Assembly: GCA_903944895.1 (NCBI GenBank)
Contig: CAJATL010000026.1
Location: 1 to 53,058 of the forward strand
Source of the DNA: an uncultured Bacteroidota bacterium
GTDB taxonomy: Bacteria; Bacteroidota; Bacteroidia; Bacteroidales; 4484-276
Direction: 5' to 3'
DNA length: 53,058 nt
Shown one piece after another: positions 1 through 53,058 of the stretch. Every line of letters begins with the position of its first letter. Within the stretch, counting starts at the first letter, position 1. Under the pieces are notes generated by a model that was not told where the DNA came from, ran no database searches, and saw only the letters and a list, made by a program, of their open reading frames with translations. The translations under genes and the position numbers were made by a program.

Positions 1-1716
1 AAGTTTCCTCAAAACCGTGATGGTATTGCCTTTTGGGATGAATTCGGTTTTTACTGAACCAGCAATATTTTTAAACTCAGTTTTTGATTTCAGATTCACA
101 AAAGTATAACCTTGCGGAATTTTTACAGTAAACTCATATTCCTCGGTCAGCGAAAAAGGTAATTCGAGAATTGAACTGTGTTCTGTATCCAGAAAAACAA
201 TGTGCCAGCTTTCGAAACCGTTTTTAAGCGAAGGCAGCTCCCAGCGGTAATATCCCGAAATATCCTTAAACGGATTTTTCTTTAAAAGTTTCATGCTCAG
301 TGCCGATTTTGCAGGATTGCTGTTTACTATTTTCACAATAACAGAATCACCCAATGAGAGGCCGCCTGAAAGCTGTTTACTTATAGATTTTTCGTTGTTT
401 GCCAATGCAAGAAATGGATTAGATGCAAAATAGAGCTCCAGGTTCATTTCTCCGGAAATTGCCTCGAGGTTATCAGCAACAAAATCAGCTTTTACAAAAA
501 TTCTGTTGTCAGCTTTACCAAATTCTTTGGGATTGATGGATCGCTCCTGGTTTAGCGGAATAATAATATTTCCATCCATCTGAAATTCCAAACTCTGGCT
601 GTCGGCACGATTAACCGAAAGGTAAATATCGCCTTCATTTTTTGTTGAAGCCAGAACATACACATGATCAAACAAGAGCAGGCTTCCAACTTTTTTGTCG
701 TAAAAATTCTTTGGCCCCGCCAACACCGGAACCGCCCTGATATCAGCTGCATTGAGCAAACCAGCAAGTAAAACAGCTTTCTCAAGTTCGGTACCACCAT
801 TGCTTTTCCAGATTTCTTCGGGAGTCCTTACTCTAAAAGCCGAATACTCGAGTGGCACATTATTAAAAGCCATATTTTTGGTCACATATTCCTGTAAAGC
901 CATTAAAACAGCAATTTCATCGCTTTTTTCAGCTTTGGTTTTGACGGCAAAATCCTTCATCTCAGCGGTGAGCGGGGCTTTAAATGCATCCTGGTTTGTA
1001 ATCCATTGAATGGCATTTTCCATATTTTCGCTGGTCGAAAACACTAACCTGGGTGTTCCCGGCTGGTAAATTCCCATATTTGCCTCTTTTGAAGATGCGG
1101 CTAATCCTGCAAATTTCCAGGTGTAAACCTTCATATTATTTTGAACCATCACTTCAGGCTCAAGGCGCAAACCAAACATTTTGTGATTCAATTCGGTGGC
1201 AACCGGAACGTTAACGATAATTTCCATTTCCTTTACCGGCGATGATTCGATGATGATTTCGTTACCCATCAAAGCCGGCCAGTAATCTTTTTGGGTGATG
1301 ATGGTATAATCCAGGAAAAGCGTGGCGCCAATTTCGGTGGCTGTATGCGTTACCACCATTTCGCGAAGGTTGTTAAAGTGAGAAGAATGGGCAGCAAAAT
1401 AGGGCAAAACCTCATTAAATGCATTTCCCGGGGCTTCAACTTTCGTACTGTCGGCCATGATGGTGTATGATTCGTTAATCTTCAGGTTTTGAAAATCAGG
1501 ATTATAAATGATGAAAGTTTCACCGTAAAGCCTGTTGAACGACAAAAAACTCTGTAATTTCAGTTGCTTAAAATAATGGAATTCGAGGGTGCCATCCTGG
1601 TTTAGGGTGTATTCTTTGGTGATTTTCTCAAATACGGCATCGGCATTTTCGTACTGTGCAACTGCGATGGAGATCGAAAATATGAACGCTATGATGAATA
1701 AAAATGACTTTTTCAT
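1..1716 (-). CDS. DUF3857 / transglutaminase-like exported protein, 3' end cut by window
   Basis: Reading from the ATG at 1714-1716 the frame is open to base 1, giving 572 codons with no stop, so the C-terminus lies outside the window. The protein starts with a signal peptide (MKKSFLFIIAFIFSISIAVA, then Q). A long beta-rich N-terminal region matches the DUF3857 type, followed by a transglutaminase-like segment around residues 300-350. At the position where active members have the catalytic Cys the sequence reads NGGTELEKAVLL, so the Cys is Thr. A His remains in FDHVYVL, but the usual Asp is not evident. It is probably a catalytically inactive, periplasmic or outer-membrane-associated relative of the next gene, which lies 40 bp upstream on the same strand. 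The exact role is unknown. Confidence 0.75.
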   Translation of the reverse strand, partial: MKKSFLFIIAFIFSISIAVAQYENADAVFEKITKEYTLNQDGTLEFHYFKQLKLQSFLSFNRLYGETFIIYNPDFQNLKINESYTIMADSTKVEAPGNAFNEVLPYFAAHSSHFNNLREMVVTHTATEIGATLFLDYTIITQKDYWPALMGNEIIIESSPVKEMEIIVNVPVATELNHKMFGLRLEPEVMVQNNMKVYTWKFAGLAASSKEANMGIYQPGTPRLVFSTSENMENAIQWITNQDAFKAPLTAEMKDFAVKTKAEKSDEIAVLMALQEYVTKNMAFNNVPLEYSAFRVRTPEEIWKSNGGTELEKAVLLAGLLNAADIRAVPVLAGPKNFYDKKVGSLLLFDHVYVLASTKNEGDIYLSVNRADSQSLEFQMDGNIIIPLNQERSINPKEFGKADNRIFVKADFVADNLEAISGEMNLELYFASNPFLALANNEKSISKQLSGGLSLGDSVIVKIVNSNPAKSALSMKLLKKNPFKDISGYYRWELPSLKNGFESWHIVFLDTEHSSILELPFSLTEEYEFTVKIPQGYTFVNLKSKTEFKNIAGSVKTEFIPKGNTITVLRKL

Positions 1717-1756
1717 TTTAAAGTTTGTTTTGTTTATGAATGATTTGCAGCCTTAA

Positions 1757-3709
1757 TTATTTAGTTAAAATGAGTGGGGTGCTGGCCATCGCCTTTTGAG
1801 CATCAACTACAGCTTTCACCTCTTTCCAGTCTTCAGGTTCGTAAACCCTTTTTGTAAGCACCACCGTTTGCCTGATCATTAATTTATCGCCATCCTGAAT
1901 AATGCTGCCTTTATAACTCGCTGCTGTTCCTTTGTTTTCGACCAGGTATTCCTGCTTGCCGGCGAGGAAACCATCAGGAATTTTTACTGTTTCGTTAATT
2001 TCGACCAAACGGCTGCAACGATCCCTGAAGGCGAATTTCCGTTCATTCAAGCTGGTATTCAGGCTAAGATGGCCCATGTATCTGCCAAAAAGGTTGTTGG
2101 ATGAAAGCGGAACAAAAAGAATTTCATCGCTGCCAACAAAGGCATAATCCGGAATTCGGTATTTCATCTTTATCAAAATTGGGCCGGAGATGTAATCGAT
2201 CGGATCGGTTCCAAAATCCATCGAAACGATTTCGGCTTTAGGATTAATCCTCAAAAGTTCGGCACGTACACCTGCTTCCCAATCCGTTTTGTAATTTCTT
2301 GTAAAAATCCCTCTGATGGCTGCGTCGGTTTGTCCTTCGGCAGTAACTGTAAATTCGCCTTCGAGCGAGCCGTCGGTTTTGAGTTCGGATGTTCCGTTAA
2401 TCTTGAGATAATGATTTTCGGGAGGCGAAACCGGGGTTATTCCCAAATCGGCACCGCCGGGAACTCCCATCAGGTAGTTTTGCTGCTGCTCGGCACTCGA
2501 CCAGAGTTCACGAACAAAAGGCACCCAGGTTGGGTCGAGAAGATGATATTTTCCGTCGGCCATTTTTACAACGGTAACGCTGTGGTTGAACTGATCGGCT
2601 GGAATGTCTTCGATGCGTGAGCCGGCCATGGTCATGGCGGGATACGATTCAAAACCTGCAGCCCTCAGAAACGAAATCAGGAGGCTGGCTTTGTCCTTAC
2701 AAACGCCGCAGCGGTCGGTAAAATTCATTTTTGCGTTATGCAAAGTGTAACCTTCGCCAGGCCCCATCGAAATTCCCGAATAGCGCATGTTGTCGGCAAC
2801 CCAGTGGGTCAAAACCGAAATGCTGTCGAGCTCGGTTTTTGCACCTTTTAGCAGTTCGTTTACTTTTGCCTGCACTTCGGGTGTTGGGTCAAAACTTTTG
2901 TAGTCCTCGTTAACACCGTAAAACCAAAGCGATTTGGCTTCCCAATCCGGGCTTGTCGAAAGCAGCAATTTTGGCGCAACATCCGAAATATCAACCATGT
3001 TGGGTTCTCGTTTGATGGGCAAAATATCCTTTTTTGAAAACGTATAAACCTGTTTGCCATTTTCAAACCTGACTTTGGTCTGACATTCGCCGTGATAAAA
3101 CTCAAACTGCATGGGCTTATCAGCAGGAACAATGGTTTTGTAAACCTTTTCGATGATAGGATCGTCGCTCCAAAAGGGGACGATATCGTAAAAATGACCG
3201 CGCATCGGCGGGATGTAGCGGTCTTCGTCGTCCTGTGCCAAAAGCGCGTAGGTGTAACCTTTTTTAAAAGTCTCGATCTCCACGGCATCGCCGGGTTCGA
3301 GGCGACCGATTTCGATCATGATTTCGCGGGCGCCCCAGTAGATGGCGCGGGCAGGTGCGGCGTAATCTTTCACTTTTTTGAGATCGGGTTCTTCAACACT
3401 GCCATTGTTACGGTAAATTTTAACTTTACGAAACTCCACAAATGCCGACAAAGGGTCATACCCAATTTCGATCACACGTTTTTGTACTGCCCCGTCAACG
3501 GTTAAAATTTTCATCAACTGATGGCTGTAAAAATAGCTGAGGCCACTGGGCTGTACGTCAACTGTGGTGCTATCGAAAACAACCAGAATATTACTTCCCG
3601 GATAATCAGCAGCCTGACCTGCTTTTTTAAGTAAATCCTCAACCGGGCCTGCCACCAGAAATCCGCCTGCAATCAGCAGTACCAGAAGGCTAAATATTTT
3701 TTTTATCAT
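1757..3709 (-). CDS. DUF3857 domain-containing transglutaminase-like exported protein
   Basis: This 650-aa protein begins with a hydrophobic signal peptide (MIKKIFSLLVLLIAGGFLVA). Residues ~60-260 resemble the DUF3857 beta domain. Residues ~300-400 form a transglutaminase-like core with an intact Cys-His-Asp triad: Cys in DRCGVCKDKASLL (about residue 335), His in FNHSVTVV (about 375) and Asp in LLDPTW (about 391). The C-terminus is beta-rich with no recognised sorting domain. Proteins of this type are common in Bacteroidota and are thought to act in the envelope; the substrate is unknown. It is followed by a paralogue whose Cys is missing, so the two may form an active/inactive pair. Family assignment is firm; function is inferred only. 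Confidence 0.85.
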   Translation of the reverse strand: MIKKIFSLLVLLIAGGFLVAGPVEDLLKKAGQAADYPGSNILVVFDSTTVDVQPSGLSYFYSHQLMKILTVDGAVQKRVIEIGYDPLSAFVEFRKVKIYRNNGSVEEPDLKKVKDYAAPARAIYWGAREIMIEIGRLEPGDAVEIETFKKGYTYALLAQDDEDRYIPPMRGHFYDIVPFWSDDPIIEKVYKTIVPADKPMQFEFYHGECQTKVRFENGKQVYTFSKKDILPIKREPNMVDISDVAPKLLLSTSPDWEAKSLWFYGVNEDYKSFDPTPEVQAKVNELLKGAKTELDSISVLTHWVADNMRYSGISMGPGEGYTLHNAKMNFTDRCGVCKDKASLLISFLRAAGFESYPAMTMAGSRIEDIPADQFNHSVTVVKMADGKYHLLDPTWVPFVRELWSSAEQQQNYLMGVPGGADLGITPVSPPENHYLKINGTSELKTDGSLEGEFTVTAEGQTDAAIRGIFTRNYKTDWEAGVRAELLRINPKAEIVSMDFGTDPIDYISGPILIKMKYRIPDYAFVGSDEILFVPLSSNNLFGRYMGHLSLNTSLNERKFAFRDRCSRLVEINETVKIPDGFLAGKQEYLVENKGTAASYKGSIIQDGDKLMIRQTVVLTKRVYEPEDWKEVKAVVDAQKAMASTPLILTK

Positions 3710-3855
3710 AGAAATTTGGACTTTTTGTTTGCGGTAAAAATACAGATATTTTCGAATTTATTTTTCATATCCATGATTCGGCTATAAAATCGTTGATGCG
3801 AGTGAACATTATACTGGTTAACGCTGTTACACGGTCTCACAAAATAAATTTTATC

Positions 3856-4076
3856 ATGAAAAAAATGTTGGAAAAATTGACAAAGTGGTCAGGATTATTC
3901 TTGCTTTCGCTCTAATTGTTGCTGCTGTTGCCATTCCTTTGGAAGGTGTTTTGCAGTATGTTTTGATTGCGCTTGGAGTAGTTTTCCTGGTTACTGCATT
4001 TGTGGGATTTTGCCCGCTTTACACAGTTGCGGGCTGTAATACCTGCGCCAAAAAAGTGGAAGCATCAAAAAAATGA
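3856..4076 (+). CDS. DUF2892 (YgaP-like) small membrane protein, apparent frameshift at start
   Basis: From 3885 (GTG) the frame encodes VVRIILAFALIVAA... and ends FCPLYTVAGCNTCAKKVEASKK. It has two membrane helices and the FCPLY...GCNTC signature of the DUF2892 family. Family members normally begin like MKKNxGxIDxxVRIILA. The matching residues K-N-V-G-K-I-D-K are present in this frame upstream of 3885, but the only ATG (3856) is one base out of phase: ATG is followed by seven A where eight would restore M-K-K-N-V-G-K-I-D-K. Read straight from 3856, translation stops after 19 codons. The gene may be a homopolymer sequencing error, a real lesion, or dependent on slippage in the A run; otherwise translation starts at GTG 3885. 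A strong terminator follows. Confidence 0.7.
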
Positions 4077-4095
4077 GTTTTTATGATCTGTAAAG

Positions 4096-4134
4096 AAAAA
4101 TGCCGGAAAACGAAAATTTCCGGCATTTTTTTAT
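4096..4134 (+). terminator. Rho-independent terminator after the DUF2892 gene
   Basis: The stem TGCCGGAAA / TTTCCGGCA is flanked by A-run and T-run extensions and followed by a T tract. It lies 20 bp after the DUF2892 stop. Confidence 0.85.
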
Positions 4135-4179
4135 TAAAACCCATTTTACTCCAAACCCTTCAACGTAAGTTATAAAAAA

Positions 4180-4331
4180 GGTCAGTCAAAAACTGTTGAT
4201 TTTGGGCTAAAGCCCGGTAACTGATTGGTTTTCAATAGCCCCACCCTTAAGGGTGGGGCTATTTATATCCGTGACATTCAGGGCTTTAGCCAAATTCCTT
4301 TGAATTTTCGATGCCTTTTTAGACCAGTCTC
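4180..4331. repeat. MITE-like palindromic repeat, copy 1
   Basis: About 150 bp with nested inverted repeats: an outer pair GGGCTAAAGCCC ... GGGCTTTAGCC and an inner hairpin GCCCCACCCTTAAGGGTGGGGC. The right end reads TTTTTAGACCAGTCTC, and the left end (GTCAGTCAAAA) is its imperfect inverted repeat. A second copy with the same layout is at 30224-30377; the inner stems differ but keep their pairing. No coding potential. It looks like a non-autonomous element or mobile intergenic hairpin family. Confidence 0.75.
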
Positions 4332-4397
4332 TTAAAAAAACCCTAAATTTTTTAAAATCCAGGGTTTATAACCAAACTTAAAATCAAAAGCAATTTA

Positions 4398-5390
4398 TTA
4401 TTTCTTGATAATCAGCCTTTCAAGGGCTGATTCTTCACCAGCTTTTGCCTTGATAAAATACAAGCCATCATTTAATTTGCTTACATCCGCCGTTTTGGTG
4501 TAAAGACCTTTTGAGGCCTTTTCAGAATTAAACTGTTGAACTTCGTTACCTTGTTTATCAAGGATATTTATCGAAACCTGCGAGTCGGCAATCAACATCA
4601 TCGAAATCTGGAAACTATTCACCGCAGGATTCGGGAAAATATTCAGTTGAAGGTCACCTTCACCATTTTCAGGTGCACCATCAAAAGGCATGGGTTTTTC
4701 GGGATTCCAGAGCAAAAATCCTTCGGGAGTAAAAATACGATGTAAAGGCATTTCCTGACCTGGCCCCATTCCATCGCCGGGCCTCATTTCATTGTTTGGA
4801 CAGTTTCCTCTGCCTTCGCCGCCATGGTGTCCGGGACACTGGCCAGCTCCGGGGCACATTCCTTTGCCTTGTCCCTGTAAATTTTTACCTTGTGGTGAAT
4901 TCGGGCAATTTATTCCCTGCTGGAAATTCCGGTCTCTGATTTCATCCAGATCTGATTTCCATTGTTCGATATCGTTGCCGATTTCATCAAAAAGGCGTGT
5001 AATGGTGGCATCATGGTTTTCGGCCATAATTTCGACTTCATCCATCAGAGCACTCATTTTATTACGCATCTCACGCATTTCCTTTTTTTGTTCCAGCGTA
5101 GGCTTTTGGAAATCTTCACGCATTTCCTGACGCTTTGCCAGCTTGGCTTCGTGCATTTCCTTTAAGGTGGTGCGGATTTCGACGATCCTGGCTTTTTCGG
5201 TTGCGGTGAGTTCTTTTTCAAGTTCACTGTGTTGGATTTTCATTACCGGAAAAACATTGTCCTGCATATATTTTACCACTTCCGGAATTGGGCCTTTGGG
5301 TCCCCTACCCTTAAAATCTCTTTGAGCATTTACCGTTGTGAAAGTCATGGCTAAAAAAACCATCAGGCTCATTAAAATTTGTTTTTTCAT
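4398..5390 (-). CDS. Spy/CpxP-like exported protein with T9SS type A sorting domain
   Basis: 330 aa with a signal peptide (MKKQILMSLMVFLAMTFTTVNA). Residues ~35-165 are highly charged and helical, rich in E, K, M and R, with ELTATEKARIVEIRTTLKEM resembling the LTxxQ-type helical repeats of Spy/CpxP periplasmic chaperones. A Gly/Pro/Cys/His-rich low-complexity segment (~165-215) follows. The last ~80 residues are a T9SS type A domain (LNIFPNPAVNSF ... LNDGLYFIKAKAG ... RLIIKK), so the protein should be exported across the outer membrane by type IX secretion. It is the last gene of the sigma/anti-sigma operon. A surface-delivered Spy-like protein is an unusual combination; metal binding by the Cys/His segment is only a suggestion. 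Confidence 0.8.
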   Translation of the reverse strand: MKKQILMSLMVFLAMTFTTVNAQRDFKGRGPKGPIPEVVKYMQDNVFPVMKIQHSELEKELTATEKARIVEIRTTLKEMHEAKLAKRQEMREDFQKPTLEQKKEMREMRNKMSALMDEVEIMAENHDATITRLFDEIGNDIEQWKSDLDEIRDRNFQQGINCPNSPQGKNLQGQGKGMCPGAGQCPGHHGGEGRGNCPNNEMRPGDGMGPGQEMPLHRIFTPEGFLLWNPEKPMPFDGAPENGEGDLQLNIFPNPAVNSFQISMMLIADSQVSINILDKQGNEVQQFNSEKASKGLYTKTADVSKLNDGLYFIKAKAGEESALERLIIKK

Positions 5391-5463
5391 GTTGAAATCT
5401 CCTATTTTTAAATTTATGATATTTTGACAATCGATATTTTGAAATATTCCTCACGAATAAAAA

Positions 5464-5898
5464 TTACTCTCTGCCGTGCCGATGCCTTTCCTTCGGAGGC
5501 CCCAACCCCGGCCCTTGGCCCGGGCCAGACCCTGGTCCCATGCGTTCGCGCCGCTCAAACCGTTCTATTGCATCTTTGAGCCTTTCTATTTGGTCTCCGG
5601 TCAGGTACGGTTCCAATTTTTTAATCATTTCATCATGTGTTGATTTCATCTCCTCACGGAAGTTACTCAACGTTTCATTAATTTTTACGGCATATTCATC
5701 CAAAATCGGCTCGATAGCAACTTTTTGTGCTTCATCAGGTCGGATGATTTCGATAAAGTGTATTTTAAAACCTTCATGGGTGCCCTGTTTTACGAAGTTT
5801 TGAATGCGGCCTTTGGTGAGTTGCCCGTTGACCAAAAAGCCAGTAACAAAGCCGATTATCAAAGTTGCGACAATTATAATGATTGATTTCGTTTTCAT
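5464..5898 (-). CDS. Spy/CpxP-like periplasmic protein (heavy-metal sensor type)
   Basis: 144 aa. One N-terminal membrane anchor or signal (SIIIIVATLIIGFVTGFLV, residues ~5-23), then a helical domain (residues ~50-115) with the pattern EEMKSTHDEMIKKLEPYLTG DQIERLKDAIERFERRER typical of small periplasmic heavy-metal-sensor/Spy proteins. The tail is Gly/Pro-rich and ends in a basic, His-containing stretch (RHRHGRE). It sits 42 bp downstream of the anti-sigma gene and upstream of the T9SS Spy-like gene. In known systems such proteins are periplasmic chaperones or negative regulators of envelope-stress sigma factors; here the role is inferred from family and operon position. Confidence 0.75.
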   Translation of the reverse strand: MKTKSIIIIVATLIIGFVTGFLVNGQLTKGRIQNFVKQGTHEGFKIHFIEIIRPDEAQKVAIEPILDEYAVKINETLSNFREEMKSTHDEMIKKLEPYLTGDQIERLKDAIERFERRERMGPGSGPGQGPGLGPPKERHRHGRE

Positions 5899-5940
5899 TT
5901 ATTTAAGATTTTTTTGATGATTTAATATGAATTTTCGGGT

Positions 5941-6345
5941 TTAATAATTGAAGAGTAAAAACTCTGATAAGTACTGTGGCTGAAGCGAATCAAGCCCTAA
6001 GAAACTATCAAAGGCAACTGATCCACCACTAAAAATCGAAAACAGAATTAAAAAAACCGCTGCTGCAAGCATGGGAATTGCCACGCGCTTAAAGGCGAAC
6101 ATAATTCCCTGGCTAAGTTCGGCCTCTGCTTTCAGGTTGCTGATTTTGTTCATCACTTTTGAAGCAAAATATGGCCCAAAAGAGGCTGGCTGGTTTATGA
6201 GCAAATTTCGAAGATTTTCGATCCGGTTTTGTTCTGCTTTTAGTTCTGGTGAAACTTTCAAAGCTTCCTCCAAACGAAACCGCTCTTCGTGGCTAAGTTC
6301 GCTGTCGAAAGATTTTTGAAGCAGTTTAAATAAATTTTTATCCAT
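5941..6345 (-). CDS. Anti-sigma-factor-like single-pass membrane protein
   Basis: 134 aa. A cytoplasmic helical N-terminal half (residues 1-80, containing LSHEERFRLEEALKVSPELK) is followed by one membrane helix at about 88-107 (VAIPMLAAAVFLILFSIFSG) and a ~27-residue periplasmic tail. The layout matches small anti-sigma factors encoded directly after ECF sigma genes. Only 3 bp separate it from the sigma gene stop, so the two are surely cotranscribed. No HxxxCxxC zinc motif is present, so it would be a non-zinc type. It probably sequesters the adjacent sigma factor at the inner membrane until an envelope signal releases it. Confidence 0.75.
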   Translation of the reverse strand: MDKNLFKLLQKSFDSELSHEERFRLEEALKVSPELKAEQNRIENLRNLLINQPASFGPYFASKVMNKISNLKAEAELSQGIMFAFKRVAIPMLAAAVFLILFSIFSGGSVAFDSFLGLDSLQPQYLSEFLLFNY

Positions 6346-6348
6346 GGT

Positions 6349-6909
6349 TTAGTCAATCATTTGCTTTAACACGATTTTTAACTTTTCCTGTGCTCTCGAC
6401 AACCTCGAAAGGACTGTGCCGAGCGGCAATTTCAATATTTTGGAAGTCTCTTCAGTGGAGTAACCCTGCAACATTCGCAACACTACAACACTTCTGAATT
6501 TTGGCTCCAGCACCAGCAGCGCTTTGTTAACAATCTCTTTGGTGTCGGAGTTTTCCGCCCAGTTGGTATTATCCTTCAGATTAGCATCGTAATCTTCGGA
6601 AATTGGCCTGTAAAAGAACAAATTTCGCCTTTGCCGTCTTCTGATTTCATTCAGCGAAAGATTGATGGCAATTCGTGTGAGATAAGTTGATAAAGCCGCC
6701 TCTCCTCTGAAATCGTTCAACGCGTTGTAAAATCTGACAAAAACATTCTGACCGATGTCTTCGGCGTCATCACCCGGCCCCAACATCCCGATTACTGTGG
6801 CAGCAACGGTTCGCTCGTGACGTACCACCAAAGCCGAAAATGCTGCGTTATCGCCAGCCCTCGCTTTTTCAATCAACGTGTTATCATCAAACCTCGTGTA
6901 ATCTGTCAC
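6349..6909 (-). CDS. RNA polymerase sigma factor, ECF (sigma-70) subfamily
   Basis: 186 aa, the usual ECF length. Region 2 covers residues ~15-90 (GDNAAFSALVVRHERTV ... DAEDIGQNVFVRFYNAL), with the core-binding and -10-recognition helices visible. Region 4 covers ~130-180 (LEPKFRSVVVLRMLQGYSTEE ... LPLGTVLSRLSRAQEKL), a clear helix-turn-helix for -35 recognition. It is the first gene of a four-gene minus-strand operon with an anti-sigma-like membrane protein and two Spy-like exported proteins, which suggests an envelope-stress regulon. Autoregulation is likely but no promoter was identified. Confidence 0.93.
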   Translation of the reverse strand: MTDYTRFDDNTLIEKARAGDNAAFSALVVRHERTVAATVIGMLGPGDDAEDIGQNVFVRFYNALNDFRGEAALSTYLTRIAINLSLNEIRRRQRRNLFFYRPISEDYDANLKDNTNWAENSDTKEIVNKALLVLEPKFRSVVVLRMLQGYSTEETSKILKLPLGTVLSRLSRAQEKLKIVLKQMID

Positions 6910-7093
6910 CTACCTCAATTTTTTTTAATATTGGACAAGAATAACATTCCTATTATTCCCGGATTTCAAAAATACTTGAATTTCGATAACTGAAAGCATT
7001 GTAGCCACAGGTCTTAAAATAGCTTTTTAACTAAAAAAATCCAGAATTATGAGGGTTATTTCTAATTTTACCAGATAATAAAAACCGAGTTTT

Positions 7094-8572
7094 ATGAAAT
7101 TGAAAATACATTTTTTGTTGACGGGCATGCTTGTTTTAGTAATGACAGCCTTTTCGCAGGAAGAATCAGAAAAATATGTCCCCGAAACCGATCCTTTGGT
7201 TTTGCAGAAGTTGGAGCAATGGCAGGATTTCAAATTTGGCCTTTTGATGCACTGGGGCACTTATAGCCAGTGGGGAATCGTTGAGTCGTGGTCGATTTGC
7301 CCCGAAGATTATGGCTGGTGTGAGCGCAAAAGAGGAAATTACCAGGACTATTTTGGGTATGTAAAAGATTACGAAAATCTTAAAACTACCTTTAATCCCG
7401 TTAATTTTGATCCTGGAAAATGGGCAAAAGCCGCCAGAGAGGCCGGGATGAAATATGTTGTTTTCACCACAAAACATCACGATGGCTTCAGCATGTTCGA
7501 TACAAGGTACACCGATTATAAAATCACCGACCCGGGTTGCCCGTTCAGTTCAAACCCAAAAGCAAATATTGCGTTCGAAATATTTGAATCCTTCCGAAAT
7601 GAGGGATTGTGGGCGGGCGCCTACTTTTCGAAACCCGACTGGCACTGCGATTATTACTGGGATCCTTACTTCCCGCCTTTCGACCGTAATGTAAATTATG
7701 ACCCGGCTGAATATCCTGAAAAATGGGAGAAATATGTCGAATTTACCCACAATCAGATAATGGAGTTATGTACCGATTATGGAAAACTGGATATTCTTTG
7801 GCTCGATGGCGGCTGGGTGGCAAAACAAAGCCAGGAGGACATCGACAAAACTTACCAGGCCAATATCAAAGAATCGAAATCCGGATTTTTGAAAAGTGGC
7901 ATCGTCAATCAGGATATCAGGATGGATGAACTGGTTGAGAAAGCACGTCAGGCGCAGCCCGGCCTCATCGTGGTTGATCGCGCCGTTCCAGGGAAAAACC
8001 AGAATTACCTGACGCCCGAAAACCGGGTTCCGGAAGTTGCCCTGCCTTATCCCTGGGAATCCTGCATCATCGCCGGCGGAAGCTGGTCGTGGGTTCCTAA
8101 TGCAAAATATATGAGCGGCCATGATGCCGTGCATTTGCTCGTTGATATTGTCGCCAAAGGCGGAAACCTCCTTCTGAATATTGCCCCTGGCCCCGATGGA
8201 AACTGGGATGAAGGCGCCTATGCGTTACTTGACGAAATCGGAGCCTGGCTCAAAATAAACGGCGAAGCCATTTATGAAACCAGGAGCATTGCTCCATTTA
8301 AAGAAGGCAAAATCTGCCTGACGAAAGGGAAAACTGATGAAGTTTTTGCGATTTACCTTGCCGGTGAAGAAGAAATCAATATGCCGTCCGAACTGCTGAT
8401 TTCATCGCTAAAAGCCGAAAAAGGAATGAAAATAACCCTTGTCGGGACCAACGAAAACCTGAAATGGGTAAACCAGGATAAGGGTTTTGTGGTGAAAATT
8501 CCTTCAAAATACCAAAAAACACCACCATCAAAATTTGCATGGGCGATTAAAATTAAAGGAAGTGGTAAATGA
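7094..8572 (+). CDS. Alpha-L-fucosidase, glycoside hydrolase family 29
   Basis: 492 aa with a signal peptide (MKLKIHFLLTGMLVLVMTAFS), so it acts in the periplasm or on the surface. GH29 hallmarks: KFGLLMHWGTYSQWG (residues 47-61), the TKHHDGFSMFDT segment with two His at 128-129, and LDILWLDGGW, whose Asp (238) aligns with the catalytic nucleophile. It removes alpha-L-fucose from glycans by a retaining mechanism. The acid/base residue varies in this family and I did not place it. No sus/TonB genes are near, so it is not in a recognisable polysaccharide utilisation locus. The start follows an AT-rich leader without an obvious Shine-Dalgarno. Confidence 0.93.
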   Translation: MKLKIHFLLTGMLVLVMTAFSQEESEKYVPETDPLVLQKLEQWQDFKFGLLMHWGTYSQWGIVESWSICPEDYGWCERKRGNYQDYFGYVKDYENLKTTFNPVNFDPGKWAKAAREAGMKYVVFTTKHHDGFSMFDTRYTDYKITDPGCPFSSNPKANIAFEIFESFRNEGLWAGAYFSKPDWHCDYYWDPYFPPFDRNVNYDPAEYPEKWEKYVEFTHNQIMELCTDYGKLDILWLDGGWVAKQSQEDIDKTYQANIKESKSGFLKSGIVNQDIRMDELVEKARQAQPGLIVVDRAVPGKNQNYLTPENRVPEVALPYPWESCIIAGGSWSWVPNAKYMSGHDAVHLLVDIVAKGGNLLLNIAPGPDGNWDEGAYALLDEIGAWLKINGEAIYETRSIAPFKEGKICLTKGKTDEVFAIYLAGEEEINMPSELLISSLKAEKGMKITLVGTNENLKWVNQDKGFVVKIPSKYQKTPPSKFAWAIKIKGSGK

Positions 8573-8596
8573 TAAAACAGAGACAAAACCTACCAG

Positions 8597-8614
8597 CCCC
8601 GATAGCTATCGGGG
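8597..8614. repeat. Perfect 18-bp palindrome CCCCGATAGCTATCGGGG, copy 1
   Basis: A self-complementary 18-mer between the fucosidase and the SBBP gene. The 16-bp core CCCGATAGCTATCGGG occurs twice more, at 17331-17348 and 30130-30147, always outside genes. It could act as a cruciform or hairpin, but there is no T tract. Confidence 0.8.
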
Positions 8615-8704
8615 TAAAACCTGTGAGGATTCCGACACAGGTGTTCTAAAATTATCTGAACTTTAAAAATTGATTACAAGTTTTAAACGACTAAATCCAA
8701 AAAA

Positions 8705-10336
8705 ATGAAAAAAATTACCTTCTTCTTTCTAATCGTGCTTTTCCTTCAAATCCAGTTGCAAAGCCAAAGTATTTCGTGGGCAAAACAAGCCGGTGGCGAA
8801 GGTTCAGATCAGGGTTACGACATCAGCGTGGATGGCTTCGGAAATGTTTACGTAAGCGGCTGGTTTTCGGGAACGGCTCAATTTGGCACCGAAACCCTCA
8901 CCAGTTTTGGGATGCAGGACATTTTTATCGCAAGTTACGATTCGTCAGGACTTTTCAGATGGGTGAAACAGGCTGGAAGCAACGGCAACGAAGTTTGTGC
9001 CGGAATCATCACCAATGCCGGTGGAGATTCGTTTATCACCGGCTGGTTTTCGGAAACTTCGGATTTTGATGATTTTTCGGTGACCAGCGCCGGCAGTTAC
9101 GATATGTTTGTTGCTAAATATGATGCTTCGGGCTCTGTAAAATGGGTGAGCCGCGGTGGTGGCCCTTCTGACGATTACGGGAACCGGATTACGCTGGCCA
9201 ACGATGGCGGAGTCTGCATCGGCGGCAGCTTCCGTGAAACCATCTGGGTTGGCGACCACCAGCTTACAAGTTTGGGAAACCGCGACATCCTCCTCTCCCA
9301 TTTTTCGGCTGATGGCGATGTTGTTTGCGCCAAAAGCGCCGGCGGAACCGGCGAAGACCGTGCTTATGGGATTTTTCAGGATGGCGAAGGCAATTATTTC
9401 CTTACGGGATTTTTCAGTGGTACTGCCAGCTTTGACGAGATCGAACTCACCAGTCCGGCAATTATCAGCACTTACATCGCAAAAATGACCAACCAGGGAT
9501 TTTTCCAGTGGGTAAATATGGGCGGTGGAGCTGCCAACGATTTTGCCCGTGGTTTTGATATCGAAGCCGACGGCGAGGGAAATGTTTTTTCGACCGGCTT
9601 TTTTTCGGGATCGATAACTTTTGGAAATCAGAACTTATCAGCAACCGGTGGCCAATACGATTTTGATGCTTTTCTTACGAAAACAAACCCACAAGGCGAA
9701 TTAATCTGGGCTAAAAAAGCCGGCAGCAATGGCATCGACCAGGGAACGACACTTTTTGTAAATCCAACCGACGAAATTTTCCTTGGTGGTTTTTTTACGC
9801 AAACCTGCTATTTTGGTGATTTATCTGCCGAATCATCCGGGAAGTCGGATGTTTTTGCAACAAAATATGGTGCCGATGGAACGGCAGAATGGGTGATCAG
9901 CGCAGGCGGCAGCGAAAACGAATATGCGTATGGCGTTGTTAACGATGCTTCCGGAAGCCTTTATCTGACCGGAGTTTTTGCCGGAACTGCCGGATTTGGC
10001 AATAACAACCTGCAATCGGCCGGCGGAAATGACATTTTTGTCGCTAAGATTCCATCTACCTCAAGCGGATTCAATTTCCCTTCCGGAGATGGGCGTCAAA
10101 TCAGAATTATTCCCAATCCTGCAAAAGATTTTCTTCAAATCGTATTTAACGGAATCGGGGAAAATCCCGGAAAAATGAATCTTGAAATTCTGGATTTGGA
10201 AGGCAGGAAAGTTCTGTCTGAAATCAATATTTCTCCCGATCAAAAAATTGACATTTCATCTTTAAATCCGGGCACTTATCTGATCAGAATTAGCAATCCA
10301 GGATTTGCTTTTACAGAGAAATTTATCATAAAATAA
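8705..10336 (+). CDS. SBBP-repeat beta-propeller protein with T9SS type A sorting domain
   Basis: 543 aa with a signal peptide (MKKITFFFLIVLFLQIQLQS). Residues ~22-450 contain roughly eight degenerate repeats of about 50 residues of the type WAKQAGG..GSDQGYDISVDGFGNVYVSGWFSGTAQFG, i.e. SBBP beta-propeller blades. After a short linker, residues ~460-543 form a T9SS type A domain (IIPNPAKDFLQIVF ... ISSLNPGTYLIRISN ... KFIIK). It is likely secreted to the cell surface by type IX secretion. Ligand unknown. It stands between the fucosidase and an SDR gene, all on the plus strand but with gaps of 130 and 70 bp, so an operon is possible but unproven. Confidence 0.88.
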   Translation: MKKITFFFLIVLFLQIQLQSQSISWAKQAGGEGSDQGYDISVDGFGNVYVSGWFSGTAQFGTETLTSFGMQDIFIASYDSSGLFRWVKQAGSNGNEVCAGIITNAGGDSFITGWFSETSDFDDFSVTSAGSYDMFVAKYDASGSVKWVSRGGGPSDDYGNRITLANDGGVCIGGSFRETIWVGDHQLTSLGNRDILLSHFSADGDVVCAKSAGGTGEDRAYGIFQDGEGNYFLTGFFSGTASFDEIELTSPAIISTYIAKMTNQGFFQWVNMGGGAANDFARGFDIEADGEGNVFSTGFFSGSITFGNQNLSATGGQYDFDAFLTKTNPQGELIWAKKAGSNGIDQGTTLFVNPTDEIFLGGFFTQTCYFGDLSAESSGKSDVFATKYGADGTAEWVISAGGSENEYAYGVVNDASGSLYLTGVFAGTAGFGNNNLQSAGGNDIFVAKIPSTSSGFNFPSGDGRQIRIIPNPAKDFLQIVFNGIGENPGKMNLEILDLEGRKVLSEINISPDQKIDISSLNPGTYLIRISNPGFAFTEKFIIK

Positions 10337-10407
10337 ACCTTCGAGCTAAGTCAAAACGAAGGTGATGAAATGGAGAAAGTCCAACATCAAAAAAACATTC
10401 AGTTAAA

Positions 10408-11187
10408 ATGATCAGAACTGCAATTATTACCGGAGCCACCGGAGCAATCGGAAAAGCCATCGCCCGGCAAATGGCAGGACATGGTTTTAAAGTTACCATG
10501 ATTGCCCGCGATGAAATCCAGGCTAAAAAGGCAGTTGATGAAATTATCGCTGCAACCGGAAATCGGGATGTTAACTTTTTAATCGCCGATCTTTCGAGAA
10601 AATCTGAAATCATAAAACTCGCCAAGAGTTGGGCCGGTGCGCTAGATGTGTTGATTAACAATGCTGCTGCAACACCCCGAAGACCTGAAAAAACCCCTGA
10701 AGGCATCGAAATGCAGTTTGCAACAAATGTGCTTGGCTACTTCTGGATGATCAAATATTTCCATCCAATCCTCAAAAATGGAATTCATCCAAGAATTGTA
10801 AATGTTGCAAGTTATTGGGCTGGCGATATGGACATCAACGACCTCGAATGTAAAAGCCGGCATTACAACAACGACACCATTTACCGCCAATCCAAGCAGG
10901 CCGACCGGATGTTGACAACTGCTTTCGCCGAAAGGCTTAAAAATGAAGGCATCACGGTAAATGCCGTTCATCCGGGTGATGTAAATTCAAAACTAAGCAA
11001 TAACCTTGGTTATGGAGGCAGTCAAACCCCCGATCAAGGCGCCGACACACCTGTTTGGGCTGCAACAGCGCCGGAGCTGGAAGGAGTGACAGGAAAATAT
11101 TTTGAGCGCCGCAGCCCGGTTCATTGCCAGTTTTGTGACGATATAAAATTGGTGGAAGCGCTGTTTAAGATTTGCGAAGCGTACTAG
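10408..11187 (+). CDS. Short-chain dehydrogenase/reductase (SDR family)
   Basis: 259 aa, classical SDR length. The N-terminal Rossmann motif is IITGATGAIGKAIARQ (TGxxxGxG), the NNAA motif appears in DVLINNAAA, and the active-site pair is YRQSK (YxxxK) around residues 160-164, preceded by VNVASYW with the catalytic Ser. NAD(P)H-dependent reduction or oxidation of a carbonyl/alcohol is expected. The sequence around it resembles the retinol-dehydrogenase-like group, but the substrate cannot be told from sequence. The start ATG is the first in frame after a short AT-rich leader. Confidence 0.88.
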   Translation: MIRTAIITGATGAIGKAIARQMAGHGFKVTMIARDEIQAKKAVDEIIAATGNRDVNFLIADLSRKSEIIKLAKSWAGALDVLINNAAATPRRPEKTPEGIEMQFATNVLGYFWMIKYFHPILKNGIHPRIVNVASYWAGDMDINDLECKSRHYNNDTIYRQSKQADRMLTTAFAERLKNEGITVNAVHPGDVNSKLSNNLGYGGSQTPDQGADTPVWAATAPELEGVTGKYFERRSPVHCQFCDDIKLVEALFKICEAY

Positions 11188-11190
11188 AGC

Positions 11191-11225
11191 ATGTTAGCAA
11201 TTTGTGCTAGCATAGCCATTTTTGC
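11191..11225 (+). terminator. Possible terminator hairpin after the SDR gene
   Basis: The inverted repeat CATGTTAGCA / TGCTAGCATAG (G-U pairs allowed) is followed by a short T run (CCATTTTTGC) just after the SDR stop. A weak candidate. Confidence 0.4.
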
Positions 11226-11254
11226 AGAGCGCAAAGCGTCAAAAAACAACTGCC

Positions 11255-11370
11255 AACTTCTGACTTCTAACTAACTGCTAACTGGCAGCTGCTGACTGCT
11301 GACTTCTGTTCTGTCTTCTGTCTTCCGACTGACTGGCAACTGCCAACTGCTCACTGCCGACTGCCGACTT
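11255..11370. repeat. Drifting low-complexity repeat (CTGCCAACT / CTGACTTC type)
   Basis: About 115 bp built from variants of CTGCCAACTG, CTGACTTC and CTGCCGACT with no fixed period. Similar DNA is at 17425-17555 in the same orientation and 38662-38705 in the opposite one. No coding potential beyond the chance openness of repetitive DNA. Confidence 0.7.
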
Positions 11371-11375
11371 CCTCC

Positions 11376-12188
11376 TCACCCGCAATACCCCGATGCCCGT
11401 GAATAAATCATTTCAGGGTGCCAGTCGGTTTCCTGACCCAGAAACATCCGGGGTGCGATGTTGGTTTCGATACAACCCATTTGTTCGAGGAAGCCGGAAG
11501 CCGCAAAGTTTTCTTCGGGAATAACCACGATTTGCCCGGGTTTTGAAAGCTTAAACCTGAGCAGGCTTAATCCTGATTCGCTGCTTTCGGCGGCAATAAA
11601 TCCTGCTCCAAAATCAGGCAGGTAAAATCCCTGAATTCCGTTTTTATCAAAAACATAACCTTTCGAAATAAAATTTGAAAGTAATAGCTTTCGGTCCTCC
11701 CCTGTACAAAACTTGTCGATGGCAAGGATTTTCTCAAAATCTGTTTTCCTGATTTTCCGGATATAGCCTTCATCCTGCCAATCCAGCAGAAGCGGGCATT
11801 TGTAAAAACTATATTTCAGGCTTGTTTTAAAACCTAATTTATAGTAAACCGGCATGCCGCTGCTGGTGGCGATCAACAAAATGGAGCGGCAGTTTCGCCG
11901 TATAAATTCATCAGCAATTGTTTTGGTTATTGCCGTGCCGATTCCCCGTAGCCGGAACTTTTCATCGACGATGATGTTCCCGGCCCATCCTGCCTTTCCC
12001 GTAAAAATACCGTTGCCGGTGGCCACAATCCGGCCTTCGGATTTTGCAGTAAAAGCAAAAAAATAGTCCTTCCCAAAATGCTGGAGTAAAAATGCAGGCA
12101 GGTCGAAATTCCAATCAGCAGGGGCGAAATTTTTAAGTTCAGGAATTTCCTCCCTTTTTAATGCTTCGATTTGATAATTTGTTTTCAT
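11376..12188 (-). CDS. GNAT-family N-acetyltransferase
   Basis: 270 aa. The first ~140 residues form a GNAT fold. Acetyl-CoA-binding motif A reads NIIVDEKFRLRGIGTAITKTI (R/QxxGxG/A), and motif B includes YYKLGFK. The C-terminal half (residues ~145-270) is a second, less conserved domain, as in two-domain GNAT proteins of the YitI/Eis-like type. The acceptor substrate is unknown. It begins 4 bp after the stop of the TauE/SafE gene, so the two form an operon. Moderate confidence on family, none on substrate. Confidence 0.82.
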   Translation of the reverse strand: MKTNYQIEALKREEIPELKNFAPADWNFDLPAFLLQHFGKDYFFAFTAKSEGRIVATGNGIFTGKAGWAGNIIVDEKFRLRGIGTAITKTIADEFIRRNCRSILLIATSSGMPVYYKLGFKTSLKYSFYKCPLLLDWQDEGYIRKIRKTDFEKILAIDKFCTGEDRKLLLSNFISKGYVFDKNGIQGFYLPDFGAGFIAAESSESGLSLLRFKLSKPGQIVVIPEENFAASGFLEQMGCIETNIAPRMFLGQETDWHPEMIYSRASGYCG

Positions 12189-12192
12189 CAGC

Positions 12193-12918
12193 TTAACCCA
12201 AAATCACTTTAAAAATTAGCATCAGGCCAAGCAGAGCCAGCAGCGCGTAAATCCAGGCATAGAATTTTTCGGCATCAAATTTCTGATGCAGCCATTCCCC
12301 AATAAAAACACTGGCAAAAACCAAAGGCAGTCCTCCCAGGAAGTAGTTTAAAACCCTGAGATCGATATTTCCTGCAATGATATGCCCGGCAACCACACCA
12401 ATTCCCGAAAACATAAAGAAAGCCTGGAGGGTGGCGCGGAATTCGGCCGGTTGATATTTTTTTGTAGTAAGAAGCATGATTACCGGAGGGGCGCTCGTGT
12501 TATAGGCGGCACCCAGCATTCCACCGGCAAATCCGGCGATGTAAGTGATTATTCCGTGCTGCTGTTTAAAAATCACGAATTTTCCCCATTTAAAAATTAC
12601 AAACACGACGATGATGATCCCAAGAAAAAGGATGATGACATTTTCACCGGTGTTTTTAAGATAAAACAGGCCAACGGGAATGCCTAACAAAGAAGCAAAA
12701 GCGAGTTTTCCAGCCATTTTAAAATTCGCTTCCCGCCGGTTGCGGAAAAAAATCATTGTAGCAATCACCAGCGCAAGCAGGGCCATGAGCGGGGCTGCCA
12801 GCCTGATACCCACCAAAATGGTGAGCAGCGGCATCGCCACAAGCGCATCGCCAAAGCCAAAGGTAGCCCGCACCAGAAACGCGACAAAAATAATCAGGAA
12901 AACCAAAAATAAATCCAT
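12193..12918 (-). CDS. TauE/SafE family sulfite/organosulfonate exporter-like permease
   Basis: 241 aa and strongly hydrophobic, with 7-8 membrane helices. The N-terminus ATFGFGDALVAMPLLTILVG carries the G-F-G-D-x-x-x-x-P motif of TauE/SafE, and the second repeat IAGFAGGMLGAAYNTSAPPVIML carries the matching G-x-x-x-G...PP motif, in keeping with the internal duplication of the family. It is expected in the inner membrane, exporting a small sulfur-containing or other organic anion; the substrate is not predictable. It is the first gene of a two-gene unit with the GNAT gene. The ~300 bp upstream (12919-13222) hold no gene I can support. Confidence 0.9.
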   Translation of the reverse strand: MDLFLVFLIIFVAFLVRATFGFGDALVAMPLLTILVGIRLAAPLMALLALVIATMIFFRNRREANFKMAGKLAFASLLGIPVGLFYLKNTGENVIILFLGIIIVVFVIFKWGKFVIFKQQHGIITYIAGFAGGMLGAAYNTSAPPVIMLLTTKKYQPAEFRATLQAFFMFSGIGVVAGHIIAGNIDLRVLNYFLGGLPLVFASVFIGEWLHQKFDAEKFYAWIYALLALLGLMLIFKVILG

Positions 12919-13222
12919 CGGGTCGTTTTCATGTAAGTTCTAATGAATGATTTGAAAATCCATTTGTACAAATTTTGAAGGCAAAGATAACACCCTCAAA
13001 AACATGGCGAATTTTATTTATGAATTGGGAGCTTCGAAGCATATCTTTCAACACATTTCAAATCATTATCCCGGAGCCACAAAACTGATCTTTTGTTTTT
13101 ATTCTATCTTTGAGCCTTGCTATTTCCGGAAATTTGTAGTCAGAATTTCTTTGAAATAGATACTTTTTCCAGTGCCAATAAAATGGCTGATATGATTGTT
13201 AAAAGAATATCCAAATTTAAAA

Positions 13223-15574
13223 ATGAAAAAAAGAATTCGTCATTTCCTACTGAAAAAAAGCCTCACGGCGCTGCTTTTCATCATTTTGCTTTTGCAGGCT
13301 GCTGCTGGCTCATCGCAATCCTGCAACTACAAACTGACCATGTACGACAGTTATGGTGATGGCTGGAATGGCGGATATCTCGAGGTTTTCATCAACAGCG
13401 CGTTTGTTGGCAATTTTTCAGGCGCCAATTATGCGAGTGCGGCAACATTCGGGGTGAGCACTGCCGACGAGATCGAACTTTACTATCATTCAGGCTCGTA
13501 TGAAGAAGAAAATACTTATTATTTGTACGATGCCGCCTGGAATTTTGTTTTTTCGGATGGCCCGAATCCTCAGACAGGGTTAGCCTTTTCGGTAACGGGA
13601 AACTGCAATACGATGGTAGTTCCGGGCAGCCACCCCTGCACAGCCATGCCCGTTGACACCGGTCAGTGTGTTATCGCCGACAACTCAGCCATGACAGGCT
13701 CCGGGCTTAATGCCGGTTGTGCCAGTTATGCAGGCGCCGACATCTGGTTTTCGCTGCCGACACCTTCATCGGGCAATGTAAGTTTTGAAACCGGCAATGG
13801 AACTATAAACGACACGGGCATTGCGGTGTGGAGCGATATTACCTGCTCCTCCCCCAGACGAATTGCTTGTGATGATGACGGCGGAAACGGCTCTTTTTCG
13901 ATGCTTTCGTTATTTGATCTCCCGCAAGGGCAAATGCTTTTTATCCAGGTCTGGGGCTACGGTGGCGCCACCGGTTCGTTTGAGTTGTGTGTTAAAGATT
14001 TAGGGCAGGTAATTCTGGAAAGTTCGGAATTGCCGATTGTCATGATCAATACTTTGGGGCAAACCATTGTGCCGGATGTAAAAATTGATGCATTGATGGA
14101 AATCAAATATTACGGCCCGGATAGCCTCACTTTTGTTTCCGACACTGCCAATGAATACAACGGGCACGTTGGCATCGAAATTCGCGGGGCTTCGTCGTCC
14201 GGTTATCCACAGCATCCTTATGGTTTTGAAACACGCACCGAAACCGGAGGAAATAACAATGTTTCTATCCTGGGAATGCCTGCTGAAAATGATTGGGTTT
14301 TGATTTCAAATTATAACGACCGCTCCTTAATCAGAAACCCGCTGGCTTTTAAACTTTTTGCTGAGATGGGAAATTACAGTCCGCGCACCAGCCTTTGCGA
14401 AGTGTTGCTCGACAGCGCCTACCAGGGCATTTATGTTTTTGGTGAGAAAATCAAACGCGACAACGGCCGGGTTGACATTGCCACCTTAAATCCTGCCGAC
14501 ACTACCGGCGATGAGCTTACCGGCGGATATATCCTCCAGCAGAATTACTGGGATGCCAATAACAGTTTTCAGTCCAATTTTTCGCCCATCGATCACCCGG
14601 GTTTTGATGTTCATTTTGTTTACGAATACCCAAAACCCGACGAGATCATGGCTCCCCAAAAAACCTATATCGCTGCCTTTGTGGACAGCCTCGAAACAGC
14701 GCTTTACAGCGATGATTTTGCCGATTCGCTCAACGGTTACCGGAAATACCTCGATATAAAATCATTTATCGACTATTTTCTGGTTAACGAATTAAGCCGT
14801 AACAATGATGGTTTTAAGAAAAGTGTATTCTTCTATAAAGATAAATTTTCGAATGGCGGCAAGTTAAAAGCGGGGCCTGTCTGGGATTTCGACTGGGCCT
14901 GGAAAAATCTCTGGGGATGCTCGATTTTCGAAAACATTGATGGCTCAGGCTGGGCGCATCATATCAACGATTGCCCCACGGATAATTATTCCTGTGGCTG
15001 GTATATTCGTTTGTTGCAGGACAACAATTTCACGAAAGACCTGAGATGTGCCTGGGAAGACTACCGCCAGACCATTTTAGACACTACTTACATTTTTTCG
15101 TACATCGACAGTGTCGGTAGCCTGGTTCAAAATGCGCAGGTGAGGCATTTCCAGAAATGGCCGATTCTCGGCATCAGCGGCCCGGCACCCGAAGTAGGTG
15201 CCATTGCCACAACCTACAATGCCGAACTCGATACCCTCAAACACTGGATAAATCTACGCCTGGCATGGCTCGATGCCAACATCCCCGGACTTTGCCTTGG
15301 TGTAATAAATCAGGCTGACGAAAACGCGATGCCAAAAACTCTGAAATACTTTCCAAATCCCGGCTCCGGAAAGATACATTTTGAAGGATTTCTTCAAGGC
15401 ACTGCCCCTTTCGAAATGAAAATCTTCGATGCCGAAGGCCGCCAAATCGATCACTTTTTGCTTGATTCCGGCGAGGTACAATTGGATTATCAGCTAAAAG
15501 ATAAAGGATTTTACTATTTCACCATCTCTAATTCCACCGGGATTTCGCAGCGTGGGAAAGTTATTGTGATTTAG
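13223..15574 (+). CDS. CotH kinase family surface protein with T9SS type A sorting domain
   Basis: Read from the ATG at 13223 (MKKRIRHFLLKKS...), giving a signal peptide; an in-frame TTG at 13196 would add nine unlikely residues. Residues ~30-130 form a Cys-flanked beta domain (YDSYGDGWNGGYLEVFIN). Residues ~140-270 resemble a PPC-like beta domain with DTGQCVIADNSA and CDDDGGNG. Residues ~290-690 are a CotH-like domain (GIEIRGASSSGYPQ, WVLISNYNDRSLIRNPLAFKL, GPVWDFDWAWKN), an atypical kinase fold. The last ~75 residues are the T9SS domain (KYFPNPGSGKIHFEG). CotH proteins are protein kinases in spore coats; many bacterial surface forms are uncharacterised. No spore genes are present, so the substrate is unknown. 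Confidence 0.87.
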   Translation: MKKRIRHFLLKKSLTALLFIILLLQAAAGSSQSCNYKLTMYDSYGDGWNGGYLEVFINSAFVGNFSGANYASAATFGVSTADEIELYYHSGSYEEENTYYLYDAAWNFVFSDGPNPQTGLAFSVTGNCNTMVVPGSHPCTAMPVDTGQCVIADNSAMTGSGLNAGCASYAGADIWFSLPTPSSGNVSFETGNGTINDTGIAVWSDITCSSPRRIACDDDGGNGSFSMLSLFDLPQGQMLFIQVWGYGGATGSFELCVKDLGQVILESSELPIVMINTLGQTIVPDVKIDALMEIKYYGPDSLTFVSDTANEYNGHVGIEIRGASSSGYPQHPYGFETRTETGGNNNVSILGMPAENDWVLISNYNDRSLIRNPLAFKLFAEMGNYSPRTSLCEVLLDSAYQGIYVFGEKIKRDNGRVDIATLNPADTTGDELTGGYILQQNYWDANNSFQSNFSPIDHPGFDVHFVYEYPKPDEIMAPQKTYIAAFVDSLETALYSDDFADSLNGYRKYLDIKSFIDYFLVNELSRNNDGFKKSVFFYKDKFSNGGKLKAGPVWDFDWAWKNLWGCSIFENIDGSGWAHHINDCPTDNYSCGWYIRLLQDNNFTKDLRCAWEDYRQTILDTTYIFSYIDSVGSLVQNAQVRHFQKWPILGISGPAPEVGAIATTYNAELDTLKHWINLRLAWLDANIPGLCLGVINQADENAMPKTLKYFPNPGSGKIHFEGFLQGTAPFEMKIFDAEGRQIDHFLLDSGEVQLDYQLKDKGFYYFTISNSTGISQRGKVIVI

Positions 15575-15733
15575 AAAAGCTGGTTTGTTTTTGGGGGGGT
15601 GGTGTTTCAAAATTGGAATGTTTGATTTTAAAATAGAATATTTCAAAACTTCAAATTACTTGAAATTCGTTGCGGAAAACAAAAATAGTCACCCGTAAGT
15701 AAGTGACTATTAATGTTTTATACTTGTTATCTG

Positions 15734-15806
15734 TCTCCCCGGAAGGACTCGAACCTTCGGCCCGATGATTAAGAGTCATCTGCTCTACCAACTGAGCTAC
15801 GGAGAG
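15734..15806 (-). tRNA. tRNA-Lys (anticodon CTT)
   Basis: A 73-nt cloverleaf on the minus strand. Acceptor CTCTCCG pairs with CGGGGAG, the D-arm is GCTCAGTTGGTAGAGC, the anticodon stem GATGA/TCATC frames loop CTCTTAA (anticodon CTT), and the T-arm is GAAGGTTCGAGTCCTTC with discriminator A. CCA is not encoded. Confidence 0.95.
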
Positions 15807-15923
15807 CTGTAAATTTGGAGGCGCAAAATTAACATCTTTTTTATACTGTCCCAACAAAATTCTAAAATCTTAGCCCGACTTGCCTTCCTTTAAATCCCGG
15901 CTTCACCAAAACTAATTTCCGGA

Positions 15924-15952
15924 TTTGCTGTTTATTTTTAAAACTAACTTTG
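15924..15952 (+). promoter_or_regulatory. Candidate Bacteroidota promoter for meaB (TTTG ... TAACTTTG)
   Basis: A TTTG box at 15924-15927 and TAACTTTG at 15945-15952 match the -33 TTTG and -7 TAnnTTTG pattern of Bacteroidota primary sigma, 17 bp apart. The predicted start is ~20 bp before the ATG at 15977. Confidence 0.5.
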
Positions 15953-15976
15953 CGACTGTAAAAACAAAAAGTGGCT

Positions 15977-17086
15977 ATGCCTTACAAGGATCATCAAAAT
16001 CATGAATCTGCCCTGAAAGTTAACGAGGGAATCGAACAACCTGAACAGGTGAGCCCATCTGCTGTTGAGCGTTTTAAAAGCAAAAAGCAGCAGTTGCTCA
16101 AACCAGACGAATATGTCCAGGGAATCCTGTCGGGTAACCGCACCATTTTGAGCAAAGCCATCACCCTGGTCGAAAGTGTTAATCCTTTGCATTATGCGCT
16201 TGCCCAGGATGTGATCGAAAAATGCCTGCCACATTCAGGAAATTCGGTTCGCGTTGGAATTACCGGCGTTCCTGGTGTAGGGAAAAGTACTTTTATCGAA
16301 GCCCTCGGAAAACACCTGACCGCTTCTGGGTTTAAACTGGCGGTTTTGGCCATCGATCCAAGCAGCAGCCGCACCAAAGGCAGCATCCTTGGCGATAAGA
16401 CCAGGATGGAGGATTTGTCAACCGACAAAAATGCTTTTATCCGTCCTTCACCTTCGGCCGGATCGCTGGGTGGAGTTGCACGAAAAACCAACGAAACCAT
16501 TATCCTGTGTGAAGCTGCCGGCTTTGATGTGATTTTTATCGAGACGGTGGGCGTAGGACAATCTGAAATTGCCGTCCATTCGATGGTTGATTTTTTCCTG
16601 CTGCTGATGCTTGCTGGTGCCGGCGACGAATTGCAGGGCATCAAACGCGGCATCATGGAAATGGCCGATGCCATTTACATCAACAAAGCCGACGGCGACA
16701 ATATCCATAAAGCCAACCAGGCCAAAACCGAGTATAAAAATGCGCTTCATCTTTTCCCGCCAACGGAGTCGGGCTGGATACCACAGGTTGGACTTTGCAG
16801 CGCGCGGTCGAAGCAAGGAATCGAAGATGTGTGGCAGACAATCAGAAAATATGAAGATTTCACAAAAGCGAATGGATTCTTTCAAAAGAAGCGCCACGAT
16901 CAGAAAGTTCAAATCATGTTCGGAACCATTCACGAAAACCTGAAAAGCGGTTTCTATCAAAACGAAACCATCCAAAACAGCCTGGCACAGGTTAATAAAG
17001 ATTTGCTGAGCGACAAAATCAGTTCGTACATCGCAGCTCAAAGGCTTCTGGAAATTTATTTTTCATCGAAACGAACCGAGGGATGA
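15977..17086 (+). CDS. meaB: Methylmalonyl-CoA mutase-associated GTPase MeaB
   Basis: About 369 aa from ATG 15977; a GTG two codons upstream (15971) is the alternative. It is a G3E-family P-loop GTPase with Walker A GITGVPGVGKSTFIEALGKHL, the segment LAIDPSSSRTKGSILGDKTRM, FIETVGVGQSE (Walker B/switch) and YINKADGDN as the NKxD guanine-specificity motif. MeaB protects and reloads adenosylcobalamin-dependent methylmalonyl-CoA mutase, linking to propionate/succinate metabolism. The mutase genes are not in this window, so the partner is encoded elsewhere. A promoter-like TTTG/TAACTTTG pair lies just upstream. Confidence 0.93.
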   Translation: MPYKDHQNHESALKVNEGIEQPEQVSPSAVERFKSKKQQLLKPDEYVQGILSGNRTILSKAITLVESVNPLHYALAQDVIEKCLPHSGNSVRVGITGVPGVGKSTFIEALGKHLTASGFKLAVLAIDPSSSRTKGSILGDKTRMEDLSTDKNAFIRPSPSAGSLGGVARKTNETIILCEAAGFDVIFIETVGVGQSEIAVHSMVDFFLLLMLAGAGDELQGIKRGIMEMADAIYINKADGDNIHKANQAKTEYKNALHLFPPTESGWIPQVGLCSARSKQGIEDVWQTIRKYEDFTKANGFFQKKRHDQKVQIMFGTIHENLKSGFYQNETIQNSLAQVNKDLLSDKISSYIAAQRLLEIYFSSKRTEG

Positions 17087-17094
17087 AAGCCGGG

Positions 17095-17425
17095 GAAGGA
17101 TGGAAGAATTCGACAATGAGGCAATTCGACGATTCGACAATGGAAGAATGAAAAAATGAAAAAATGAAATGATGGAATGGTGGAATGTTGGAAGATTGGA
17201 AAGGCAGTGGAATTTAACAATTCGACAATTTGATAATTCGACAATGGAAGAATGGAAAAATGGAATGATGGAAGAATGGAAGAGTGGAGTGATGGAAAGG
17301 CAGAGGAATGGAACAATTCGACAATTTGACCCCCGATAGCTATCGGGGCGACAATGGAAGAATGGATGAATGGAAAAATGGAATGATGGAATGATGGAAA
17401 AATGGAAGATTCTTTGATTCCGGCA
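17095..17425. repeat. Low-complexity GGAAGAATGGAAAAATGG-type repeat tract
   Basis: About 330 bp made of drifting 7-10 bp words (GGAATGATGGAA, GACAATTCGACAATTTGA, GGAAGAATGG), interrupted at 17331-17348 by the CCCGATAGCTATCGGG palindrome. Open frames here on both strands are by-products of the repeats and give Phe/Ser/His/Ile-rich or Glu/Trp/Met-rich translations. Confidence 0.8.
17331..17348. repeat. Perfect 18-bp palindrome CCCCGATAGCTATCGGGG, copy 2
   Basis: Identical to the copy at 8597-8614. Here it is embedded in a simple-sequence tract, immediately between two copies of the word GACAAT. Confidence 0.8.
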
Positions 17426-17560
17426 AACTGTCAACTGCTCCCTGGCAACTGCCGACTTCAAACTGCAAACTGGCAACTGCCAACTGGGGACTTACGCCTT
17501 ACGCCTTTTGCCTTACGACTGCCCACTGCCAACTGGCGACTGCCGACTTCTCCCTGCGCT
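17425..17560. repeat. Drifting low-complexity repeat (CAACTGCCGACTTC type)
   Basis: About 135 bp of variants of GGCAACTGCC, AACTGCAAACT and TTACGCCTTACGCC, directly following the GGAAGAATGG tract and ending ~45 bp before the AcpH-like gene. Same word family as 11255-11370. Confidence 0.7.
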
Positions 17561-17606
17561 TTGCTAAAAATGAAAATCAAAACTATCAATTGAAAAACCT
17601 GATCTC

Positions 17607-18200
17607 ATGAATTACCTCGCACATTTGTATCTTTCGTTTAAAGATGAAGAAATTATGGTAGGTAATTTTATTGCTGATGCAGTGAAAGGCAGACAAATGG
17701 AGGATTTCCCGGAAAAAATCCGGGCCGGAATAAAGTTGCACAGGCTGATTGACGAATTTACCGACACGCATCCGCTGGTTGAGGTGAGCAAATCAAGGAT
17801 CAGGGCTAACTATCGGAAATATTCAGGTGTTGTTGTGGATATGTATTTCGATCATTTTCTGGCCGCCAACTGGCACGATTTCTCTGACGAAACACTCCTG
17901 TATTTTACGCGTAATTCGTACAAAATGCTTTTCATGCATTACGTTTTGATGCCTCCCCGGATGAAAAAGATTTTACCCCTGATGGCCGCAGGCAACTGGC
18001 TCAACTCTTACGCCAAAACCGACAATATCAGCCTGGCTTTACAGGGTATGTCGCGACGCACAAAGTTTGTTTCCGGAATCGAAAATGGTGGCACCGATCT
18101 GAAAATCCATTATCAGGATTTAGAGGAAGATTTCAGAAAATTCTTCCCGGAACTGATGGCGTTTTCCCGATCCTTCTTAGCTAAAGAATTGGTTTTATAA
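17607..18200 (+). CDS. Acyl carrier protein phosphodiesterase-like protein (AcpH / DUF479)
   Basis: 197 aa, normal AcpH length. Conserved features: MNYLAHLYLSFKDEEIMVGNFIADAVKG at the N-terminus, GIKLHRLIDEFTDTHPLV with His and Asp residues that form the HD-like metal site, and VVDMYFDHFLAANW. In E. coli AcpH removes the 4'-phosphopantetheine arm from holo-ACP. Members in Bacteroidota are annotated by homology only, so the activity here is inferred. The start ATG follows a simple-sequence tract, and no promoter is clear. Confidence 0.85.
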   Translation: MNYLAHLYLSFKDEEIMVGNFIADAVKGRQMEDFPEKIRAGIKLHRLIDEFTDTHPLVEVSKSRIRANYRKYSGVVVDMYFDHFLAANWHDFSDETLLYFTRNSYKMLFMHYVLMPPRMKKILPLMAAGNWLNSYAKTDNISLALQGMSRRTKFVSGIENGGTDLKIHYQDLEEDFRKFFPELMAFSRSFLAKELVL

Positions 18201-18266
18201 AAAACATTGGTGACCGACTAAATTGTTTATCTACGGGGAATTTTTAAGACTATCACATCTCATTAT

Positions 18267-18323
18267 TCTACAATACTTTATCCGCTACGCGGAATTCGCC
18301 GTAGGCGATAAAGTATTGTAGAA
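18267..18323. repeat. 57-bp large inverted repeat with 17-bp perfect arms
   Basis: The arms TTCTACAATACTTTATC and GATAAAGTATTGTAGAA are perfect reverse complements. Between them an imperfect second stem (CGCTACGCGG / GCCGTAGGCG) surrounds a GAATTC centre. It lies 66 bp after the AcpH-like stop; the right end runs into AAAAAA. It could be a strong bidirectional terminator or a tiny mobile hairpin. Confidence 0.75.
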
Positions 18324-18441
18324 AAAAGCACGCCCCCGATTTAAAAATACCTCGTAGAGGTTAAAGAAATCAAGGGTTTCAGGACGATTAAATATTATTA
18401 CCCGGTCACTAGTGATAAAAAACTACTCGTCAAACATTTCT

Positions 18442-18852
18442 TTAACTGAAAACTGTGATTAATAGTTTCCTTCCGCCACCATGATTGCGGAATTCACACA
18501 AAAATATTCCCTGCCAGGTTCCTAGATTGAGCCGCCCGTTGGTTACAGGAATCGTTAAAGATGCTCCGGTAATTACCGACTTGATGTGAGCAGGCATGTC
18601 ATCGGCACCTTCGATGGTATGCCGGTAGTAAGGGGCATTTTCAGGCACATTTTTATCAAAATATTTCTCAAGATCAGTGCGGACCGAAGGATCTGCGTTT
18701 TCGTTAATGGTCAATCCTGCCGAAGTATGCTTGATAAAAATATTGACCATCCCTTTATCTGGCAAAGTGTTCAACTGATTTTCGATATGGCGTGTTATCA
18801 GGTGAATGCCTCGTCTGAATTCAGGCAGCGTGATTTCGTATTGTTCGATCAT
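18442..18852 (-). CDS. YjbQ / UPF0047 family protein (secondary thiamine-phosphate synthase type)
   Basis: 136 aa, full length for the family. Signatures: GMVNIFIKHTSAGLTINENADPSVRTDLE in the middle and LNLGTWQGIFLCEFRNHGGGRK near the C-terminus, which holds the conserved W-Q-x-I-x-L-x-E-F. Some members have weak thiamine-phosphate synthase activity in vivo, but the main role is unknown. It is downstream of citrate synthase on the same strand, with a terminator between, so it is probably transcribed on its own. Confidence 0.92.
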   Translation of the reverse strand: MIEQYEITLPEFRRGIHLITRHIENQLNTLPDKGMVNIFIKHTSAGLTINENADPSVRTDLEKYFDKNVPENAPYYRHTIEGADDMPAHIKSVITGASLTIPVTNGRLNLGTWQGIFLCEFRNHGGGRKLLITVFS

Positions 18853-18881
18853 AGTAATATTGTTCTTTCAAATTCATCTAT

Positions 18882-18919
18882 AAAAAAAAGAGCCCTGAAA
18901 TTTGACCTTCAGAACTCTC
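18882..18919 (-). terminator. Terminator after citrate synthase (minus strand)
   Basis: On the minus strand GAGTTCTGAA-loop-TTTCAGGGCTC forms a stem followed by TTTTTTTTA. It lies 22 bp beyond the citrate synthase stop and just before YjbQ. Confidence 0.75.
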
Positions 18920-18940
18920 CTGTAAAATTTTACCCATAAA

Positions 18941-20278
18941 CTATTCTGATGGGATTTCCTCACCTGGCTCCATTGGCCTGATTCCGGCAATTTTTTCGAG
19001 CATTTCGGTAGTCACCGATTTTGGTCTCTCCAACGGATAACCCAAAGCACGGTCCCAGATAATGTTGGCAGCAATTCCGATTGATCTTCCAACGCCGAAA
19101 AGTACAGTATAAAAATCGTACTCAGTCACTCCATAATGCCACTGGATAACACCAGTCTGGGCATCAAGGTTTGGCCATGGATTTTTTGCTTTTCCCTGTT
19201 CTTTAAGAATTGGTGGCACAACTTTATAAAGCAGGTCAACATACTTAAACAATGGATCGTTGGGCATATTTTTCAAACAAAAATCGCGCTGAATGGTGTA
19301 GCGTGGATCAGTCTTTCTCAACACAGCATGCCCATAACCCGGAATAACCTGGCCCGAGTTAAGCGTATCCCAGACAAATTGTTTCATTTCGTCTTCGGTT
19401 GGGATTTCATCACCCATTTTATCTTTAACCTCCTGCAACCAAACAAGAACTTCCTGATTTGCCAAACCGTGCAAAGGTCCGGCAAGGCCATTGACCATCG
19501 ACGAAATCGACATATAAATATCGGCAAGTGTACTTGCAACAAGGTGGCCTGTATGAGCACTTACGTTTCCGCTTTCATGATCGGCATGAATGATAAAATG
19601 AAGCCGGGATACATCATCATAAGGTTTGGGTTTACCCATCATATGAGCAAAATCAGCACCAATATCAAGGCTTGGATTTGATTGAATGCGTTTTCCTTCG
19701 CGATACAACTTTGCATGAATGTAGGTGGCAATCTCAGGAAGTTTAGCCAACAAATTCAATGCATCCTCATACATCGGATCCCAAAGATTATTTTTATTAA
19801 TGCCGGCAGCATGTTTTTTGGCGAAGAACGATTCGCGGCTCATGGCAAGAATTGCATTCGAGAAAATGGCCATCGGATGGCTGCAGCAAGGCGAAGCATC
19901 AATAACTTCGTAAACATAACGAGGCACAATCCTGCGCTTTCTAAACTCGTCAACAACATCCATAACTTCAGCGTCGGTGGGCACATCACCGGTAAGCAGT
20001 AAATAAAACAATCCTTCAACAAAAGGCATTTCGCTACCTTTTGGTTTTGGAAGTTTTTCGAAAACCTCCTGTAGCGTAAACCCACGATAGCGGATCCCTT
20101 CATTTGGATCAAGATAAGAAATATCAGTAACCAGACTTTTTATCCCGCGCATTCCTCCGATTATCTGACCAATGGTGACCTGATCGACCACAACATGACC
20201 AAATTCATGCAACAAACGCTGAGTCCTTGGGCGGTGCTCGTCAATTTTTTGTTGTAATTTTATTTTTAAATTACTCAT
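18941..20278 (-). CDS. gltA: Citrate synthase, eukaryotic/mitochondrial-like type
   Basis: 445 aa, longer than the ~430-aa hexameric bacterial enzyme and collinear with the mitochondrial type. Catalytic His in IIHADHESGNVSAHT, second His in VIPGYGHAVLRKTDPR, and the Asp in PNLDAQTGVIQWHYG are all present, and the C-terminal RALGYPLERPKSVTTEML is close to animal and fungal enzymes. It condenses oxaloacetate and acetyl-CoA to citrate. It is followed upstream on the same strand by isocitrate dehydrogenase (95 bp gap), giving the oxidative entry of the TCA cycle. The NADH-binding residues of Gram-negative type II enzymes are not expected in this class. Confidence 0.95.
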   Translation of the reverse strand: MSNLKIKLQQKIDEHRPRTQRLLHEFGHVVVDQVTIGQIIGGMRGIKSLVTDISYLDPNEGIRYRGFTLQEVFEKLPKPKGSEMPFVEGLFYLLLTGDVPTDAEVMDVVDEFRKRRIVPRYVYEVIDASPCCSHPMAIFSNAILAMSRESFFAKKHAAGINKNNLWDPMYEDALNLLAKLPEIATYIHAKLYREGKRIQSNPSLDIGADFAHMMGKPKPYDDVSRLHFIIHADHESGNVSAHTGHLVASTLADIYMSISSMVNGLAGPLHGLANQEVLVWLQEVKDKMGDEIPTEDEMKQFVWDTLNSGQVIPGYGHAVLRKTDPRYTIQRDFCLKNMPNDPLFKYVDLLYKVVPPILKEQGKAKNPWPNLDAQTGVIQWHYGVTEYDFYTVLFGVGRSIGIAANIIWDRALGYPLERPKSVTTEMLEKIAGIRPMEPGEEIPSE

Positions 20279-20373
20279 TTTAATGTAGTTAGAATATTAT
20301 GCAAATATGTTTTTTGACTTGTTAAAAATAGTAAATAATTGAGATGTAACACGGTCATTCTCTTTTATCCTGA

Positions 20374-21603
20374 TTATTTTGTAAGTTTTAGTTTAAGATT
20401 TTCATCCAATGCATTAAGAAAATCTTCGGTATTAAGATATTGATCAGTTTTCACTGAATTTCCAAACGCAATCATTGCAAGGTCCTTGGTCATTTTGCCT
20501 GATTCGACAGTTTCGATACACACTTCTTCGAGCGTATTGGCAAATTTTATGAGTTGCTCGTTTCCATCGAGTTTGCCACGATGCGCAAGGCCACGTGTCC
20601 AGGCAAAAATAGATGCAATTGGATTCGTGGAAGTAGGCTTCCCTTTTTGATGTTCCCTGTAATGCCGCGTAACAGTGCCGTGTGCAGCTTCGGCCTCGAT
20701 GGTCTTTCCGTCGGGTGTAACAAGCACCGAAGTCATCAAACCCAATGAGCCAAAACCCTGAGCCACCGTATCCGATTGAACATCACCATCATAATTTTTA
20801 CATGCCCACACAAAATTTCCGGGCCATTTAAGCGCCGAAGCAACCATATCATCAATCAGGCGATGCTCGTAAGTAATTCCGAGTGCTTTAAATCTTGACT
20901 GATAATCCTGCTCAAAAACTTCCTGAAAAATATCTTTAAACCGTCCGTCGTATTTTTTAAGAATGGTGTTTTTTGTAGAAAGATAAAGCGGCCATTTTTT
21001 TTGCAGCGCCATATTGAAGCATGAATGCGCAAAACCGGTGATGGATTCATCGGTATTGTACATGGCAAGCGCTACACCGTCGCCCTTAAAATCGTAAACA
21101 TTAAATGATTGGGGGGAATCGCCATTCTCGGGTGTAAAGGTGATGGTGAGTTTTCCTTTGCCTTTTACCAGAAAATCGGTTGCGCGGTACTGATCGCCAA
21201 AAGCATGACGACCGATACAAATCGGGGCTGTCCAGCCTGGCACTAAGCGCGGAATGTTATTGATGAGAATCGGTTCCCGAAAAACTGTACCATCCAGAAT
21301 ATTCCTGATTGTTCCGTTTGGTGAGCGATACATTTCTTTAAGCCCAAACTCGGTTACACGGTTTTCGTCAGGTGTAATCGTGGCACATTTAATGCCAACG
21401 TTGTATTTAAGAATAGCATTGGCGGCATCAACGGTTATCTGATCGTTTGTTTCGTCGCGTTTTTCTATTCCCAGATCGTAATATTTGATGTCGATATCCA
21501 GGTAAGGGAAAATGAGTTTTTCTTTGATAAATTTCCAGATTACCCTGGTCATTTCATCGCCATCAAGCTCGACAACAGGGTTTAATACTTTGATTTTTTC
21601 CAT
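20374..21603 (-). CDS. icd: NADP-dependent isocitrate dehydrogenase (eukaryote-like dimeric type)
   Basis: 409 aa. Features: [21 protein letters not shown] at the N-terminus, the substrate loop [32 protein letters not shown], and the NADP-site segment [13 protein letters not shown], split in the family as [14 protein letters not shown]. The sequence is of the dimeric type shared with mitochondrial and cytosolic eukaryotic enzymes rather than E. coli Icd. It oxidatively decarboxylates isocitrate to 2-oxoglutarate, producing NADPH. It lies directly upstream of citrate synthase. A TAAATTTG box on the minus strand (21681-21688) may be its -7 element, but no TTTG lies at the right distance. Confidence 0.95.
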
Positions 21604-21827
21604 TTCGATGATTTAATATTAGTGATGTGTGCAGGAATTTGTAAAATATGAATGTAGTTGAATAGGTTGCTGCGACCGTGCAAATTTATAAAAGTGTAAT
21701 TACTGATTTACATCTGCCAGAAAATAATTATGATTAATTAACGACCAAAAAAAGAGCCCGGAATTCTGTTAATGCAAATTTCACTTCCGGTTTTGAAATA
21801 TTTTTTTCAAAATCTTTTATTTCCCGA

Positions 21828-21861
21828 TTTGGGATAACAACGAAAAAATTGTATAGTTTTG
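21828..21861 (+). promoter_or_regulatory. Candidate promoter of the sigma-54 response regulator (TTTG ... TAGTTTTG)
   Basis: TTTG at 21828-21831 and TAGTTTTG at 21854-21861 fit the Bacteroidota -33/-7 pattern with 22 bp between. The gene starts at 21879, so the leader would be very short. Confidence 0.4.
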
Positions 21862-21878
21862 GAAAAAATTGTTCATAC

Positions 21879-23225
21879 ATGAATCCATTTAAAGTTTTTG
21901 TTGTCGAAGATGATCCGTTTTATGGCGAAATGTTGAAATACCATATCAGCCTGAATCCGGATTATGTGGTTGAGAAATTTGAAACCGGAAAAGATTTTCT
22001 TCATAATTTGTACAAAAATCCTTCAGTAATTTCATTGGATTATTCACTTCCCGATATGTCGGGTCTCGATGTATTAAAGAAAGTAAAGGAATTCAATCCC
22101 GAAATACCTGTAATTATTGTTTCAGGTCAGGAAGATGTTTCCACGGCAGTAATCCTGCTTAAAGAAGGAGCCTACGATTATTTTGTAAAAGACGACGACA
22201 CCAAAGACCGTATCTGGAATGCCCTGAAAAATATCAGGGAAAAGGTAAAACTTGAGAATCAGATTGATGTCTTAAAGGAAGAAATTGGGAAAAAATACAA
22301 GTTTGGGAATATAATCAAAGGAAATAGCCCCGAAATTAAGCACATCTTTGCCCTGATCGAAAAAGCTATTTCGACAAATATCATTGTATCAATTGCCGGA
22401 GAAACAGGCACAGGCAAGGACCTTGTTGCAAAAGCCATCCATTATAATTCGCCACGTGGCAAGCACCCTTACATCGCAATCAATGTTTCGGCAATTCCAA
22501 AAGAACTTATCGAGAGCGAGTTATTTGGTTTCGAAAAAGGTGCTTTTACTGGCGCTAACACCCGGAAATTAGGGAAATTCGAAGAAGCTGGAAAAGGAAC
22601 GCTTTTTCTTGATGAAGTTGGCGAAATGGACCTTAACATGCAGGCAAAATTACTTCGCGTGCTTCAGGAAAGGGAATTAACACGCATCGGAGGACATCAT
22701 CTTGTTAAAGTTGAAGCCCGCATTCTTGTTGCCACCAACCGCAATCTTGCCGAAGAAGTTCAAAAAGGAAATTTCAGGCAAGACCTTTATTACCGGCTTT
22801 TAGGACTACCAATTTTTCTGCCGCCACTCCGAAATCGCGGAAACGATATTTTAATTTTGGCTAAATATTTTACTGATGAGTTTTGTGAAGAAAATAATAT
22901 TCCTAAAAAAACCATTTCTCAACACGCGCAGGAAAAACTGCTTGGCTACGCTTATCCGGGAAATGCCCGCGAATTAAAGGCAATGATGGAACTAGCAACC
23001 GTAATGTCGAATACTCCGGTTATTGATGACACCGACATCTCATTCAGTTCGCCAAATCGCTCCAACGACTTCCTGCTTGATGCCGAAGATTCGCTTGTAG
23101 GCTATAACCGTAAAATCATCAGGTATTTCCTTGATAAATACGACAACAATATCATCAAAGTAGCAAGAAAACTGGATATTGGAAAGTCAACAATCTATCG
23201 GATGATGAAAAACAATGAACTTTAA
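21879..23225 (+). CDS. Sigma-54-dependent response regulator (REC-AAA+-HTH, NtrC family)
   Basis: 448 aa from ATG 21879 (MNPFKVFVVEDD); an upstream TTG at 21849 would add ten residues and is unlikely. The REC domain (residues ~1-120) has the acidic pair VVEDD, phospho-acceptor Asp in VISLDYSLPD and the Lys in YDYFVKDDD. The AAA+ domain (~135-370) has Walker A GETGTGKD, the sigma-54 contact loop GAFTGA, and Walker B GTLFLDEVGEMD. The C-terminus is a Fis-like HTH (VARKLDIGKSTIYRMM). It activates RpoN-dependent promoters. No histidine kinase is adjacent, but an Hpt protein gene follows, overlapping or directly abutting. Confidence 0.93.
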   Translation: MNPFKVFVVEDDPFYGEMLKYHISLNPDYVVEKFETGKDFLHNLYKNPSVISLDYSLPDMSGLDVLKKVKEFNPEIPVIIVSGQEDVSTAVILLKEGAYDYFVKDDDTKDRIWNALKNIREKVKLENQIDVLKEEIGKKYKFGNIIKGNSPEIKHIFALIEKAISTNIIVSIAGETGTGKDLVAKAIHYNSPRGKHPYIAINVSAIPKELIESELFGFEKGAFTGANTRKLGKFEEAGKGTLFLDEVGEMDLNMQAKLLRVLQERELTRIGGHHLVKVEARILVATNRNLAEEVQKGNFRQDLYYRLLGLPIFLPPLRNRGNDILILAKYFTDEFCEENNIPKKTISQHAQEKLLGYAYPGNARELKAMMELATVMSNTPVIDDTDISFSSPNRSNDFLLDAEDSLVGYNRKIIRYFLDKYDNNIIKVARKLDIGKSTIYRMMKNNEL

Positions 23226-23235
23226 AACCCGGTGT

Positions 23236-23583
23236 ATGAAAACCAATAAACTTTATGATCTTAGGCAATTAATCGATATCGTTGGTGATGAGGATGGCCT
23301 GCAAAAAATGGTAACAATCTTTGTGGAATCTACTCCCCGGATTATGGATGATCTGAACGAAAATCTGCTGACAAACAACTTCGAAATGATTGCTCATAAC
23401 GCACACAAAATGAAAGCATCCATCGATATGATGAAAATTGTTTCGCTACATGATGTTATCAGAAAAATCGATAAACCCGAAAAAGTTCTGGAGAACAAGA
23501 CTGATCTTAAAGAAATCGTAGGATTTATCAAGATCACCCTCGATAGTGTTTTTGCCGATTTAAAAAAAGAATTTTCGTTATAA
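23236..23583 (+). CDS. Hpt (histidine phosphotransfer) domain protein
   Basis: 115 aa from ATG 23236; ATG 23215 would give 122 aa and overlap the response regulator by 11 bp. The all-helical sequence carries IAHNAHKMKASIDMM, which fits the HxxK motif with His as phosphoryl acceptor, near the middle of a ~110-residue four-helix bundle. It presumably passes phosphate between a hybrid kinase elsewhere and the adjacent NtrC-type regulator. Its 3' end overlaps the convergent HAD gene by 6 bp (23578-23583). Confidence 0.8.
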   Translation: MKTNKLYDLRQLIDIVGDEDGLQKMVTIFVESTPRIMDDLNENLLTNNFEMIAHNAHKMKASIDMMKIVSLHDVIRKIDKPEKVLENKTDLKEIVGFIKITLDSVFADLKKEFSL

Positions 23584-24216
23584 CCTGATATTTAACGACT
23601 CATCAAACAAATCTGATAGATTTTCACCCGGTGAAAGGAAGTGAGAGGTTAAGCCATACCGTTCGGCACTTTCGGTATTTTGAATGGTATCATCAATAAA
23701 CAAAGCATTTTCACGGGTAAATCCATTATCAGAAATCAATTTTACAAAAATCTCCCTGTCAGGTTTTCGCATCCCTATTTTAAAGGACCAATATGATTTA
23801 TCAAACAGATTCTCAAAGCCATACCCAAATTTTTTGATAAACTGAGCCGAGTAAAAATTGTAATGAATGGCGTTGGTGTTACTTAGCAAAAAAAGCCGAT
23901 ACCTGGATCTGAGTTTTTGGAGCAGACTAATTTTATCGTAATAATAATCCACTAAAATACTGTTCCAGAGTTCATCTATTTTGCCCGGGGAAATGTTTTT
24001 TCCAATTAAACAGGTAACTTTTTCCCTGAAATCATGATCCGATATCCGACTGGTTTCGAGGTCACAAAATAATGAATTCTGGCTGGCCTGTGAGTACAGA
24101 TTTTCAAAACCCACAATTTTCTCCTCTAAAAAAGCTCGTTTCTGCCGTTCAAAATCGATCTGATAAATCACGCCACCAAAATCAAATACCACATTATGAA
24201 TGTTTTCTGATTTCAT
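23578..24216 (-). CDS. HAD-superfamily hydrolase (subfamily IA)
   Basis: 212 aa. Motif I is VVFDFGGVIY, where the first Asp is the nucleophile and the usual second Asp (DxD) is Gly, as in the haloacid dehalogenase / epoxide-hydrolase-like subset. Motif II is FLLSNTN, the motif III Lys is in GMRKPDREIF, and motif IV is LFIDDTIQN. A helical cap occupies residues ~15-85. It is a phosphatase or dehalogenase-like enzyme acting on a small molecule; substrate unknown. It is convergent with the Hpt gene. Confidence 0.88.
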   Translation of the reverse strand: MKSENIHNVVFDFGGVIYQIDFERQKRAFLEEKIVGFENLYSQASQNSLFCDLETSRISDHDFREKVTCLIGKNISPGKIDELWNSILVDYYYDKISLLQKLRSRYRLFLLSNTNAIHYNFYSAQFIKKFGYGFENLFDKSYWSFKIGMRKPDREIFVKLISDNGFTRENALFIDDTIQNTESAERYGLTSHFLSPGENLSDLFDESLNIRL

Positions 24217-24358
24217 TTTTTATTTTAAAAATGTTTGCGGCTAAAATAGTCAAACTTCAACAACCAATAAATTACAACGAAATATTAAATTTTTGTTGGG
24301 GATTTATCACAAAACACTATTTTTGCAATCCTTTTATAAAATACCATGATAAAAGTGA

Positions 24359-24432
24359 GGGCCTATAGCTCAGTTGGTTAGAGCAACTGACTCATAATCA
24401 GTAGGTCCCTGGTTCAAGTCCAGGTGGGCCCA
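24359..24432 (+). tRNA. tRNA with CAT anticodon, probably tRNA-Ile2 (CAU, lysidine-modified)
   Basis: A 74-nt cloverleaf. Acceptor GGGCCTA pairs with TGGGCCC, the D-arm is GCTCAGTTGGTTAGAGC, the anticodon stem ACTGA/TCAGT frames CTCATAA (anticodon CAT), the T-arm is CCTGGTTCAAGTCCAGG, and the discriminator is A. No encoded CCA. The acceptor and D-arm look like tRNA-Ile, so Ile2 is favoured over elongator Met, but this is not certain. Its 3' end is the integration site of the element that follows. Confidence 0.9.
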
Positions 24433-24435
24433 CAA
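24421..24435 (+). repeat. Attachment-site core, tRNA end (CAGGTGGGCCCACAA)
   Basis: A 15-bp direct repeat made of the last 12 nt of the tRNA gene plus 3 nt. It is repeated exactly at 29685-29699 and again at 30148-30162. The first two copies bound the integrative element. Confidence 0.85.
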
Positions 24436-24446
24436 CAAAATAACAG

Positions 24447-24484
24447 AAAGCCTTGTAAATTAGATATTTACAGGGCTTTTTAAT
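24447..24484 (+). terminator. Terminator following the tRNA, inside the element's left end
   Basis: AAAGCCTTGTAAAT pairs with ATTTACAGGGCTTT, followed by TTTAATTT. Because it lies just inside the attachment core, the element supplies this terminator to the host tRNA. Confidence 0.75.
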
Positions 24485-24488
24485 TTGA

Positions 24489-24513
24489 TAGCTAACAAAT
24501 AACTAACAAAAAT
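24489..24513. repeat. 25-bp arm-type repeat, left copy
   Basis: The 25-bp sequence beginning TAGCTAACAAAT is identical and in the same orientation at 29546-29570, 54 bp inside the left core. Likely an integrase arm-binding site. Confidence 0.75.
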
Positions 24514-24543
24514 CAGTTTTTCAAGCCTATTTTCAGCCTGTTT

Positions 24544-25158
24544 TCATAATATAAGCCAGCCCCTTTTCATGCAATATTTTCCAAAATCAAGGAATCTTCT
24601 TTGATCAAGGATTTCCTTTTTTGCTTCCAGAAAGTTAATTCTTTTTAACAATCTTGTTTCCTTTCCCTGATAATGGCTTTTCCTTTGCATTTGGTAACAT
24701 TCTTCAAGCTTCCTTTCAGCTTCAAAATATCTGGAATTATGATAATCCTTTTTGCTGGAAATCTGGGATTGATAAAATATCCTGATCTGATAGGCTTTCC
24801 TTGCTTTGAAGTAAAGGCTTCCATAACATCTGTAAATAATCCGGCTTCTTCTTCCTGATCTGGGGCAAATGAAATAGTAAATTTCCCCCTTTCCCAGATT
24901 GCTGGGGATTGAATCCAGCCATATCTTGTAATCCAGATTTTGAATTTCCCCTGATGAATCTTTCATCTGATAAGCCAGCCTGATAAATTGCTTTTCTTTT
25001 GTTAATTCTGAATAAATGTTGATTGTACTTCCACTATTCCAAGAAATACTACTTTGAATAATACAGCCTTTCTGAATGTAGCCAGCCTTGAAAAGATAGC
25101 TTAATTCCAGCCTTTGGGCCCCTGAAGTAGTTACTTTGCCTGAAGAATTTCTTCCCAT
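24544..25158 (-). CDS. Unknown mobile-element protein with degenerate zinc-ribbon-like segment
   Basis: 204 aa, last gene of the element. The N-terminus reads MGRNSSGKVTTSGAQRLELSYLFKAGYIQ. A central segment (about residues 95-135: FICPRSGRRSRIIY ... LYFKARKAYQ) has the layout of a zinc ribbon found in mobile-element proteins, but only Cys98 of the expected Cys pairs is present; the others are Ser101 and Ala119/Ala122. The C-terminal third is basic and helical. From memory, similar proteins accompany integrative elements in Bacteroidota; no function is known to me. Arg is encoded almost only by AGA/AGG, as in the whole element. Confidence 0.6.
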   Translation of the reverse strand: MGRNSSGKVTTSGAQRLELSYLFKAGYIQKGCIIQSSISWNSGSTINIYSELTKEKQFIRLAYQMKDSSGEIQNLDYKIWLDSIPSNLGKGEIYYFICPRSGRRSRIIYRCYGSLYFKARKAYQIRIFYQSQISSKKDYHNSRYFEAERKLEECYQMQRKSHYQGKETRLLKRINFLEAKKEILDQRRFLDFGKYCMKRGWLIL

Positions 25159-25283
25159 TTTTACTTGATTTTTGAAAATAGCCTAAATCCTTAAAGATAA
25201 AAAGCCCTTGATTCTTCTGCTTTCTTAGTGTATCAAGGCTTTCAGGCTGTTTTTATTGTTTGCATTTGTGTAAAGTTTTATTC

Positions 25284-25523
25284 CTAATCAGGAAGCCCTT
25301 CTTCCCATTCTTTTATTCCATTATCCCAGGCTGATAGATCAATTTCAAATTCAGGAATTTCAATTTCAAATTCAGGAATTTCAATCTTCCATTCTGATAA
25401 TTCCTTTTCCCATTTGATCATTCTTTTTTTCCAATCAGAAAGTTCTTGATTCCAATCAGGAAGTTCAATCTTCAATTCTTGAAGATCTTCTTCCTTCATT
25501 CCTGTATGTTTTGCTTTGTTCAT
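25284..25523 (-). CDS. Small Trp-rich repetitive protein of unknown function
   Basis: 79 aa from ATG 25523; the frame is open further up to 25619, but that would overlap the replication gene. The protein is a string of short W-containing repeats of the form LPDWNQELSDWKK, ELSEWKIEIPEFEI, EIPEFEIDLSAWDNGIKEWEEG, strongly acidic and with no Cys, and almost no Val or Thr. It resembles a beta-solenoid or short-repeat adaptor more than an enzyme. It lies 52 bp after the replication gene in the same direction. I do not recognise the family. Confidence 0.5.
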   Translation of the reverse strand: MNKAKHTGMKEEDLQELKIELPDWNQELSDWKKRMIKWEKELSEWKIEIPEFEIEIPEFEIDLSAWDNGIKEWEEGLPD

Positions 25524-25575
25524 AAGGATAAGATTTCTTCCCCTTTTTAATACCATAGAAAAGGATTCCTGTTTT

Positions 25576-26520
25576 TTAGTTTGCTGCAATTCTTGCTTGA
25601 AGAAGATCAAGAATATCATATTTGCTTATTCCCTGAAGCCCTATCTTCTTTAAATTATCCCTGATAGTTCTAAGCCTTGCTTTTCTATCTGATGGGCTGA
25701 AAACATCTTCAGGAATTGCTTTCAGTTTGTTCTTGATCAGTTCTTCAGTATTGAAATTGTAAACTGATTCCAATTCCTTCAAGATCATTAAAGGAATGGT
25801 CCCTGCATTAATATCAGCTTTGCTTGTTGGCATAATTGATTTTCCTGTTTTCATTATTTTTTGATATGAATTAAGAAGTTCATTTTTCAGGCTTTGCTGG
25901 AAGATGGAAGCAAGTACTTCATTCAGCTGAAGATTCCCTTTGAAATAGGCTTCAGGCTTCTTGTAATGATTTTCTATCTTGATATAGTGCTTTTCTTTAT
26001 CCCAGCCATAAAGCTTTGATATTTCTTCCCTGATGGGCTTTTCCAGCTTGTTCTTGATATTCCTGTTAATATCATAAAGCTTTATCTTCAGGCTGGAAGA
26101 ATCAAATTCTTTCCCTGTTAAAATGCTGCCTTTCCTGTAATCCCTTGTTTGAAATCCTTTTGCTTTGATGTGATTCAGAAGAAATTCAGATTCCGGAAAA
26201 GGGATTTCCTGAATGGTGCCAAATTCGAAACAAGTTACAAGCCCTGAAAAGATATTAATATTCATGCTTCCCTGAAGATATTCAAGCCCTTCAATCCAAT
26301 CATGTAAGGAAGAATAGTAATTATGCCCATTGATAAAATAAGGAATGCTTCCTTTTATCTTGATCTGATTGCTTTCCGGATAATTCCAAACTTCAATTTT
26401 TTTGCAGCCTTGAAAGGAATATCTTTCAGCATTTGGATATAGTGCTTCCCTTTCCATATTATGGAAATTTGGCTTATCTTTGCCCATGAATTTGGCAATT
26501 TCAATATAATCCAAGTTCAT
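25576..26520 (-). CDS. Predicted rolling-circle replication initiator (filamentous-phage gpII/RstA-like)
   Basis: 314 aa. The order of motifs resembles replication initiators of filamentous phages and related Bacteroidota elements: IKGSIPYFINGHNYYS (residues 55-70, matching the S-L-x-K-x-x-x-GHN motif), LVTCFEFGTIQEIPF (94-108), LKIKLYDINRNI (144-155, matching the K-x-Y-x-K region) and YIKIENHYKKPEAY (179-192, matching the L-R-x-E motif). This is recognition by pattern, not by alignment. Such proteins nick at an origin and start rolling-circle replication of an excised circle. The start overlaps the preceding gene by 20 bp. No coat or Zot gene is present, so this is not a complete inovirus. 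Confidence 0.55.
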   Translation of the reverse strand: MNLDYIEIAKFMGKDKPNFHNMEREALYPNAERYSFQGCKKIEVWNYPESNQIKIKGSIPYFINGHNYYSSLHDWIEGLEYLQGSMNINIFSGLVTCFEFGTIQEIPFPESEFLLNHIKAKGFQTRDYRKGSILTGKEFDSSSLKIKLYDINRNIKNKLEKPIREEISKLYGWDKEKHYIKIENHYKKPEAYFKGNLQLNEVLASIFQQSLKNELLNSYQKIMKTGKSIMPTSKADINAGTIPLMILKELESVYNFNTEELIKNKLKAIPEDVFSPSDRKARLRTIRDNLKKIGLQGISKYDILDLLQARIAAN

Positions 26521-26998
26521 AAATATCCACAGGAAGCCCTATTGATCTGGGGCTTTTTGTTTTATAGTTTCGTAAATAGTTGAATGCTTGCTGAAGAAAT
26601 TCAGGCTTTCCCATGCCTTTGAAATGATGGATTTCCATTGATTCAAAACATTGATTTTCTGAATAGATAATCAGCAAATCAAAAATTCCATATCTTTCAT
26701 CAAGAATGCCATATCCATAAAATTCAGGAAATTCTTCATTTCCCCAGATTGAAGAATGAATCTTCCTGTTATCAATGGAATCATAAAGCCCTGATTCAGC
26801 TTTCTTGTAAAGCCCATTGATTTCATTTTTCTTCAAGGTATCTTTCAAGGAAGTTTTTCTTTGTGCAAAAATCCCCCAGCTTATTCTGGCTGGAAGGATT
26901 CCTTTCTTCCCCCCAGCTTGATAAAAGCTTCCTTTTGTGCCTTCCTTTTTCTGATAGGATAAAGGAATATGACAGTTTTCAATGAATCTTTCATTCAT
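26501..26998 (-). CDS. Unknown element protein (165 aa) upstream of the replication gene
   Basis: Read from ATG 26998 (MNERFIENCHIPLSYQKKEG); the frame extends to 27088, but that would overlap the HTH gene by 74 bp. The first ~75 residues are Gly/Lys-rich (GTKGSFYQAGGKKGILPARISWGIFAQRK). The last ~90 contain IWGNEEFPEFYGYGILDERYGIFDLLIIYSENQCFESMEIHHFKGMG. The second half might be an alpha/beta fold (hydrophobic FDLLIIYSE strand), but I do not recognise it. It lies between the HTH and replication genes and overlaps the latter by 20 bp, so a replication-linked job is plausible by position only. Confidence 0.5.
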   Translation of the reverse strand: MNERFIENCHIPLSYQKKEGTKGSFYQAGGKKGILPARISWGIFAQRKTSLKDTLKKNEINGLYKKAESGLYDSIDNRKIHSSIWGNEEFPEFYGYGILDERYGIFDLLIIYSENQCFESMEIHHFKGMGKPEFLQQAFNYLRNYKTKSPRSIGLPVDIYELGLY

Positions 26999-27014
26999 AA
27001 ATATCCTTTCTGAA

Positions 27015-27293
27015 TTAAGAAGCTTTGATGTAATTTCTTTCAAGGTGGGCTTCAATATCAGAATCTTTGATATAGATCTTCCCAGCAAATCTGGAATAAG
27101 GAAGGATTCCTTTCAGAAGATAGTTATCCAATGTTTTAAGGCAAACTTTCAGCCTGATCTGGGCTTCCTTTTTAGAATGCCATTTGTTCAAATCATTTTG
27201 CTTTTCTTTTTTCTGAAGAAGATTTTTGATTTCATTCAGATCAGCTTGAAAGGAATTTAGCCTTTCAGTTGGGATAAGTGTTAAATTTTCCAT
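27015..27293 (-). CDS. Helix-turn-helix / excisionase-like DNA-binding protein
   Basis: 92 aa. The C-terminal ~55 residues (WHSKKEAQIRLKVCLKTLDNYLLKGILPYSRFAGKIYIKDSDIEAHLERN) have the winged-helix excisionase/HTH_17 layout: a scissor helix pair, then the R-x-x-G-x-x-x-I-x wing and a final D-I-E helix. The N-terminal part is a short coiled coil (LNEIKNLLQKKEKQ). In related elements such proteins direct excision or control the element's operon. It is the first gene of the HTH-unknown-Rep block; a 113-bp gap separates it from the 239-aa gene. Confidence 0.8.
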   Translation of the reverse strand: MENLTLIPTERLNSFQADLNEIKNLLQKKEKQNDLNKWHSKKEAQIRLKVCLKTLDNYLLKGILPYSRFAGKIYIKDSDIEAHLERNYIKAS

Positions 27294-27406
27294 GTTTTAC
27301 CAGAATTTTATGTTAATAATCTGGGGCAAATCTATTTTAGCATGGAAAAAGAACACATATAAAAGGAAGCCTGTTTTCAGTTCCTTTTTAAATGGCTGGA
27401 AATGCT

Positions 27407-28126
27407 TTATTTAAAGGGTGGGAATGATTCTTTTCCTTTGTAATTATTAAGCAATGTTCTGATATATTCTTCCTGCAATACTTTTGAAGATTCCACAGGA
27501 AGGAAGCTTGTTAATTCCAGAAAATCATAAATGAATTTCCCCTGATCATTGCTGATGAAATTGCTTCCTGATTTCAATTCTGTTTCATTGTTAAGATATT
27601 GCAATAATCCAAAACTGATTAATGCCTGATAATAAGTTGAATTTGGCTTTCCTTTAGTTTTTTGAACTTTCTGAAATTTATTTTCTTTCAGGAATAGATC
27701 ATTACTTCTTTCTTCCATGAAGTAATAATGAATGATTTCCCCTACTTGAAGAAGAAGTTCAGGAACTGATATTTTGATTTTTCCTTTTTTACCCTTTGAA
27801 GAAAACTTCATTTCAAGAAAATCAATCTGATTATTTTTCAAGGCTTCAGATAGTTCTATCAGGCTAAATTCTTCTTTTTGTTCTATTTCAATTTCCTTTC
27901 TAAAATCCTTGTTATATTTTAGAAATTCAGGAAATACTTGAAGCCATTTTGAAAGATCTTCAAAGAATGGAAAATATCTGTTTAATCCATATTCTGAAAG
28001 TAATTCTTCCAGATCAGCCTTCCTGATTTCAATTCCTTCCAAATCATACATTAATGACATGGGGGGAATGCCCTGAAAGTATTTCTGGAATGTAGCAAGA
28101 TTAATATTTGATTTTGGCTTCTTCAT
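27407..28126 (-). CDS. Unknown element protein (239 aa) after the integrase
   Basis: Starts 12 bp after the integrase stop, so it is probably cotranscribed. The protein is largely helical, rich in Glu, Lys, Leu, Phe and Ile with no Cys and very few Val or Thr. Notable segments: ADLEELLSEYGLNRYFPFFEDLSKWLQVF near the N-terminus, KISVPELLLQVGEIIHYYFMEERSNDLFLKEN in the middle, and a C-terminal helical repeat. No catalytic or nucleotide-binding motif. It may be a regulatory protein of the kind (RteC-like or similar) found next to Bacteroidota integrases, but I see no motif to prove it. Confidence 0.5.
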   Translation of the reverse strand: MKKPKSNINLATFQKYFQGIPPMSLMYDLEGIEIRKADLEELLSEYGLNRYFPFFEDLSKWLQVFPEFLKYNKDFRKEIEIEQKEEFSLIELSEALKNNQIDFLEMKFSSKGKKGKIKISVPELLLQVGEIIHYYFMEERSNDLFLKENKFQKVQKTKGKPNSTYYQALISFGLLQYLNNETELKSGSNFISNDQGKFIYDFLELTSFLPVESSKVLQEEYIRTLLNNYKGKESFPPFK

Positions 28127-28138
28127 TGCTTCAAGGGA

Positions 28139-29500
28139 TTAATTGAAAACTGATTTCATGGCTGAATCTTGGGAATCCAGATCAAGCTTATTCAAATAAC
28201 TTTGTGTTATTGAAATATTGGAATGCCCCAGCATTTGCATAATATCATAAACTGAAATGTTCTTCTTTCGGGCCATATCAGCAAAAGAATGCCTTGCTAC
28301 ATGGCTTGAAATTTTCTTCTTTATTTGGGCCCTTACAGCAATTACTTTCAATCCTGCATTAAAAACAGCTATCCTGCTTTCAACTTTTCCGAAAAGGAAA
28401 GAAAGCATTTCTGGGGAAGCCTTTTGAAAATCTTCAGGGCTGATCAGCTTTGAATATTCTGCTTTATTATCAAGGAAAGGAAAGATAAAATCAGAATCCT
28501 TTTCCTTTTTTGATTCATAATATTTCAGGATTTTTAAGGCTTGGGGAAATATCTTAATACTTCTGATTTTTGCAGTTTTGCCCATTGAATAAATTAGCCT
28601 TCCTTCTTTGATGTTTGCAAATTTCAACTGAAGTAAATCCCCTATTCTGATTCCAGCATTGTAAAGGCTGAAAAGGAAAGCATTTCTGATGTGAAAAAGA
28701 ATATCTGATTCATCAAGATTAATCTTTTCAATTCTTGTAATTTCGGAAATATCAAGCTTTTCTTTTCCTGATTCAATTATTTTTGGCATTTCAAAATTAA
28801 GAAAGGGATTCTTTTCAGGGGAAATAATCTTATCTGTTTTGATGGCTTCTTTCTGAATAACAGTTTTCAGATTCTTCAAGTTTATATGAATGTAGTTAGG
28901 ATGGGCCCCCTGCTTTGCCAGATATTTACTGAAATCCTTCAAGAATCCTGAAGTTAATTCTTCAATGGGAAGGGGCTTATCCTTCCTGAATGCTTTCAGC
29001 TTTCTTAATACAGCTGAATATTTTTCAGAAGTTCTTATCTGTTTATCTTGAAATTTTGAATTTGCTACTTCCTGAAAATATTGAAAGAAATCCTTCCTTG
29101 CATTTTCTGCCTTATCCTTATTTTCATAAAGGCTTTTCAAAATATTGGAAGATATTTCCTTCTTTTCAACTTCAAGCCTTTTCTGAATTTCTTCCAGCTT
29201 TGAAATTATGGCCCTGATTTCAGAATTAATCTTGAATGCATTTGGAAGAAGAATGATTGATTTTTGCTTTTCCTTGAATGCCTGTATTTCATCATTTGAA
29301 AGGCTTTCCTGAAGCTTCTTTGTTAGGGTGGGCATTGATTCCCATGCTTCAGAATTATCTTCATTCCAAGCCCTTGAAGGGATTGAAAATCCTGCTGAAA
29401 TGTAGCTTGTTTTGGCATTGTAATAAATCCTGATGTAAACAGGATATTCCCCATTTGAATAAGGCTGGGGGAAAAGGAAGCCTTTCATTTTTGATTTCAT
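28139..29500 (-). CDS. Tyrosine recombinase/integrase of the element
   Basis: 453 aa, with the three-domain layout of Bacteroidota integrases. Residues ~1-95 are an arm-DNA-binding domain (YPVYIRIYYNAKTSYISAGF). Residues ~135-235 are a SAM-like core-binding domain. Residues ~250-440 are the catalytic domain with Arg285 (NAGIRIGDLL), His400-x-x-Arg403 (SSHVARHSFADMARKK), His426 (LGHSNIS) and nucleophile Tyr435 (TQSYLN). All five recognisable catalytic residues are present, so it should be active. It is divergently placed at the right end, ~185 bp from the right core repeat and next to the right arm repeat, as expected for the gene that inserted the element at the tRNA. Confidence 0.93.
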   Translation of the reverse strand: MKSKMKGFLFPQPYSNGEYPVYIRIYYNAKTSYISAGFSIPSRAWNEDNSEAWESMPTLTKKLQESLSNDEIQAFKEKQKSIILLPNAFKINSEIRAIISKLEEIQKRLEVEKKEISSNILKSLYENKDKAENARKDFFQYFQEVANSKFQDKQIRTSEKYSAVLRKLKAFRKDKPLPIEELTSGFLKDFSKYLAKQGAHPNYIHINLKNLKTVIQKEAIKTDKIISPEKNPFLNFEMPKIIESGKEKLDISEITRIEKINLDESDILFHIRNAFLFSLYNAGIRIGDLLQLKFANIKEGRLIYSMGKTAKIRSIKIFPQALKILKYYESKKEKDSDFIFPFLDNKAEYSKLISPEDFQKASPEMLSFLFGKVESRIAVFNAGLKVIAVRAQIKKKISSHVARHSFADMARKKNISVYDIMQMLGHSNISITQSYLNKLDLDSQDSAMKSVFN

Positions 29501-29545
29501 AATTCAGTTCATTAAATATCCAATACAAAGTTAACTTTTATTAGT

Positions 29546-29570
29546 TAGCTAACAAATAACTAACAAAAAT
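29546..29570. repeat. 25-bp arm-type repeat, right copy
   Basis: Identical to 24489-24513 and in the same orientation. It lies 46 bp upstream of the integrase start and 114 bp inside the right core repeat. Confidence 0.75.
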
Positions 29571-29684
29571 AATTGCTTTCTTTTTCTTTGTTTTTCTTGA
29601 ATATTCTTTTTATTAACTGATTATTAGTACTTTTACAGGAAGTAAGAAAGCATTTAAAAGTATCAAAAGGAAGGATTTCCCCCA

Positions 29685-29699
29685 CAGGTGGGCCCACAA
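29685..29699 (+). repeat. Attachment-site core, distal end (CAGGTGGGCCCACAA)
   Basis: Exact copy of the tRNA 3'-end core at 24421-24435. It marks the right junction of the element with host DNA. Confidence 0.85.
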
Positions 29700-29705
29700 A
29701 ATAAA

Positions 29706-29745
29706 GGCTGTCTCAAAAAAACGAGACAGCCTGTTTTGTTTGCAC
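29706..29745 (+). terminator. Terminator, probably the original tRNA terminator
   Basis: Stem GGCTGTCTC / GAGACAGCC with loop AAAAAAAC, followed by TGTTTTGTTT, starting 6 bp after the distal core. Before the element inserted, this hairpin would have followed the tRNA directly. Confidence 0.8.
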
Positions 29746-29813
29746 CTGTTTAGAGACAATCAGGAGATAGTCAATTCACTGGTAACTGATTTTTTTGTTA
29801 GCTACTTTAATTT

Positions 29814-30110
29814 ATGTTTTACTGTTATCTACTTTACAGTTTACGATTAAATCGCTTTTACATTGGCTCTACTACTTTGCCTGTGACCGAACGTTTTGAA
29901 AATCATGTAACCAAACATTATGGTAATGATGCTTTTACGGCTAAAACTACTGATTGGGAAATTTTCCTCTCCATTGAATGCGCTTCATATCATCAGGCAA
30001 AATTATTGGAAACTCATATTAAAAAGATGAAGAGTAGTGCCTACAACAGAAATCTTAAAAAATTCCCCGAAATGATTGAGAAACTTTTAATGAAATTTCC
30101 AGGCGAATAA
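29814..30110 (+). CDS. GIY-YIG nuclease domain protein
   Basis: 98 aa, essentially one GIY-YIG domain. The N-terminal strand YCYLLYS and RFYIGST form the GIY...YIG motif; the Arg in TERFENH and the Glu in LLETHIKKMKS correspond to the catalytic Arg and metal-binding Glu. Single-domain proteins of this kind are frequent in Bacteroidota and are mobile. The stop codon TAA (30108-30110) lies within the first bases of a duplicated tRNA 3' segment (30107-30162), and the gene lies between two copies of the tRNA end. This suggests a homing-like insertion targeted at the tRNA. The sequence composition is host-like, not CpG-depleted. Confidence 0.85.
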   Translation: MFYCYLLYSLRLNRFYIGSTTLPVTERFENHVTKHYGNDAFTAKTTDWEIFLSIECASYHQAKLLETHIKKMKSSAYNRNLKKFPEMIEKLLMKFPGE

Positions 30111-30162
30111 TCAGTAGGTCCCTAGTTCATCCCGATAGCTATCGGGACAGGTGGGCCCACAA
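30107..30162 (+). repeat. Duplicated tRNA 3'-end remnant split by a palindrome
   Basis: ATAATCAGTAGGTCCCT (30107-30123) matches the tRNA anticodon/variable region, and CAGGTGGGCCCACAA (30148-30162) matches its 3' end. Between them the T-loop position is replaced by an 18-bp palindrome at 30130-30147. It cannot fold as a complete tRNA. Confidence 0.85.
30130..30147. repeat. Palindrome TCCCGATAGCTATCGGGA, copy 3
   Basis: Shares the 16-bp core CCCGATAGCTATCGGG with 8597-8614 and 17331-17348. It stands in the T-loop of the tRNA remnant, replacing the four bases AGTC. Confidence 0.85.
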
Positions 30163-30223
30163 AAATTAAATCGCAACTAATTGAAATTCAATTGTTGCGA
30201 TTTTTTTTGTTAAAAGCAAACAT

Positions 30224-30377
30224 GAGTTCAGTCTAAAAACAGATGATTTTGGGCTAAAGCCCGATAACTGTCTGGTTATCAATTGCCCCGACCTTAAGGT
30301 CGGGGCAATTGATATTCGTGATATTCAGGGCTTTAGCCCAATCAATTTCATATTCACCACATTTTTAGACCAGTCTC
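30224..30377. repeat. MITE-like palindromic repeat, copy 2
   Basis: Same structure as 4180-4331: outer GGGCTAAAGCCC / GGGCTTTAGCCC, inner hairpin GCCCCGACCTTAAGGTCGGGGC, and ends GAGTTCAGTCTAAAAAC and TTTTTAGACCAGTCTC that are imperfect inverted repeats. It lies ~60 bp after the tRNA remnant. Confidence 0.75.
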
Positions 30378-30453
30378 AATAATAGAAATAATCGCCCGCT
30401 TTCCAACTATCTCATCTTTAAATCAGGCATTAATCCCTGGAATTTTTTCAAAT

Positions 30454-31374
30454 TTATTTCAGAAATATTTTAGCTCCAGAAGTTTGCTGGTTTCCGGTTA
30501 TCAATCTTACAAAATAGATCCCAACAGGAATTCCTTCCAGATCAATCACAGTTTCAGGAAAAGCTGTTAAACGCCCAAAGCGAACGGCTTTTCCTGAAGA
30601 ATTATGAATGCTGTACTCCGATTGAGCTATAGTTGAATGTATGAATAATTGCCGGCCAGCCAATGAAATTATGAAATCTCCGGATGCTGGAGGATTTTCT
30701 GTAAAGCCAACCTCTTTTTCGATGTATTTAAGGATTTCCTGAACCCATAACTGATACATCAACCCACTTGGATGAAGGCCGTCAGTAGTAATCAGAGAGG
30801 GCTGCGAAAGGCCGTTCCGCGAAATTGGGGTAATGTTGATGTATTTTACATTGTAACTGTTGGTAATAGCCAGGTTTATAGCATTGAATTCATCAATAGC
30901 CGCGCTAATCGCCGGATTTCCGTTTCCGTAAGGGGTAAAGGCATAATCGGGAATTGAAAGCACAAATACATGCTGAGGATCATTGCCCGCCAGTTCGATA
31001 GCCTGTTGTAATAATTCTTCAAATTGAATGGTGTAAGTTTGAATACTTCCGCCCTGAAACTGATTATTTACACCAATAAGCAACGAAACCAGGTTGTAAC
31101 CATCAAGCGGCATTTGACCGTTGATCGCAGTTTGCAGGTTATCCGTCCGCCAACCGGTTTGGGCGATTATTTTCAGCTCGTCGATATCAAATCCACGGGT
31201 TGTCAGTTCAGCGATAAACTGATCAGGCCAGCGATCACTTGTCACAACACCCTGACCAATCGTGTAGGAATCGCCAAGGGCAAGAAAACGCAAAGGTTCT
31301 CTGATTTTTATTGTTTGTGAAAAAACCTGGAAAATCAGCAAAATCTGAAAGAAAAGCAAAAATAGTATTCTCAT
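30454..31374 (-). CDS. SGNH/GDSL-family hydrolase with T9SS type A sorting domain
   Basis: 306 aa with a signal peptide (MRILFLLFFQILLIFQVFS). SGNH blocks: block I FLALGDSYTIGQG (Ser nucleophile), block III LLIGVNNQFQGG (Asn), and block V TTDGLHPSGLMYQ (Asp and His). The last ~80 residues are a T9SS type A domain (HNSSGKAVRFGRL ... IDLEGIPVGIYFVRLITG). It probably removes acyl or acetyl groups from an extracellular glycan or lipid. It is monocistronic; ~290 bp separate it from the next gene upstream (31375-31665), where I see no further feature. Confidence 0.9.
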   Translation of the reverse strand: MRILFLLFFQILLIFQVFSQTIKIREPLRFLALGDSYTIGQGVVTSDRWPDQFIAELTTRGFDIDELKIIAQTGWRTDNLQTAINGQMPLDGYNLVSLLIGVNNQFQGGSIQTYTIQFEELLQQAIELAGNDPQHVFVLSIPDYAFTPYGNGNPAISAAIDEFNAINLAITNSYNVKYINITPISRNGLSQPSLITTDGLHPSGLMYQLWVQEILKYIEKEVGFTENPPASGDFIISLAGRQLFIHSTIAQSEYSIHNSSGKAVRFGRLTAFPETVIDLEGIPVGIYFVRLITGNQQTSGAKIFLK

Positions 31375-31665
31375 TTTTTACAGGGTTTGAGCAAATATTT
31401 GGATGGATAAAATTGTCCGCAAATAAACAACAGCCTGTACTTTTGGTTCAAAAACGTTGCTTAACAATCATTGCTTTTACGGTCAGAAATGGAATAAAAA
31501 GTGCCGGAATAATATTGGAAGCCTTGATTTGGGAAAATTTAAAACACCCTTAAGTTTGCGAAGAAGCATTTTCTAACCAAAAATTCACTTGAAGGCTCCG
31601 AACAAATTATTCGGTCAGCCTGAAAAAGGCAGGTTCGAAATTAAAATTTAAGGCGTTTGTCAGAT

Positions 31666-34260
31666 TTATCTAAAGATAGTAACCGAGCCGGTAATTGTTC
31701 GTTTGATCAAACCGTTAAGCCGAATTTCGAAAACATCACAAACATAAAAATACGCTCCGGCACTGCAAGGTATGTTGTTGTTCATGTTTTTACCATCCCA
31801 GTTTATGTCAGGATCATCTGTTTCAAAAACGATTCTGCCCCAGCGGTTAAAAATTTTCAGCTCGATATGATCAACCGAAGTGTAAGGAAACGGCCTGAAC
31901 CGGTCGTTAATATCGTCCTCGTTGGGGGTAAAAACATTCGGAAGCCTGTAAACCGGGCAGGCATCAATGTTTATGCAGATTTTATTACTTTGCTCACTTT
32001 GATTTCCTAACGAATCGATAGCGATTATAAAATAGCAACCTGCTATCGAAGAAAGATTTGAATGAATGTACTGGTTTTGATCTGAATCAACAACAGAATC
32101 AATTAAAACAGGCTCTTCCAGTTCACCGGATGAATAATAAATCAGGTATTTGCTGATGTCGTCTAGACAATTTACCGGAATGGTCCAGTTTAAGATGTTT
32201 TCTGACCGATCACAAGCTGTTTCAACAACCAAAACCGGTGGGCAGGGTGGCACATTATCAGCCGGAATTCCAGCGGCTATTTGTGAAAAATTGATGATAG
32301 GATCAACCAAACCGGTAGCTGTGTATTTTCCCGTACTTTTAACAAAATAAGCATACGATTTACCATTTTCAAGACCGGTGTTGGTAAAAAATGTTTCCTC
32401 ACTTACGCCAACCGAATCGAAAAGACTTGTTTCGTCATTCAACCGATAAATGCCATAATATTCATTTTTCCAGGGAACCTCTACATTCCACGACAGAATT
32501 AATGAATTATCAGAAGGCTGAACCTGTAGAAAAATTGATTTCGCCTTTTGTGTTGATCCAACAAAATAACGATCATTCCCAGGCAAACTAAAAAGGTCAA
32601 TTTTATAAAGATAAGCAATCGTAGCTGTATTAATTCCTGCATCAAAAAACGACGTATCATTAATACTGTTGGTCGAATCGATCTTTACAAAATCAGTTGG
32701 ATTATTGGCGGTAGCCCTCCAAATCAAATATTTATAAGGTGGCGGGTAGAGCATGGTGTCCATTTCGGTAGGCTTTGACCAACCGACGAAAATTTCTCCG
32801 GTATCTGAACCGGTATTTTTTACGGAAACATTAGTTATGATTGGAATATCCTTCTTTAAGGAAGTACAAACTTCATCTGAAGCATAGCTACGTCCACCAT
32901 CTGCAAAATAAGCGACAACCATGTGACAGTAATCGATGCCATGAATCAACCCATTTCCGCCTTCATTATCGATAAAAGTAGTGTCGTTAATTCCTTCGAT
33001 AGCTGCAATTTTTACATAACCTGTGTAATCAGGAACTCCGGTTTCACAATATCCCGGAACAAATCCATAAAACCCATTTCGTCTGAAAACTTCATAGCCA
33101 ATGGCCTTTTGACAAATGGCTTTTTCCCAGCTCAAATGAATGGAGTTTCCAACTGAAAAAGCACTCAAATTTTCCGGAGCAGGACTAATTACCCTGATAT
33201 TCATCGTTTTTATATCCGAAAGCTGCGGCGTGTTAAAAGTATCTTTAGCATAAAAAACCATTTGATAAGGCTGCATCTGAACATGAGAACACACGGTTGA
33301 CCATGTAAAAACAGCATTTACATTTCCAACCCCGGTGGCTGTCGGAAAAGTTGCCGGGCTATCATCAACAATTAAAGGGCCCCCAACTGCAAAGAGTCTC
33401 AGTTCATCTTCATCAGGATCGCTTGCTGATACTGCAAATGTCAGCGTTGTCCCAGCTAAAACGCAGGTATCATTCAACTGGTTTATGACCGGTGGATTGT
33501 TATCGCAGGCAATAATTGTGATTTGCATATCACGGGTAACATAGCCGATTTTGGCTCCATTGCGCCATTCTTCAACCAAAAAAGCAATATTGTACTCACC
33601 TTGCAAAACAGGCTTATCCCATACTATCGTACCACTTAACGAATCGATCGAAAACGATGATTCAACCATTGGATCCACAAGATTTGGCAAAACAAACCCC
33701 GGAATAGGTAAACCGTAAGCCCCCCGACAAGTAACAAGTTTGTACGAAATACTGTCACCATCAACATCGAAAGCTCCCGGATTATGGAGGTACAGATTAT
33801 TAACACAACCCACATCAATGGGAGGTGATAAAAGTTCGACAGAATTGTTCGGGCCTAAAAAGGGATTAATCACGAGCTGTGTCTGAATAAAAAAAGGCAC
33901 ATTTACCGAATTTGGAATGTTTAAAACACCATAATTCCTGTTGGGATCTTCAACCGAAACCGTGTAAGTGCCCTGTCCCGGATAAATATGAATGGCTCCT
34001 GCATAAACATTTCGGCTGATATTATTCGGGAGATTGATTTTTTGGGTTCTTGGAATCACTCCGGAGGTTCCATCACCCCATCTGATGGTAAGTTCGGGGC
34101 GATCAGCAGGACTCGGGGTGTAAGTATAGGTTACGATGGTAAACTCGTACTTAAGTTCCGAAATTGCTTTGTATGTAATCTCCCCGGCACGCTGGTGCGT
34201 CGCGAAAATCTGCAAAAAAAAGCCTGCAAAAAAAATGACAAATAGTAAAATTTTCCTCAT
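31666..34260 (-). CDS. Large exported protein with gliding-motility-associated (T9SS type B) C-terminal domain
   Basis: About 864 aa from ATG 34260; a GTG four codons upstream is less likely. After the signal peptide (MRKILLFVIFFAGFFLQIFA) come several beta domains of the cadherin/Ig/fibronectin-III kind (for example DNNPPVINQLNDTCVLAGTTLTFAVSASDPDEDEL). Residues ~440-760 hold two or more fibronectin-III-like repeats with Asp/Asn-rich turns. The last ~90 residues are the CHU_C / gliding-motility-associated domain (LPNVFTPNEDDINDRFRPF ... IFNRWGRIVFET ... WDGKNMNNN), the type B sorting signal. It is probably a surface adhesin or structural protein exported by the T9SS. Confidence 0.88.
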   Translation of the reverse strand: MRKILLFVIFFAGFFLQIFATHQRAGEITYKAISELKYEFTIVTYTYTPSPADRPELTIRWGDGTSGVIPRTQKINLPNNISRNVYAGAIHIYPGQGTYTVSVEDPNRNYGVLNIPNSVNVPFFIQTQLVINPFLGPNNSVELLSPPIDVGCVNNLYLHNPGAFDVDGDSISYKLVTCRGAYGLPIPGFVLPNLVDPMVESSFSIDSLSGTIVWDKPVLQGEYNIAFLVEEWRNGAKIGYVTRDMQITIIACDNNPPVINQLNDTCVLAGTTLTFAVSASDPDEDELRLFAVGGPLIVDDSPATFPTATGVGNVNAVFTWSTVCSHVQMQPYQMVFYAKDTFNTPQLSDIKTMNIRVISPAPENLSAFSVGNSIHLSWEKAICQKAIGYEVFRRNGFYGFVPGYCETGVPDYTGYVKIAAIEGINDTTFIDNEGGNGLIHGIDYCHMVVAYFADGGRSYASDEVCTSLKKDIPIITNVSVKNTGSDTGEIFVGWSKPTEMDTMLYPPPYKYLIWRATANNPTDFVKIDSTNSINDTSFFDAGINTATIAYLYKIDLFSLPGNDRYFVGSTQKAKSIFLQVQPSDNSLILSWNVEVPWKNEYYGIYRLNDETSLFDSVGVSEETFFTNTGLENGKSYAYFVKSTGKYTATGLVDPIINFSQIAAGIPADNVPPCPPVLVVETACDRSENILNWTIPVNCLDDISKYLIYYSSGELEEPVLIDSVVDSDQNQYIHSNLSSIAGCYFIIAIDSLGNQSEQSNKICINIDACPVYRLPNVFTPNEDDINDRFRPFPYTSVDHIELKIFNRWGRIVFETDDPDINWDGKNMNNNIPCSAGAYFYVCDVFEIRLNGLIKRTITGSVTIFR

Positions 34261-34430
34261 CCGCGTAAACACATTTCAGTCCCAAAAGTAGTTAAATCCA
34301 ACGATCCCTCTTTTAAAATTATTCCTTTTCAAGCCCCCATCTGAAGTTTTTCAAATTTGAAAGACTCCGAAAAATATCCAAAACGTTTTATCATTACTTT
34401 TGTTACTTTTTAATGAAAAGCTGATAAACC

Positions 34431-36647
34431 ATGTATTCAAAGGAAGAGCGGCAGGAAATAACACGACGTTACCGGGATCTTTTAAAAGTCTGGAAAAACA
34501 GATCTACTCCGGAAGAAGCCAAAATGGTGCGACAAGCCTTTAACCTGGCGGTGGAAGCGCACATCGACATGCGGCGAAAATCAGGAGAACCCTTTGTTTA
34601 CCATCCTTTGGAAGTAGCAACCATTTGCGCTCATGATTTGAGATTAGACACAACCTCGATTATCTGCGCGCTGATGCATGATGTGGTCGAAGATACTGAT
34701 TACACCCTCGAAGACATCGAGCGGCTTTTTAATCCGCGCGTGGCAATGATCATTGGCGGACTTACGAAAATCAAGGGGATATTCGATGATGGCACACGCT
34801 CCATCCAGGCTGAATACTTTAAACGGATGATTCTGGCGCTGGCCGAAGATATGCGCGTTATCCTCATCAAACTCGCCGACAGGCTTCATAACATGCGAAC
34901 ACTGGAGCACATGTCGCGCGAAGGTCAGTTAAAAATTGCTTCTGAAACACTGATCATGTATGCACCCCTGGCTTACCGGATGGGCTTGTACAACATCAAA
35001 ACCGAACTGGAGGATCTTTCACTGAAATTTACCGAACCTGAGGTTTATCATCACATCAAAGAACAACTCGAAAGTACTTCCAGCGACCGTGATAGTTTTA
35101 TCAATCGCTTTATTTATCCCATTAAAGATGTACTCTCTAAATTTGAAATCCCTTACATTATTCATGTTCGCACCAAATCGGTATTTTCGATCTGGCAAAA
35201 AATGCAAAAGAAAAATATCCCTTTTGAGGATGTTTACGACATTTTTGCGGTAAGAATTATCATCGACTCGGTTTTTGAAAACGAAAAGTTAGATTGCTGG
35301 AAAGTTTATTCGCTCATCACCGATATTTACAAACCCAAACATGACCGGGTACGCGACTGGATTTCGATACCAAAAGCAACAGGTTACGAATCCCTTCATC
35401 TTACCGTGATGAGCTCCGAAGGAAAGTGGGTCGAAATTCAGATCAGAACGCAAAGGATGCACGAGATAGCCGAATCAGGCTTCGCAGCTCACCATCAGTA
35501 TAAAAATTCGCAGGACGAAGGAAAAGCTATCGAAACCTGGCTTACACGTATCCGTGAACAGTTTCAGAATCCCGACAACAATGCTTTGAGCTTTTTGGAT
35601 AATTTCAAACTCGACCTGTATTCTGAAGAAATCTACACATTTACACCAAAAGGAGATATGCGGAAGCTCCCTGTTGGCGCAACCGCGCTTGATTTTGCCT
35701 ATAATGTTCATACCGAAATAGGCAATCACAGCATCGGAGCCAAAGTAAATCTCACGCTTGTGCCGCTAAACCACGTTTTAAAAAGCGGTGACCAGGTAGA
35801 AATTATCATCTCAAAAATTCAAAAGCCACAAAAAATCTGGCTGGAATATGCAATAACTGCCCGGGCACAAAACTATATTCTGGAAGCGCTGAAAGCCGAG
35901 AAAAAATTACATTACAAAGAAGGTCGTGAAAAACTCCAGGAATTATTCCGGGAAATTGGAATGGAATACAACAAACAACACGTTAAAAAATTTCAAGAAT
36001 ATAACAACATTGCCAGTACTATCGATTTGTATTATGAAATTGCCATGGGCACGATTGGTATTAAAGAATTAAAAAATTGCTGCCATAAAATCGAAAGAAA
36101 TCCCTGGTTCAACGTTTTGATCCCTTTTTCGAAAACCAAACCAGCTATTCCTAAAACACTGGATGAGTCGATTACTGAGCGCATCAAAAACAAACCAGAA
36201 GAAATGCTTCTGGGCGAAAAAGTTGACATCGAATACCAAATCGCCCTTTGTTGCAACCCCATTCCGGGAGATGATGTTATTGGCTTAATTATGCCACAAA
36301 AGCCGATCATGATTCACCGGTCGAACTGCAAAATCGCCATCGATCTGATGTCGAGTTTTGGAAAACGGATTGTAAAAGCCAAATGGAACAAAAAAGACCC
36401 GATTCTGTTTTTAGCCGGCATTCAATTTACCGGTATCGATAAGATTGGATTCATTTATCAGCTTACCGATATTATCTCGAATAAATACAAATTGAAAATC
36501 CGCTCCTTTCACCTCGATAGTTCAAACGAAGTTTCGATAGGAAAAATCATGCTTTACGTTCACGACACAAAAAATCTGAACGACCTCATCAATGATCTCA
36601 AAAAAATCAAAGAGATAAAGAAAATCAACCGGATGAATCCGGTTTAA
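34431..36647 (+). CDS. spoT: Bifunctional (p)ppGpp synthetase/hydrolase (RelA/SpoT homologue)
   Basis: 738 aa, full Rsh length. The HD hydrolase domain (residues ~35-200) has the metal-binding His-Asp in LMHDVVEDTDYT (83-84). The synthetase domain (~235-365) has HVRTKSVFSIWQKMQ and SLHLTVM. The TGS domain (~395-460) contains IYTFTPKGDMRKLPVGATALDFAY, and the C-terminal ACT region begins near residue 660. Both catalytic halves look intact, so it should make and break (p)ppGpp. It is followed by fur and purA in the same direction, an arrangement I recall from other Bacteroidales. A TACTTTTG box at 34395-34402 may be its -7 element. Confidence 0.95.
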   Translation: MYSKEERQEITRRYRDLLKVWKNRSTPEEAKMVRQAFNLAVEAHIDMRRKSGEPFVYHPLEVATICAHDLRLDTTSIICALMHDVVEDTDYTLEDIERLFNPRVAMIIGGLTKIKGIFDDGTRSIQAEYFKRMILALAEDMRVILIKLADRLHNMRTLEHMSREGQLKIASETLIMYAPLAYRMGLYNIKTELEDLSLKFTEPEVYHHIKEQLESTSSDRDSFINRFIYPIKDVLSKFEIPYIIHVRTKSVFSIWQKMQKKNIPFEDVYDIFAVRIIIDSVFENEKLDCWKVYSLITDIYKPKHDRVRDWISIPKATGYESLHLTVMSSEGKWVEIQIRTQRMHEIAESGFAAHHQYKNSQDEGKAIETWLTRIREQFQNPDNNALSFLDNFKLDLYSEEIYTFTPKGDMRKLPVGATALDFAYNVHTEIGNHSIGAKVNLTLVPLNHVLKSGDQVEIIISKIQKPQKIWLEYAITARAQNYILEALKAEKKLHYKEGREKLQELFREIGMEYNKQHVKKFQEYNNIASTIDLYYEIAMGTIGIKELKNCCHKIERNPWFNVLIPFSKTKPAIPKTLDESITERIKNKPEEMLLGEKVDIEYQIALCCNPIPGDDVIGLIMPQKPIMIHRSNCKIAIDLMSSFGKRIVKAKWNKKDPILFLAGIQFTGIDKIGFIYQLTDIISNKYKLKIRSFHLDSSNEVSIGKIMLYVHDTKNLNDLINDLKKIKEIKKINRMNPV

Positions 36648-36765
36648 AACCAAAATAATTTTCGAATTACACAAGCAATTTTCAATCAAAAAAAATCTAA
36701 ATTTGCCGCCCAAACTATTTTTATTTATACCAAATAATAGTTGAAATGGAAATTTGATTAATTTT

Positions 36766-37269
36766 ATGGCAAATTTTATAGGAATGAAAGAGAATCAGGA
36801 ATCGCTGGACACTGTAAAGAAAATATTTACGGAATATCTTGAAGGTAAAGGACATAGAAAAACTCCTGAGAGATACACCATCTTAAAAGAAATCTACGCC
36901 ACCGAAGGGCATTTTGATATCGAAACTTTGTACATCCGGATGAAAAACAACAAATACCGGGTTAGCAGGGCAACACTTTACAACACCATCGAACTTTTGC
37001 TGGATTGTAATCTGGTAACAAAACATCAATTCGGGAATAATTGTGCTCAATTTGAACGATCGTTTAAATTCAGACAGCATGATCATTTTATCTGTCTTGC
37101 CAACGGAGAAGTTATGGAGTTTTATGATGCCCGCGTGAACGAAATCAAGGACTTTGTTGAAAAAGAGTTAAAAGTAAAAATCACCCATCATTCATTGACC
37201 TTTTACGGGATTTGCGAAAACCACCAGGCCGAAAAAAAGAGTGCTCCCGCCATAAAAGAAAAAAAATAA
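36766..37269 (+). CDS. Fur-family transcriptional regulator
   Basis: 167 aa from ATG 36766 (MANFIGMKENQE); ATG 36784 is the alternative, and TTG 36754 is unlikely. The winged HTH is GHRKTPERYTILKEIYATEGHFDIETLYIRMKNNKYRVSRATLYNTIELLLDCNLV, followed by the dimerisation part. The regulatory-metal region HDHFICLANGEVMEFYDAR keeps the HDH motif, but the second Cys of the usual CxxC is replaced, and the C-terminal CxxC reads CENH, so the structural zinc site is probably degenerate. It is a metal- or peroxide-responsive repressor; which of the two cannot be said. The tail is Lys-rich. Confidence 0.9.
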   Translation: MANFIGMKENQESLDTVKKIFTEYLEGKGHRKTPERYTILKEIYATEGHFDIETLYIRMKNNKYRVSRATLYNTIELLLDCNLVTKHQFGNNCAQFERSFKFRQHDHFICLANGEVMEFYDARVNEIKDFVEKELKVKITHHSLTFYGICENHQAEKKSAPAIKEKK

Positions 37270-37362
37270 AGAATTTTCCTTGGTATTATTTCTATTTTTG
37301 CTTCCTAAGTTCGGATCGGTTATTCCCACAATTTAGCATGTTACCACTGTAATAATTCATGA

Positions 37363-38661
<1,299 letters not shown>

Positions 38662-38840
38662 AAGAAGAAGTCGGGAGCAAGAAGTCAGAAGTCGGAAGTC
38701 ATGAGTAGGATATTTTAATTTGAATTTTGTGATTTGACTTTGTGATTTGTATTTTGTCTTTTTCCTGATGTTTAATATCCAATGTCCAATTTTGAATGGA
38801 GAATGGAAATGGAGAATGGAGAATGTAGAGTGAAGAATTA
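38662..38840. repeat. Low-complexity tract between purA and nadD
   Basis: Variants of GAAGTCAGAAGTCGGAAGTC (38662-38700), then a T-rich TTTGTGATTTG stretch, then GAATGGAGAATGGAAATGGA (38795-38830). The first part is the reverse complement of the CTGACTTC words at 11255-11370. No gene is visible here. Confidence 0.65.
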
Positions 38841-38871
38841 AAAATGAACCCCTGAAAATTACAAAACAGCT

Positions 38872-39471
38872 TCATTTCTCATAAAAGTGCATTTCGCGGA
38901 TGTATTCCCATACTTTATGCGGTAACATGTAACGGACATCTTTCCCATCATGGATGGCCTTCCTGATAAAACTTGATGATAATTGCATCATCGGGGCTTC
39001 AAAATATTTAACCGACGGATGATTTGAATAAACTCCCTTTTGGTAGCCCGGCCGGTTATAAATATAAATCTGATATTCGTCGAGTATTTGCTGGTAGTTT
39101 TTCCACTTGTGAAAAGAGTGCAAAATATCTGTCCCCGCAATCAGCACAAATTCCCTGTCAGGATAGCTTTCGTTAAGATAAGCAAGTGTATGAATGGTGT
39201 ATGAAGGTTTAAGCATCCTGAATTCGATATCAACAGCTTTAAATTCCGGATCATCTTCGATGGCAGTTTTTACAAGCATCAGCCGGTGGTGGTCGGGTAG
39301 CAGACTTTCTTTTGCCTTCAGGGGATTTTGCGGTGAAATTACAAACCAAACCTGTTCAAGGTCGGTAAATTCGCGCATGTAAGAAGCAATAATCAGATGC
39401 CCGGTATGAATGGGATTAAACGACCCAAAAAATAATCCTGTCTTAATCAAAGGTTTTGTTAAACCACTCAT
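38872..39471 (-). CDS. nadD: Nicotinate-nucleotide adenylyltransferase
   Basis: 199 aa. The nucleotidyltransferase motifs are KTGLFFGSFNPIHTGHLIIA (GxFxPxHxGH) and SSSFIRKAI (SSTxIR type) near the C-terminus; VLIAGTDILHSFHKW gives the conserved G-x-D. It adenylates nicotinate mononucleotide to deamido-NAD in NAD synthesis. Its start overlaps the stop of gmk by 4 bp, and yicC lies upstream, so this is a three-gene operon yicC-gmk-nadD. Confidence 0.94.
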   Translation of the reverse strand: MSGLTKPLIKTGLFFGSFNPIHTGHLIIASYMREFTDLEQVWFVISPQNPLKAKESLLPDHHRLMLVKTAIEDDPEFKAVDIEFRMLKPSYTIHTLAYLNESYPDREFVLIAGTDILHSFHKWKNYQQILDEYQIYIYNRPGYQKGVYSNHPSVKYFEAPMMQLSSSFIRKAIHDGKDVRYMLPHKVWEYIREMHFYEK

Positions 39472-40040
39472 TTTTTATTGTTTATAAATGCTGATATGGC
39501 TTCGTAGGTTTCTTTTACGGCTATTTCAAGATTATCGTTAACAACAATTTTATCAAATCTTGGTGCAAACGAAAGCTCATATTCTGCCTTGGCAACACGT
39601 TTTAAAATCGTTTCTTCGCTATCGGTGAGCCGGTCTCTGAGTCTTTTCTCGAGCTCGAGGATTGATGGGGCTTTTATGAAAATGGCAAGTGCATTTTCGG
39701 CGTCATAATTCTTGATATTTAAGCCACCTTTTACATCAACATCAAAAATTACATGATTTCCTTTATCCCAAATCCGCTGTAACTCCGATTTAAGCGTGCC
39801 GTAAAAACTGTTATGATACACTTCTTCCCATTCCAGAAACTCATCCTTATCGATTCGTTCCTTAAATTCTTCCACCGACATAAAGTAGTAATCCCTGCCA
39901 TTAACCTCGTTAATCCTGGGTTGGCGGCTGGCAGCAGAAACCGAAAATTCGATGTTCAGCCCTGATGAAAGGATTTGCTTAACAATGGTGGTTTTACCTG
40001 AGCCGGAAGGCGCCGAAATGATGATCAGTTTTCCCTTCAT
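39468..40040 (-). CDS. gmk: Guanylate kinase
   Basis: 190 aa. P-loop SAPSGSGKTTIVKQIL at the N-terminus, the GMP-binding AASRQPRINEVNGRDYYF and WEEVYHNSFYGTL, and FDVDVKGGLNIK. It phosphorylates GMP to GDP, essential for guanine nucleotide supply. Placed between yicC (1 bp upstream) and nadD (4-bp overlap), so it is tightly coupled in translation. Confidence 0.96.
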   Translation of the reverse strand: MKGKLIIISAPSGSGKTTIVKQILSSGLNIEFSVSAASRQPRINEVNGRDYYFMSVEEFKERIDKDEFLEWEEVYHNSFYGTLKSELQRIWDKGNHVIFDVDVKGGLNIKNYDAENALAIFIKAPSILELEKRLRDRLTDSEETILKRVAKAEYELSFAPRFDKIVVNDNLEIAVKETYEAISAFINNKK

Positions 40041-40041
40041 T

Positions 40042-40917
40042 TTACAAAATATTCATCAGTTGCTCTTTAATTTTTTCGAGTTCATCTTTCATCTGAACAA
40101 CGATTTTCTGCATATTGTAATCGTTGGCCTTTGAGCCGATGGTATTGATTTCACGGCCAATTTCCTGTCCTATAAAACTGAGTTTTTTTCCGTTGGAAAA
40201 AGGCTCCAGCAGCGTAACCAAAAAATAATCGCAATGACTTTTTAACCGGGTTTTTTCCTCGGTGATATCGATTTTTTCGAGATAATAAATCACTTCCTGC
40301 TCAAACCGGTTTTCGTCGATCTTTTGTTCACTTACAACTTCCTGCAAATCCTTCCGGAACCTGGATTTAATTTTAAGAATTCTGTCTTCTTCAAAAGGGA
40401 TAAGCTCATTCAAATAAGCCAAAATCAAACCAATCCTGTTATCGAAATCAATTTCGAGCTTATCGCCCTCCATCTGCCTGAATTCGTCGCATCTCAAAAT
40501 TGCTTCATCCATGGCTTTAAGGATTATTGCCCACTCCTCTTCCTTCAGTTCTTTTGGCTCAGCCTTCATCACATCAGGAAGCTTTAAAAGTGTCGAAAGC
40601 AGTTGATCATCAATATTAAGATTTAAATCGGCCGATAGAAGCCGGATTTGATCGTAATACTTTTTTGCAAGACTTCTGTTGATGGTAAAATTTTCGTAAC
40701 CGGCAGTTTCATCCACCGAAATATTAAGATCAACCTTACCTCTTTCGAGCCTGTTATTTAAAAGCATCCTCAAATCGAGTTCTTTTTCACGAAAAACATT
40801 CGGAATCCTGGCCTGCATATCGAATTGCTTGCTGTTGAGTGTTTTGATTTCGATAGTCACTCTTTTATCGGGCAATTCACATTCTGCCTTTCCGAAACCG
40901 GTCATTGATTTTATCAT
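40042..40917 (-). CDS. yicC: YicC family endoribonuclease-like protein
   Basis: 291 aa, standard length. The N-terminal MIKSMTGFGKAE and the C-terminal LIGQEIGREINTIGSKANDYNMQKIVVQMKDELEKIKEQL are characteristic: the conserved Q-E-x-x-R-E-x-N-T-x-x-S-K region. YicC-type proteins are reported as RNases acting on small RNAs in some bacteria; here the role is inferred from family. It is the first gene of the yicC-gmk-nadD operon. A -7-like TATCTTTG box lies on the minus strand at 40935-40942, ~18 bp upstream of the ATG. Confidence 0.93.
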   Translation of the reverse strand: MIKSMTGFGKAECELPDKRVTIEIKTLNSKQFDMQARIPNVFREKELDLRMLLNNRLERGKVDLNISVDETAGYENFTINRSLAKKYYDQIRLLSADLNLNIDDQLLSTLLKLPDVMKAEPKELKEEEWAIILKAMDEAILRCDEFRQMEGDKLEIDFDNRIGLILAYLNELIPFEEDRILKIKSRFRKDLQEVVSEQKIDENRFEQEVIYYLEKIDITEEKTRLKSHCDYFLVTLLEPFSNGKKLSFIGQEIGREINTIGSKANDYNMQKIVVQMKDELEKIKEQLMNIL

Positions 40918-40934
40918 AAACTACAATTTTTGAG

Positions 40935-40942
40935 CAAAGATA
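40935..40942 (-). promoter_or_regulatory. Candidate -7 box (TATCTTTG) of the yicC-gmk-nadD operon
   Basis: The minus-strand sequence TATCTTTG fits TAnnTTTG and is 18 bp from the yicC start. No TTTG is present at the expected -33 distance, so it is only a candidate. Confidence 0.35.
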
Positions 40943-41165
40943 ATTAACCAATTGTGAATTTACGCCTTTATCTGATTTTACGCTAAACACCACCAAAAAA
41001 GAAATAATTATAGTAAAATCATAATATTAAACGGGAATTGAAAATAATCAGATCATTAAATCTAATTTTCAAAGATTTACGGAAAATATTTTATTAGTAT
41101 TCACAGAATATTTAATACTTTAGCGCCGAATTCTGCAATATTTGTGGGAGTAAACTATTTTTTTT

Positions 41166-41915
41166 ATGATCAGAGCTGTGATTATTGACGATGAGTTGGA
41201 TGCTCGTGAGCATCTTAAATTCTTGCTTTCATCAGATTGCCCGGACGTAAGCATTGTTGGGGAAGCAATTAGTGTTGCGTCAGGAATTTCAGCCATCGAA
41301 AAGCTGGCACCAAATCTCATTTTTTTAGATATTAATCTGCCGGATGGTTCGGGTTTTAATATTCTTAAAAATTTTCAAACGATCGATTTCGGGATTGTAT
41401 TTGTAACCGCTTACAGCGAATATGCCATCGAAGCTTTCAGGTATAGTGCGCTCCATTATTTATTAAAACCCATCGATCCGGAGGATTTAACCAAAGCTGT
41501 AAAAAAAGCAGCCAATGAATTGAGTAAGCAAAACCTTGAGACACGCTTGAAATCGTTGTATTATAACCTCCAAAACAATTCGGACAAATCGAAAAAAGTA
41601 GTTCTCACAACCAACACAAACTGGTTTGTAATAAATTCGGATGAAATTATTTTATGTAAGTCGGAGAAAAATTACACCGAATTTCATATTTCTGATGGCA
41701 GAAATATCACCGTATCAAAAACAATTAAGGATTATGATGATTTGCTTTCACCGCATGGATTTTTCAGGGTTCACAAACAATATCTGATCAACATCAACCA
41801 CATAAAATCATTTGACAAAAAGGGGACCGGTGTACTTTACATGACCAACAATTATTCAATTCCTGTATCAGCACGGGTGCGTACACAGCTTCTTAAATTT
41901 ATTATCAATCTTTAA
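41166..41915 (+). CDS. LytTR-family response regulator
   Basis: 249 aa. The REC domain (residues ~1-120) has acidic pair IIDDE, phospho-acceptor Asp in LIFLDINLPDGSG and the conserved Lys in LKPID. The C-terminal LytTR domain (~145-249) has ITVSKTIKDYDDLLSPHGFFRVHKQYLININHIKSFD, the beta-type DNA-binding fold. No sensor kinase of the LytS/YehU type is next to it, so it is an orphan. It is divergent from yicC and convergent with the kinase gene at 41928, with only a 12-bp gap. Confidence 0.93.
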   Translation: MIRAVIIDDELDAREHLKFLLSSDCPDVSIVGEAISVASGISAIEKLAPNLIFLDINLPDGSGFNILKNFQTIDFGIVFVTAYSEYAIEAFRYSALHYLLKPIDPEDLTKAVKKAANELSKQNLETRLKSLYYNLQNNSDKSKKVVLTTNTNWFVINSDEIILCKSEKNYTEFHISDGRNITVSKTIKDYDDLLSPHGFFRVHKQYLININHIKSFDKKGTGVLYMTNNYSIPVSARVRTQLLKFIINL

Positions 41916-41927
41916 AAACAGCACATC

Positions 41928-43805
41928 CTAAAGGAAAAAGGTAACCATTTCGACTTCGCAGATTAATGCCTGGTATGGCTTGATATCCTCATTTAATCCA
42001 AATACCCCATAAGCTAACCGTGAAGGCACATAAATCCTGTAAAACGAATCCTTTTTCATTTTTTTAATCACCTCCTGCAATCCCGGAATCAACGCATTAA
42101 GCGAAAAATAATTTTCCGGAATATTTAACAGCACATCCCCATTCAGGTTTTTAATGTCGATTTTTAGATAAAGACTACTCCCTGAGTTTGGCAGAGCACC
42201 ACTACCCTCACGGACAACTTCGTAAAATACCCCTTTGGAAGCCTGGTTGACCCGTGAATTAGTTTTCAAATTGTTAAAATAAACTTTTTCGACAGCCACA
42301 CTATTATAGGTTTCCATTTTCGATTTACTCGTTGGAAATGAATAAGAAAACTCAATGGCATCCTTAAAACTGATCATTAAATTGCTGCCAGTTACAACAT
42401 GCTTTAATCCTGCAAAAAAGAGCTTGTTTTTCAAATCATAAATCATATCGCCGGAGGCATTCTTAAAAATAAGAGATCCATAATTTTTGAAAAAACCAGC
42501 ACATTCTTTTTCGTCGTATTGGTTGTTTTTTAAATTGTTACGCGAATATTTAAACATAATGGTCTGGTCAACTCTATCGGCAGCGGTGGAACGTGAGGCC
42601 GCCAAAATCCCTTTTTCCAATCCAGACAAACTAATCGTATCAAATCGCTCTTTCAGGTATTGGCCTTCAATTACTCCAAGGGAGTATGAAACCGAATCAA
42701 CCGAATTGTTGAGTCGTCCGCTTCCGCCGAGAATCCCTGTTGTGAAAACCGCGATTGCAGCAACGATAACGATAACCGCTGCAGAAGCCATGATAATTTG
42801 CTTTGGTGTAAACCGCTTTTTCCCTTGGTCGGTGACAACCTGTGCTGGTTTAGGTTTCGGCTCGGTGGGACGAGGTTTTATTTCGGGGGCAACAGGTTTT
42901 GATTGAACCGTTGCTTTTTTTGTTTCCCTGGGTTTAACCTGCTCCGTAAAAATGAGCGTTTTTTCGTCATCCTCCGAAGGATTTGCTAATGGTACAGCAT
43001 TTTGCTTTGCAGAAAAAGCATCCGCCATTTCTTTACACGAACTGTAACGGTCGGCAGGGTTTTTAGCAGTTGCTTTTGAGATTATTTCGTTAAACTGAAG
43101 GTTTGAGGTTAATGGCGGAAGTGGTTCGTGAACGATTTTATTATAAATATCGAAGGTTGAAAGTGTAGTCGAATTGTAAGGAGCCGAGCCTGTGAGCATG
43201 AAGTAGAGGGTAACACCCAGAGAATAAATATCGCTGCGTTTATCGATATCCTTGACATCGCGAACCTGTTCGGGGCTCATGTAAGTTGGAGTGCCCATTT
43301 GCGTGCCTGTCCGGGTCAGACTGTTATCGGTGAGGAGTTTTGCGATACCAAAATCCATGATTTTTGGATTCAGTTTATCATCCAGCAGAATATTTGATGG
43401 TTTAACGTCCCTGTGAATTATCCCGTGCTGGTGCGCATATTGAAACGCATCAAGAATGTTAACCATCATTTTACTTGCGGTTTCCGGAGCAAAGGCGCCA
43501 TATTTCTTCACATAATCGCTCACGGTATTGCCCTCAAGATATTCCATCACAATGGCCAGCTTATCGGCATCATCAGTGTAATCCATCACCTTTACAATGT
43601 TGGGATGATCGAGTGAAGCCATAATCTTAGCCTCATTCTCAAACCGGTGCCTGATATCGGCATTGGCCGTAAGTATGGGATCAAGGATTTTAATGGCAAC
43701 ACGGCGGTTTTGAAATTTTTCGTGAACGGCTTCGTAAACTTTTGCCATCCCGCCTTCACCTATCAGTCGGGTTATCCTGTAATTAAATATTCTGGTGCCT
43801 ATCAT
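41928..43805 (-). CDS. Membrane Ser/Thr protein kinase fused to FKBP/Mip-like extracytoplasmic domain
   Basis: 625 aa. Residues ~10-265 are a complete Hanks-type kinase: Gly loop IGEGGMAKVYEAV, Lys39 in VAIKIL, catalytic HRDVKPSN (Asp133), DFG at 151-153, and TPTYMSPEQ. A Pro/Lys-rich linker (~280-330) leads to one membrane helix (~336-359). The extracytoplasmic part (~360-625) starts like the Mip/FkpA dimerisation region (SVSYSLGVIEGQYLKERF) and ends in an FKBP-like domain (~525-625: GVFYEVVREGSGALP, ALIPGLQEVIKKMKKDSFYRIYVPSRLAYG). The FDSS segment is absent, and the pocket Trp is Leu, so isomerase activity is doubtful. The C-terminal domain may sense peptides or unfolded proteins in place of the PASTA repeats of other kinases. 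Confidence 0.88.
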   Translation of the reverse strand: MIGTRIFNYRITRLIGEGGMAKVYEAVHEKFQNRRVAIKILDPILTANADIRHRFENEAKIMASLDHPNIVKVMDYTDDADKLAIVMEYLEGNTVSDYVKKYGAFAPETASKMMVNILDAFQYAHQHGIIHRDVKPSNILLDDKLNPKIMDFGIAKLLTDNSLTRTGTQMGTPTYMSPEQVRDVKDIDKRSDIYSLGVTLYFMLTGSAPYNSTTLSTFDIYNKIVHEPLPPLTSNLQFNEIISKATAKNPADRYSSCKEMADAFSAKQNAVPLANPSEDDEKTLIFTEQVKPRETKKATVQSKPVAPEIKPRPTEPKPKPAQVVTDQGKKRFTPKQIIMASAAVIVIVAAIAVFTTGILGGSGRLNNSVDSVSYSLGVIEGQYLKERFDTISLSGLEKGILAASRSTAADRVDQTIMFKYSRNNLKNNQYDEKECAGFFKNYGSLIFKNASGDMIYDLKNKLFFAGLKHVVTGSNLMISFKDAIEFSYSFPTSKSKMETYNSVAVEKVYFNNLKTNSRVNQASKGVFYEVVREGSGALPNSGSSLYLKIDIKNLNGDVLLNIPENYFSLNALIPGLQEVIKKMKKDSFYRIYVPSRLAYGVFGLNEDIKPYQALICEVEMVTFFL

Positions 43806-43875
43806 TGTTTCTTCAGTTTTTCCTAAATAAATTTATCCGGCTAACATTAAAATTGAGCCGATTTGAATCGCAGGA

Positions 43876-44994
43876 TTATTTTGCTTTGATTATAAATTGA
43901 TTGAAAGTCACAGTTTTATTGCCTGACTCGATATAAAGTCCGGTCATTCCGGTTCCTTCAAAGAATGTTTGGGTGTTGTAAACATTTTTGGTGTTGATGG
44001 CAAAACTGGTTTTCCCTGCCCTGGTAACCACCTCGAGATCGTTGACATTATCGAAATAAAAACCACCAAGTTCCTGCCGTTGTTTGATCGCATCGCTGGA
44101 AGTTGGGGAAACAATGGTTGATTTGGTACCATTTTTAAACTCCCCGATGGTAAAATCTCCGTTATCCGAAATCATGAAATATTTGTAATTATCCCAATCC
44201 TTAAAATCAAAGGATAATCCGTAATAAGCGCCACTATTCCCTGAAACGGATGATACCCTGCAACTATAATAAAATGGCTGTCCGGATAAAATTGATGGTT
44301 TTTTGAGATGAAATCCCAGCCGGTTATTATCGGAATTGGTCAGTTTTAAACCGGTACCCGGTTCAATTTTTGCCGAGTATGTGGAGTAATCGCCCATAGG
44401 CCAGCTATAAGTATTGCCGGCAGAAACAAAATTTTCGACGTAAACAGCAGCACGCTCACCACTTTCGGTGTATTCTTCAGCATAGTTATCCACCAAAAGC
44501 CCGTTGCTATATTTTGCCACAAACCAAGGTTTACCTCCTTTGTGATAAGATTTGTAATCGCCATGAATTTTATCATTTTTATAGGTTGCTTCTTCAGCCA
44601 ATTCACCATCTTCCGAAAACACCGATCGCAGTCCTTCTAACTTATTTTCACGAAAAAATGAAATCGTCTGGATTTTACCATTTTCATAATACCAGGTAAA
44701 TACGCCTTCTTTTTCGTAATCATCAGGGTTTGCTGAGTTAAGATTAGTGCTTGTTGTACCATCCATTTGCAAGTTTCCCGAAATAAAATAATCGCGTACG
44801 CTGCCTCCGGATCGGCTATCGGTGAAAGGCTTAAAATCTCTGTAAAAGGCTGGAGCTTTAGGTGCTGTAACAACCTTCCAGTTTGCATCAAAAATTACCG
44901 GCCACCTTGATTGCTGCAGCGCAGATTCCAAAACCTGCGCTTTCAGACTTGCTGAGGTTATAAAAACAATTAACAACAAAACTATCTTCTTCAT
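43876..44994 (-). CDS. Exported MORN-type repeat protein with C-terminal beta-sandwich
   Basis: 372 aa from the ATG at 44994 (MKKIVLLLIVFITSASLKA signal peptide); the frame runs to 45030, but the longer start lacks a signal. Residues ~85-190 hold several MORN-variant repeats (GVFTWYYENGKIQTISFFRENKLEGLRSVF and onward, of the toxin-antitoxin MORN type). The last ~180 residues form a beta-rich domain like a laminin-G or family-16-type sandwich (FYYSCRVSSVSGNSGAYYGLSFDFKDWDNYKYFMISDNGDF). No T9SS tail. Probably periplasmic or surface-associated. Function unknown. Confidence 0.7.
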   Translation of the reverse strand: MKKIVLLLIVFITSASLKAQVLESALQQSRWPVIFDANWKVVTAPKAPAFYRDFKPFTDSRSGGSVRDYFISGNLQMDGTTSTNLNSANPDDYEKEGVFTWYYENGKIQTISFFRENKLEGLRSVFSEDGELAEEATYKNDKIHGDYKSYHKGGKPWFVAKYSNGLLVDNYAEEYTESGERAAVYVENFVSAGNTYSWPMGDYSTYSAKIEPGTGLKLTNSDNNRLGFHLKKPSILSGQPFYYSCRVSSVSGNSGAYYGLSFDFKDWDNYKYFMISDNGDFTIGEFKNGTKSTIVSPTSSDAIKQRQELGGFYFDNVNDLEVVTRAGKTSFAINTKNVYNTQTFFEGTGMTGLYIESGNKTVTFNQFIIKAK

Positions 44995-45137
44995 ATTCCA
45001 AAATTTAAAGTGCAAATGTAATCGGCTCATTTTATTTATCGAAATTATAATTGAAGATTTTATTTATGATATCCAGGAATCTATCAATTAGCTTGGTTTT
45101 TGGCAATAAAATACCTGCTGACCCGAATTAAAAATCA

Positions 45138-45174
45138 CAAAAAAAGGAGAACAGCATGAGCCATTCTCCTTTTC
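45138..45174 (-). terminator. Terminator after the gap operon (minus strand)
   Basis: AAAAGGAGAA pairs with TTCTCCTTTT across a 12-nt loop, and the minus strand continues in TTTTTTTG. Lies 20-55 bp beyond the gap stop codon. Confidence 0.75.
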
Positions 45175-45192
45175 ACTTTATGTGGATTTGAT

Positions 45193-46200
45193 TTACTTTT
45201 TATCGAATTCACCAAAACGGGTGATAAGGTCAACTACACGGTTTGAATAACCCCATTCGTTGTCGTACCAGTTAAGGACTTTTACAAAGCGTTTACCAAG
45301 AACCTTGGTGTATTCGGCATCATAAATAGATGAATACGAATTTCCTACGATATCTGATGAAACTATTTTTTCGTCAGAATAATAAAGGATATTCTTCATT
45401 CCCGGAGTTTTTGAAGCTAATCTTACGGCTGCATTTACGTCGGCAACAGTAACATCTTTTGCAACTTCAACAACAAGGTCAACGATTGATCCATCAGGCA
45501 CCGGCACACGTAAAGCCATGCCATCGAGTTTTCCTTTAACTTCGGGAATAACCTGGCCAACAGCTTTAGCAGCACCTGTTGTGGTTGGGATAATATTTTC
45601 GGCTGCGGCCCTTCCACGGCGGTAATCTGAATGGGGAACGTCGGCAAGGCGCTGATCGTTCGTGTAAGCGTGGGTTGTGGTCATTAAACCTTCAACAATA
45701 CCAAAAGCTTCATTTAAAACTTTTACCATCGGAGCCAGGCAGTTGGTTGTGCAACTTGCGTTGGAAACAATGCGGTGTTCGGGACGTAACTGATCATCGT
45801 TAACACCCATAACAATGGTTGCGTCGATTTCATCCTTTGCAGGAACAGTTAAAATAACTCTTTTTGCGCCTGCATCGAGGTGTGGCTGGAGTTTTGCACG
45901 TGAGCGAAAAACACCGGTAGCTTCGATAACAACGTCAATTTCGAGTTCTTTCCATGGATATTCGTTCATATCCTTAATGGTAAGCATTTTAACCCTTTCT
46001 TTAGGAGTTACAAGGTATTCTCCATCAAGAAAAACATCCTGGCCAAAGCCCTTCATAACAGTGTCGTATTTGAGCAGGTAAGCCAAAACTTTATTGTCAA
46101 AAAGGTCGTTAATTGCAACAACATCAATATCGTCACGGTCATTTAATATTCTGAAAACAGATCTTCCAATACGGCCAAAGCCATTTATTGCAACTCTCAT
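45193..46200 (-). CDS. gap: Glyceraldehyde-3-phosphate dehydrogenase, type I
   Basis: 335 aa, standard. NAD-binding NGFGRIGRSVFR at the N-terminus, catalytic Cys150 in SNASCTTNCLAP, His177 in TTTHAYTND, phosphate-site residues in YRRGRAAAENIIPTTTGAAKA, and WYDNEWGYSNRV at the C-terminus. It makes 1,3-bisphosphoglycerate from glyceraldehyde-3-phosphate and NAD. Its start overlaps the stop of a divergent GAPDH paralogue by 4 bp, so the two are translated as a pair. A strong terminator follows. Confidence 0.97.
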   Translation of the reverse strand: MRVAINGFGRIGRSVFRILNDRDDIDVVAINDLFDNKVLAYLLKYDTVMKGFGQDVFLDGEYLVTPKERVKMLTIKDMNEYPWKELEIDVVIEATGVFRSRAKLQPHLDAGAKRVILTVPAKDEIDATIVMGVNDDQLRPEHRIVSNASCTTNCLAPMVKVLNEAFGIVEGLMTTTHAYTNDQRLADVPHSDYRRGRAAAENIIPTTTGAAKAVGQVIPEVKGKLDGMALRVPVPDGSIVDLVVEVAKDVTVADVNAAVRLASKTPGMKNILYYSDEKIVSSDIVGNSYSSIYDAEYTKVLGKRFVKVLNWYDNEWGYSNRVVDLITRFGEFDKK

Positions 46201-47222
46201 TTTATACCTCCTTCTTCGTTAAGTTTATGATAAGCCAGAATAACTTCCTGAATATTCACGGCCATAGCTAAGGTGCTGTGATACCATGTGAGGATTTTAA
46301 GCATTCTGCCTTTTGATTTCATCGTAGCCAGTTTATCGTAAATTACGGTGTGACGGTTTCCAACAACGTCAACCGAAACAATCGGGTCGTTGGTAATTTC
46401 GAGAATTCCTGGGATTTTTGCTGCTGCGGCTTCAATAGCCTTATTTACGTCGTCAATGGTTGTATCCTTATCGCGAAGAATTGTTGTCAGGTCGAGCATC
46501 GAACCGGCAGGAATGGGCACGTTGAGTGCGGCACCTTCAATACGACCTTTAAATTCGGGCATAATAACCTGAAGCCATTTTGGAGTCGGAGTTTCGTTAG
46601 GAATGATATTCTCGGCAGCCGAGCGGCTTCTTCTGAAATCGGTTCCTGCGGTATCGCGCAAAGGCTGATCGGCAGTGTATGAATGCACGGTGGTGAGCAT
46701 TGCATATTCAACTCCGAAAGCTTCATCAAGGATTTTTAACATGATGGCCGTTGCATTTGTGGTAGAAGAACCAGCCGAAATGAGTTTATCGGATTTTTTC
46801 ATGGTTGCATCATTCACACCTCTGATGATAATACGGTCGATTTCATCTTCAGGAAGCGAGTTTAAGATAACGCGCTTTGCACCCGATGAAAGGTGACCTT
46901 CCATTTCTTTACGTGTGCGGTATTTTCCGGTACCGTCAACAACAACATCTACATTAAAAGCATCCCATGGCACATCGCTTGGATTACCGACTTTTAACAT
47001 ACGTGCTTTACCATTGGTGGAAACCAGAAAGTTTCCATCAAGTTTAATTTCTAAATTTTTCTTGCTTCTTTTGGTCTCTGATTCTAACAGATAAACCAGG
47101 ATTTCGGGGCGGCCGATGTCGCTGATTGCAACGACTTCAATTTTGTCATCTTCGAGACAAAGCCTATACAGGTGACGGTTTATTTCGCCGAAGCCCATTA
47201 ATCCCAATCGTACTTTTCTCAT
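46197..47222 (-). CDS. GAPDH paralogue with Ser in place of catalytic Cys
   Basis: 341 aa from ATG 47222 (MRKVRLGLMGFGEINRHLYR); ATG 47234 would add four residues. The fold is that of GAPDH and most segments align, but key residues differ. The catalytic Cys is Ser (residue 153 from this start; SAGSSTTNATAIM against SNASCTTNCLAP). The NAD-loop GFGRIGR is GFGEINR, and the C-terminal YDNEWGYSNR is YHSTLAMAVN. The His in TTVHSYTAD is kept, and RRSRSAAENIIPNETP is recognisable. A true dehydrogenase is unlikely. It overlaps gap by 4 bp, which suggests a partner or regulator of Gap, possibly in a mixed tetramer, but this is inference. Confidence 0.88.
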   Translation of the reverse strand: MRKVRLGLMGFGEINRHLYRLCLEDDKIEVVAISDIGRPEILVYLLESETKRSKKNLEIKLDGNFLVSTNGKARMLKVGNPSDVPWDAFNVDVVVDGTGKYRTRKEMEGHLSSGAKRVILNSLPEDEIDRIIIRGVNDATMKKSDKLISAGSSTTNATAIMLKILDEAFGVEYAMLTTVHSYTADQPLRDTAGTDFRRSRSAAENIIPNETPTPKWLQVIMPEFKGRIEGAALNVPIPAGSMLDLTTILRDKDTTIDDVNKAIEAAAAKIPGILEITNDPIVSVDVVGNRHTVIYDKLATMKSKGRMLKILTWYHSTLAMAVNIQEVILAYHKLNEEGGIK

Positions 47223-47382
47223 ATTATTTATCATTTAGTTTAAAAAAAATCAATTCAACTCAAACAAACAACGATACCCTTGTTTTATTGTTTTCTCAAT
47301 AACAATTAACATTTTCTTAATGTTCATTTGGACTCAATCAAGGATTACAACGCATCAGATACTTACTGGGAAAAGAAAATTG

Positions 47383-47898
47383 TTATTTTTCGTACCAGCC
47401 GGCATACATCGAATAGCTTTTTGCGATACGCTGTATTTCGCCTTCCATCAACCGGCTGTCGATATCCTTAATTTTTTTGGCAGGCACCCCGGCATAAACT
47501 GTACCTGATTTTACAATCGTATTTTTCGATACAAGCGCACCGGCAGCGATAATCGAGTTGCTTTCGATAACTGCGTCATCCATCACAATTGCGCCCATCC
47601 CGATAAGGACGTTGTCGTGGATTGTGCAGCCATGAATGATGGCGTTGTGTGCGATGGAAACGAAATTCCCGATATTGACAGGGGATTTTTTATAGGTGCA
47701 GTGGATGATGGCCCCATCCTGAATATTCACATTATTGCCAATCCGGATATAGTGAACATCACCCCTGACAACGGCACTGAACCAAACGCTGCAATCGTTG
47801 CCCATGATTACATCGCCAACGATGGTGGAATTTTCGGCCAGGAAACATCGTTCACCAAATTGTGGGGTAAATCCGTTTAAACTTTTTATTAGTGCCAT
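47383..47898 (-). CDS. Gamma-carbonic anhydrase family protein (hexapeptide repeat)
   Basis: 171 aa. Left-handed beta-helix of hexapeptide repeats (FLAENSTIVGDVIMGNDCSVWF, NIGNFVSIAHNAIIHGCTIHDN, VLIGMGAIVMDDAVIESNSII), with the three zinc-type His in the usual places: VRGDVHYIRIG, IGNFVSIAHNA and IHGCTIHDN. It is like YrdA/PaaY. Some members hydrate CO2, while others do not, so activity is not certain. It is upstream of the GAPDH pair on the same strand but 150 bp away. Confidence 0.92.
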   Translation of the reverse strand: MALIKSLNGFTPQFGERCFLAENSTIVGDVIMGNDCSVWFSAVVRGDVHYIRIGNNVNIQDGAIIHCTYKKSPVNIGNFVSIAHNAIIHGCTIHDNVLIGMGAIVMDDAVIESNSIIAAGALVSKNTIVKSGTVYAGVPAKKIKDIDSRLMEGEIQRIAKSYSMYAGWYEK

Positions 47899-47930
47899 TT
47901 TTTATTCCTATTTTTTTTGGAATTTCACTG

Positions 47931-48035
47931 TCATTTACTTCGTGTCATTTACTTCGCGCCATTTACTTCGCGTCATTTACTTCGCGTCATTTACTTCGCG
48001 TCATTTACTTCGTGTCATTTACTTCGTGTCATTTG
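47931..48035. repeat. 14-bp tandem repeat array (TCATTTACTTCGCG), 7.5 units
   Basis: Seven near-identical 14-bp units (variants end CGCG or CGTG; one starts CC) followed by a half unit TCATTTG. Located between the carbonic anhydrase-like gene and lptE. An open frame across it is a by-product of the repeat. Confidence 0.9.
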
Positions 48036-48069
48036 GCTAAGGGTCAATAATCACTCAGTTTTTATGACC

Positions 48070-48160
48070 AATAATGACTACCATTGACTACCATTGACTA
48101 CCATTGACTACAAATGACCACCAATAACAACAAATGACCACCAATAACCTACCAATAACC
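48070..48160. repeat. 10-11-bp tandem repeats (GACTACCATT, then CTACCAATAAC)
   Basis: At least three units of GACTACCATT and two of CTACCAATAAC with degenerate units between, immediately after the 14-bp array and abutting the 3' end of lptE. Confidence 0.8.
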
Positions 48161-48681
48161 TACCAATTCACCACTGCCTTATTAAAGATATCTTCAATCA
48201 GGTATTCGTTGATCGTTTTAACAAGCGATTCCTGAATGGTATTTAAATCGGTTGAACTGGAATAATCTTCATAACGGGTAAAAGTCTGATCAATAAAACT
48301 CTGGGTTTCATCAATTTTATTAATAAAGGTAACCTTAACAGTGATCGTAAGCCGGTTTAATGCAGCCACATCATCACTCTGAATGGCCGTTGGCCTCGTG
48401 TTATAATCGGTGATCATGCCTTCGATAACCAGATCGCCGCCCTGGTTGACAATCATCAGGTTGGTTTGCGACTGAAACTTATCGCGCAAAGCATCGGTAA
48501 ATTCCTGGCTAAGCGGCGGGTAAACCAATGCCGCATTATTCTGGAAATAATCAATCTGAATTGATTTTGCCAATGGTGAAATCGACGCTCCGGTGAATGA
48601 ATAATTTACTTTACACGAACTCAGTAATAGTACCACAGAAAAGGTCAGCACTGATGATACCTTCAATATTTTTAAAATCAT
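48160..48681 (-). CDS. lptE: LptE-family outer-membrane lipoprotein (LPS assembly)
   Basis: 173 aa from ATG 48681 (MILKILKVSSVLTFSVVLLLSSC). The lipobox LLSSC gives a lipidated Cys after a typical signal. The following ~150 residues match the LptE/LPS-assembly lipoprotein fold: KVNYSFTGASISPLAKSIQIDYFQNNAALVYPPLSQEFTDALRDKFQSQTNL. A longer frame reaches 48834 but only runs back into the upstream gene. It is expected to plug LptD in the outer membrane. It begins 1 bp after the stop of the sigma-54 activator, and the pair is a common neighbourhood in Bacteroidota by recall. Confidence 0.85.
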   Translation of the reverse strand: MILKILKVSSVLTFSVVLLLSSCKVNYSFTGASISPLAKSIQIDYFQNNAALVYPPLSQEFTDALRDKFQSQTNLMIVNQGGDLVIEGMITDYNTRPTAIQSDDVAALNRLTITVKVTFINKIDETQSFIDQTFTRYEDYSSSTDLNTIQESLVKTINEYLIEDIFNKAVVNW

Positions 48682-48682
48682 A

Positions 48683-49909
48683 CTATTCAATATTGTACTC
48701 CTTAATTTTACGATAAAGCGTCCGTTCGGAAATTCCCAGGTCGCTGGCAGCCATTTTCCGCTTGCCCGCATGTTTTTCGAGTGCCCTTTTGATGAGATCG
48801 AATTCTTTTTTTTGTATCGAAAGCGATTCTTCAACGATTTCCGGATCCTGGATACCTTCGTCAGTTATTGCTTCATAATCAGACTGAAGATCGATGTTGT
48901 TGTCGATGTTTTTTATATCGCTGATGTCGTGAAACAATTTCTTTATCAATTGAGGGCTACGCTCCCTGATAGGACCAGCCTCTTCATTTTCCAGTATCTC
49001 GGCAACACTGTTTTTAAGATCATTAATATCCTTGCGCATTTCGAATAATACTTTGTAAAGAATATCGCGTTCGGTCATGTCCTGTCCAATGTCTTCCTTA
49101 TTATAAAGGATCGGCAATTTTGAGACATTGGCCAGTGGAAGATATTTTACCAGTGTTTCACGGGTAATCTGACGTTTTGCTTCGATGATCGAAATTTGTT
49201 CGGTAATATTTTTTAGCTGCCTGATATTTCCATCCCAGCGATAATCGACGATCAGGTCGACGGCGCTGTTTTCGAGTTGAATGGGAGGCATGCGGTATTT
49301 TTCCGCAAAATCAGAGGCAAATTTCCTGAACAGTAGCAAAATATCTTCACTGCGGTTACGCAGCGGCGGGATAAAAATTGGAACGGTGTTGAGCCGATAA
49401 TACAAGTCCTGTCTGAATTTCCCGCGATCGATGGCATCAGGGATTACCACGTTGGAGGCTGCAATAACCCGCACATCGGTTTTGATAACCTTTGAGGAGC
49501 CAACTTTCATAAATTCACCCGATTCGAGCACACGCAATAGCCTCACCTGTGTTGAGAGCGGAAGTTCGGCTACTTCATCCAAAAAAATAGTACCACCACT
49601 TGCTACTTCAAAATACCCTTTGCGGGCTTCGTGTGCACCGGTAAAAGAACCTTTTTCGTGGCCGAATAATTCTGAATCAATCGTTCCTTCAGGAATGGCG
49701 CCGCAATTAACCGCAATGTAAGGGCCATGTTTGCGGGCACTTAACTGGTGGATAATCTGAGGAAACACTTCTTTCCCCGTGCCACTTTCACCGGTAATCA
49801 GCACGGTAAGATCAGTCGGTGCTACCTGTTTTGCAATGTCAATCGCCCGGTTCAATCCGGGGTCGTTACCAATAATTCCAAATCTTAGTTTTATTGCTTG
49901 AACTTCCAT
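48683..49909 (-). CDS. Sigma-54-dependent transcriptional activator without receiver domain
   Basis: 408 aa. The AAA+ domain (residues ~10-240) has Walker A GESGTGKE, the sigma-54 loop as GSFTGA (Ser in place of Ala), Walker B GTIFLDEVAEL, and the arginine-finger region FRQDLYYRLNTVPIFIPPLR. There is no N-terminal sensor, so it acts as an unregulated or partner-controlled activator. The C-terminus is a Fis-type HTH (KMAASDLGISERTLYRKIKEY). It sits immediately upstream of lptE and may control envelope genes. Confidence 0.92.
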   Translation of the reverse strand: MEVQAIKLRFGIIGNDPGLNRAIDIAKQVAPTDLTVLITGESGTGKEVFPQIIHQLSARKHGPYIAVNCGAIPEGTIDSELFGHEKGSFTGAHEARKGYFEVASGGTIFLDEVAELPLSTQVRLLRVLESGEFMKVGSSKVIKTDVRVIAASNVVIPDAIDRGKFRQDLYYRLNTVPIFIPPLRNRSEDILLLFRKFASDFAEKYRMPPIQLENSAVDLIVDYRWDGNIRQLKNITEQISIIEAKRQITRETLVKYLPLANVSKLPILYNKEDIGQDMTERDILYKVLFEMRKDINDLKNSVAEILENEEAGPIRERSPQLIKKLFHDISDIKNIDNNIDLQSDYEAITDEGIQDPEIVEESLSIQKKEFDLIKRALEKHAGKRKMAASDLGISERTLYRKIKEYNIE

Positions 49910-50003
49910 CAGTTCCTTTTCTTTAAAGTAAAATTACGTGGTGCAAAATTACAAATTATTTCTGCCAATCTGGCATTGAAGATAAGGAGGTAATATTGCC
50001 AGG

Positions 50004-50576
50004 TTAAGATTTTAGAAATCGGTTGTGAAAAACTTTGAAATAAAGCATCGAAAACAAATATCCCAGCAATACTCCCAGCAAAGCACCAAAAAGTATGTCG
50101 GCCGGATAATGAACTCCCAGGTAAATCCTGGAATAGGAAATTACCGCTGCCCAAAAAATGATAACCCATCCAAAATATCTGAAATAGCTTGTCAGGAAAG
50201 GAATAAGGAAAACTGCGATGGCAAAGGAATTGGCAGCATGCGACGAAACAAAACCAAACGAGCCTCCACATTTGCCATTTACCAGATGAACGAGGGCTGA
50301 AATATTGCTGTTGTGACATGGGCGAGGCCGCTCAACCAGGTTTTTAATCAGGACACTTAACTGGTCGGAAACCAGTATCATCAGCGCAACCAGCAATAAA
50401 ATCCAAACTGCATTTTTCCTGTATTTTTTTATAAGAAGAAAAGTAAGAAACAAATACAGCGGGATCCAGATAAAGCGGTCGCTGATCCAAAACATCAAAA
50501 AATCAAAAAATGAATTGTGAAATCCATTCAGGAAAAGGAAAAGTTGGGTGTCGAGATTTTGAAGATAATCTATCAA
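50004..50576 (-). CDS. PAP2-family membrane phosphatase
   Basis: 190 aa with 5-6 membrane helices. The phosphatase signature is complete: KNLVERPRPC (KxxxxxxRP), SFGFVSSHAAN (PSGH-type, with SSHA) and SRIYLGVHYPADI (SRxxxxxHxxxD). Substrates in this family are lipid phosphates such as undecaprenyl pyrophosphate, phosphatidate or phosphatidylglycerophosphate. It lies upstream of the sigma-54 activator on the same strand. Confidence 0.92.
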   Translation of the reverse strand: MIDYLQNLDTQLFLFLNGFHNSFFDFLMFWISDRFIWIPLYLFLTFLLIKKYRKNAVWILLLVALMILVSDQLSVLIKNLVERPRPCHNSNISALVHLVNGKCGGSFGFVSSHAANSFAIAVFLIPFLTSYFRYFGWVIIFWAAVISYSRIYLGVHYPADILFGALLGVLLGYLFSMLYFKVFHNRFLKS

Positions 50577-50639
50577 TGAAATTAATAGTTTAAGTTTTTG
50601 TTTTTACTCTTTTGTAGTTGATATTTTCATAAATTTCCT

Positions 50640-52166
50640 TTACAAATAGGAACGAGATGCAGGCAAATTTAATAAACTATCTGTGATCTGATAACCGCCG
50701 GCCCTCTTTGACCCTTTGTACGAAATTGCTTTGATTTGTTTAAGGAATTTCAGATGCCTTTCGATTGTTTTATAAGGCTTGTCAAGCTTTTCGGCAATTT
50801 CAGAACCTCGTAAACGATTATGCTTTATCAATAACTTTACAATTTCAAGCAGCGATTCTTTTAATCCTTCCGTTTTTTCACTATTTATTCCCTTACTTGT
50901 TCCCTCATTTATTCCCTCAATATAATGTTCCTCAATAAGTCTGTTTAATCCCTCATTTATTCCCTCACTTAATCCCTCATTAAAGTTAAAAGGAACTGTA
51001 AGATTTGGAAAAGTAACGGTAACAGACGCATTGGTTGTACTCCAGACAGGGACATCAAAACCTAATTCTTTACATTGCGCTATCATTTTATTTGTACCAC
51101 GGCCAATCTTTTCGATCCATCGCCGTAAAAAGAAAATGTGTGCAATATCAGGATTAACAGGAAGAGATAAATGATCAGATGAAAGTTCTTCAACAGTGAT
51201 GCCTTCAGGAAATTTACCAAAACTAATTATTTGAAGTTTACCGGGATAAATATTGATTGATAAGCTGCTTGAAAATGACGCGTAATCTCGATGAATAAAA
51301 GCATTTAAAATGGCTTCTCTAATTGCTAAGCGTGGAAACCCCGGCTTGTCATCTCTTAACCAGCTTTTTGTTGTGAAAGTGCTTGAAATACCGTAGGCTA
51401 AATCGAAAAATTCAGTAATCTGATTGATGGACTGAAAAAGATTTTTATCAAATATTTTATCATAAATAATGTTCTCGCCAGATTTGTCCGACTTAAAAAC
51501 CGATAAACGAACCCTGACCTGAGGACAGAATCGGACTGGTTCCTTTGCGAAAAGTAATATGGCAGCATTGGTAAAATCTCCGTTTCTGTAAAGCCCATAT
51601 TTTGACAAAAACAACAAAGGATCGCCAGGAACATCCTTTTCTCTGCCCGAAGCGTGGACATCTTTAATACAGATTGCAACTTCGTTCAAATCAATGTCTC
51701 CTACCTCAACCTCGATTGCTGATTTAGCTTCCCATCTCACATTTTGTGTTTTGTTGCCATGTATCAGCTCAACCAACTGTGATGTTGTGGCTCGTTTTGA
51801 TATTTCCTTTTGTCTGAAAAATATTGTACCATCAAAAATGTATGGCTGACTGGTTCCTTGCCAAACATTGACAATGATAATTTTCTTATGGTCAAAAACC
51901 AGTACATCAGTCGAAACTGCTGGTTCAGGTACAATTTCATTGGTTAAAAAGAGCTTTAGGTCACTGCTAAGATTATCAGCATCAGAAATACCAGTAACTT
52001 CCTTTCGATCATTAATCCCTAAAAACAATTGGCCTCCATTGCCATTTAAAAAACTGCAAATGGTTTTTCCAATTTCATTTTTATCATAAACCTCTTCAAA
52101 TTCAAGCGTTTCTGATTCCGGCTTTTGCAGTGCCGATTCAATATATATTACATCATCCTTTTTCAC
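50640..52166 (-). CDS. AlbA_2/Schlafen-like ATP-binding protein with C-terminal HTH
   Basis: 508 aa. The N-terminal AlbA_2 domain (residues ~10-120) reads SETLEFEEVYDKNEIGKTICSFLNGNGGQLFLGIND. A GHKL-type (HATPase_c_4) region follows at about 290-400 (AIREAILNAFIHRDYASF, KIGRGTNKMI). A low-complexity NEGLSEGINEGLN linker (~425-465) leads to a winged HTH (LRGSEIAEKLDKPYKTIERHLKFLKQIK). Such proteins act as regulators or in phage defence. The start overlaps the stop of the DUF4062 gene by 4 bp. Together they look like a two-gene module. Confidence 0.85.
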   Translation of the reverse strand: MKKDDVIYIESALQKPESETLEFEEVYDKNEIGKTICSFLNGNGGQLFLGINDRKEVTGISDADNLSSDLKLFLTNEIVPEPAVSTDVLVFDHKKIIIVNVWQGTSQPYIFDGTIFFRQKEISKRATTSQLVELIHGNKTQNVRWEAKSAIEVEVGDIDLNEVAICIKDVHASGREKDVPGDPLLFLSKYGLYRNGDFTNAAILLFAKEPVRFCPQVRVRLSVFKSDKSGENIIYDKIFDKNLFQSINQITEFFDLAYGISSTFTTKSWLRDDKPGFPRLAIREAILNAFIHRDYASFSSSLSINIYPGKLQIISFGKFPEGITVEELSSDHLSLPVNPDIAHIFFLRRWIEKIGRGTNKMIAQCKELGFDVPVWSTTNASVTVTFPNLTVPFNFNEGLSEGINEGLNRLIEEHYIEGINEGTSKGINSEKTEGLKESLLEIVKLLIKHNRLRGSEIAEKLDKPYKTIERHLKFLKQIKAISYKGSKRAGGYQITDSLLNLPASRSYL

Positions 52167-52756
52167 AACGTTTTCATTTTTTTGATGATGCTTAAAATTC
52201 TGCCTTTATCTTTAAACTGGGTGTGAATTACTTTTAAGATATCGTCTAATTCAAAATACTCTTCGGTCCAATGACCAATTCGTTGTTCTAAAGGCACATC
52301 GTTTTGTACAGTATCGTTATAAATATCAATAATCCTGATATCATCAAGATGCTTTGTGGGTTTGTAAATAAATGCTTCGTTTTTGGTTTTGTCATCGTTG
52401 AACATGTATTGATGCAATAAAACCCTCGCTACGCGGATATCACGGTGAGCTATGAACCAACGTGGCTTTTTTAAAGCAATGGCGAGCTTCATTTCTTCAT
52501 GAGTGATAGAAGTTTGACCTATAACCCCTGTGCCATAAACCGGTCGGATAATTCCAAATAAACAATCACAATTCCTAACCGCTTCAAGACAATTATCCAG
52601 GTTGGATTTGGATGGGTCGGTGGGCATAGTTTTGTACCGTGAACTTACAGGATGAAACCCCATTTGTTCGAAAAGGCCACAGACTTGTTTTATCTGATCC
52701 TCAAAATCATAAACTGAGGAAGCCACCATAACTTCGATTTTACCGTTTAGTGTCAT
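52163..52756 (-). CDS. DUF4062 domain-containing protein
   Basis: 197 aa. The N-terminal ~100 residues match DUF4062, a TIR-like alpha/beta domain: IEVMVASSVYDFEDQIKQVCGLFEQMGF, then NLDNCLEAVRNCDCLFGIIRPVYG, then SITHEEMKLAIALKKPRWFIAHRDI. The C-terminal half is helical (ELDDILKVIHTQFKDKGRILSIIKKM). DUF4062 is found at the N-terminus of NACHT/STAND-type signalling proteins and in defence loci, but here it is not fused to an ATPase. It is the first gene of the pair with the AlbA_2 protein, with a palindrome in its leader. Confidence 0.82.
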   Translation of the reverse strand: MTLNGKIEVMVASSVYDFEDQIKQVCGLFEQMGFHPVSSRYKTMPTDPSKSNLDNCLEAVRNCDCLFGIIRPVYGTGVIGQTSITHEEMKLAIALKKPRWFIAHRDIRVARVLLHQYMFNDDKTKNEAFIYKPTKHLDDIRIIDIYNDTVQNDVPLEQRIGHWTEEYFELDDILKVIHTQFKDKGRILSIIKKMKTL

Positions 52757-52764
52757 ATTTTCGT

Positions 52765-52781
52765 AAAATGAATTTCATTTT
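52765..52781. promoter_or_regulatory. 17-bp palindrome upstream of the DUF4062/AlbA_2 operon (operator candidate)
   Basis: AAAATGAA and TTCATTTT are separated by one T, a perfect inverted repeat 8 bp upstream of the DUF4062 start codon. Since the operon encodes an HTH protein, autoregulation is a natural guess. Confidence 0.5.
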
Positions 52782-52844
52782 CGTCTTAAAAAACAATAAC
52801 AAGAAAATGGTTTTGTTTTGAAATAAACGGGGTTATGTTTTCCT

Positions 52845-53058
52845 CTATCCCAAAACATCTTTATTTAACTCATTCCAGATCATATCTTTCAATTTCTGTA
52901 GTCCTTTCTGAGCGACTGACGAAATAAACACATAAGGCAATGCAGGTAAATCCTTCTCGATTTCATGTTGTAATTCGGCATCTAAAAGATCAGATTTGGT
53001 GATAGCCAGTAATTTTGACTTATCGAGCATTTCAGGATTGTACTGTTTAAGTTCATTA
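52845..53058 (-). CDS. obg: GTPase Obg, C-terminal fragment (5' end outside window)
   Basis: Open from base 53058 to the TAG at 52845-52847. The visible ~70 residues ([21 protein letters not shown], then SDLLDAEL, ending DMIWNELNK) are the end of the G domain of Obg/CgtA. ITKSD is the NKxD motif with Thr for Asn, as in many Bacteroidota Obg, and [12 protein letters not shown] is the SAK-like motif. Obg associates with the 50S ribosomal subunit and has roles in ribosome assembly and stringent response. The gene starts beyond the window. Confidence rests on these two motifs and the length of the tail. Confidence 0.85.

Follow-up and report, generated by a model that had tools for sequence, protein, structure and literature searches.

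A gene for a 98-residue GIY-YIG nuclease and the palindrome-bearing tRNA fragment that trails it may together constitute one nuclease-only unit of ~0.4-0.5 kb, which lodges in tRNA genes of Bacteroidota and is matched to a cognate palindrome, a reading to which we attach about even confidence. It arose from a stretch of 53,058 nucleotides from an uncultured member of the Bacteroidales (contig CAJATL010000026.1), here called the window, and from its relatives in the order and class; the movement that it supposes is read from differences between species, and the nicking is proposed. If it holds, the single-domain GIY-YIG genes beside Bacteroidota tRNAs would be perhaps the smallest tRNA-lodged mobile element rather than stray nucleases, and this element would carry no recombinase or transposase of its own. 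They would also offer a natural series of matched nuclease and palindrome pairs from which target specificity could be read, supply a candidate partner for the palindromes dispersed in Bacteroidota genomes, and account for broken tRNA copies that annotation programs misname.

The tRNA gene of the window and its two insertions

One intact tRNA gene of the window (Table 1) appears to have received two insertions, an integrase island and the GIY-YIG unit. The first-pass annotation had already held that at least two insertions used this tRNA and that they differ in composition, which agrees with CpG observed/expected ratios of 0.06 in the island (24434-29684), 0.99 in the GIY-YIG gene and 1.12 in the flanks. 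It had further placed the GIY-YIG gene between two copies of a tRNA end. Both copies are indeed present, but taking them as the two borders of a single unit was rejected: because the match at 29684-29701 has 15 nt (CAGGTGGGCCCACAA) in common with the 3' end of the tRNA at 24359-24433, and because a tyrosine integrase lies alongside, we take the tRNA end at 29685 to be the distal attachment site of a separate integrase island and not the partner of the GIY-YIG unit. The CpG-poor island is a tRNA-targeted integrative element of the ordinary kind, and its own att copy is not interrupted by a palindrome. It is almost free of CpG, with a GC content of 0.33, and five minus-strand open reading frames within it (24544-25158, 25284-25619, 25576-26520, 26501-27088 and 27407-28126) have no match in Pfam or PHROG at the thresholds applied.

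Table 1. Features of the window discussed in the text (positions are those of the window; strand cells are empty where none applies)
Feature	Position	Strand	Basis or remark
Intact tRNA gene, anticodon CAT (tRNA-Met)	24359..24433	+	ARAGORN; host of both insertions
Tyrosine-integrase island, CpG-depleted, parting the tRNA from the GIY-YIG unit	24434..29684		att repeat, integrase, composition
Tyrosine integrase of the island	28139..29500	-	PF00589, PF13102, PF17293
15-nt tRNA 3' end, read as attR of the island	29685..29699	+	repeat shared with the tRNA 3' end
Hairpin terminator between tRNA end and GIY-YIG gene (first terminator of the unit)	29705..29739	+	inverted repeat
GIY-YIG nuclease gene, 98 aa	29814..30110	+	PF01541, E = 8.3e-10
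Displaced copy of the tRNA 3' part, palindrome-interrupted	30107..30162	+	alignment to the tRNA
Palindrome TCCCGATAGCTATCGGGA, replacing T-loop AGTC	30130..30147		perfect 18-nt palindrome
Second terminator hairpin, behind the displaced copy	30168..30204	+	sequence reading
Dispersed palindrome CCCCGATAGCTATCGGGG	8597..8614		pattern search of the window
Dispersed palindrome CCCCGATAGCTATCGGGG	17331..17348		pattern search of the window

The GIY-YIG unit (29686-30162, ~0.46 kb) contains a single open reading frame of at least 80 residues, the nuclease gene itself, and no integrase gene, whereas the island encodes one. As had been observed in the first reading of this DNA, the stop codon TAA (30108-30110) falls within the first bases of a copied tRNA segment. 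The copy aligns to 24394-24435, that is, to the tRNA from inside the anticodon to just beyond its 3' end, with a score of 58.5 that was reached by none of 2000 shuffled sequences, and its best other match within the window is another tRNA gene (score 53, at 15739). It is not a plain tRNA end, the four T-loop bases having given way to a perfect palindrome. This palindrome, like the units on the 5' side of tRNAs described below, had no place in the first-pass annotation. A hairpin similar to the first terminator of the unit also precedes the GIY-YIG gene at another locus, L140. Two further perfect, loopless palindromes of the window, at 30277-30314 (38 nt) and 4234-4263 (30 nt), are of types that differ from that of the unit.

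The GIY-YIG protein matches PF01541 over the cut-off, which places it in the superfamily, and the residues Y5, Y16, G18, R27, H31 and E66, invariant across 23 sequences, are all present in it. Pfam finds no second domain within the 98 residues, and NCBIfam has no name for the protein. An AlphaFold2 model reaches a pLDDT of 94.3. The best PDB matches by sequence are UPF0213 proteins (1zg2, E = 2.3e-12; 1ywl, E = 4.9e-9) and SLX1, and the top Foldseek ranks are held by UPF0213 (1zg2 first, E 0.036), SLX1 and the catalytic domain of I-TevI, with modest E-values (0.036-0.5), none of which reaches 0.001. As a single short domain resembling the UPF0213 structures, the protein is classed as UPF0213-like and stand-alone. 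Fold and conserved columns are common to it and to UPF0213, SLX1 and I-TevI, but SLX1 and I-TevI have additional domains, in contrast to the single domain here. Carriage of the unit as phage cargo was considered and rejected, one scan of viral_contigs with a three-sequence alignment having confirmed no relative and PHROG having given no match.

Relatives at tRNA genes and their displaced copies

Relatives of the nuclease were sought with no use of tRNA information. A search with the window protein picked up 16 of 59 genomes, that of the window counted, and a profile (A1) built from that protein and 13 of the relatives found in this search matched 179 genomes in a sample of 344 from the order and 204 in one of 295 from the class, the window's genome (G000) being in both samples. 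The loci studied are the top of the score-ordered lists, and weaker hits are represented by a tail sample (E ~1e-21 to 1e-20). In a first locus set, an ARAGORN hit, broken tRNAs counted, lies on the same strand within 250 nt upstream of 57 of the 109 domain hits, L055 and L078 being one place that is counted twice among the 109, and upstream of 54 of the 91 hits with enough flank. Control stretches, hand-chosen at round coordinates (twenty of 20 kb, from six genomes), hold four tRNAs in 400 kb. A named set of 80 loci, retrieved with a three-sequence alignment from Bacteroidales, Flavobacterium, Algoriphagus, Cytophagales, Chitinophagaceae and others, and including a few places that are also in the unnamed set (e.g. 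L058 = L264), has a tRNA within 250 nt in 36 of 68 loci and, as expected of tandem units, a tRNA at 434-862 nt upstream in 11 more. Among the remaining 21 named loci, 15 are mirror images in which a 5' tRNA fragment is followed by the gene and then by an intact tRNA, with a palindrome inside the aligned fragment in seven of the 15; three have a tRNA 3' part upstream, and the last three show nothing clear (L273 is borderline).

A further set comprises the 205 genes that cover profile positions 4 to 70 after exact repeats were dropped. From these, 193 with more than 150 nt behind the stop serve for the hairpin count and 159 with enough flank on both sides for tRNA linkage; the window's own gene is among both, and tandem copies are counted singly. 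With one threshold for all genes, and with a tRNA library that was built from the same loci and used for the control as well, 154 of the 159 genes have a tRNA or tRNA fragment no more than 300 nt away on one or both sides, against none of 200 control positions, on which count a merely coincidental position of the nuclease beside tRNAs was rejected. A search for Bacteroidota GIY-YIG genes near tRNAs was the check proposed in the first-pass annotation, and the homologues without tRNA sequence that it had named as counter-evidence are rare (5 of 159); in the tail sample, 15 of 20 lie above the control maximum and five do not, with best matches to Leu, Arg, Pro, Ser, Thr, Asn and CAT tRNAs. For genes with a whole tRNA upstream, the median distance from the end of this tRNA to the matched GIY domain is 52 nt (n = 93, with L055 left out and a few places in both the unnamed and named sets, such as L058/L264, counted twice). 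At L075, a stretch that spans the Val TAC and Val CAC tRNAs and the start of the GIY-YIG gene occurs twice, and the displaced copy comes from the first tRNA. At L076, palindrome-bearing broken copies beside a tRNA-Val are called tRNA-Leu(taa) by ARAGORN, and broken copies misnamed in this way can inflate the tRNA counts of an annotation.

Displaced copies were testable in 42 genes, once L055, hits that start past position 5 of the profile, broken tRNAs under a wrong name and genes with short flanks had been set aside. The copied segment was to be compared with the neighbouring tRNA, as had also been proposed, and the gene's own upstream tRNA is its best match, ahead of the other isotypes, in 36 of the 42. 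Copies score at least 30 in 34 of the 42, and these 34 have a hairpin of at least six pairs in the anticodon arm in 25 cases and in the T arm in 10 (both in seven, neither in six). In the named set, 31 of 38 copies score at least 30, with palindromes seen by eye in the anticodon, T, variable or D loop. Several displaced copies begin mid-tRNA. Because this loose search also detects a hairpin in 15 of the 42 intact tRNAs, a hairpin of the form CCCG..CGGG was taken as the specific test. It stands at most 260 nt behind the stop in 116 of 193 genes against 10 of 1400 control windows; in the same loci it is found in one of 174 at 900-1185 nt, and in 24 of 169 at 315-600 nt upstream of the gene.

Insertion at a tRNA with restoration of the gene, as put forward in the first-pass annotation, is supported by these own-tRNA copies and by one comparison of filled and empty loci, in which the native terminator is displaced. 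The folC - tRNA-Val locus was searched in 25 genomes of the family of G207, of which 24 matched and 15 were read. Filled loci are L054 (= L280), L063, L070, L282, L284 and L287. L276 is clearly empty, with no GIY profile hit in 1499 nt behind the tRNA; L281 and L288 have no GIY in the 173 and 94 nt between tRNA and contig end; and L277, L278 and L279 are remnants, the last with a partial GIY hit. L283 has one palindrome-bearing 5' fragment of tRNA-Val before the intact tRNA, gave no hit to the GIY profile in the DNA examined, and is possibly a non-autonomous form or a remnant. In L287, seven 5' fragments of tRNA-Val with ~96-nt spacing (2018-2745) stand directly before the intact tRNA, six of them with palindromes in both the D loop and the anticodon arm, and the GIY-YIG gene lies behind the tRNA. 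The tRNA-Val behind folC is inverted in L285 and L286 relative to the other species.

The evidence from native terminators comes from L280 at this locus. There, the 45 nt downstream of the displaced copy align to the terminator found immediately after the intact tRNA in L276-L279, with scores of 46-51 that were reached by none of 1000 shuffles each, whereas the terminator between the intact tRNA and the gene of L280 scores 13-16. Because it is the terminator behind the displaced copy, and not the first one, that matches those of L276-L279, the unit of L280 very probably brought a terminator of its own and displaced the old one, with the tRNA left intact, as judged from one clean comparison. 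Terminators of L281, L283, L287 and L288, four of the eight loci compared, match neither terminator of L280; the first terminator of L282 is most like those of L287 (31) and L283 (26), and its second scores at most 21 to any of the eight. Among genomes of the window's family, a GIY-YIG gene comes after the CAT tRNA in G010 and, behind the island, in G000. No GIY profile hit occurs in ~1500 nt behind the CAT tRNA of G002, G003, G009 and G011, and no GIY in the 191 and 145 nt examined behind that of G007 and G008.

Dispersed palindromes, nuclease clades and Y1 transposases

Palindromes like that of the unit are dispersed. TCCCGATAGCTATCGGGA occurs at 57 places in the window's genome with at most one mismatch, the reversed pattern at none, and all 15 palindromes fetched from this genome lie outside open frames of at least 450 nt. 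Of 15 palindromes printed with their flanks and judged by eye, 14 have no evident tRNA around them. The idea that the palindromes always sit within hairpin loops was dropped as not general, since most of the 15 are without an evident outer stem by the same judgement. Across the order sample, 64 of the 344 genomes hold the exact 16-mer CCCGATAGCTATCGGG, and the nuclease is found in 62 of these against 117 of the 280 genomes without it (Fisher 4e-18, or 8e-18 without the window's genome). The two exceptions, in which the 16-mer occurs and no GIY was found, are G238 (32 copies) and G308 (15 copies), and 117 of the 179 GIY genomes of this sample are without the exact 16-mer. In the class sample, which shares nine of its 295 genomes (the window's included) with the order sample, the looser pattern TCCCGAN{3,12}TCGGGA has a median of 7 in the 204 GIY genomes against 2 in the 91 others (Mann-Whitney U test, 5e-12), while a reversed control pattern gives no difference (p = 0.54). 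Within 28 mixed families, the mean number of palindromes is higher with GIY in 20 and lower in six (Wilcoxon p = 0.002). Of the 91 class-sample genomes without GIY, ten nevertheless have at least 10 palindromes, one of them 65.

Palindrome type follows nuclease clade, this being an association among genomes that are not independent. On a tree of 122 palindrome-bearing nucleases, the type of the palindrome core changes 12 times against ~37 when shuffled, and none of 500 shuffles is as low, a clustering that tandem near-copies on the tree favour, neither genomes nor tandem copies being independent. The window's clade (51 rows) has the AGCT-centred 16-mer in 38. A profile of this clade (A3) separates 20 genomes by a score gap that was chosen after the scores were seen, and CCCGATAGCTATCGGG is present in 17 of these 20, in 45 of the 159 other GIY genomes (Fisher 1e-6) and in two of the 165 without GIY.

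Y1 transposase genes accompany the palindrome as regularly as the GIY-YIG gene does. Matches to PF01797, the family of RAYTs, which does not part these from IS200-type transposases, were counted in the genomes that come first by handle in each group (40 of the 64 with the palindrome, 40 of the 117 with GIY and without the 16-mer, 78 of the 163 with neither), plus G238 and G308. They are present in all 42 palindrome genomes tested of the 64, comprising 40 of 40 that also have GIY and both of those without it, as well as in 31 of the 40 that have GIY but not the 16-mer (Fisher 0.002) and 42 of the 78 with neither; the window's genome has six. The numbers of palindromes and of Y1 matches correlate with a Spearman coefficient of 0.25 (p = 0.13, 40 genomes). 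Since every palindrome genome tested has a Y1 match, the nuclease need not be the disperser of the palindromes, and its spreading them alone becomes less probable; since Y1 genes also occur in 42 of the 78 genomes with neither GIY nor 16-mer, Y1 alone is not sufficient. A joint role of GIY and Y1 is possible.

Competing explanations and known systems

If gene and palindrome-bearing fragment are indeed one unit, the nuclease might nick its cognate palindrome as a single strand or as an extruded hairpin and so free a segment consisting of palindrome, tRNA 3' end, terminator, gene and tRNA piece, which would then join an intact tRNA through the shared tRNA sequence, by a single cross-over or by break repair. 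Exchange inside the shared 3' part would give, in order, intact tRNA, terminator, gene, tRNA piece, palindrome, 3' part and old terminator, and exchange 5' of the palindrome would give the mirror-image form. The order that results from one such exchange is the order found in L280 and, with the island set aside, in the window. The nuclease, named in the first-pass annotation as the driver of insertion, is a candidate for that role. The same nicking may also spread lone palindromes, which is the weakest step and one that a Y1 transposase could carry out. A wider reading, according to which such nuclease-only elements are very widespread, insert on either side of a tRNA by tRNA sequence alone and rebuild it, and GIY alone or with Y1 spreads a clade-specific palindrome, is possible and on balance doubtful, having lost weight with the Y1 result.

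Other arrangements would place the origin of the palindromes or of the copies elsewhere. A division of labour like that of REP sequences and RAYTs, with Y1 transposases elsewhere in the genome moving palindromes that settle in displaced tRNA pieces among other places and with the GIY nuclease separate or a helper, is unlikely: it would explain the constant presence of Y1 in palindrome genomes, including the two without GIY, and the six matches in the window's genome, but Y1 alone is not enough, the 16-mer is held by only two of 165 genomes without GIY, palindrome type tracks the GIY clade, hairpins stand directly behind 116 of 193 GIY genes, and the Y1 count both lumps RAYTs with IS200-type transposases and gives a Spearman coefficient of 0.25 (p = 0.13) with palindrome number. 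Local tandem duplication, in which a GIY gene once landed behind a tRNA and was duplicated with the tRNA 3' end by unequal recombination, unrelated mobile palindromes settling on the dead copies, would fit the tandem arrays of units at L080, L083, L076 and L100 and the trailing GIY remnants at L070 and L104. It is rendered quite unlikely by L280, where the empty locus's terminator stands behind the displaced copy, by the many tRNA isotypes that are linked, by the tracking of palindrome type with nuclease clade and by the low hairpin background (1 of 174) at 0.9 kb. The first-pass annotation itself had leaned towards a homing-type nuclease, which would cut a unit-free intact tRNA and have the unit copied in by repair, the palindromes merely protecting the displaced copy from recutting. 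Filled and empty alleles at one locus (the unit-free L276) and the I-TevI catalytic domain among the fold matches speak for this improbable alternative, which leaves the dispersed palindromes outside open frames and their genome-wide tracking unexplained and sits poorly with a 98-residue protein in which Pfam shows no second domain.

Two explanations dispense with mobility of the unit or act at another level. An RNA-level system, with palindrome-interrupted tRNA fragments transcribed as decoys or regulators and the nuclease processing tRNA or hairpins, draws on the replacement of tRNA loops by palindromes with the stems often kept and on the 5' array of L287 before its intact tRNA; it is very improbable, given that the GIY-YIG enzymes known to us act on DNA, that several copies begin mid-tRNA and that 14 of 15 printed palindromes have no evident tRNA around them by eye. 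That a UPF0213-type housekeeping nuclease stands by chance at a tRNA used for island attachment, the copies being att sites only, is hardly credible: an integrase island does use the tRNA at 24359-24433, but the unit has no other open reading frame of at least 80 residues, the att copy of the island has no palindrome, and the tRNA linkage, the own-tRNA copies and the hairpin adjacency counted above contradict it.

The single unit of nuclease, tRNA fragment and cognate palindrome has partial counterparts among known systems. Work by Chenal and colleagues from 2025 reportedly defines the Ssn family as stand-alone GIY-YIG single-strand site-specific nucleases linked to abundant repeats, the characterised protein being said to come from Neisseria. 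A small stand-alone GIY-YIG protein and a short repeat in many genomic copies would thus be common to Ssn and to the genes described here, whereas tRNA lodging and restoration, palindrome-filled displaced tRNA, mirror units and tRNA-fragment arrays are not known for Ssn. The many-copy repeat here is strongly associated with the nuclease, but Y1 transposases co-occur with it too, and it is a candidate target. Some partnership between a nuclease and a repeat has probably been published already; the tRNA-lodged and tRNA-restoring unit is the part for which no description was found, in a search of open-access journal papers whose listed matches contain no tRNA-linked bacterial GIY-YIG unit.

REP sequences and RAYTs resemble the present case in that dispersed non-coding palindromes co-occur with one gene family and adjoin it, and in that palindrome genomes also carry a Y1 transposase, as did all of those tested here; they differ in that the gene beside the palindrome is here a GIY-YIG nuclease and not a Y1 (HUH) transposase, and in that the unit is tRNA-linked. 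The dRS3 repeats of Neisseria, ATTCCC(N8)GGGAAT, number 646-725 copies in the genomes tabulated in PMC3898611, whose passages on dRS3 describe them as a target of filamentous phage and as part of repeat arrays, with no mention there of tRNA linkage. Their TCCC..GGGA outer part, as given in those passages, is common to the palindromes of the unit, and they likewise are short palindromes, present in hundreds of copies in another phylum. Tyrosine-recombinase elements at tRNAs, finally, share with the GIY-YIG unit the insertion at the 3' part of a tRNA, the restoration of the gene and the 3' copy left behind, whereas the GIY-YIG unit measures ~0.46 kb, has no recombinase and leaves a copy that is interrupted by a palindrome.
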